DNA from: an uncultured Collinsella sp. | GTDB lineage: Bacteria > Actinomycetota > Coriobacteriia > Coriobacteriales > Coriobacteriaceae | Direction of reading: 5' to 3' | Assembly: GCA_905197385.1 (NCBI GenBank) | Contig: CAJJYO010000001.1 | Location: forward strand, 1 to 27,417 | DNA length: 27,417 bases | In this document: positions 1 through 27,417 of the stretch, one piece after another | How positions within the stretch are numbered: position 1 is the first letter of the stretch | How the letters are laid out: each line of letters begins with the position of its first letter | Position numbers and translations under genes: made by a program | Notes under the pieces: model-generated | What the model saw: the letters and a program-made list of their open reading frames with translations, nothing else | Database searches by the model: none | What the model was told of the DNA's origin: nothing

Positions 1-980
1 TTGGCTACCTGCCCAACCAAAGCGCTCGTCAGCTCGCGGGCGGCGCCACCAAGTCTTTTGGCCTGGTGCTCCCCCGTCTCGATCACGGCTTTTCGCTCCA
101 AATCGCCAGCGGCGCCCACAACGAGGCCCGTAAGCACGGCTACGACCTGCTCATCGCCAACGCCGATAACGACGATATTCTCGAGGACCATTACCTGCGT
201 TACTTTATGGGCACCCAAATGTCCGGCGTCATGGTTCAGCCCATGGCATCCCCCGATTGGCACCCCGCCATGGCCAAGATGCCCGTGCCGATCATCCACC
301 TGGACATCCATTGCTCCGAGCCCGGCTACTACGTAGCGGCCGATAACGAGGCCCAGGGGCGCATCATTGCCGAACTCGCCATCGCCCGCGGTGCACGCCA
401 TATCACCGTTGTGGGTAGAGCAGCATTTATGCAACTCACCCTGCGCGTCCTTGGCATTCATAAGGCGCTCGCCCTACACCCCGATATCAAGATCGAAGTC
501 ATCGACGCCGGCGAATGGAATACCGCCGCCGACGGCTACGGCATCGGCACCCAGATCGCCGAGCGCCCCGCGAACGAACGCCCCGATTTTGTCGTCGGCC
601 TGACCGACGTGTTGGCCTCGGGCGTTATCTCGGCGCTGGTCGACAAGGGCATCTCTGTACCCGGGCAAGTACGCGTAGCAGGTTGCGACGGCAACCCGCT
701 CGCTTGGAGCGGATCGGTCCCACTCACTACGGTAGCGCCCCCGGGCTACGAGATTGGCCGCAAGGGTGTCCAACTGCTGATGGAGCAAATCGAGAACAAG
801 GCCCCGGCAAAGATCAAGCACGTCCACATCGGCTCTGCAGCGCGCACCGTCACCGCGGTCACGGCCATCGAGGACATCAACCGCCAAGAACTCGTGCGGC
901 CGTTCCTTCTGGAACGCGCCAGCACCCAGGCAAGCAGCCAGACCGACGCCACGGCCATCAACCTAGGCGCGTATCTATAG
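1..980 (+). CDS. LacI-family transcriptional regulator, 5' end outside window
   Basis: The reading frame is open from base 3 to the TAG at 978-980, so the gene is truncated at its 5' end by the window edge. The first residues, GYLPNQSARQLAGG, are the end of a LacI/GalR helix-turn-helix and hinge helix. They are followed by the periplasmic-binding-protein-like effector domain beginning TKSFGLVLPRLDHGFS. The C-terminal half has the family pattern of a DVLASGVISAL segment, then VRVAGCDGNPLAW and a final PLTTVAPPGYEIGRKGVQLL region. Such proteins are usually dimeric sugar-responsive repressors. The effector and targets cannot be read here because the upstream genes are missing. A strong terminator follows, and no downstream gene on this strand is joined to it. 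Confidence 0.9.
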   Translation, partial: GYLPNQSARQLAGGATKSFGLVLPRLDHGFSLQIASGAHNEARKHGYDLLIANADNDDILEDHYLRYFMGTQMSGVMVQPMASPDWHPAMAKMPVPIIHLDIHCSEPGYYVAADNEAQGRIIAELAIARGARHITVVGRAAFMQLTLRVLGIHKALALHPDIKIEVIDAGEWNTAADGYGIGTQIAERPANERPDFVVGLTDVLASGVISALVDKGISVPGQVRVAGCDGNPLAWSGSVPLTTVAPPGYEIGRKGVQLLMEQIENKAPAKIKHVHIGSAARTVTAVTAIEDINRQELVRPFLLERASTQASSQTDATAINLGAYL

Positions 981-1007
981 CACGCCCGCAAGTATGCTAA
1001 GTCGCCG

Positions 1008-1053
1008 CTCAAGCAAAAGGGGCCCGACCATTGCCGGGCCCCTTTTGCTTGAG
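1008..1053. terminator. Bidirectional intrinsic terminator
   Basis: The arms at 1008-1026 and 1035-1053 are perfect 19-base complements around an 8-base loop. The core is AAAAGGGGCCCG / CGGGCCCCTTTT. It sits between the convergent LacI-family gene and the minus-strand HAD gene and can serve both. Confidence 0.85.
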
Positions 1054-1093
1054 CGCAAACGTGAGCAATCGCTCGTTTCAACACCGCAATTGT

Positions 1094-1744
1094 CTAGCGC
1101 ACGGCCCTAACTGCCGCCGCCAGGTCGAACAACGTATCGAGCACGGCCTCGCAGCCATCCACCACGTCCTGCGGCAACGGCACAATATCGGGGACGGCGA
1201 AGACATGGCAGCCGGCCGTAATGCCCGAGACGCAACCGTTGCGCGAATCCTCGACCACGGCACATTCCTCGGGAGCAAAGCCCGCGCGCTCGCAGGCGAG
1301 CAGATACATCTCGGGGTCGGGCTTGCCGTGCACGACGTCCTCGCCACACGTTGCCGTTTCAAACTTGTCAAAAAGACCGACCATCTTAAGGTTGCGCTCG
1401 GCCGTAACGAGGCGCGACGACGTCGCTAGACCCACGTGATAGCCCGCAGCCAGCAGCTCGTCTAGGCACTCGGCGGCGCCGGCCTTAAGCTCCAGCTCGG
1501 TCTTGACCATCTCGTCGCGAATCTCCTTGTGGCGGACATAGACCGCCTCGGTGGTTTCGTGGCTTCCGTAATGCTTATCGAGGATGTCCATGACATCGGG
1601 TAGCGTGCGACCGATAAACTGATGGATCAGCGCATCATCAATCGCGAGCCCCAGTTCAGCGGCGCCTGCCTTCCAGGCCCTAATCCCCAGGCGCTCGGTA
1701 TCAACCAGCGTTCCATCCATGTCAAAAATAACAGCCTTGATCAT
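1094..1744 (-). CDS. HAD-superfamily phosphatase (beta-phosphoglucomutase-like subfamily)
   Basis: The 216-residue protein opens with MIKAVIFDMDGTLVDTE, HAD motif I, with nucleophile and acid/base aspartates at 8 and 10. A helical cap follows, then motif II (LATSS), motif III (the Lys of GKPDP) and motif IV (VVEDSRNG). This is a Mg-dependent phosphomonoesterase or phosphoglucomutase type; the substrate is not predictable. An in-frame extension upstream exists, but the start at 1744 is chosen because GGGGGA lies just before it and it gives the family's normal N-terminus. The gene is divergent from larE, and a 17-bp AT-rich palindrome lies 61 bp upstream. It shows about the same architecture as the second HAD protein in this window (10993-11649), but the two are clearly different proteins. 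Confidence 0.88.
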   Translation of the reverse strand: MIKAVIFDMDGTLVDTERLGIRAWKAGAAELGLAIDDALIHQFIGRTLPDVMDILDKHYGSHETTEAVYVRHKEIRDEMVKTELELKAGAAECLDELLAAGYHVGLATSSRLVTAERNLKMVGLFDKFETATCGEDVVHGKPDPEMYLLACERAGFAPEECAVVEDSRNGCVSGITAGCHVFAVPDIVPLPQDVVDGCEAVLDTLFDLAAAVRAVR

Positions 1745-1804
1745 ATCGGTCCCCCATCGACTCTCGCTGTCGCGTTGCTGCAACTCTACCGCATTTGGCA
1801 ACTT

Positions 1805-1821
1805 GTATATAACGTATATAC
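1805..1821. promoter_or_regulatory. Candidate operator palindrome between HAD gene and larE
   Basis: GTATATA-ACG-TATATAC is a perfect inverted repeat with 7-base arms and a 3-base spacer. It lies 61 bp upstream of the HAD start and 97 bp upstream of larE. The arms resemble AT-rich GntR-type half-sites, and TATA-rich -10 sequences for the minus strand overlap it. The cognate regulator is unknown. Confidence 0.45.
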
Positions 1822-1917
1822 CATATTGCACTTTCGTTACACAGATAGAAGTCTTATGGCAAGTAACGCATTAGGATTATAGTTTTCGATCGAGTACTCA
1901 ACGATAAGGAACGTTTC

Positions 1918-2796
1918 ATGATTTTAGACACCGCGGCACCCGCAGAGGAGCTTCAAGACAAGCTATCGGCGCTCGAGCAGCTGCTTTTGGCATACGGGCG
2001 CGTGGCTATCGGGTTTTCCGGCGGCGTTGACAGCAGCTTTTTGGCCGCCGTATGCGCCCGCATCATGCCTACCAATACCCTCCTCGTCCATCTCACCACG
2101 CCGCTCATCGGCACGCCCGAACAGGCTTCGTTTGAGCGGTCCGTTGATGGACAAGCCAATGAAGGGGCGCATTTTAAGCTCCCCGTGCTCAATCTTTCGG
2201 TCGATCAGCTGCAGCTCCCCCAAGTAGCCTGCAACGATGCCAATCGCTGCTACCACTGCAAGCACGCCGGCTTTACCGCCATCGTCAACCACGCCAAGTC
2301 GCTCGGCTTTCCCACCGTCATCGATGGCAGCAATGCAAGCGATCGCGATGACTACCGCCCCGGCATGCGTGCGGCAGAAGAGCTCGGCGTACGCTCACCC
2401 CTTATGGAGGTCGGCTTTACCAAGGACGAAGAGCGCGAGCTGCTGCGCACATGGGGCTATCCCGTTTGGAACCTGCCGGCGGGAGCCTGTCTTGCCACAC
2501 GCGTCCCTACGGGCGAAGAGCTGACGCGCGAGAAGGTCAATCTAATCCGCGCCTGCGAGGATTACCTGCACAATCTTGACCTGGCTCAGGTCCGCGCACG
2601 CCTGGTCGGCGGCTGCATGCATATCGAAGCCGCTCCCGCAGATGTCGTAAAGATTGCCGCCCTCGGCGGTACCGCCGTCGACGACAAGGGCAAGACCCCG
2701 CTGCCCGCCGCTATCGAGTCCGCGCTGCGCGAGCTGGGCTGCGGCCACATCTCCCCCGAGGTTACCCCCTACATCCACGGCAACATGAATCTTTAA
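1918..2796 (+). CDS. larE: ATP-dependent sacrificial sulfur transferase LarE
   Basis: The 292-residue protein belongs to the PP-loop ATP pyrophosphatase superfamily. FSGGVDSS (residues 33-40) is the ATP-binding PP-loop. The LarE-type CYHCKHAGF (111-119) and PAGACLATRVPTGEE (187-201) motifs are present. From family knowledge, LarE adenylates the carboxylated nicotinic-acid mononucleotide intermediate and donates sulfur for the nickel-pincer cofactor of lactate racemase. In the one-cysteine enzymes the donor is the Cys of the CLATR-type loop, here Cys191. The start is supported by AAGGA eight bases upstream. No larA, larB or larC lies in the window, so this copy is separated from the rest of the pathway, or it serves another sulfur-transfer role. 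Confidence 0.9.
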   Translation: MILDTAAPAEELQDKLSALEQLLLAYGRVAIGFSGGVDSSFLAAVCARIMPTNTLLVHLTTPLIGTPEQASFERSVDGQANEGAHFKLPVLNLSVDQLQLPQVACNDANRCYHCKHAGFTAIVNHAKSLGFPTVIDGSNASDRDDYRPGMRAAEELGVRSPLMEVGFTKDEERELLRTWGYPVWNLPAGACLATRVPTGEELTREKVNLIRACEDYLHNLDLAQVRARLVGGCMHIEAAPADVVKIAALGGTAVDDKGKTPLPAAIESALRELGCGHISPEVTPYIHGNMNL

Positions 2797-2824
2797 GTTG
2801 TGCCGTTTTACAAACGGCGCAACT
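2796..2824 (+). terminator. Hairpin at the end of larE (possible terminator)
   Basis: AGTTGTGCCGTTT (2796-2808) pairs with AAACGGCGCAACT (2812-2824) across a 3-base loop, with one G-U pair. It begins in the stop codon. No T-run follows, so intrinsic termination is uncertain. Confidence 0.45.
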
Positions 2825-2861
2825 GCTCAGCGCTGCGCAGGCTCAACCTGAACACATAAAT

Positions 2862-2903
2862 TGCCACCTTCCAAAAAGGGACAGGTTTATTTTGGCAGTT
2901 TTT
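2862..2903. repeat. GGGACAG-containing intergenic element
   Basis: CCAAAA (2871-2876) and TTTTGG (2890-2895) flank GGGACAGG and are followed by a T5 run at 2899-2903. The GGGACAG core recurs in the large palindrome at 20714-20773. It could be a degenerate REP-like unit or a weak larE terminator. The rest of 2825-3067 shows no gene. A small GGAGC/GCTCC hairpin at 3005-3025 lies in the probable leader of the nuclease gene. Confidence 0.3.
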
Positions 2904-3067
2904 ATCTGGGGAAACGCCGAAGCCCCACATTCACAACCGCCGCAGCTCCATATGAGGCAAATGAACCGGCGGCATTTGTCCCAAATCTTGAGTATTTGTT
3001 CGGCGGAGCGGCCTCAGCCGGCTCCTGCTAGACTGGTAGATTCCGAACCGTCCATCCAGGAGCCTCA

Positions 3068-4051
3068 ATGCCGCGCAAATCCTCCTACAAGCAGGTACTT
3101 TCCATCGGCACCGCCGTGGTGCTGGGGTTTGCGCTGTTTACGGGATCGCTCGACGGGGCACCCAAGCTGCTGTCCCCGCAAAGTGATGAGCAGGCGGCAA
3201 CTCTTGCCGAAAAGCAAAACGAGAGCCCCAGCCGCACCGACGACGAGGCGGACCTGGTCGCCCGCCTCGAATCGGGAACGGCGAGCTCCTCGGACTCCCA
3301 AAACAGCCAGGACTCTGGCGTTGGCTCCGATTCCGCCGCGACCGGCACCGGCGACGGTGCCTCCGAAGATGGCGCCGCCACCCCCATCGACGAGGTCGAA
3401 AACCCCGATCTTAACCACGCCCGCGGCGTATACCTCAGCAGCATTCCCGACTACGCCGGCAACCCCTACGTTGCCCTTCGCGCCGACAGCACGCACCCGC
3501 TCGGCACGCCGTCGTTCACGCTCGATGAATACGAGCGCGCTACCGAAGAGGGCTGCTTTAAGAAGTTCTCCAAGCTCGACAGCTTAGGCCGCACCCGCAA
3601 AGCGCTCGCCTGCGTGGGTCCCGAGTCGCTCGGTCAAGGCAAGCGCGGGGATATCTCGCGTATTCACCCCGCCGGATGGCACCAGCAACGCTACGACTTT
3701 ATTCCGGGTCAAAGCCTCTACAACCGTTGCCACCTCATCGCCTGGTCGCTCTGCGGCGAAAACGCCAATCGCAAGGATCTCCTCACCGGCACGCGCTATC
3801 TCAACGAGACGGGCATGCTACCGTTTGAGGAGCAGATTCTCGACTACATCCGCGAAACGGGCAACCACGTGCTCTACCGCGTCACGCCTATGTATAACGA
3901 AGAGGAACTTGTCTGCCGCGGCGTGCGCCTTGAGGCGCAATCGGTCGAGGACCACGGCAAGACGCTGTGCTTCCACGTATACTGCTACAACCTGCAGCCG
4001 CATGTGCAGATCGACTACGCCACCGGCCGCAACCAGGCCGCCGGAGAGTAG
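3068..4051 (+). CDS. Secreted or membrane-anchored DNA/RNA non-specific endonuclease (His-Me finger)
   Basis: The 327-residue protein has a basic N-terminus and a hydrophobic segment (about residues 9-26) that acts as a signal peptide or membrane anchor. A Ser/Asp/Gly/Ala-rich, low-complexity, acidic linker follows (about 35-115), then a nuclease domain. Its core is YNRCHLIAWSLCGENANRKD (218-237), continuing LLTGTRYLNETGMLPFEE. This matches the Sda1/EndA-type extracellular streptococcal nucleases. His222 is the likely general base and the Asn-rich stretch after it holds the metal ligand. The classical DRGH is NRCH here, with Cys before the His. AGGAG lies eight bases before the start. The likely role is degrading extracellular DNA or RNA for nutrition or escape from traps. 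The physiological role is inference. Confidence 0.87.
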   Translation: MPRKSSYKQVLSIGTAVVLGFALFTGSLDGAPKLLSPQSDEQAATLAEKQNESPSRTDDEADLVARLESGTASSSDSQNSQDSGVGSDSAATGTGDGASEDGAATPIDEVENPDLNHARGVYLSSIPDYAGNPYVALRADSTHPLGTPSFTLDEYERATEEGCFKKFSKLDSLGRTRKALACVGPESLGQGKRGDISRIHPAGWHQQRYDFIPGQSLYNRCHLIAWSLCGENANRKDLLTGTRYLNETGMLPFEEQILDYIRETGNHVLYRVTPMYNEEELVCRGVRLEAQSVEDHGKTLCFHVYCYNLQPHVQIDYATGRNQAAGE

Positions 4052-4096
4052 GTTCAACCGGGGCCACGCCCGCATCGTTTGTCACCGACGCGCACG

Positions 4097-4116
4097 GGAG
4101 GCTAATTCTTGCCTCC
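4097..4116 (+). terminator. Weak hairpin after the nuclease gene
   Basis: GGAGGC (4097-4102) pairs with GCCTCC (4111-4116) across an 8-base loop, 46 bases after the nuclease stop. There is no T-run. Between 4052 and 4271 I see no gene; the composition becomes AT-rich towards the GntR gene. Confidence 0.3.
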
Positions 4117-4271
4117 TACGGCGCATTTCAGTGACATGGGGCCATCTCTCCAAGATACCCGTATTGTCGATAAGAGTAGAAGGCAAACGCCAGACAGGCA
4201 GCCAAAGCAGCAGAAGCCCTACATTAAATACGTGATTTATTCTTTGCAATCACAATCTCGATAAGTTAATC

Positions 4272-4308
4272 GAAGCAAAACAACGTAAAATGAAGGTAAT
4301 TTTGCTTC
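4272..4308. promoter_or_regulatory. Inverted repeat in the GntR gene promoter/leader
   Basis: GAAGCAAAA (4272-4280) and TTTTGCTTC (4300-4308) are perfect 9-base complements, ending 19 bases before the GTG start. A TAAAAT -10-like hexamer (4286-4291) lies between them. It could be an autoregulatory operator or an mRNA hairpin. It does not resemble the GTCTA sites upstream of the catabolic genes. Confidence 0.4.
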
Positions 4309-4327
4309 AAAGTAATCAGGAGAAACT

Positions 4328-5086
4328 GTGACCAATCGCGTCAACAATTCACATATTAAAAAGGATTGTCCCACCCCCATCTATATGCAGGTGGTCGACT
4401 ATCTGCGCGAGAACATCGCCTCAGGAGCTTGGGAGCAAGCATCCAAAATCCCGTCGGAAGTCGAGCTCATGAGTACGCTCGGCGTCAGCCGCGGCAGCAT
4501 CAAAAAGGCCATTTCCAAGCTTGTTGATGAGGGCCTGCTTGAGCAAATTCAGGGAAAGGGAACTTACGTTAAGTCAAAAGACATCTCTTTCCCCCTTACA
4601 GAGGGTCTTATCTCTTTCTCCGAATCTCTAATCGAGCAAGGCCTTTCTTTCGAAACAAACATTCTCGATTGCGAAATTCGTAAGTCGGACGAAGATATTT
4701 CCAGACATCTCGGTATTGTCGAAGGTTCTGACTACCTTCATCTCGAGCGAGTGCGCAGCGTTGAGGGTGAACCTGTGATGTTCATCGAAAACAACATCAA
4801 TATGGCGCTTGTCCCAGGTATTGAAACAGCCGACTTTGTTAACGAAGGTCTCTTTGCAATAATCGAGCGGCTCTCAGGCCACCAGATCGAATACTCAAAG
4901 ACCTCCTTTGTGGCAAAGCTCGCGGACACCCAACGCGCGGATGCGCTCGGTCTCTCTACGCAGTCCCCGCTTCTTCAGCAGCTTCAAACAGTCTACTTGG
5001 ACAATGACTCTGCAATTGAATATGCGCGCGTATGGCTTAAATCCAGCAGGTTCCAGCTTGGCACCGTTTTTCAGCGTCGCCATTAA
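4328..5086 (+). CDS. GntR-family (HutC/UTRA subfamily) transcriptional regulator
   Basis: The 252-residue protein has an N-terminal winged helix (about residues 14-80): PIYMQVVDYLRENIASG, then KIPSEVELMSTLGVSRGSIK as recognition region, and LLEQIQGKGTYV as wing. A UTRA effector domain follows (about 90-245), with the typical ISFSESL, LHLERVRSVEGEPVMFIE and LLQQLQTVYLDN segments. UTRA domains commonly bind sugar phosphates or other pathway intermediates and relieve repression. The start is GTG, with AGGAG seven bases upstream. It is convergent with the PTS operon and separated from it only by a terminator, so it is the obvious candidate controller of that operon. Codon use is more AT-rich than in flanking genes. 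Confidence 0.92.
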   Translation: MTNRVNNSHIKKDCPTPIYMQVVDYLRENIASGAWEQASKIPSEVELMSTLGVSRGSIKKAISKLVDEGLLEQIQGKGTYVKSKDISFPLTEGLISFSESLIEQGLSFETNILDCEIRKSDEDISRHLGIVEGSDYLHLERVRSVEGEPVMFIENNINMALVPGIETADFVNEGLFAIIERLSGHQIEYSKTSFVAKLADTQRADALGLSTQSPLLQQLQTVYLDNDSAIEYARVWLKSSRFQLGTVFQRRH

Positions 5087-5131
5087 AGCTCTTGAGAGCG
5101 GCGGCATTACGCCAAATATAATTCCAAAACG

Positions 5132-5163
5132 CAAAAAGGCGAACCCGTGGGTTCGCCTTTTTG
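5132..5163. terminator. Bidirectional terminator between GntR gene and TIM-like gene
   Basis: AAAAAGGCGAACCC (5133-5146) and GGGTTCGCCTTTTT (5149-5162) form a perfect stem, with A- and T-tracts on both sides. It serves the two convergent genes. Confidence 0.92.
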
Positions 5164-5172
5164 TAGACGGTT

Positions 5173-5847
5173 TTAGTCCAGCGCGTCAAACAGCTCCGTA
5201 AGCAACGCTGCCCTGTCATCCGTAATCGCCAGGGCACTCGAAATGCCGGTGCCTTGCGCGCCAAGTCCAATCAAGCGACGAACATCGCCTCCACACCTGA
5301 TTCCCGCTCCCTCCATGATAACGATGTCGGGATTGATGGACCGTACGGCAGCGATGGTCTCTGCGATGTAATCATCGCCGCTTGTATGGCCGGTTCCCAC
5401 AAGGCTGCTCGGCTCGCAAAGAATCACGTCCGGATCCATCGCCGCAACCGCTTTGGACTCAGTCACGCTATCGGCTGCAACAATGGTTAGAATCTCAAGC
5501 TCACGAGCGCGATCGATCGTTGCCGCCAACTTATCAACGGTCAGGGGGTGTGCCGTGTGATTTAGAAAGACAGCTTGAACTCCCGCGCTCTTAAGCGACT
5601 CAAGAGGTGTCAGTCCCATTCCTTTTCCGTCACCGATAAGATCGGCATGCTGCGCTGTGGGAATTGCAAATTTCAAATCCTTCGCAACTGCGCAGAGCTC
5701 GGGAACGGGAGCAGTCCAAAAAATCGAATGATCTCGATCTTTTGCGATTTCATCCGTAAGATGAGCCGCTGCAATTGAATCGTCCGCAAGCAAATAGGTC
5801 TTAGGACTGACCGTGAAAAGTGGCAGTTTTAAATCGGAACGTTTCAT
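5173..5847 (-). CDS. Triosephosphate isomerase family protein (short, archaeal-type), probably a catabolic sugar-phosphate isomerase
   Basis: The 224-residue TIM barrel is the length of archaeal TIMs rather than the usual bacterial ~250. The catalytic residues are recognisable: Lys16 in SPKTY, His97 in LNHTAHPL, and Glu145 in CEPSSLVGTG, followed by the phosphate-gripper glycines (GAGIRCGG, GAQGTGISSAL). Canonical TIMs have HSE(R) after the electrophilic His, and this protein has HTA(H), so the conserved Glu is Ala99. It is the last gene of the PTS series, 48 bp after IIA. It either turns aldolase-derived dihydroxyacetone phosphate into glyceraldehyde 3-phosphate, or acts on another short ketose phosphate, as known for the TIM-like EryH of erythritol catabolism. 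The ATG at 5847 has AAAGGA upstream. Confidence 0.82.
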   Translation of the reverse strand: MKRSDLKLPLFTVSPKTYLLADDSIAAAHLTDEIAKDRDHSIFWTAPVPELCAVAKDLKFAIPTAQHADLIGDGKGMGLTPLESLKSAGVQAVFLNHTAHPLTVDKLAATIDRARELEILTIVAADSVTESKAVAAMDPDVILCEPSSLVGTGHTSGDDYIAETIAAVRSINPDIVIMEGAGIRCGGDVRRLIGLGAQGTGISSALAITDDRAALLTELFDALD

Positions 5848-5895
5848 GAGAACACGTCCTTTCCGACTAATACATGGCCTGCCATACCGAGCGAT

Positions 5896-6249
5896 TTAGC
5901 CGTTGAAGCTAATCTCGATGCCGGTTTCCAGCTTGGGAAGCACGCTTGGTGTCACGAGAACCGTTCCAGGAAGCAGCTCTCGCTCGTCATCGAACGCAAT
6001 GGTTAGATGACCGAGCCCTCCCATGTTCTCGTTCGCAGCTTCACCAAACTCCTTAATCGTGTAGACCTGATCGCCGATGGAAATGGTGCCGCCCTCAGCA
6101 AGCACGTTATCCTCCGTGGGAGTTCCATCGTGAACGACGCAGATGTCGCGCAACTCTGCAGGAGCGGTCGGGCCAAACAGGACCACCATCTTCTCGTTGA
6201 GAAGTTCCTCAACAAACGAGCCGATCTCAGTGACCTTAACCTTGTACAT
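5896..6249 (-). CDS. srlB: PTS glucitol/sorbitol-family EIIA component
   Basis: The 117-residue cytoplasmic protein is close to the 123 of E. coli SrlB. It aligns over the whole family pattern: MYKVKVTEIG at the start, PAELRDICVVHDG, then an LGHLTIAFDDE strand and LLPGTVLV. His40 in CVVHDG matches the phosphorylated His of SrlB. The protein accepts phosphate from HPr and passes it to the IIB domain encoded two genes upstream. It lies 19 bp after gutM in the operon. The substrate need not be sorbitol; the symbol reflects family only. Confidence 0.9.
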   Translation of the reverse strand: MYKVKVTEIGSFVEELLNEKMVVLFGPTAPAELRDICVVHDGTPTEDNVLAEGGTISIGDQVYTIKEFGEAANENMGGLGHLTIAFDDERELLPGTVLVTPSVLPKLETGIEISFNG

Positions 6250-6268
6250 TTGATTTCTCCTATCTTTG

Positions 6269-6652
6269 TTACGCCGCAGGCGCAGTCATTGACCTGTCGA
6301 TAACACGAATAGCCTGGGCAAAAGCATCGTGATAGCTTTCGTTGGCCAGATGGTCTAGGGCGGTCTCGATATTCAGCCCCAGCATCTCGCTCATCTCCGA
6401 AAACTCTGGTTTGAGGGAAAGCCCTTTGAGCTCATAGCAACCGTTAATCACGCCATCATGATCAGTCAGAATCATCACAAACGCCTTTCGGCTAAAACTC
6501 ACCTTGCACATACCCGTGCCCAAGTATCCCTCATGATCGCGAGCGCGCTCATGGATAAGAATGCGCACCCTCTTCCAGTAGCGATACTGGGTGAATGTTC
6601 CTGCAAGCCATACGAGAATAAAGAAGGCTATTGTAATGAGCGCGTTGAGCAT
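6269..6652 (-). CDS. gutM: GutM-family protein (glucitol operon activator type)
   Basis: The 127-residue protein begins with one hydrophobic membrane segment (about residues 3-20, ALITIAFFILVWLAG). A basic stretch follows, then a soluble domain resembling E. coli GutM: GTGMCKVSFSRKAFVMILTDHDGVI, then CYELKGLSLKPEFSEM. GutM was described as an activator of the gut operon. The membrane segment and constant linkage to glucitol-type PTS genes suggest it may instead be an accessory of the transporter. It sits between IIB/C and IIA with gaps of 29 and 19 bp. No DNA-binding motif is visible. Confidence 0.85.
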   Translation of the reverse strand: MLNALITIAFFILVWLAGTFTQYRYWKRVRILIHERARDHEGYLGTGMCKVSFSRKAFVMILTDHDGVINGCYELKGLSLKPEFSEMSEMLGLNIETALDHLANESYHDAFAQAIRVIDRSMTAPAA

Positions 6653-6681
6653 AGTGGGCCTTTCCCTCTTAAAGCTTCAGT

Positions 6682-7701
6682 TTACAGGCCAAAGGACAGT
6701 ACGTAGGCAAGAATAATCTGAATCGGGGTGGTAATCAGCTTGCCAAACAGGAATGCAGGGTAACCGATTTCGATCGTCTCGGGCTTTGCCTCCATGAGAG
6801 TCATGCCAACGGGAGCAAAGTCGGAACCAACCTGGCAGTTGACGGCAAAGAAGCCGGGAAGGGCAAAGTTGGCGGGAATCGTGCCGTTGGCGATTTGGTT
6901 GCCAACAAGGACAGAAAGCACAGAAGCGATGATTGCGCCCGGGCAGATCAAAGGCGAAAGGAACGGGATTGAGCAGAACATGCCAATTGCCAGCATACCG
7001 GGCAGCGAGCCCGCAAGCGGAGTGAGAACGCCGGCGAGAACGTTCGCGAAACCCGTGTAGTTAATAATGCCGATCAGCACCGAGACAAACGCCATAAAGG
7101 GGATGATGTTGCGGATAACATCGTTCACGGTATCGCGCGCAGCCTGGTAGATGATGCTGATAACGCGGCCGACACCGGTGCCGATCTTGGAGACAACGTC
7201 CATGAAGCCGTTAGACTCCTTGGATGCGAGCTCGGCACGTCCCTCAGCGATCTTGGCGTGGACGTTTTCCTTCGTCGTCTCCTCGTGTGCCTTCTCGGCC
7301 TTTACCGGCTCAGCGGGAACATCGGCCGCATCGGCAAGGACGATGCAATCGGGATTGACGTCAGATGCAAAGAGATCCTCGGTGATGAACTGGGCCAGAG
7401 GACCAGACGGAGAACCGGGCTTGATGTTCAGCGTCTTAAGGCCCATCTTGGGATAGGTGCCGCAGCGAGCCACGCCGGCGCAGTCGATGACAACGGCGCA
7501 TGCCTGATCGGTCTCGATCGGGTCCTTAAACTGGTCGTGCGCCTCGGCGCCGGTAAGCTCCGCAATGCGAAGGGCGACCGGGCTGATGCCACCCAGGGTC
7601 ACGCTCAGAACATAAGGCTTCTCGGCCGTGGGGGTAATGATGAGGGGACCGCCCCAACCGTTGCCGCCGTGGGACGCCTTTACGCTTTTGAATTCACTCA
7701 T
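6682..7701 (-). CDS. srlE: PTS glucitol/sorbitol-family EIIB/C component
   Basis: The 339-residue protein has an N-terminal IIB domain (about 1-125) opening with NGWGGPLIITP and containing VIDCAGVARCGTYPK. The phosphocysteine should be one of Cys74 or Cys80. A charged Ala/Glu/Lys linker follows (about 126-165), then a C-terminal membrane part (about 180-339), including IIPFMAFVSVLIGIINYTG and FCSIPFLSPLICPGAIIAS. E. coli SrlE is 319 residues; the extra length is in the linker. Together with the separate IIC protein it forms the sugar channel. AAGGAG precedes the ATG at 7701, and the gap to the IIC gene is 29 bp. Confidence 0.92.
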   Translation of the reverse strand: MSEFKSVKASHGGNGWGGPLIITPTAEKPYVLSVTLGGISPVALRIAELTGAEAHDQFKDPIETDQACAVVIDCAGVARCGTYPKMGLKTLNIKPGSPSGPLAQFITEDLFASDVNPDCIVLADAADVPAEPVKAEKAHEETTKENVHAKIAEGRAELASKESNGFMDVVSKIGTGVGRVISIIYQAARDTVNDVIRNIIPFMAFVSVLIGIINYTGFANVLAGVLTPLAGSLPGMLAIGMFCSIPFLSPLICPGAIIASVLSVLVGNQIANGTIPANFALPGFFAVNCQVGSDFAPVGMTLMEAKPETIEIGYPAFLFGKLITTPIQIILAYVLSFGL

Positions 7702-7730
7702 GATTTAGACTCTCCTTTTGCGCTGAACTA

Positions 7731-8276
7731 CTAGGCGGCAAGCTTAGCTTCGTTGCGCTTCTTCATGATGAGGTACAGCTTCTCGGTGACAATGCCCTTG
7801 ATCAGGCAGACGATTAGACCAACAATGAGGAAGCGGATAGCAAGCTCGGAGGAGTTCTTTCCCAGTGCCTCGTAGCCGGCCGAGATACCAAGCCAAACAA
7901 AGAGCTCGGAAGAGTTAGCGTGCGGGAAAAGGCCAACGATGGGGTGCATCATGGACACGACCGCATCGTAGAATGCGGGCTTGTAGTCCTCCTCGACAAA
8001 CACACCAAAGGTGTATGCCATCGGATTGCAGAGGAAGAAAGTGCAAAGGAACGGGATGAGGGTATAGCGGAGAACTGCATACTTGGTGCACTTCTTCATG
8101 AACCCATAGACACGCTCCTCGCCGATCAGCTGGATGACTGCCTTGATCGTAAGGATCAGACAGATCAGCATTGGGATCATGCCCGTAATAAACGAGGCAA
8201 ACTGATCACCAGCCGCATTAAACAGGCCGGTAAAGCCCTCCGCAAGGAAGATAAGGAAATCGTTTACTGCTCCCAT
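7731..8276 (-). CDS. srlA: PTS glucitol/sorbitol-family EIIC component
   Basis: The 181-residue integral membrane protein is similar in size to E. coli SrlA (187). Recognisable segments are NDFLIFLAEGFTGLFNAAG, ITGMIPMLICLILTIKAVI, LIPFLCTFFLCNPMAYTFG and the HANSSELFVWLGISAG loop. Two ATGs occur in frame, at 8282 and 8276. AAGGAG ends one base before the first, too close, and seven bases before the second, so 8276 is the better start. It is the first gene of the transporter series. The 183-bp gap upstream carries two GTCTA half-sites and no clear terminator, so it may be both an internal promoter and a read-through junction from the kinase gene. Confidence 0.92.
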   Translation of the reverse strand: MGAVNDFLIFLAEGFTGLFNAAGDQFASFITGMIPMLICLILTIKAVIQLIGEERVYGFMKKCTKYAVLRYTLIPFLCTFFLCNPMAYTFGVFVEEDYKPAFYDAVVSMMHPIVGLFPHANSSELFVWLGISAGYEALGKNSSELAIRFLIVGLIVCLIKGIVTEKLYLIMKKRNEAKLAA

Positions 8277-8362
8277 TTTCATTCTCCTTAGTTAATGTTC
8301 GCTACTTCTATCGTTCTACCTGAGCGCCCCCTCCTCCTTTTCAATCAGCCATATACGCTCAT

Positions 8363-8384
8363 GGTTGTCTACGGTTGTCTATAT
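8363..8384. promoter_or_regulatory. Tandem GTCTA half-sites upstream of the PTS genes
   Basis: GGTTGTCTA occurs twice as a direct repeat (8363-8371 and 8373-8381) with 10-bp periodicity, the second extending to TATAT. The half-site TGTCTA/GTCTATA matches the arms of the palindromes upstream of the aldolase and HAD genes, but the arrangement is direct rather than inverted. The rest of 8277-8459 holds no gene. Confidence 0.5.
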
Positions 8385-8459
8385 CTTACAAAGGGACCGC
8401 TCTTCGAGTTACCTTCTCGCATTCCTTTCGGTGAACGGTAGATTTTACAAGACAAACGG

Positions 8460-9935
8460 CTACGCGCTATTTAGCTCATAGATAATTTGGAGTGCCTCAA
8501 ATATACGCATATACCTGCTAAAACGCGCGTCGTAGAGCTCATGGGCCCTGTCGTTTTTTTCAATGGAATCGAGTTTTCTGCAGACCCCTGCGGCAACCGC
8601 CGTCAAGTCTTGGCCGCAAGAAGCCGAGAGGGCCAGCAGCGCCGCGCCCTGACCGGCGCCGGAGGATTCCATCCGCACCATATCGACCCCCAACACGTTG
8701 GAGAGCGCTTGCGCCCAAAAATCGTTCTTGGCCCCTCCTCCAACGAGCCTGATGCTGCGCCACTCTTCCGAATGGTCCACGGACTCCTTGAGCTCCCTTA
8801 AGGCATACGCCGTGCCCTCCATCAGAGCCCTTTCGAGCTCGGAACGAGTCGTGTCAAGATCAAGCCCCAGAAAGGCACCGCGTACCGACGGGCAACCGTG
8901 CAGGACTTTTTCTCCCGATAGATGGGGGTAGAACATGAGATCCCTCATGTCGTAGAAGGGGTCCTCGACGGCCTTGTCCTCCAAATCGTAGGACTCACTG
9001 CTTAGAATCTGCCCGTACCACCATTCCTTGGCACCGCCGCACGATCTGATACTCAGCTGAATTTGGGTCTTAAGGGTATTTCCCCACTTGAACAACACGG
9101 GCTTGCCAACAGCCGGAAGGTCAACTCCCTCAGATGAATACATCAGCACGCCGCTTGTTCCAAGTGAGATGGTGGGGACGCCCTCCAAAAGGCATCCCGT
9201 GCAGATCGCTGCCGCGGGATTGTCGCCCGTTCCCCTCACGATCATGGCACCTGCGGGAATTCCCGTCTCGCTTGAAGCTCTCTCAACCACGGTCCCAATT
9301 ACGGCATCAGAAGGCTCGACAACGGGAAGCAACGACTCGGGGATTCCGAAATGCTCGCAGACCTCACCGATCCAAGCTTGCCTCTCGTTATCGTAGAGCC
9401 CTGTTGTCGAAGCCCCGCAATAGTCCGTACCAGCACGCCCGCCAAACTTGAGAGCAATCCAATCTGAAACCGAAAGAAACACTTCGCTCTTTGAAAGGCC
9501 CTCAGGATTATTCTTAGCTATCCATGCAAGGTTAATCGCCGGAACCCCAGTCGAAAGAAAGCTGGCGACCCTAGGATAGCCCGCAGACAGCGCCCACTGC
9601 TTCTCGGTAAAGACGGCGTCAATCGTGCGCTGGTCGTTCCACATTATGGCGGGACACGTTGGCACCCCATCGGCATCGATCAAGACCGTCGTGTGCATCT
9701 GCCCGGTAGCGCCAACGCCTTTTATTAGAGACAGGTCAACTTTCTCTCCAAGCAGGGAGCATGCAGAGCAAATGGCGATCCACCATGTCTCGGGATTGAT
9801 TTCCCGCCAACCGGGATGAGGCTCAGAGCACTCGTAAGCCTCGCTCGCAGTCGCGACAACTTTTCCGCCTTCATCAATGCACGTGAGCTTCACCGATGAC
9901 GTGCCCACATCGACACCAAGGTAGAGCGCACCCAT
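8460..9935 (-). CDS. FGGY-family carbohydrate kinase (xylulokinase-like)
   Basis: The protein is about 491 residues, normal for FGGY kinases. The N-terminal ATPase lobe starts YLGVDVGTSSVKL. The XylB-like substrate loops GATGQMHTTVLID and AIMWNDQRT follow. RGTGDNPAAA carries the likely catalytic Asp, and TISLGTSGVLMYS and LVGGGAKNDFWAQAL are the second-lobe phosphate and adenosine motifs. It should phosphorylate a ketose or polyol; the exact sugar is not deducible. An ATG at 9950 is also possible, but it lacks a good ribosome site. The ATG at 9935 has GAGG five bases upstream and gives the family's usual N-terminus. The gene follows the aldolase gene closely (15-30 bp). Confidence 0.88.
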   Translation of the reverse strand: MGALYLGVDVGTSSVKLTCIDEGGKVVATASEAYECSEPHPGWREINPETWWIAICSACSLLGEKVDLSLIKGVGATGQMHTTVLIDADGVPTCPAIMWNDQRTIDAVFTEKQWALSAGYPRVASFLSTGVPAINLAWIAKNNPEGLSKSEVFLSVSDWIALKFGGRAGTDYCGASTTGLYDNERQAWIGEVCEHFGIPESLLPVVEPSDAVIGTVVERASSETGIPAGAMIVRGTGDNPAAAICTGCLLEGVPTISLGTSGVLMYSSEGVDLPAVGKPVLFKWGNTLKTQIQLSIRSCGGAKEWWYGQILSSESYDLEDKAVEDPFYDMRDLMFYPHLSGEKVLHGCPSVRGAFLGLDLDTTRSELERALMEGTAYALRELKESVDHSEEWRSIRLVGGGAKNDFWAQALSNVLGVDMVRMESSGAGQGAALLALSASCGQDLTAVAAGVCRKLDSIEKNDRAHELYDARFSRYMRIFEALQIIYELNSA

Positions 9936-9965
9936 TATCGCCTCATCCATGTTCGTAATTCCGCG

Positions 9966-10808
9966 CTACTCAGCGATGCCGTTGATGGCGCGCGTCGTCT
10001 TGTAAGCAACGTCCGCAACTGCCTTACGTGTATCAATCAGTACCTTGGCGAGATTATGCTCGTTGTTGTTTGCCTCGTACGCCCTGCCAACCGTCGTGAT
10101 GTAGGCCTTGCGCAGGTCGCTTGCGATGTTGATCTTGGACATCTTGTGTGGCTGCATAGCGTGGATGGTCTCATAGGGAATGCCCGAGCCACCATGAAGA
10201 ACGAGGGGACACGGAGACACCTCGGCAAGCTTCTCAAGCAGCGGCAAATCGATGCGCGGCGTATCCTCAAGGCCGTGAACGTTGCCGATAGACACGGCCA
10301 ACAGGTCGCAGCCCGTGCGCTCCACAAACTCGCAAACCTGATCGGGGTCGGTCTTAAGATCCGCCTCGGAAACATGATCGTCTTCTTTGCCCTTGATGGC
10401 ACCGAGCTCAGCCTCAACGGGCACGCCGTAGCAATGGCAGTAGTCAACTGCCTGGCGCGAGAAGCGAATGTTCTCCTCAAAGGGCAACGCGGCACCGTCG
10501 ATCATAACGGAGGTAAAGCCGGCCTGAACCGCCTGTCGAACATCCTCGAGCGTCTTGCCGTGGTCAAGATGCAGACACGTGGGAACGATATAGTCCTCCG
10601 CCGCGCGTTTAACGATAGAGGCGATCATGCCGTAATCGGAAAGCTTAACGTTGGTAGGGGCGATCTGGAGGATGCCCGGCATGCCGGCCCTCTGCAATCC
10701 ATCCAGGATACCTAAGGTCATCTCCATGTTCGTCGTGTTATATGCGGGAAGGAGCCATCCATTCTTGCGTGCAATCTGGATCAGCTCAGTCGAAGTTACA
10801 ACTGCCAT
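9966..10808 (-). CDS. Class II fructose/tagatose-bisphosphate-type aldolase
   Basis: The 280-residue zinc aldolase is of the GatY/KbaY/FbaA group. CLHLDHGKTLED supplies catalytic Asp82 and zinc ligand His83. FTSVMIDGAALPFEENI is the hallmark substrate loop. EAELGAIKGKEDD follows, with NVHG (His178) and LHGGSGIP (His205) completing the metal site. KINIASDLR is the phosphate-binding end. It cleaves a ketose (bis)phosphate to dihydroxyacetone phosphate plus an aldehyde; which ketose is unknown. GGAGG lies four bases before the ATG. It is the first gene of the aldolase-kinase unit, behind two tandem operator-like palindromes. Confidence 0.92.
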   Translation of the reverse strand: MAVVTSTELIQIARKNGWLLPAYNTTNMEMTLGILDGLQRAGMPGILQIAPTNVKLSDYGMIASIVKRAAEDYIVPTCLHLDHGKTLEDVRQAVQAGFTSVMIDGAALPFEENIRFSRQAVDYCHCYGVPVEAELGAIKGKEDDHVSEADLKTDPDQVCEFVERTGCDLLAVSIGNVHGLEDTPRIDLPLLEKLAEVSPCPLVLHGGSGIPYETIHAMQPHKMSKINIASDLRKAYITTVGRAYEANNNEHNLAKVLIDTRKAVADVAYKTTRAINGIAE

Positions 10809-10862
10809 GATTCCTCCAACCGGGTTACGGCAATTCGAGTTGAGTTTTCGTTCCAGATACTT

Positions 10863-10903
10863 ATATAGACGTCTATGTACCTGTTTATAGACGACTATAT
10901 ACC
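10863..10903. promoter_or_regulatory. Two tandem TATAGAC-GTCTATA operators and candidate promoter of the aldolase-kinase unit
   Basis: The first site, ATAGACGTCTAT (10865-10876), is a perfect 12-bp palindrome. The second (10886-10899, TATAGACGACTATA) is the same with one mirrored mismatch. Their centres are 22 bp apart, about two helical turns. On the minus strand, TAAACA, a 16-bp spacer and TATAAG could be -35/-10, placing the first palindrome on the core promoter as expected for a repressor. Confidence 0.6.
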
Positions 10904-10942
10904 TTTTTGATTTACGCGCAAAGCACTAAATGCCTCGAATCG

Positions 10943-10980
10943 AAAAAAGGGGCTGCCGAGAAGCACTCGACAGCCCCTTT
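10943..10980 (-). terminator. Terminator of the HAD gene
   Basis: AAAGGGGCTG (10946-10955) plus CGAG pair with CTCG plus CAGCCCCTTT (10971-10980), with one mismatch and a 5-base loop. On the minus strand the stem is followed by six T. It separates the upstream HAD gene from the aldolase operon. Confidence 0.9.
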
Positions 10981-10992
10981 CATTTGGCATGC

Positions 10993-11649
10993 TTACCCCA
11001 ACGCCCCATTTGCCAGCATATCGGTAACGTCGTTTAGGCTCGAAACTATTGCCGTGGCCAATCTTTCCATCTCATCTGTTGGCTCAGAGAGATCGGGGAC
11101 CATAACAGTGCAAAATCCTCCTGCAAATCCCGCGCGCACCCCGTTATAGGAATCCTCTAAAACGAGGGATTTCTGCGGTGAAGCTCCTAGCTCATCCGCC
11201 GCTTTCAAAAAGACGTCTGGGTAAGGCTTGGCGTGTTCGACCTCAACACCAGAGACGATCGAATCGAAATAAGGGAGTATTCCTCCCCTTATCAAATTTG
11301 CCTCGATCATTTTTCTGCTCGATGATGAAGCAACTGCCATCGGAATTCCCTCAGCCTGAAGATAGTCGAGAAGCCGATCTAATCCGAGTTTCTTCTCTGC
11401 GCCCTGAGCCAGCGCTTCATGCGCTATTTCGTAAAAACGGTCACCAAACGCTTGAGAATCGACCTCATCGCCATACCACTCGCGAATAATGGACACCGCT
11501 TCCGATCCATTGGTGCCACGCATGGCGTCCGCAAGGCCCTCTTTGCATTCAACCTCAAACTCAATTGCGGTTTTGGGCCAGCAGGAAGCCCAAATCGGCT
11601 CAGTATCGAACATGAGCCCGTCCATATCGAAGATAACCGCCTCGAACAT
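10993..11649 (-). CDS. HAD-superfamily phosphatase (beta-phosphoglucomutase-like), co-regulated with the PTS block
   Basis: The 218-residue protein starts MFEAVIFDMDGLMFDTEP, with Asp8 and Asp10. A four-helix cap follows (about 16-80), then motif II AVASSSS, the motif III Lys in HAKPYPD and motif IV LVLEDSYNG. AGGAGG lies four bases before the ATG, which decides the start over longer in-frame options. The gene is monocistronic, with its own terminator and a GTCTA palindrome in its leader. It is therefore probably expressed with the aldolase, kinase and PTS genes. It could dephosphorylate a PTS-delivered sugar phosphate or detoxify dead-end phosphates; this is inference. Confidence 0.88.
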   Translation of the reverse strand: MFEAVIFDMDGLMFDTEPIWASCWPKTAIEFEVECKEGLADAMRGTNGSEAVSIIREWYGDEVDSQAFGDRFYEIAHEALAQGAEKKLGLDRLLDYLQAEGIPMAVASSSSRKMIEANLIRGGILPYFDSIVSGVEVEHAKPYPDVFLKAADELGASPQKSLVLEDSYNGVRAGFAGGFCTVMVPDLSEPTDEMERLATAIVSSLNDVTDMLANGALG

Positions 11650-11666
11650 ATTGCCTCCTTGTTCAA

Positions 11667-11688
11667 GTAGACGTCTATATACGTATAT
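11667..11688. promoter_or_regulatory. Operator-like palindromes upstream of the HAD gene
   Basis: TAGACGTCTA (11668-11677) is a perfect 10-bp palindrome identical to the core of the aldolase operator. Overlapping it is a second perfect palindrome, ATATACGTATAT (11677-11688). Both lie 18-40 bp upstream of the HAD start codon, where a repressor would block transcription. Confidence 0.6.
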
Positions 11689-11777
11689 TCTATCAAAGGA
11701 GGTCTTTTTTTCTTTCACGGCAGCATGAAAAGGAGTCCGTCCCAATAAAAGCCGACAGGCGCCTCGTCTGCCAAAAA

Positions 11778-11808
11778 CACCACGATGGAGGCTGTCCCCA
11801 TCGTGGTG
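11778..11808 (-). terminator. Second minus-strand hairpin terminator downstream of the EF-G paralogue
   Basis: CACCACGATGG (11778-11788) pairs perfectly with CCATCGTGGTG (11798-11808) across 9 bases. On the minus strand five T follow. Between it and the next terminator, 11822-11841 read on the minus strand could encode DPRGRAK-stop, like the GRAK end of the EF-G paralogue. The stretch 11689-11777 contains no gene that I can support. Confidence 0.6.
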
Positions 11809-11850
11809 GTTGCCTTACGTCGATTTACTTAGCGCGGCCCCGGGGATCAA

Positions 11851-11887
11851 AAAAGGCCGCCCCGGTTATTACCCAGGGCGGCCTTTT
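11851..11887 (-). terminator. Terminator of the EF-G-like gene
   Basis: AAAAGGCCGCCC (11851-11862) pairs with GGGCGGCCTTTT (11876-11887). On the minus strand a six-T run follows the stem. It lies 34 bases after the EF-G-like stop codon. Confidence 0.9.
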
Positions 11888-11920
11888 CGTCAGCACCTAC
11901 ATTGCAGGCAAAGCCCCTCG

Positions 11921-13996
11921 CTACTTGGCGCGACCCTCCTCATAGCGCTCGACCAGCTTGGCCTGAACGTCATAGGGAACCTGCTCGTAGCCGGCGGGTT
12001 TCATGGTAAAGTCGCCCGTGCCGCGCGTGATAGAGCGCAGACGCGTCGAGTAATCCGTCAGCTCGGCCAGCGGCGCTTGGGCAATGACCACGGTGTCTCC
12101 GCGCTCATCGGTCTCCATGCCCGTCACGCGACCGCGCGAGGCCGAGATGTCGCCCATCACGGCGCCGGCGTAGCTCTCGGGGATAGTCACCGTGATTTCC
12201 TCGATGGGCTCCAGCACCACCGGGTCAGCATCGGCGCATGCCTTGCGCAGGCCGATGCGAGCCGCCGCGCGGAACGCCATCTCGTTGGAGTCGACGCTGT
12301 GATACGAGCCGTCATACACCGCGACACGAATGCCCGTGAGCGGATAGCCGGCAATAATACCGTCCTTCATGGTCTCCTGGACGCCCTTGTCCACGGCGGG
12401 GATGAGCGAGCGCGGAATACGGCCGCCCACGACTTCATCCACAAACTCGTAGCCGTCGCTCGTGCCGTCGGGCCCAATGAGCGGCTCAACGCGCAGCCAG
12501 CAGTCGCCATACTGACCGGCACCGCCAGTCTGCTTCTTGTGGCGGCCCTGGGCACTCGCCGTGCGGCGGATGGTCTCGCGATACGGAATGCGGATCGGCA
12601 CGCTCTTGGCAGCGACCTTGGTGCGGTCCTCCAGACGGTTGAGCAGCACCGAAACCTGCGCCTCACCAACGGCGGAGATAATGGTCTGGCCGGTCTCCTC
12701 GTCGCGGTCGATGCTCATGGTCGGATCGGCCTTGCAGGCCTTCTCGATAAACGTGTAGAGCTTCTCTTCGTCCCCGCGATTCTCGGCCTCGATGGCAATG
12801 CGGTACTGAGAGTTGGGAAACTTAAACGCCGCAGCCTCGACCTTACCGGTAATGGAGAGTGTATCGCCCGTCTCGGCAGCCAGCTTGGGCGCCACGATGA
12901 TGTCACCGGCATAGGCGTGACCGACCTCGGTCATGTCGCGGCCGCACATCACATACAGGTGAGCCAGACGATCGCTCTTGCGGGTACGCGCGTTGATCAG
13001 CTCAAGGCCCGGCTCAAGCGTGCCCGCCAGCACCTTGATAAAGCTGATGCGGCCCTGCTGCGGATCGGCCAGCGTCTTAAACACAAACGCCACCGGACGG
13101 TCATCGTCGCTCGAGATCTTAAGCGAATCGCCGTCGATGAGCGGCATCTCGCCGTAGTCCGTCGGCGCCGGGAAGTACGTGGCGATGTCGTCCATCAGCG
13201 AGTTGACGCCCTGCTCCTTAATGCAATCGCCCGCAAAGACCGGCACAAAGATGCGCTCGGCAATCGCCTTCGACAGCAGGCCCTCAAGCTCCTCCTGCGT
13301 CAGCGTCTCCTCGCCTTCCAGGTACTTCATCATCAGCTCATCGTCGGCCTCGGCCACCAGCTCACACAGATGGTCATGGGCTTCCTCGGCCTGGGCACGA
13401 TACTCCTCGGGAATCTCCGACTCAACGGCTTCGGTGCCGTTGCAATGGCGCGCCTTCATGCGCACCAGGTCGATGATGCCATCAAAGTCCTCGCCCTCGC
13501 CCCAGGGAAGGGTCACGGCGCCCAATCGCGTGCCAAAGCGCTCCTGCAGCAGGTCCATCGTGGTCGCAAAGCTGGCCTCGGAGCGCGACAGGCGGTTTAC
13601 GAACACCGCACGCGCCAAGCGCAGGTCCTCGGCGGCATACCAGAGCTTAACCGTCGTAGGCTGCGGGCCGGCCTCGGCGTCGACCACAAACAGAGCCGTC
13701 TCGCAGACGCTCATCGCGGCAAAGGCGTCGCCGATAAAATCGGGGTAGCACGGGGCATCGAGCACATTGATGCGCGCGCCCTTCCAGTCGATCGGCGCAA
13801 TGGTCGTCGAGATGGAAAACGCACGCTTGACCTCTTCGGGGTCATAGTCGAGCGTAGGCTTGGTGCCGTCGTGGCCGCCCAGACGGGCGGTCTTACCGGA
13901 AAGGTGGAGCATGGCTTCGGCGAGTGAAGTCTTGCCCACCCCGCCTTGGCCTACGAGCACCACGTTCCTTACGTTACCGGTCTTGGGAGCACCCAT
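11921..13996 (-). CDS. Elongation factor G-like GTPase paralogue (FusA2-type)
   Basis: The 691-residue protein has the full EF-G domain order: G domain (about 1-270), beta-barrel domain II (about 295-375, with PVAFVFKTLADPQQGRISFI), domain III, domain IV (YRETIRRTA, QTGGAGQYGDCWL) and domain V ending GYEQVPYDVQAKLVERYE. The P-loop is GQGGVGKTS (16-24) rather than AH(I/V)DxGKTT. G3 is DAPCYPDF (80-87) rather than DTPGHVDF, so the catalytic His is Tyr84. The G4 NKxD is NRLSR (134-138). It is therefore not the housekeeping EF-G, and its GTPase cycle is probably altered. The ATG at 13996 has AAGGAGG five bases upstream, better than an in-frame start 111 bases earlier. It stands alone between terminators. 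Confidence 0.88.
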   Translation of the reverse strand: MGAPKTGNVRNVVLVGQGGVGKTSLAEAMLHLSGKTARLGGHDGTKPTLDYDPEEVKRAFSISTTIAPIDWKGARINVLDAPCYPDFIGDAFAAMSVCETALFVVDAEAGPQPTTVKLWYAAEDLRLARAVFVNRLSRSEASFATTMDLLQERFGTRLGAVTLPWGEGEDFDGIIDLVRMKARHCNGTEAVESEIPEEYRAQAEEAHDHLCELVAEADDELMMKYLEGEETLTQEELEGLLSKAIAERIFVPVFAGDCIKEQGVNSLMDDIATYFPAPTDYGEMPLIDGDSLKISSDDDRPVAFVFKTLADPQQGRISFIKVLAGTLEPGLELINARTRKSDRLAHLYVMCGRDMTEVGHAYAGDIIVAPKLAAETGDTLSITGKVEAAAFKFPNSQYRIAIEAENRGDEEKLYTFIEKACKADPTMSIDRDEETGQTIISAVGEAQVSVLLNRLEDRTKVAAKSVPIRIPYRETIRRTASAQGRHKKQTGGAGQYGDCWLRVEPLIGPDGTSDGYEFVDEVVGGRIPRSLIPAVDKGVQETMKDGIIAGYPLTGIRVAVYDGSYHSVDSNEMAFRAAARIGLRKACADADPVVLEPIEEITVTIPESYAGAVMGDISASRGRVTGMETDERGDTVVIAQAPLAELTDYSTRLRSITRGTGDFTMKPAGYEQVPYDVQAKLVERYEEGRAK

Positions 13997-14239
13997 GATG
14001 ACCTCCTTGCAGGGCCGCGCGCATTGCGCGACGCCAACGGGGAGAGTTCGCGGTCGGTGCCATCCCGGGAGCAGCATGGTCGGCAGCCGAGACGACTCAC
14101 CCTCCAAATGTCCTATGCCACCACCCTACCCTCACGGGCGACCGTCCATGCACACCTTTCGGCACACGTATGAATACAGGCGGCGAGAGGAAGAGACAAG
14201 CTTGTGAGGCGATTATTGAACCCCGTCGATGCAAACAAA
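13997..14239. other. Leader and promoter region of the EF-G-like gene
   Basis: No gene is supportable in this non-coding stretch. On the minus strand, TTGTCT with a 17-bp spacer and TATTCA (about 14165-14195) is a weak promoter candidate. That would leave a leader of roughly 170 nt that can form small GC-rich hairpins, such as GCGC-AAT-GCGC near 14030. Confidence 0.3.
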
Positions 14240-14273
14240 AAGCCGCCACAGACCGTAAGACCTGCGGCGGCTT
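14240..14273 (-). terminator. Terminator of the amino acid ABC operon
   Basis: AAGCCGCC (14240-14247) pairs with GGCGGCTT (14266-14273), with an inner CAG/CTG extension. On the minus strand TTTTTGTTT follows. It lies 34 bases after the ATPase stop. Confidence 0.88.
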
Positions 14274-14306
14274 CGCCTCAATTAATAGTTGAGTAAATAC
14301 CTGAGC

Positions 14307-15071
14307 CTATCCCTCGATACGGCTCAAGAACTCACGGGTGCGCTGCTCACGCGGATGGTCGATGACCTGCTCGGCAGGACCCTCCTCGACAATGCGGCCG
14401 CCATCCATAAAGACCACGCGGTCGGCAACATCGCGCGCAAACTGCATTGCGTGGGTCACAATCACCATCGTCATATTCTGCGCGGCAAGGTCTTTAATGA
14501 CACGCAGCACCTCGGCCGTCAGCTCGGGATCGAGTGCCGAGGTCGGCTCGTCAAAGAACAGGATCTCTGGATCGAGCGCCAAGGCGCGGGCGATACTCAC
14601 ACGCTGTTGCTGGCCGCCCGAAAGCTCACACGGAACCTTATTCTCGTTGCCCATAAGCCCCATCTGAGCAATCAATTCATACGCACGAGCTTCCGCCTGC
14701 TCGCGCGGTCGCTTAAGCACGCGGATCGGCGCGTCGATGATGTTTTTCATCACGGTATAGTGCGGGAACAGATTGTAGTTCTGGAACACCAGGCCAAACC
14801 GCGAGCGCGCCTGTTTGGGCACGTCGCCTTTCGCATAGACCGCACCCGGCCCCGCGTCCGTCGCAACGGCAAGGTCGCCAAACGAAAGCGAGCCACCGTC
14901 GAGTGTCTCGAGCAGCGTAGCGCAGCGCAGCAGCGTGGACTTACCGCCACCCGAAGGCCCGATAATCGCCACGACCTCACCGCGCTTGACTTCGAGTGAG
15001 ATATCCTTGAGCACCTCATTGCCGCCAAACGCCTTACGCGCGCTTTCGATTTTCATCACTGAGTTAGTCAT
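14307..15071 (-). CDS. Polar amino acid ABC transporter ATP-binding protein
   Basis: The 254-residue ATPase is of the GlnQ/HisP class. It has Walker A GPSGGGKST (38-46), Q-loop VFQNYNLFPH, signature LSGGQQQRVSIARAL, Walker B EILFFDEPTSALDPE and switch His in IVTHAMQFA. It powers amino acid import with the permease and lipoprotein upstream. The ATG at 15071 overlaps the permease stop (ATGACTAA), and no Shine-Dalgarno is visible. This implies translational coupling. A second in-frame ATG at 15056 is possible. The insertion around VATDAGPGAVYAKGDVPKQA before the Q-loop is longer than in GlnQ. Confidence 0.93.
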   Translation of the reverse strand: MTNSVMKIESARKAFGGNEVLKDISLEVKRGEVVAIIGPSGGGKSTLLRCATLLETLDGGSLSFGDLAVATDAGPGAVYAKGDVPKQARSRFGLVFQNYNLFPHYTVMKNIIDAPIRVLKRPREQAEARAYELIAQMGLMGNENKVPCELSGGQQQRVSIARALALDPEILFFDEPTSALDPELTAEVLRVIKDLAAQNMTMVIVTHAMQFARDVADRVVFMDGGRIVEEGPAEQVIDHPREQRTREFLSRIEG

Positions 15072-15717
15072 GATAATAGTCCAGCTTCTTTTCGGCAGCG
15101 CCCAGCAGCATCTCGACCACAAAGTTAAAGACCCAGTAGATCAACGCCGCAATCGCAAACGGCACCATGCTCACCTGCGAGGCGACCAGCGCCTTGGCGG
15201 TCGAGAACATCTCACCCACACCGATGGCGAACGCCAGCGACGTGTCCTTGACCAGTGTGATGATCTCGTTGCCCATCGCCGGCAGAATACGCTTGGCGAC
15301 CTGCGGCATCACGATATACAGAAACGTCTGCAGACGCGAGTAGCCCAGCACCTCGGCGGCCTCATATTGACCGCGCGGAATCGACTGCAGGCCCGAGCGA
15401 TAGATCTCGGCAAAGTAGCCGGCGTAGTTGATGATGAATGCCACGACGCACGCCGTCCATTTGGAATCGGGCGTGAGCGAGATGCCAAACACGTAGTACG
15501 GGGCAAAGTAGATGGCAAACATCTGCAGCATGAGCGGCGTACCGCGCATGACCGAGATATAGATGCGCGCAATCCAGCGGAGCGGCGCAATTTTACTCAT
15601 GCGCATAAACGCCACGGGGATTCCCAGCGGAATCGACCCCAGCAGCGTCAGCACAAACAACTGCAAGCTGACCAAGAATCCCTGGCCAAGCATCTGCATC
15701 ATGACCTGAATAGACAA
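15064..15717 (-). CDS. Polar amino acid ABC transporter permease
   Basis: The protein is about 217 residues, with about five membrane segments in the HisMQ/GlnP pattern. It includes VSLQLFVLTLLGSIPLGIPV, the MRGTPLMLQMF motif and the EAA loop YEAAEVLGYSRLQTFLYIVM. The TTG at 15717 is chosen because GAAAGAGAG lies upstream at normal distance; the first ATG is at 15702. An earlier TTG at 15756 lacks a ribosome site. A 150-bp gap containing a long hairpin separates it from the binding-protein gene. Only one permease is encoded, so the channel is presumably a homodimer. Confidence 0.9.
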   Translation of the reverse strand: MSIQVMMQMLGQGFLVSLQLFVLTLLGSIPLGIPVAFMRMSKIAPLRWIARIYISVMRGTPLMLQMFAIYFAPYYVFGISLTPDSKWTACVVAFIINYAGYFAEIYRSGLQSIPRGQYEAAEVLGYSRLQTFLYIVMPQVAKRILPAMGNEIITLVKDTSLAFAIGVGEMFSTAKALVASQVSMVPFAIAALIYWVFNFVVEMLLGAAEKKLDYYHD

Positions 15718-15772
15718 CCTAAGCTCTCTTTCGCGACAACAGAACAGCAAACCCAATGCTAAAGCGGGTTTT

Positions 15773-15859
15773 CCAGGTGCTCGAGTTTGCCGTGAAAGAG
15801 GAGTGCCGCGTACTAAATGTACGCAAGCGACGGTTTGAACGGCAAAATCGGGTGCCTGG
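15773..15859. repeat. Long nested hairpin between binding-protein and permease genes
   Basis: Bases 15773-15793 pair with 15839-15859: 20 of 21 positions, including three G-U pairs, starting CCAGG/CCTGG and ending TTTGCCGT/ACGGCAAA. Inside, GCGTAC (15808-15813) and GTACGC (15819-15824) form a second perfect stem. No T-run follows on the minus strand, so this is not a classic terminator. It probably acts as an intercistronic mRNA structure or is a dispersed repeat. Confidence 0.65.
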
Positions 15860-15867
15860 GAAAGCCG

Positions 15868-16728
15868 CTATTTCAGAACCCAGTTGTCGAAGGAAAGACC
15901 GTAATCCGCATACTTGTCGCACAGGTCCTTGACCGTGCCGTCCTCATAGAGTGCCTTGAGCGACTCGGTCACGGCGTCGGCCGACTTGGTGTCCCCCTTC
16001 TTAAAGCCGACGGCGTAGTGCTCGCTGGACAGCGGCTCATCAAGCTGCGTATAAGCATCGGGCTTGGCGGCAAGCTGATACTGGGCAATCGAAAGGTCGC
16101 AAGCCACGGCATCGACCGCGCCGCTCTCGAGCTGCATAAAGGCCGTGTTGTACTCGCCGATCGTGTCGAGCGTGGCAAACGTCGCCGCCAGATCCTTCTG
16201 GTCACCCTCGAGCACATCCTGCGCAGCGGAATCGGTCTGGGTAATCGCGGTCTTACCGGCAAGATCGTCCCAGCTCTTGATGCCCGCATCCTTCTTTACC
16301 ACCAGCACCTGCTCGTTGAGCATGTACGGCTCGGAGAACGTGTAATCGTCCTCGCGACCCTCCATGGTAAAGCCGTTCCAGATGCAGTTGATGGCGCCCG
16401 AGTTAAGCAGCGTATCCTTGGCATCCCAGTCGATGGCCTCGTATTTGACCTCCCAGCCCTGCTTATCGGCAACAGCCTTGGCCAGATCGAGATCAAAGCC
16501 GGTGTACTCGCCATCGTCGCCCACAAAGCCGTACGGAGGATAGGACTTATCAAAGCCCACCACGAGCTTCTTGGACTCCGCAGCGCCCTTCACATCCTTG
16601 GCCGCGGCAGAGCCAGCAGCGGAGCCCTTGCCGGCACCACCGCCGCAACCGACAAGACCAAGGCCAAGCACCGTGGCGAGCGAGCCGGCTAGACCAACAA
16701 ACTGACGACGAGACATATCGGTATTCAT
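15868..16728 (-). CDS. Amino acid ABC transporter substrate-binding lipoprotein
   Basis: The 286-residue protein is of the SBP_bac_3 family. Its signal peptide has twin arginines (SRRQF, residues 6-10) and a lipobox LVGC with Cys28. This suggests Tat-compatible export and lipid anchoring outside the membrane. A Gly/Ala/Ser/Lys linker follows, then the binding domain from KLVVGFDKSYPPYGFVGDDG. The family motif EYTGFDLDLAKAVADK and the hinge region DSAAQDVLE are visible. Acidic or polar amino acid specificity is not assignable. GGGGGA precedes the ATG at 16728. It is first in the operon, with a good promoter upstream. Confidence 0.93.
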   Translation of the reverse strand: MNTDMSRRQFVGLAGSLATVLGLGLVGCGGGAGKGSAAGSAAAKDVKGAAESKKLVVGFDKSYPPYGFVGDDGEYTGFDLDLAKAVADKQGWEVKYEAIDWDAKDTLLNSGAINCIWNGFTMEGREDDYTFSEPYMLNEQVLVVKKDAGIKSWDDLAGKTAITQTDSAAQDVLEGDQKDLAATFATLDTIGEYNTAFMQLESGAVDAVACDLSIAQYQLAAKPDAYTQLDEPLSSEHYAVGFKKGDTKSADAVTESLKALYEDGTVKDLCDKYADYGLSFDNWVLK

Positions 16729-16746
16729 GGTATTCCCCCTTGATGG

Positions 16747-16813
16747 CACTTTAGTTAAGTAAAGTGAGTCGTGTAACGTCCAGAATCATACACTCTACCT
16801 TGATAAAGTACAA
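16747..16813 (-). promoter_or_regulatory. Promoter of the amino acid ABC operon with leader palindrome
   Basis: On the minus strand, TTGTAC (16808-16813) and TATGAT (16785-16790) are separated by exactly 17 bp. Just downstream, CACTTTA (16747-16753) and TAAAGTG (16760-16766) form a perfect 7-bp inverted repeat near the expected start of transcription, a possible operator. The remainder to 16954 contains only the plus-strand promoter area, with a TACAAT at 16910-16915. Confidence 0.6.
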
Positions 16814-16954
16814 GGGAGGGTTTGCCCGGCATGGGCGGGGAGCAAACATCGTTGGACTTATCACTGACACGAAATGGACGCTTGCATATCGTCCGCTAGC
16901 TTGGCACGGTACAATGCTTTCAGATTTCAATTTGTAAATTAGTGGGGTTAATTC

Positions 16955-18403
16955 ATGGCAGAATCTCGTGCGGAGCGTAAGGCTCGTCGTGCTTTGATCG
17001 AGGCGGCTGAGGGGTCGAAGGAGGAGAAATCTTCTACGAAATCCAAGTCTTCTAAAGCTGCAAAAAGCAAACCGACCAAGAGCAGAGCTAAGACCAAGCG
17101 TTCTGACTCTCGTCGAGGCGGGGATAAAGCGCCTCAGACTCGTTCCAAGCGCTCGCATAAAGATCGGGTTTCGTCTGCGCGTAAGGCCGTGGACCCCAAG
17201 TCTCCCTGTTCGATCATGAAATCTTGCGGTGGGTGCACGGCGCTCAATCGTCCTTATAAAAAGCAGTTGGCGGCTAAGCAGGCTGCTATGGAGGAGCTGT
17301 TTGCCGAGCTTTGTGAGCGCGAGAGCATTGCTGTCGATCCTATTCGCGGTATGGGCGTCACCCTTGGCGACCCGGGTAAATATCCTGCGCCGCGTGGCTT
17401 TCGTCATAAGGCTGCCACTCCCTTTGCTCCCGGTAAGGAGGGCGCTGTCCGTTGCGGTTTCTTTGAGCGCGGCACGCACAAGATCGTTGCCGTACCCGAA
17501 TGCCCCGTCGAGGCGTCGGGCGCTCGTCAGATTCTCAACGGCATCGCACGCGAAGCTGAGCGGTTGCATATTCCCGCCTTTAACGAGGACAAGCATCTGG
17601 GCTTGCTCCGCTATGCCGTCGTCCGCTGCGGTTGGCGTACCGACCAGGTCATGGTCACGCTCGTGACCGCTCAGCGCGACTTGCCGCATGCGCAGGAGTT
17701 CTTTGAGGCTGTCGCCGCACTCGATCCGTGCATCGTCACCGTCGCCCAAAACATCAACGGACGTCCCGGCAACGCCATCCTCGGCGAGGAAACCCGCATC
17801 GTGTATGGCGCCGAATGCATGCGCGACCAGCTGCTCGGCTGCGAATTCGACATCTCCCCCACCGCGTTTTATCAGACCAACCCGCAACAGACCGAGCTGC
17901 TCTATCAGCTCGCTATCGACGGCATGGATTTGCACCAGGGCGATGTGCTCATGGATGCCTACTGTGGCAGCGGTACCATCGGTCTTTGCGCAGTTAAAGA
18001 TGCCCAGAAAAAGGGCATCGGCATTATGCTGCTCGGCGTGGAGCGCAACCCGGCGGGCATTGCCGACGCACGTCGCAATGCCGAGCTCAACGGCCTCACC
18101 CGCAGCGCCTGGTTTATGGCCGACGACGCCACCGATTGCATCCTGGATGCCGCCGATAACAACGAGCGGGTCGATGTCCTTTCCATCGATCCGCCGCGCG
18201 CCGGCTCTACCCCCGAGTTCCTCGAAGCTGCCTGCGCGCTTAAGCCGCGCCGCATCACCTATATCAGCTGCAACCCCGTAACTCAAGAGCGCGACCTGCA
18301 TCAGCTCCTCGACGGAGGCTATTGCCTGCTCAAGATCACGCCCGTCGACATGTTCCCTCACACCGACCACACCGAAACCGTAGCGGTCCTCGAACGCCGC
18401 TAA
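16955..18403 (+). CDS. 23S rRNA (uracil-C5)-methyltransferase, RlmD/RumA family
   Basis: The 482-residue protein has an iron-sulfur motif at Cys85, Cys91, Cys94 (CSIMKSCGGC) and Cys182 (ECPVE). The SAM-binding DAYCGSGTIGL (333-343), SIDPPRAG (409-416) and catalytic Cys438 in YISCNP follow. This is the TrmA/RumA group that methylates uridine C5 in rRNA or tRNA; substrate site not proved. Residues 1-80 are a Lys/Ser/Arg-rich, probably disordered tail in place of the usual TRAM domain. Codons at the 5' end (cgt, tct, aag, gct) differ from the c-ending codons later in the gene. The ATG at 16955 lies behind GGGG at about 11 bases. It is divergent from the ABC operon. Confidence 0.88.
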   Translation: MAESRAERKARRALIEAAEGSKEEKSSTKSKSSKAAKSKPTKSRAKTKRSDSRRGGDKAPQTRSKRSHKDRVSSARKAVDPKSPCSIMKSCGGCTALNRPYKKQLAAKQAAMEELFAELCERESIAVDPIRGMGVTLGDPGKYPAPRGFRHKAATPFAPGKEGAVRCGFFERGTHKIVAVPECPVEASGARQILNGIAREAERLHIPAFNEDKHLGLLRYAVVRCGWRTDQVMVTLVTAQRDLPHAQEFFEAVAALDPCIVTVAQNINGRPGNAILGEETRIVYGAECMRDQLLGCEFDISPTAFYQTNPQQTELLYQLAIDGMDLHQGDVLMDAYCGSGTIGLCAVKDAQKKGIGIMLLGVERNPAGIADARRNAELNGLTRSAWFMADDATDCILDAADNNERVDVLSIDPPRAGSTPEFLEAACALKPRRITYISCNPVTQERDLHQLLDGGYCLLKITPVDMFPHTDHTETVAVLERR

Positions 18404-18431
18404 CCGACCTCAGTAGATTTTTGGGACAAGA

Positions 18432-18461
18432 AAGGGGGCGACCCGCCTGGGCCGCCCCCTT
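18432..18461. terminator. Bidirectional terminator
   Basis: AAGGGGGCGACCC and GGGCCGCCCCCTT form a 13-bp stem with one mismatch and a 4-base loop. It lies between the convergent methyltransferase and PHP genes. Confidence 0.85.
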
Positions 18462-18481
18462 CGCTTGGTTTATAAACTCCG

Positions 18482-19303
18482 CTACATCCCATTGCGCAGA
18501 TCGCACACGCCGGCTGCCGCCATCTCGCGCAGCAGCGTCTCGCGGTCGCGCGTCACGATCAAATCTAGCGGGAAGTGAATCTCGTCGAGCATCTTGCGCG
18601 CGTGATCGAGCTTGCCAATGGCCATGCCAATGTGGGCATCGGTTGACACGCCAATGCCCACGCCCAGCTCGGCGCAGCGCTCGGCGATCTTGCGGCATAC
18701 GGCCCAATGCTCAGTGTCGACACCGTGTTCAAGACTATGGTTGTTGATCTCGATAATCTTGTGCTTGGCCTTAGCTGCCAACAGCACCTCGTCGATATCG
18801 AACGGCACGCCCGAACGCCCCGTGTGACCCAGCATGAACACCTTGGGGTGCTCCAGGGCATTGATATACATCTCGGTCGTCTGGGCCAGCGTCGCGCCTT
18901 CAGCAATCTGCGGATTATGCACGCTCGCAACCAAATAATCCAAATTTCGCGTAACCAAATCGAACAGCGAATGCTGACGGCTGTACGAATCACCGGCAAT
19001 ATCGAGCGTGACAGGAGTGTCCTCGCCAAACAGGCTTCCGTCCAGCGAAACGATATCGGCCTCGGCACCACGCAGCACCAGCACGCCGCTCCAAATGCGC
19101 GGCCAGATATCCTGGTTGATAAAGAATTGGTAACTGCGCAGGTCATTGGGGCAAGCCGTAACCATAGAGCTCAGATGGTCGGCAGATCCGAGCACCTGCA
19201 GGCCACGCTCTGCCGCCCAGTACACATTCTCCTCAATGGTCGAATATGCATGCGCAGAGAATATCGTATGGGTATGAATGTCACAAGAAAGCAGGTAGGG
19301 CAT
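18482..19303 (-). CDS. PHP-domain phosphoesterase (YcdX-like)
   Basis: The 273-residue protein carries the polymerase-and-histidinol-phosphatase metal motifs in order: CDIHTHTIFSAHAY (7-20), GSADH (39-43), RGAEADIV, VASVHN, LGHTGR, EINNHS and STDAHIG. These form a trinuclear metal site. The arrangement resembles E. coli YcdX and related phosphatases rather than DNA polymerase-linked PHP. The physiological phosphoester is unknown. AAGGAGA lies four bases before the ATG. It is minus strand, downstream of the aminotransferase gene by 165 bp, with a possible terminator between. Confidence 0.9.
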   Translation of the reverse strand: MPYLLSCDIHTHTIFSAHAYSTIEENVYWAAERGLQVLGSADHLSSMVTACPNDLRSYQFFINQDIWPRIWSGVLVLRGAEADIVSLDGSLFGEDTPVTLDIAGDSYSRQHSLFDLVTRNLDYLVASVHNPQIAEGATLAQTTEMYINALEHPKVFMLGHTGRSGVPFDIDEVLLAAKAKHKIIEINNHSLEHGVDTEHWAVCRKIAERCAELGVGIGVSTDAHIGMAIGKLDHARKMLDEIHFPLDLIVTRDRETLLREMAAAGVCDLRNGM

Positions 19304-19403
19304 CAGGTCTCCTTATCTGGCACGGCCGTCGCTTATATTCATTGTACGCATAGCCTTCGATAGTCGTAAAACCACTCCATCCCAAAGACACAACGTCCAT
19401 GAC

Positions 19404-19434
19404 AACGGGGTCTGGCTTAACACCAAACCCCGTT
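19404..19434 (-). terminator. Hairpin downstream of the aminotransferase gene
   Basis: AACGGGGT (19404-19411) pairs with ACCCCGTT (19427-19434), with inner TGG/CCA. The minus-strand T-run is poor, so it may be a weak terminator or another GGGGTCTG-type intergenic element. Confidence 0.45.
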
Positions 19435-19468
19435 TCACGTAAAACATTGTAGGCAGAGCGCTTTACTT

Positions 19469-20653
19469 TTAACGATACTCGTCCGCCAACTGTTTCCAAG
19501 CGGGTAGCGAATTGATAATCGTTTCGTAACTCACGCAATAGCCCAGGCGGAACCAACCCGGCATACCAAAGCTGTCCGAGGGAACCGCAAGCAACTCATA
19601 CTTCTTTGCACGCTCGCAAAACGCATTCGCATCGGGTTCCAGCGCCTTCACCCACAGGTAGAATGCACCATCCGGCTCAACATAGGTGTAGCCGTACTCC
19701 GCTAGTGCGTCGGTAAGCGCGGTGCGGTTGCGCGCATAGGCCTCGACATCGCTCGGCTCATCGATGCAATCGATGATTACGCGCTGGAAGAGTGCCGGTG
19801 CGCATACAAAACCTAGCGTACGGGCAGCACCCGCAACAGCCGGCATCAGACGGGCAGCCTGCGGATTGGTGTTGGGAACCAAGATCCACCCCACGCGCTC
19901 GCCCGGCAGCGACAGCGACTTGGAATACGAGTAGCACACGATGGTGTGCTCGTAGATCGAGGGCACCCAAGGCACCTCGGCACCGTACACAATCTCGCGG
20001 TACGGCTCATCCGAGATGAGCATAATCGGATTCTCGGGATCGCGCTGAGCGTTGGCCTCGCGCAGAACATTGGCCAGTCGCGTCAGCGTGTCGCATGTAT
20101 ATACGGCACCGGTCGGATTGTTGGGAGAGTCAATGATGACGGCCGCCGTCTTATCGCTGATCGCCTTGAGCACGTTGTCCACGCTCAGCTGGAACGTATC
20201 TTCATCGGCGAGCGCCTCAACACACGTACAGCCGGCCTTCTCAATCCAAACGCGATACTCCGGAAAGTACGGGGCGATAACAATAACCTCGTCGCCCGGG
20301 TTCGTAACGGCGTTGAGCGTGCAGGTGAGCGAAGCCGCGGCACCCACCGTCATAAATACGTCTTTGCCCTCATAGCTCGTGCCAAAGCGGCGGTTGAGCG
20401 ATTCGGCCACAGCGGCACGACATTGCGGCAGGCCCGGTGCGGGCGTGTAGCCGTGCAGCTGGTCGCTCGGCAGCTCCAGGGCCTTCTTAATGGACTCCGC
20501 CACAGCAGCGGGTGCCGGAACGCTCGGATTGCCCAGCGAAAAATCGAATACGTTTTCCGCACCGATCTGCGCCTTGCGCTCAAGGCCATAGCTAAAAATC
20601 TCACGGATGATGGAGCTTTCCGCACCGCGAGCATACATAGTTTCGTTGATCAT
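19469..20653 (-). CDS. Pyridoxal-phosphate-dependent aminotransferase, class I
   Basis: The 394-residue fold-type I aminotransferase is AspC/AlaT-like. DFSLGNPSVPAP is the substrate-arm motif. VGAAASLT is the phosphate cup, and SPNNPTG (176-182) and SDEPYRE (Asp215) bind the cofactor ring. YSYSKSLSLPGERVGW carries Lys245, the Schiff-base lysine. The C-terminal substrate Arg lies in GWFRLGYC. It is probably aspartate or aromatic aminotransferase-like; specificity is not decidable. The start at 20653 has AAGGGGA upstream. A longer in-frame version would run back into the palindrome at 20714-20773 and is not credible. A TACAAT -10-like hexamer lies at 20678-20683 (minus). Confidence 0.93.
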   Translation of the reverse strand: MINETMYARGAESSIIREIFSYGLERKAQIGAENVFDFSLGNPSVPAPAAVAESIKKALELPSDQLHGYTPAPGLPQCRAAVAESLNRRFGTSYEGKDVFMTVGAAASLTCTLNAVTNPGDEVIVIAPYFPEYRVWIEKAGCTCVEALADEDTFQLSVDNVLKAISDKTAAVIIDSPNNPTGAVYTCDTLTRLANVLREANAQRDPENPIMLISDEPYREIVYGAEVPWVPSIYEHTIVCYSYSKSLSLPGERVGWILVPNTNPQAARLMPAVAGAARTLGFVCAPALFQRVIIDCIDEPSDVEAYARNRTALTDALAEYGYTYVEPDGAFYLWVKALEPDANAFCERAKKYELLAVPSDSFGMPGWFRLGYCVSYETIINSLPAWKQLADEYR

Positions 20654-20713
20654 CTGTTCCCCTTTCGCATAGGCGCTATTGTACGCTTTAGCCGAGCAAA
20701 GTGCCGCAGCAAT

Positions 20714-20773
20714 GTTGATTGGGGACAGACTTAAATGCGTGAAAACGCTCATTTAAGTCTGTCCCCAATCAAC
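20714..20773. repeat. Perfect 24-bp inverted repeat (REP-like element)
   Basis: Bases 20714-20737 and 20750-20773 are exact reverse complements, beginning GTTGATTGGGGACAGACTTA. The 12-base centre can form a further GCGT/ACGC stem closed by a GAAA loop. The GGGGACAGACTT core resembles palindromes linked to REP-associated (Y1) transposases. No transposase gene is nearby. It lies upstream of the aminotransferase promoter candidate and beyond the ftsH terminator. Confidence 0.75.
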
Positions 20774-20799
20774 AGACGGCCCCATATCGCTCAAAAGAA

Positions 20800-20831
20800 A
20801 AAGCCTCCGCAGGTTTCCCCGCGGAGGCTTT
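20800..20831 (-). terminator. Terminator of the tilS-hpt-ftsH cluster
   Basis: AAAGCCTCCGC (20800-20810) pairs perfectly with GCGGAGGCTTT (20821-20831) across 10 bases. On the minus strand TTTTTCTTTT follows. Confidence 0.92.
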
Positions 20832-20842
20832 CGCCACAAAGA

Positions 20843-22984
20843 CTATTTGTCGGCGTCGGTGTCGGCATCGGCATCGACGACGGCATGGTCATCGTCAGCA
20901 TTATCGGATGCGGCTTCGGCATCCTCCTGCATGGCCGCCTGCGCAAAGGCCGCGGCATCAGCCGCCAGCTCCTCCTCGCTCATACGAGGCGCGCGCTTCT
21001 TGGTCGGCATGCCGGCCGCCTTGGCATTGCGCTCCTCCTTGGCCGCCAGGATATCGCCCTCGCGCTCAAGGGAGGCATTCCCCTCGTTGTCGAGCAGGGC
21101 GTTCACGGCGTCGCCTTCGACGGTCTCGCGCTCAAGCAGCACCTTCGCCATCAGATCGAGCTGATCGCGACGGGCGTCCAGGATCTCGACCGCACGACGA
21201 TGGGCTTCGCGCATGATGCGCTGAACCTCGATATCGATGCGGCGTGCCGTCTCCTCGGAGTAATCCTGGTGATCGGCGTAATCGCGACCAAGGAACACCT
21301 GATGCTGCGCCTCGCCAAACACTTGCGTGCCCAGCTCCTCGCTCATGCCCAGACGCGTAACCATCTCGCGCGCCATCTTGGTCGCACGCTCCAGGTCGTT
21401 GCTCGCGCCCGACGTGATGTCATCGCACATGAGCTCCTCGGCAACGCGACCGCCCAAGAACACGGCGAGCTCGTCGAGCATCTCGTTCTTGGTCTTGAGG
21501 AAGTGGTCCTCCTGCGGAAGCTGCAGCGTGTAGCCCAGGGCCTGACCGCGGCTGACGATCGAGATCTTATGAACCGGATCGGAGTGCTCCAGGATGTGGC
21601 CCACCAAAGCGTGACCGCTCTCGTGGTAGGCAATCGTGGTGCGCTCGGCCTCGGTCATCACGCGACCCTTGCGTTGCGGTCCGGCAATCACGCGCTCCAT
21701 CGACTCCTCGACCTCGTCCATCGAGATCACGGAACGATGACGGCGAGCGGCCAGCAGCGCAGACTCGTTGAGCAGGTTCGCCAAATCGGCACCAGTAAAG
21801 CCAACGGTCATCTGGGCGAGCTTCTCAAACTTAACGTCCTCGTCCATCGGCTTGTTCTCCGCATGCACGCGCAAGATCTGCTCGCGGCCCTTCACATCCG
21901 GACGGTCGACCGTAACCTGACGATCAAAACGGCCGGGACGCAGCAATGCCGGATCCAGGATGTCAGGACGGTTGGTCGCAGCGATCAGGATGACCGACTC
22001 GCTTTCCTCAAAGCCGTCCATCTCGACCAGCAGCTGGTTGAGCGTCTGCTCGCGCTCGTCGTGACCGCCGCCCAAGCCAGCTCCGCGCTGACGTCCCACG
22101 GCATCGATCTCATCGATGAAGATGATCGACGGGGCCTGGGACTTGGCCTCCTTAAAGAGGTCACGCACGCGGCTGGCACCGACACCTACGAACATCTCGA
22201 CAAAGTCGGAACCCGAGATACTAAAGAACGGCACGCCCGCCTCGCCGGCAACGGCCTTGGCCAGCAGCGTTTTACCGGTGCCCGGAGGGCCAACCAGCAA
22301 CACGCCACGCGGGATCTTGGCGCCCAGCTTGCGATAGCGATCCGGATCGCTCAAAAAGTCACGGATCTCCTCGAGCTCCTCGACTGCCTCGTCCACGCCG
22401 GCAACGTCTTCAAACTTGACCTTGGGGCGTGTGGCCTCGTTGGTCTTGGCGTTGGTCTTGCCAAACTGCATGTTCCTGTTGTTGGCGCCCATCATCTGGC
22501 GCATAAAGTAGAACATGATGGCGATAAGGGCGATCGTCGGAAGCACACTCATCGCCAGGTCGCCCCAAAAATCGGGATCGTTGGTGTTGACGATGTACTT
22601 GGTATCGGGGTGCTCCGCCATAAGCTCGGCAAGCGAATCGGAGCCGACATAGGTCGAGGAGAAGCTCTTGAGCTCGCTCGTATCGCCCTTGTCCTTCTTC
22701 GTCTTCCAGTAATGACCCGTCACGCTTCCGTCTTGAACCGTATAGGTCAGATCTTCGACGCGATCCTGCTTGATGGCACTCACCATCTCGCTCGTCGCGA
22801 GCTTAACGGTATTGCTGGAATTGGCAAAGCCGGAGCCCATGTTAAAGAAGGCGTAGCCCAGGAGCGCGCAAGCCAAAATAAAATACAGCCAGCCCGTACG
22901 CGTGGGCTTCTTGCCTCCGGGCACCCCCGGGATCTTAGGCTCCCGGGGAGTCTGGGAATTGTTATCGTTACGGTCGTCGGGCAT
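20843..22984 (-). CDS. ftsH: ATP-dependent zinc metalloprotease FtsH
   Basis: The 713-residue membrane AAA protease has membrane segments at about 32-49 and 143-161, with an extracytoplasmic domain between. Walker A GPPGTGKT is at 232-239 and Walker B IIFIDEID at 287-294. The second region of homology includes RPGRFDRQV. The zinc motif is HESGH (454-458), and the third ligand lies in the [14 protein letters not shown] region. It degrades damaged membrane and regulatory proteins as a hexamer. The C-terminus is a long acidic Asp/Ala tail. The ATG follows the hpt stop by one base, and GGAGG within hpt is about 12 bases upstream, so the two are translationally coupled. Confidence 0.97.
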
Positions 22985-22985
22985 C

Positions 22986-23534
22986 TTACGAATAAACCTC
23001 CGGTTTCAAAATGCCCAGATACGGAAGGTTACGATAGCGCTCGACATAGTCGAGGCCGTAGCCCACCACAAAGGCATCGGGGCAATGGGTTCCAACATAC
23101 TTGGGCGTGATGGCCGAGGTACGGTCCTCAACGTCCTTCCACAGGAAGGCGGCGACCTCCAGAGAAGCGGGCTTGCGGCTCTCGAGGTTCTTCATCAGAT
23201 ACTTGAGCGTCAGGCCCGAGTCCAGAATGTCCTCAACGATCAGCACGTCGCGACCGCGGATGTCGATATCCAGATCCTTAATGATACGCACGATACCCGA
23301 GGACTTCACACCGTCGCCATAGCTCGAAACAGCCATGAAATCGATGTTGGTCGGCAGCTCGATCTTGCGCATCAGGTCGCCCATAAAGACCACGGCACCG
23401 CGCAGGACCGCAATCAGCACCAGATCCTTACCCGCGTAGTCGCGCGTAATCTCCTCGCCCAGGCGAGAGACGATACCGTCGATATCCTCCTGCGTGAACA
23501 GAACCTTCTCGATATCCGGATGTTGAGAAGCCAT
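22986..23534 (-). CDS. hpt: Hypoxanthine phosphoribosyltransferase
   Basis: The 182-residue purine salvage enzyme converts hypoxanthine or guanine plus PRPP to IMP or GMP. The PRPP-binding motif VLIVEDILDSGLT is at 97-109. The flexible-loop Ser-Tyr is in MAVSSYGDG (67-75). The base-binding region FVVGYGLDYVERYRNLPYLG is near the C-terminus. AAAGGG precedes the ATG. The tilS-hpt-ftsH order is the widely conserved one in Gram-positive bacteria and supports all three calls. Confidence 0.96.
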   Translation of the reverse strand: MASQHPDIEKVLFTQEDIDGIVSRLGEEITRDYAGKDLVLIAVLRGAVVFMGDLMRKIELPTNIDFMAVSSYGDGVKSSGIVRIIKDLDIDIRGRDVLIVEDILDSGLTLKYLMKNLESRKPASLEVAAFLWKDVEDRTSAITPKYVGTHCPDAFVVGYGLDYVERYRNLPYLGILKPEVYS

Positions 23535-23681
23535 GACAACCCTTTCTTGTGCTTATCGCCCACACACCGCCGTATGGACGCGAACTTCACATTCTAGCAG
23601 CGCACGGGGTAAATTTACCAGCCCGTGCGCCATCAGCGCGGGAATACCGTCAACGTCGCACAGAATAGCAGACGTGGGACG

Positions 23682-25220
23682 CTATTCCGCATCGACCACG
23701 CGGAGCAGATATGCCACGCGCGTTGCGGCCGTGCACTTAAAACGCTCGTCCGCGCGAACTCCGGCGACCCACACCACGGCACCTCCCGGCGCCGTCCTCA
23801 CCATGGGCACGCCGGCGCGCTCGGAAACGGGAATGCGAGCCTCGCCTAGCAAGTCGGATACTTTCTTGCTTCGGCCACTCATCCCTAACGGGCACATCAC
23901 GTCTCCCGGTGCGGGACCGTCCACCCACAGGCGCGCCAATCGCGCCTCGACAGGGATCTCGCCACGCGAGCCCGCCAGGATCCGCTCACTATCGCTGTCG
24001 GCAAAACCCAAGGCAGCCGCGTCTACCAAAGCTGTCACTTCCCCGGCAGCCGCAAGCTCACGGGCGCGGCGCACGATATCGCATCCCAGCTCAACGGCCA
24101 TCGGCTCTGTGACCAGCATACGTCCCCCGCCCAACGGCAAACGACCGGGTACGGTAACCCAGTCCGCGACCAGGCCCTCGCGAGCCACCGGGGCCTTAAA
24201 CGCCAGCATGCCAAACTCAACGCGCGCGTCAATTCCCGCCGGAAGCGTGACCGAGCCGGCACCCTCGGCAACGCAGGAAAGGACTCGCTCAACATGCCGC
24301 ATCTCGGGACGAGCGTCCGGATCGATGCGTTTGATCGCCAGTCGCACGATGCGCCGCGCGATTACCACCTCGGCCGCAGCAAGGCGCCTGGCATCGAGCA
24401 CCAGTGCGCCCGCTGCCTCTTTGCGCAAACAGCTTCGAAACGCCTGTGCCGACAGCTGGGATAGAAACGCATCTTCATCACCCAAGATCTCACAGGCGGC
24501 GCCAATCGTCTTGCAGACGCTCGCGTTGCGCTGCGCCACCACCGGCATCACTCGATGGCGCACGTAGTTTCGCAGATACGAGATATCCTCATTGCTCTCG
24601 TCTTCACGCCACGGCTGACCATGTACCTGTAGATAGCCCACGAGCTCGCCGTGAGTTAGGTCGAGCAAGGGACGCACCACGATATTCCTCCGGCGAGGAA
24701 TGCTCGATAGGCCAGCGGGCCCCGAACCCTTAATCGCGTTCATCAAAAACGTTTCCGCGCGATCCGAAGACGTGTGCGCGGTGCAGATACGAGCCGCCGT
24801 TCGCGGTGCCCCCGTCTGGGCGCAGAGCTCGCGAACATACCTCCGCGCCGCGGCATAGCGCACCTCGCGGGCCGCGGCCTCAATATTGCCCGACTCCCCA
24901 TCAAAATAAGCGTGCTCCACACACAGCGGTAAACCATATTGCGCGCAGAGCTCACGCACAAAGGCCTCGTCGCCATCGGACGCCTTGCCGCGCAGATGAT
25001 GGTTTACATGCAGCACATGCAGGCGCTCGCGAGCAATGGGGGCGACACCGCGTCCGTCTTGGATATCCAGCTTTGATGTGCACGCCATAAGAAGCAGTGC
25101 CGTCGAGTCCGCGCCGCCTGATACCATGAGCACGACAGGAGCAGCCTGCTGCCTCGTCCGGGTCTCATCGACTGCCCCAGGCACGGCATGGTGTCCATAA
25201 TGCTGAGATACCGTAGGCAT
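23682..25220 (-). CDS. tilS: tRNA(Ile)-lysidine synthase TilS
   Basis: The 512-residue N-type ATP pyrophosphatase attaches lysine to C34 of the AUA-reading tRNA-Ile. The PP-loop is VSGGADSTA (33-41). Further family segments are HVNHHLRGKASDGDE, ICTAHTSSDRAETFLMNAIKGSGPAGLSSI (split across the substrate cleft), VRPLLDLTHGELVGYL, and the C-terminal CPLGMSGRSKKVSDLLGEARIP domain. It is longer than E. coli TilS (432). GAGGAGG lies upstream of the ATG at 25220. A 147-bp gap to hpt contains no evident terminator. It is divergent from the MBL-fold gene with 48 bp between starts. Confidence 0.95.
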   Translation of the reverse strand: MPTVSQHYGHHAVPGAVDETRTRQQAAPVVLMVSGGADSTALLLMACTSKLDIQDGRGVAPIARERLHVLHVNHHLRGKASDGDEAFVRELCAQYGLPLCVEHAYFDGESGNIEAAAREVRYAAARRYVRELCAQTGAPRTAARICTAHTSSDRAETFLMNAIKGSGPAGLSSIPRRRNIVVRPLLDLTHGELVGYLQVHGQPWREDESNEDISYLRNYVRHRVMPVVAQRNASVCKTIGAACEILGDEDAFLSQLSAQAFRSCLRKEAAGALVLDARRLAAAEVVIARRIVRLAIKRIDPDARPEMRHVERVLSCVAEGAGSVTLPAGIDARVEFGMLAFKAPVAREGLVADWVTVPGRLPLGGGRMLVTEPMAVELGCDIVRRARELAAAGEVTALVDAAALGFADSDSERILAGSRGEIPVEARLARLWVDGPAPGDVMCPLGMSGRSKKVSDLLGEARIPVSERAGVPMVRTAPGGAVVWVAGVRADERFKCTAATRVAYLLRVVDAE

Positions 25221-25268
25221 TTGCTTCCTCCTCTATTCGTCCGCACCCATTGTATCCTTTGGAATCTT

Positions 25269-26078
25269 ATGTCTCGTCTGCACCTTCATATCCTCGGCGG
25301 TGGCTCTAAAGGCAACTGCGCACTCATCGAGGGCCCGCAGGGGCTCATTATGGTCGATGACGGACTGTCTCGCCGCGAGACATTAAAGCGCATGGCAGAA
25401 CTGAGGCTCTCGGCAGACAACGTCTCGGCTCTTCTCATTACTCATGAGCATAGCGATCACATCAAGGGCCTCGATGTCTGGTGCAAGCACTGGCACGGCC
25501 CCCTCTTTGCCAGCAGGGGCACTCTTTCGAGCAAAGAAAATCTTTCGCATCTGCCTGTCGAGGAATTCGATCCCGGTGACACCCTATCCATAGCCGGCAT
25601 CCACGTGCAAACCTACTCAACGTCACACGATGTCATCAATCCAGTCGGCTATCGATTCGACACCCTCGATGATTCCATCGGCTTTGCCACCGACACCGGA
25701 GAGCTATCGAGCCAAGCCATGAACACCCTCAAAGATTGTCGAGTCCTCGCGCTCGAAAGCAACCACGATGTGACCATGCTGCGCGAGGGAGAATATCCCC
25801 GCTTTCTTCAGGAGCGCATCCTGTCTGCAAGGGGACACCTCTCCAATGGCCAAGCCGCCGAAGCCGCGCGCGAACTTGTTACCGATCGCACCGAACAGCT
25901 CATTGCCATGCATATCAGCCAAGATAACAATCGTCCGAGCCTTACCGTCAAAAGCTATGCCAAAGCTCTGGCCGCAACCCTGGATGACGAGCTCGGCAGC
26001 TCCGCCACCCTTCTCCAAGGATCGCGAAAACTCTCGATACGCCCCGCAAGCCAGTATCGGCCAGCAACCATTCAATAG
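25269..26078 (+). CDS. MBL-fold metallohydrolase, WalJ/YycJ-like
   Basis: The 269-residue metallo-beta-lactamase-fold protein begins MSRLHLHILGGGSKGNCALI, as in the YycJ/WalJ family, with the HxHxDH motif as THEHSDHIKG (His59, His61, Asp63, His64). Further ligands appear in STSHDV, TDTGEL and the terminal MHISQDNN. The B. subtilis homologue is tied to the WalRK region and to DNA processing. No walRK genes are nearby here, so function is by family only. The start at 25269 is preferred over an upstream in-frame ATG within the tilS start region, because it gives the family N-terminus; GGA lies five bases before it. Confidence 0.88.
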   Translation: MSRLHLHILGGGSKGNCALIEGPQGLIMVDDGLSRRETLKRMAELRLSADNVSALLITHEHSDHIKGLDVWCKHWHGPLFASRGTLSSKENLSHLPVEEFDPGDTLSIAGIHVQTYSTSHDVINPVGYRFDTLDDSIGFATDTGELSSQAMNTLKDCRVLALESNHDVTMLREGEYPRFLQERILSARGHLSNGQAAEAARELVTDRTEQLIAMHISQDNNRPSLTVKSYAKALAATLDDELGSSATLLQGSRKLSIRPASQYRPATIQ

Positions 26079-26092
26079 ACTGTCCTAAACAG

Positions 26093-26128
26093 CAAAAGGG
26101 GCCGGGAATCGCTTCCCAGCCCCTTTTG
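26093..26128. terminator. Bidirectional terminator
   Basis: CAAAAGGGGC plus GGGAA pair with TTCCC plus GCCCCTTTTG, with one mismatch and a 4-base loop. It lies between the convergent MBL-fold and hsp20 genes. Confidence 0.9.
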
Positions 26129-26160
26129 TTGTCTTTTAATAGCGAAGAACACCAACGAAG

Positions 26161-26592
26161 TTATTCGATGGAGATCTTCGTAACGTTCTTCTTCTCGACG
26201 ATCTTGGGAACCGTAACGGTCAGGATGCCGTCAGCGTACTTAGCCGAGAGGCCCTCGCTCGAAGCGTCCTTAAGATACACGCCACGCGTCGCGCTGTACG
26301 AGCTGAACTCCTTCTGCAGGAAGTTCTTGCCCTCGTTCTCCTCGTCTTCCTCGACATTCACGCTAATGGACAGACGGCCCTCGTTAAGCTCGACATCGAT
26401 ATCGTCCTTGGCGACGCCGGTCAGATAAGCCTTGACCTCATAGCCATCGCCCTTATCCTCAACGTCAACGGGGAACGCCTTAGAGGCAATCGAGCTGTTC
26501 GCTAGGTCGCTCATATCATCAAACAGATCGAACAGCGAGCTTGCAGAGGGACGAACGCCAAAAACCGAACGATAAGGAACCATGCTTGCCAT
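26161..26592 (-). CDS. Hsp20/alpha-crystallin small heat-shock protein
   Basis: The 143-residue chaperone begins MASMVPYRSVFGVRPSASSL, followed by FDLFDDM. The alpha-crystallin domain spans about 38-135 (FPVDVEDKGDGYEVKAYLTG, DDIDVELNEGRLSISVNVEE) and ends with ADGILTVTVPKIV. A C-terminal I-x-I-like KISIE follows. It holds unfolding proteins during stress. AAGGAG sits eight bases before the ATG at 26592; the in-frame reading upstream is promoter DNA. No HrcA CIRCE or HspR HAIR site is recognisable upstream, but an AT-rich inverted repeat is. Confidence 0.93.
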   Translation of the reverse strand: MASMVPYRSVFGVRPSASSLFDLFDDMSDLANSSIASKAFPVDVEDKGDGYEVKAYLTGVAKDDIDVELNEGRLSISVNVEEDEENEGKNFLQKEFSSYSATRGVYLKDASSEGLSAKYADGILTVTVPKIVEKKNVTKISIE

Positions 26593-26658
26593 GTTTACCA
26601 CTCCTTTATAGGACTGCCGAGTCATCTTCCAGGTGACTGGGACTTCTTTTGACGCTCT

Positions 26659-26687
26659 TATATATGCCCACCCAGTGCTCATATATA
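26659..26687. promoter_or_regulatory. Inverted repeat in the hsp20 promoter region
   Basis: TATATATG (26659-26666) and CATATATA (26680-26687) are perfect 8-base complements 13 bp apart, 67-95 bp upstream of hsp20. A second pair, TGAGTC (26707-26712) and GACTCA (26742-26747), lies further out. AT-rich -10 sequences for the minus strand overlap the first repeat. The rest of 26593-26869 shows no gene. Confidence 0.4.
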
Positions 26688-26869
26688 CATCGACTATAAA
26701 GTTTTTTGAGTCCAGTACTATAAGCATATCTAAGTGCGTATGACTCAGGTTTTAGGAAGGTTAAGGTTCTTTGAACCAGAGCTTAAATACCGAGTATGTC
26801 CCCAGCTACAAATAACAAGGGGCTTACAATGAGCGCGTACACGTTGTTGGTAACGAGCTAAAGGGCATC

Positions 26870-27337
26870 ATGGACGACCAAAACCGGAACAATATGTTTA
26901 TGCCGACGCAGGGGGAAGATACTTCCACGCAGCCGCTACGGTTCCATCGCCCCCACATCTCGCAAGAGCCCATTAATGATCCGGAGCCCGAGTATGTGAC
27001 GAGAAATCGATATCAAACGCTCGAGGATGCCCAAACGGGACGTAAACATATGGGCGTCGCCTCGGGAGACCCTGTATATCTGAAAGACGCACCATTATCT
27101 AAAAACAGCGCAGCTAGTGATGAGCCGATGAAAGCATCCGCCGCTCATCAACAAAGAGGTCCTCGACCAAAGCAAACCTTGACGCATTCGGCTCGCTATC
27201 TCGAAACGCCAAAACAGGGAAAATCAATCTTCGTTTCGTCAAGTAAAAGACGCAAGCAGCATCGACTGACAATCCTGCTTTTGATCATTGTGGCCATAGC
27301 AGTTGCCCTTGTTATTAGATTTATCTTCTTTAAATAA
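26870..27337 (+). CDS. Small tail-anchored membrane protein of unknown function
   Basis: The 155-residue protein is not recognised. Residues 1-130 are polar, proline- and glutamine-rich, and probably disordered. A basic stretch (SSSKRRKQHR, about 123-132) precedes one hydrophobic segment (LTILLLIIVAIAVALVIRFI, about 133-152), and the chain ends FFK. This is the topology of a C-terminal anchor with a cytoplasmic N-terminal domain. The coding call rests on AAGGG upstream of ATG, a TACAAT -10-like hexamer at 26825-26830, and the coherent basic-hydrophobic end. It lies divergent from hsp20. Confidence 0.7.
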   Translation: MDDQNRNNMFMPTQGEDTSTQPLRFHRPHISQEPINDPEPEYVTRNRYQTLEDAQTGRKHMGVASGDPVYLKDAPLSKNSAASDEPMKASAAHQQRGPRPKQTLTHSARYLETPKQGKSIFVSSSKRRKQHRLTILLLIIVAIAVALVIRFIFFK

Positions 27338-27417
27338 GGGCTCAATACCAAAAACGATAAGATCGTCTGGTGTAATTGAGTCATTTACGCCCCATAAACG
27401 CAAAAAAGGGGGAGGCC
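27338..27417. other. Downstream end of window
   Basis: No gene is seen. The last bases, AAAAAAGGGGGAGGCC (27402-27417), look like the left arm of another intrinsic terminator cut by the window edge. Confidence 0.35.

Follow-up and report, generated by a model that had tools for sequence, protein, structure and literature searches.

A glucitol-type PTS block with an FGGY kinase, a class II aldolase and a TIM-like protein in Collinsella as a candidate operon for rare ketose catabolism

Described sugar operons and the gene content of the Collinsella block

Fructose and tagatose pathways of the PTS–kinase–aldolase kind employ PfkB-type kinases. As outlined in PMC10101011, both FruA/FruK with FBP aldolase and TagTH/TagK with GatY (for D-tagatose in Klebsiella and Bacillus licheniformis) comprise a PTS, a ketose 1-phosphate kinase and a bisphosphate-cleaving class II aldolase. 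The block described here lies in a 27,417-nt stretch of DNA from an uncultured Collinsella sp. (the window). Like these pathways, it combines in a single unit the genes for a PTS, one other sugar kinase and a class II aldolase; unlike them, it has a Gut-type rather than a fructose-type PTS, an FGGY kinase (PF00370/PF02782) in place of the PfkB type, and an extra TIM-like protein.

Its transporter resembles that of the E. coli srl (gut) D-glucitol operon, with homologous IIC, IIBC and IIA subunits and a GutM homolog at 25–40% identity. However, FGGY kinase, class II aldolase and TIM-like genes are found instead of an srlD-like dehydrogenase gene, and the regulator is of the GntR/UTRA family, as opposed to srlR. 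A closer sister operon of E. coli (GntR, Gat-type PTS, FGGY, HPr, class II aldolase) is located between nikR and yhhJ in strain CFT073, is missing in K-12, and is presumably the D-tagatose cluster of Ha et al. 2022; its aldolase gene occurs in 1617 of 5426 complete E. coli genomes. This operon shares with the block an aldolase of the same family (60%), a PTS with one FGGY kinase and the lack of a dehydrogenase gene, but has a Gat-type PTS, a kinase of the distant type B clade and no TIM-like protein.

An earlier note, made from the sequence, had read a Gut-family PTS, FGGY kinase, aldolase, TIM homolog and HAD protein on one strand, and model matches confirmed all of them (Table 1). Chance is excluded by the identities of IIC, IIBC and IIA to E. 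coli Srl proteins and by recurrence of the gene set in other genomes. The reported lack of a dehydrogenase likewise stands: none was detected among the scanned block products or the window's other ORFs (list inspected by eye, models run on part), and sorbitol-6-phosphate dehydrogenase is absent from the block and was not seen in the three further Gut units described below, none of which carries a dehydrogenase gene.

Table 1. Positions of the block's genes and associated elements in the window
Feature	Position	Strand	Evidence
GntR/UTRA transcriptional regulator	4328–5086	plus	PF00392, PF07702; tail to tail (convergent) with block
TIM-like isomerase, short archaeal type	5173–5847	minus	PF00121 7e-11; NF003302 142.3 bits, cut-off 132
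PTS IIA, glucitol family	5896–6249	minus	PF03829 1.1e-33; 32% to E. coli SrlB
GutM-like protein	6269–6652	minus	PF06923 7.7e-9; 25% to E. coli GutM
PTS IIBC, glucitol family	6682–7701	minus	PF03612/PF07663; 40% to E. coli SrlE
PTS IIC, glucitol family	7731–8282	minus	PF03608 1.8e-66; 39% to E. coli SrlA
FGGY kinase, type A	8460–9950	minus	PF00370/PF02782; XylB model TIGR01312 320.9 bits, under cut-off 380.25
Class II aldolase, NF005943 (PRK07998)	9966–10808	minus	PF01116 2e-82; NF005943 441 bits, curated cut-off 364
Two operator-like sites	10864–10899		TATAGACGTCTATG and TATAGACGACTATA; in front of aldolase; search pattern chosen after seeing both
Predicted intrinsic terminator of HAD gene	10949–10977	minus	hairpin then T run; downstream of HAD, upstream of aldolase
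HAD phosphatase	10993–11649	minus	PF13419; separate transcription unit by prediction
Operator-like site	11666–11689		AGTAGACGTCTATA (2 mismatches) overlapping TATATACGTATATT (3 mismatches); in front of HAD

The HAD gene is predicted to form its own transcription unit, ending in a hairpin (46-nt stretch, –29.5 kcal/mol, z –6.3) that was not listed by a consensus scan. The operator-like site in front of it, found afterwards with a pattern taken from the block's sites, resembles those sites, and HAD may therefore be co-regulated with the block in the window, perhaps as a phosphatase relieving sugar-phosphate accumulation. Its best NCBIfam matches, all below cut-off, were bifunc_MtlD (phosphatase part) and others, e.g. 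the hexitol phosphatase HxpB. None of the other three Gut operons (L143, L144, L170) includes a HAD of this kind, although beside that of L144 one with 25% identity is encoded on the opposite strand. In genomes G151 and G244, the closest relatives are encoded elsewhere, away from the Gut block. HAD was consequently rejected as a conserved enzyme of the pathway.

Recurrence of the block and kinase number per transporter

Gene-neighborhood comparison recovered the set of FGGY, IIC, IIBC, GutM, IIA and TIM-like genes in L143 (G151), L144 (G244) and L170 (G477, Enterococcus). The block thus spans Actinomycetota and Bacillota, and its recurrence in three further genomes marks it as a real unit. Relatives of the GntR/UTRA regulator adjoin all three (63% in L143, 65% in L144, 50% in L170). 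G151 is 97% complete, and the name Atopobium fossor is attached to its TIM-like protein; the block was seen in Ca. Enterococcus ferrettii, and one TIM-like relative is named E. gilvus. A search of G151 restricted to two dehydrogenase families yielded neither a relative of the Zn-dehydrogenase used as sister-locus query (E ≤ 1e-25) nor one of SrlD (E ≤ 1e-15). G477 encodes many Zn-ADH and SDR relatives, and G244 three SDR relatives plus one weak Zn-ADH relative.

Across the 25 regions read, NF005943 aldolases accompany FGGY kinases and four transporter kinds. PTS-fed units carry one FGGY kinase each (n = 23; 4 Gut, 13 Gat, 6 Man), a count in which the PTS of one unit lies beyond the contig end and one GlpK was set aside (57% to the E. 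coli protein and ~8.4 kb away from the L184 operon's kinase). At least two FGGY kinases are present in all four ABC-fed loci (L037 included). It therefore seems that a PTS takes the place of one kinase in a pair, a pattern that the addition of two phosphates would predict. As the loci are aldolase-seeded and related to each other, these counts are neither random nor independent; of the 80 loci given by one search, L031–L037 were examined and the remainder match at ≤40%. Moreover, the second kinase of L034 falls outside the type B clade, and additional FGGY genes in L034, L035 and L037 may serve other routes. The six Man-type units contain a Zn-dehydrogenase, so the type A kinase may act there after oxidation. 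Why a PTS should be followed by an FGGY kinase, as asked previously for this block, is a genuine puzzle, and the arrangement recurs in all 23 PTS-fed units. The simplest answer, not proposed in the earlier note, is that the PTS product is phosphorylated again by the FGGY kinase.

Residue patterns of the kinase, aldolase and TIM-like protein

The kinase scores too low against TIGR01312 to be called a xylulokinase by that model. It belongs to a clade of 11 type A kinases (support 100/100) sister to a xylulokinase group, and shares the FGGY family and the GQMH and GDN motifs with XylB. What sets it apart from XylB, besides the score under the cut-off, are clade-wide changes around these motifs: T74, T79, S125, T174, T233, K275 and Q290 differ in 11 of 11 members, three of them at the motifs. 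These changes point to another substrate, which is suggestive but no proof. Not all of them are special to type A, since T79 also occurs in three xylulokinase-like proteins of L035–L037 and S173 in five of five such proteins aligned.

Columns D82, H83, E134, H178 and H205 of the aldolase, which we take to have metal-binding and catalytic roles, are kept in all aligned rows. R261, our assumed candidate for the arginine binding the distal phosphate, is K, E, I or V in other family members, and such variability means that the residues do not establish bisphosphate binding. The aldolase tree is ordered by taxon and not by transporter: the Gut aldolase of Enterococcus clusters with a pair of lactobacillal Gat sequences (95/93), and coriobacterial Gut aldolases fall among coriobacterial Gat and Man ones (93/97). 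On the simplest reading of this topology, the aldolases of Gut, Gat and Man units would use one common kind of bisphosphate.

The TIM-like protein, placed in its family by NF003302, keeps the catalytic K, H and E, as do archaeal-type triosephosphate isomerases (1hg3, 1w0m). It differs from these at two positions, 11 (N) and 97 (E), whose numbering and importance we assume after canonical TIM. Position 11 is S in the window and in 34 of 34 distinct close sequences; position 97 is A in the window, and A in 31 and E in three of the 34. Loss of E97 is confined to coriobacterial sequences, and its retention in the three distinct Enterococcus-type ones weakens it as a mark of the family. Further differences are the location in a PTS operon and the presence of another TIM in related genomes. 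Indeed, a strong TIM match elsewhere in five of five genomes tested (three with a Gut block) rejects, for these relatives, a role as the host's only TIM. The protein is encoded in four Gut units, and the Gat, Man and ABC loci read yielded none. A 37–44% TIM-like group of other Coriobacteriales represents a different cluster: among 13 of its places, the eight searched for enzymes (L145–L149, L152, L155, L157; L150, L151, L154 and L156 are unannotated and L153 poorly so) had no FGGY kinase, and seven (not L147) had an FBA-like aldolase. The substrate of the TIM-like protein of the block could possibly be L-glyceraldehyde 3-phosphate (L-GAP), derived e.g. from L-sorbose.

A candidate ketose pathway and its alternatives

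Beyond what is observed directly (gene content, recurrence of the block, the one- or two-kinase pattern, residue conservation and operator-like sites), we consider it somewhat probable that the block forms an operon for breaking down a rare ketose, most probably a ketohexose, with no dehydrogenase step, in which PTS, FGGY kinase and an aldolase acting on a bisphosphate cooperate. Given its complete subunit set, the Gut-type PTS would import the sugar and phosphorylate one end, and the type A kinase would place a second phosphate on the other. The class II aldolase, judged by family and active site, would split the ketose bisphosphate into dihydroxyacetone phosphate (DHAP) and a glyceraldehyde phosphate, and the TIM-like protein may handle the triose phosphate. 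Control by the GntR regulator would be exerted via TATAGACGTCTATA-type sites. Speaking against this pathway, we know of no FGGY kinase that phosphorylates a sugar phosphate. To our knowledge, a second-kinase role on PTS products is known only for PfkB-type kinases. Two further observations favor the pathway. The sole NF005943 gene of G151 is sited in a neighboring Gat-type operon, not in its Gut operon, which has none; against this, other, lower-scoring class II aldolase candidates of G151 might serve the Gut block. In addition, the nikR–yhhJ operon, present in CFT073 and missing in K-12, can be set beside growth of E. coli Nissle, but not K-12, on D-tagatose, D-psicose and L-sorbose (PMC7924626). 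Among open-licence papers, we recognized no description of a block combining Gut, FGGY, aldolase and TIM-like genes, although one may exist elsewhere; individually the parts are known, whereas the way they are combined and the part played by the kinase look new.

Of the two interpretations in the earlier note, a ketose substrate requiring no oxidation fits the data, including the Gut block of G151, a genome lacking Zn-dehydrogenase and SrlD relatives at the thresholds used. Its other proposal, that HAD strips the PTS phosphate, the FGGY kinase rephosphorylates elsewhere and the aldolase splits a monophosphate, is not supported and is very improbable: despite the operator-like site and mannitol and hexitol phosphatases among the sub-cut-off matches, no HAD of this kind belongs to the Gut operons of L143, L144 and L170, its closest relatives in G151 and G244 are unlinked, it has its own predicted terminator, and the PTS phosphate would be wasted. 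Alternatively, the PTS might yield a polyol phosphate that an unlinked dehydrogenase of the window's genome oxidizes, which would make the block a conventional polyol route that includes an additional kinase. Gut-family PTSs mostly serve polyols, Man-type sister units pair Zn-ADH with the same kind of kinase and aldolase, and G477 and, more sparsely, G244 encode candidate dehydrogenases. With no dehydrogenase in any of four Gut units and the negative searches for Zn-ADH and SrlD relatives in G151, we regard this route as rather doubtful.

The other two alternatives turn on the TIM-like protein. In one, tentatively entertained here, the preferred pathway operates on a ketose L-configured at C5 (prime candidate L-sorbose), yielding DHAP and L-GAP, and the TIM-like protein is a dedicated isomerase converting L-GAP to DHAP. 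D-glucitol C6 corresponds to L-sorbose C1, and C3/C4 are common to D-xylulose and L-sorbose. A redox-neutral L-ketohexose route could then, with similarly limited probability, lead from L-sorbose 1-phosphate via FGGY to L-sorbose 1,6-bisphosphate and on to DHAP and L-GAP, the TIM-derived isomerase feeding the L-triose into glycolysis. Restriction of the protein to Gut units among the loci read, strong TIMs elsewhere in all genomes tested and the invariant S at position 11 are consistent with such a role. We take E. raffinosus, Ca. E. ferrettii and E. gilvus to be one sorbose-using species group. L-GAP is unnatural and toxic, and is removed by YghZ in E. coli (PMC10971088); E. raffinosus is reported as sorbose-positive (PMC9030019), which also favors the L-configured substrate, and strains of E. 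innesii, E. casseliflavus, E. gallinarum, E. faecalis and E. faecium as sorbose-negative (PMC8744253). On the other side, enterococcal sorbose use may rest on an ordinary sor operon, the E97 loss is limited to coriobacteria, and the seemingly interchangeable Gut and Gat aldolases would have to tolerate either C5 configuration. In the other alternative, which we deem unlikely, the TIM-like protein acts upstream, shifting the carbonyl of the PTS product (2-ketose 1-phosphate to 3-ketose) in place of the Man-type Zn-dehydrogenase, before kinase and aldolase. Among PTS units with type A kinases, Zn-ADH (6 Man, recognized mostly by eye, that of L171 by Pfam) and TIM-like protein (4 Gut) never occur together, and EryH catalyzes this type of reaction on tetruloses. 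Yet TIM folds bind small substrates, and we know of no natural 3-ketose PTS substrate.

If the preferred bisphosphate pathway is true, FGGY kinases would gain a second-kinase role on PTS products, and gene neighborhoods could be read by a simple rule, with a PTS taking over from one kinase of a pair. Annotations like xylulokinase would then be misleading in gut Coriobacteriia, in Enterococcus and, as regards the distant type B kinase, also in E. coli. The TIM-like protein may be a triosephosphate isomerase that has acquired a different substrate, possibly L-GAP.

Gene content and recurrence of the Gut block

The Gut-family PTS block is a real unit, a conserved operon that lacks a dehydrogenase and whose parts are all known, with PTS, FGGY kinase, class II aldolase and TIM-like protein in an unusual combination. 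Its composition on a single strand, as described in the earlier note, was borne out by Pfam and NCBIfam.

Genes of the block and adjacent regulator in the window
Feature	Position	Strand	Remarks
GntR/UTRA regulator	4328–5086		Tail to tail with block
TIM-like protein	5173–5847	minus	Passes cut-off of archaeal-type NF003302
PTS IIA	5896–6249	minus	Pfam and NCBIfam agree
GutM	6269–6652	minus	Pfam and NCBIfam agree
PTS IIBC	6682–7701	minus	Pfam and NCBIfam agree
PTS IIC	7731–8282	minus	Pfam and NCBIfam agree
FGGY kinase	8460–9950	minus	Under XylB cut-off (NCBIfam)
Class II aldolase	9966–10808	minus	Passes cut-off of NF005943 (PRK07998)
HAD	10993–11649	minus	Pfam and NCBIfam agree

The window further encodes an elongation factor G-like protein adjoining the block (11921–14107; NF009381, 768 bits) and a LarE-type sulfur transferase (1918–2796; TIGR00268, 214 bits, cut-off 150), no other lar genes being noticed within it.

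The block recurs in genomes G151, G244 and G477. Across 395 genomes of the order, TIM-like matches at 74–83% identity were found in two, G151 and G244, and matches of any kind (E ≤ 1e-12) in 47, those besides G151 and G244 at 37–44%. The G151 copy (locus L143) has the gene order FGGY-IIC-IIBC-GutM-IIA-TIM, followed by a GntR gene, and its TIM-like protein is identical, save for the first residue, to one named Atopobium fossor; in G244 (L144), the aldolase precedes the block as in the window. The fourth copy, from Enterococcus G477 (L170; IIC 62%, IIBC 65%, GutM 31%, FGGY 34%, TIM 57%, aldolase 52% and GntR 50% relative to the window), encodes a TIM-like protein with the same sequence as one named Candidatus Enterococcus ferrettii. 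No dehydrogenase gene was seen in these four Gut units, and a same-strand HAD gene of this kind accompanies only that of the window (1/4).

Two TATAGACGTCTATA-like sites, each with one mismatch, lie 56–91 bases before the window aldolase, and another with two mismatches precedes the HAD gene. Chance expectation at ≤2 mismatches is 0.01 hits per window, for a pattern picked after reading upstream stretches, so that only the HAD site and a one-mismatch site before IIC in L143 were found afterwards. In L170, a site with one mismatch lies between the IIA and IIC genes; three-mismatch sites precede FGGY in L143 and the aldolase in L144. Scanning 17 other loci returned three mismatches at best, with numbers of weak hits near chance level in several of them. 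Because a strong predicted terminator ends the HAD gene, HAD is predicted to belong to a neighbouring transcript, and it may share the block's regulator. No good site was found at the loci of the closest HAD relatives in G151 (L206) and of one in G244 (L205).

Aldolases and kinases across transporter types

NF005943 aldolases above cut-off were present in 11 of the 395 genomes of the order. Four further genome draws gave 3/246, 2/291, 0/198 (with one match below cut-off) and 2/197, counts that are not background rates, since these draws were centred on genomes picked for carrying the gene. With the aldolase alone as query, 1617 of 5426 complete E. coli genomes were positive; in two annotated strains the gene lies between nikR and yhhJ together with GntR, galactitol-type PTS IIA/IIB/IIC, FGGY kinase and HPr genes, a position at which K-12 has rhsB. 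This operon spans 5737–11336 in L173 and 27844–33443 in L188, and in CFT073 its FGGY kinase gene is annotated as frameshifted.

Besides the window, 24 regions (every above-cut-off aldolase place of the genome draws, the below-cut-off place of the 198-genome draw, L036, L037 and E. coli) were read by gene calling and BLAST. For examples of each kind, the types of transporter and dehydrogenase were borne out by Pfam, the other locus labels coming from reading similar translations. One FGGY kinase each was counted in the same-strand runs of 23 PTS-fed units, namely 4 Gut (window, L143, L144, L170), 13 Gat (L143, L144, L111, L112, L176, L177, L178, L182, L158, L169, L184, L032, L186) and 6 Man (L171, L179, L180, L181, L183, L185); here, a GlpK located ~8.4 kb further along the L184 run (57% identical to that of E. 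coli) was set aside, the L143 Gut run is without an aldolase, kinase and aldolase occupy neighbouring runs in L186, and the L181 contig stops before any PTS gene, its Man label being taken from the near twin L180. In contrast, two or more FGGY genes lie near the aldolase in all four ABC-fed loci (L034–L037); one of those counted in L037 is within a longer open frame, which was excluded from the kinase tree. By eye, the further FGGY genes in L034, L035 and L037 include one RhaB-like gene and two beside a xylose-isomerase-like gene. From this difference, a PTS seems to take the place of one kinase. Chemically, the simplest scheme would place two phosphates on each sugar before aldol cleavage of the bisphosphate, a putative logic supported by comparison.

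The kinase tree (43 rows; frames >800 residues dropped) contains a type A clade of 11 rows from Gut units, Man units and L034, neighboured by XylB and its likes, and a type B clade of 15 rows from Gat units, Microbacterium and Arthrobacter. All 11 type A kinases have T74, T79, S125, T174, T233, K275 and Q290, the corresponding XylB residues being A, G, M, G, G, A and S, respectively; T79 also occurs in three xylulokinase-like proteins adjoining the aldolase in L035–L037 and is absent from two beside a xylose-isomerase-like gene. This pattern suggests a type A kinase substrate changed relative to XylB, though not in itself a pocket for a phosphate. In Man-type units, a small zinc-ribbon-like protein of ~180–200 residues follows kinase A (L171 9973–10521, DUF4428; L179 9258–9851; L183 3477–4073). 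A Man-type PTS with epimerase-like, dehydrogenase-like and SIS-like proteins adjoins the aldolase operon in L180 (12232–18068) and L181 (2548–7877), and by eye has the appearance of a sugar route of its own.

On the aldolase tree, the Gut sequence from Enterococcus clusters with those of the Gat units L169 and L184 (95/93), and Gut sequences of coriobacteria are placed among Man and Gat sequences from the same group of bacteria (93/97). Because the sole NF005943 match of G151 (E ≤ 1e-90) sits in a neighbouring Gat-type operon, its Gut block presumably borrows that aldolase, unless a more distant one serves. The mixed tree and the G151 aldolase position suggest that Gut, Gat and Man routes converge on one kind of bisphosphate.

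The TIM-like protein and the substrate

The TIM-like protein is present in 4/4 Gut units, and none was found among the Gat, Man and ABC loci that were read; 5/5 genomes tested, including three with the block, have a strong TIM match at another place. Aligning the window, the loci and the 52 of 58 listed homologues that were long enough gave 34 distinct close sequences (57–100%) and 28 distant ones (32–43%). In canonical TIM numbering, the close set keeps the active-site K, H and E and has S at position 11 throughout (34/34), with A at position 97 in 31 and E in three Enterococcus-type sequences; distant sequences all carry E at position 97 and either N or G at position 11 (28/28). A dedicated L-glyceraldehyde 3-phosphate (L-GAP) isomerase would explain both the protein's presence and its residue changes, because L-GAP is described as toxic in a section of PMC10971088.

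Another coriobacterial cluster (L146, L155, L157; ~8400–15800) comprises GntR, a TIM-like protein (40–42%), a UPF0047 protein, Gat-type IIB/IIC, a small membrane protein, an Aldolase_II protein, an FBA-like aldolase and IIA; neither an FGGY kinase nor a dehydrogenase was seen in it.

A Zn-dehydrogenase adjoins kinase A in 6/6 Man-type units (Pfam for L171) and is also found in the Gat units L032 (Gilliamella; Pfam) and L186 (same order). Neither the L179 Zn-dehydrogenase (E ≤ 1e-25) nor SrlD (E ≤ 1e-15) has a relative in G151. The ketose substrate hypothesized in the earlier note is the best reading for the Gut block, because Gut units carry no dehydrogenase and G151 has no relative at these thresholds; the test is clean in that genome only, however, as G244 has one weak Zn-ADH and three SrlD relatives, and G477 fourteen and eleven, respectively.

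The nikR-yhhJ operon of E. coli, a sister of the block, is probably the D-tagatose cluster of B2 strains. A study of a D-tagatose cluster in B2 strains is referenced in a passage of PMC11907403. According to sections of PMC7924626, E. coli Nissle uses D-tagatose, D-psicose and L-sorbose for growth, K-12 does not, and L-sorbose growth of Nissle is assigned to the sor operon. For the Gut block, a ketohexose ranks first as candidate substrate, with the E. coli sister operon as the best anchor.
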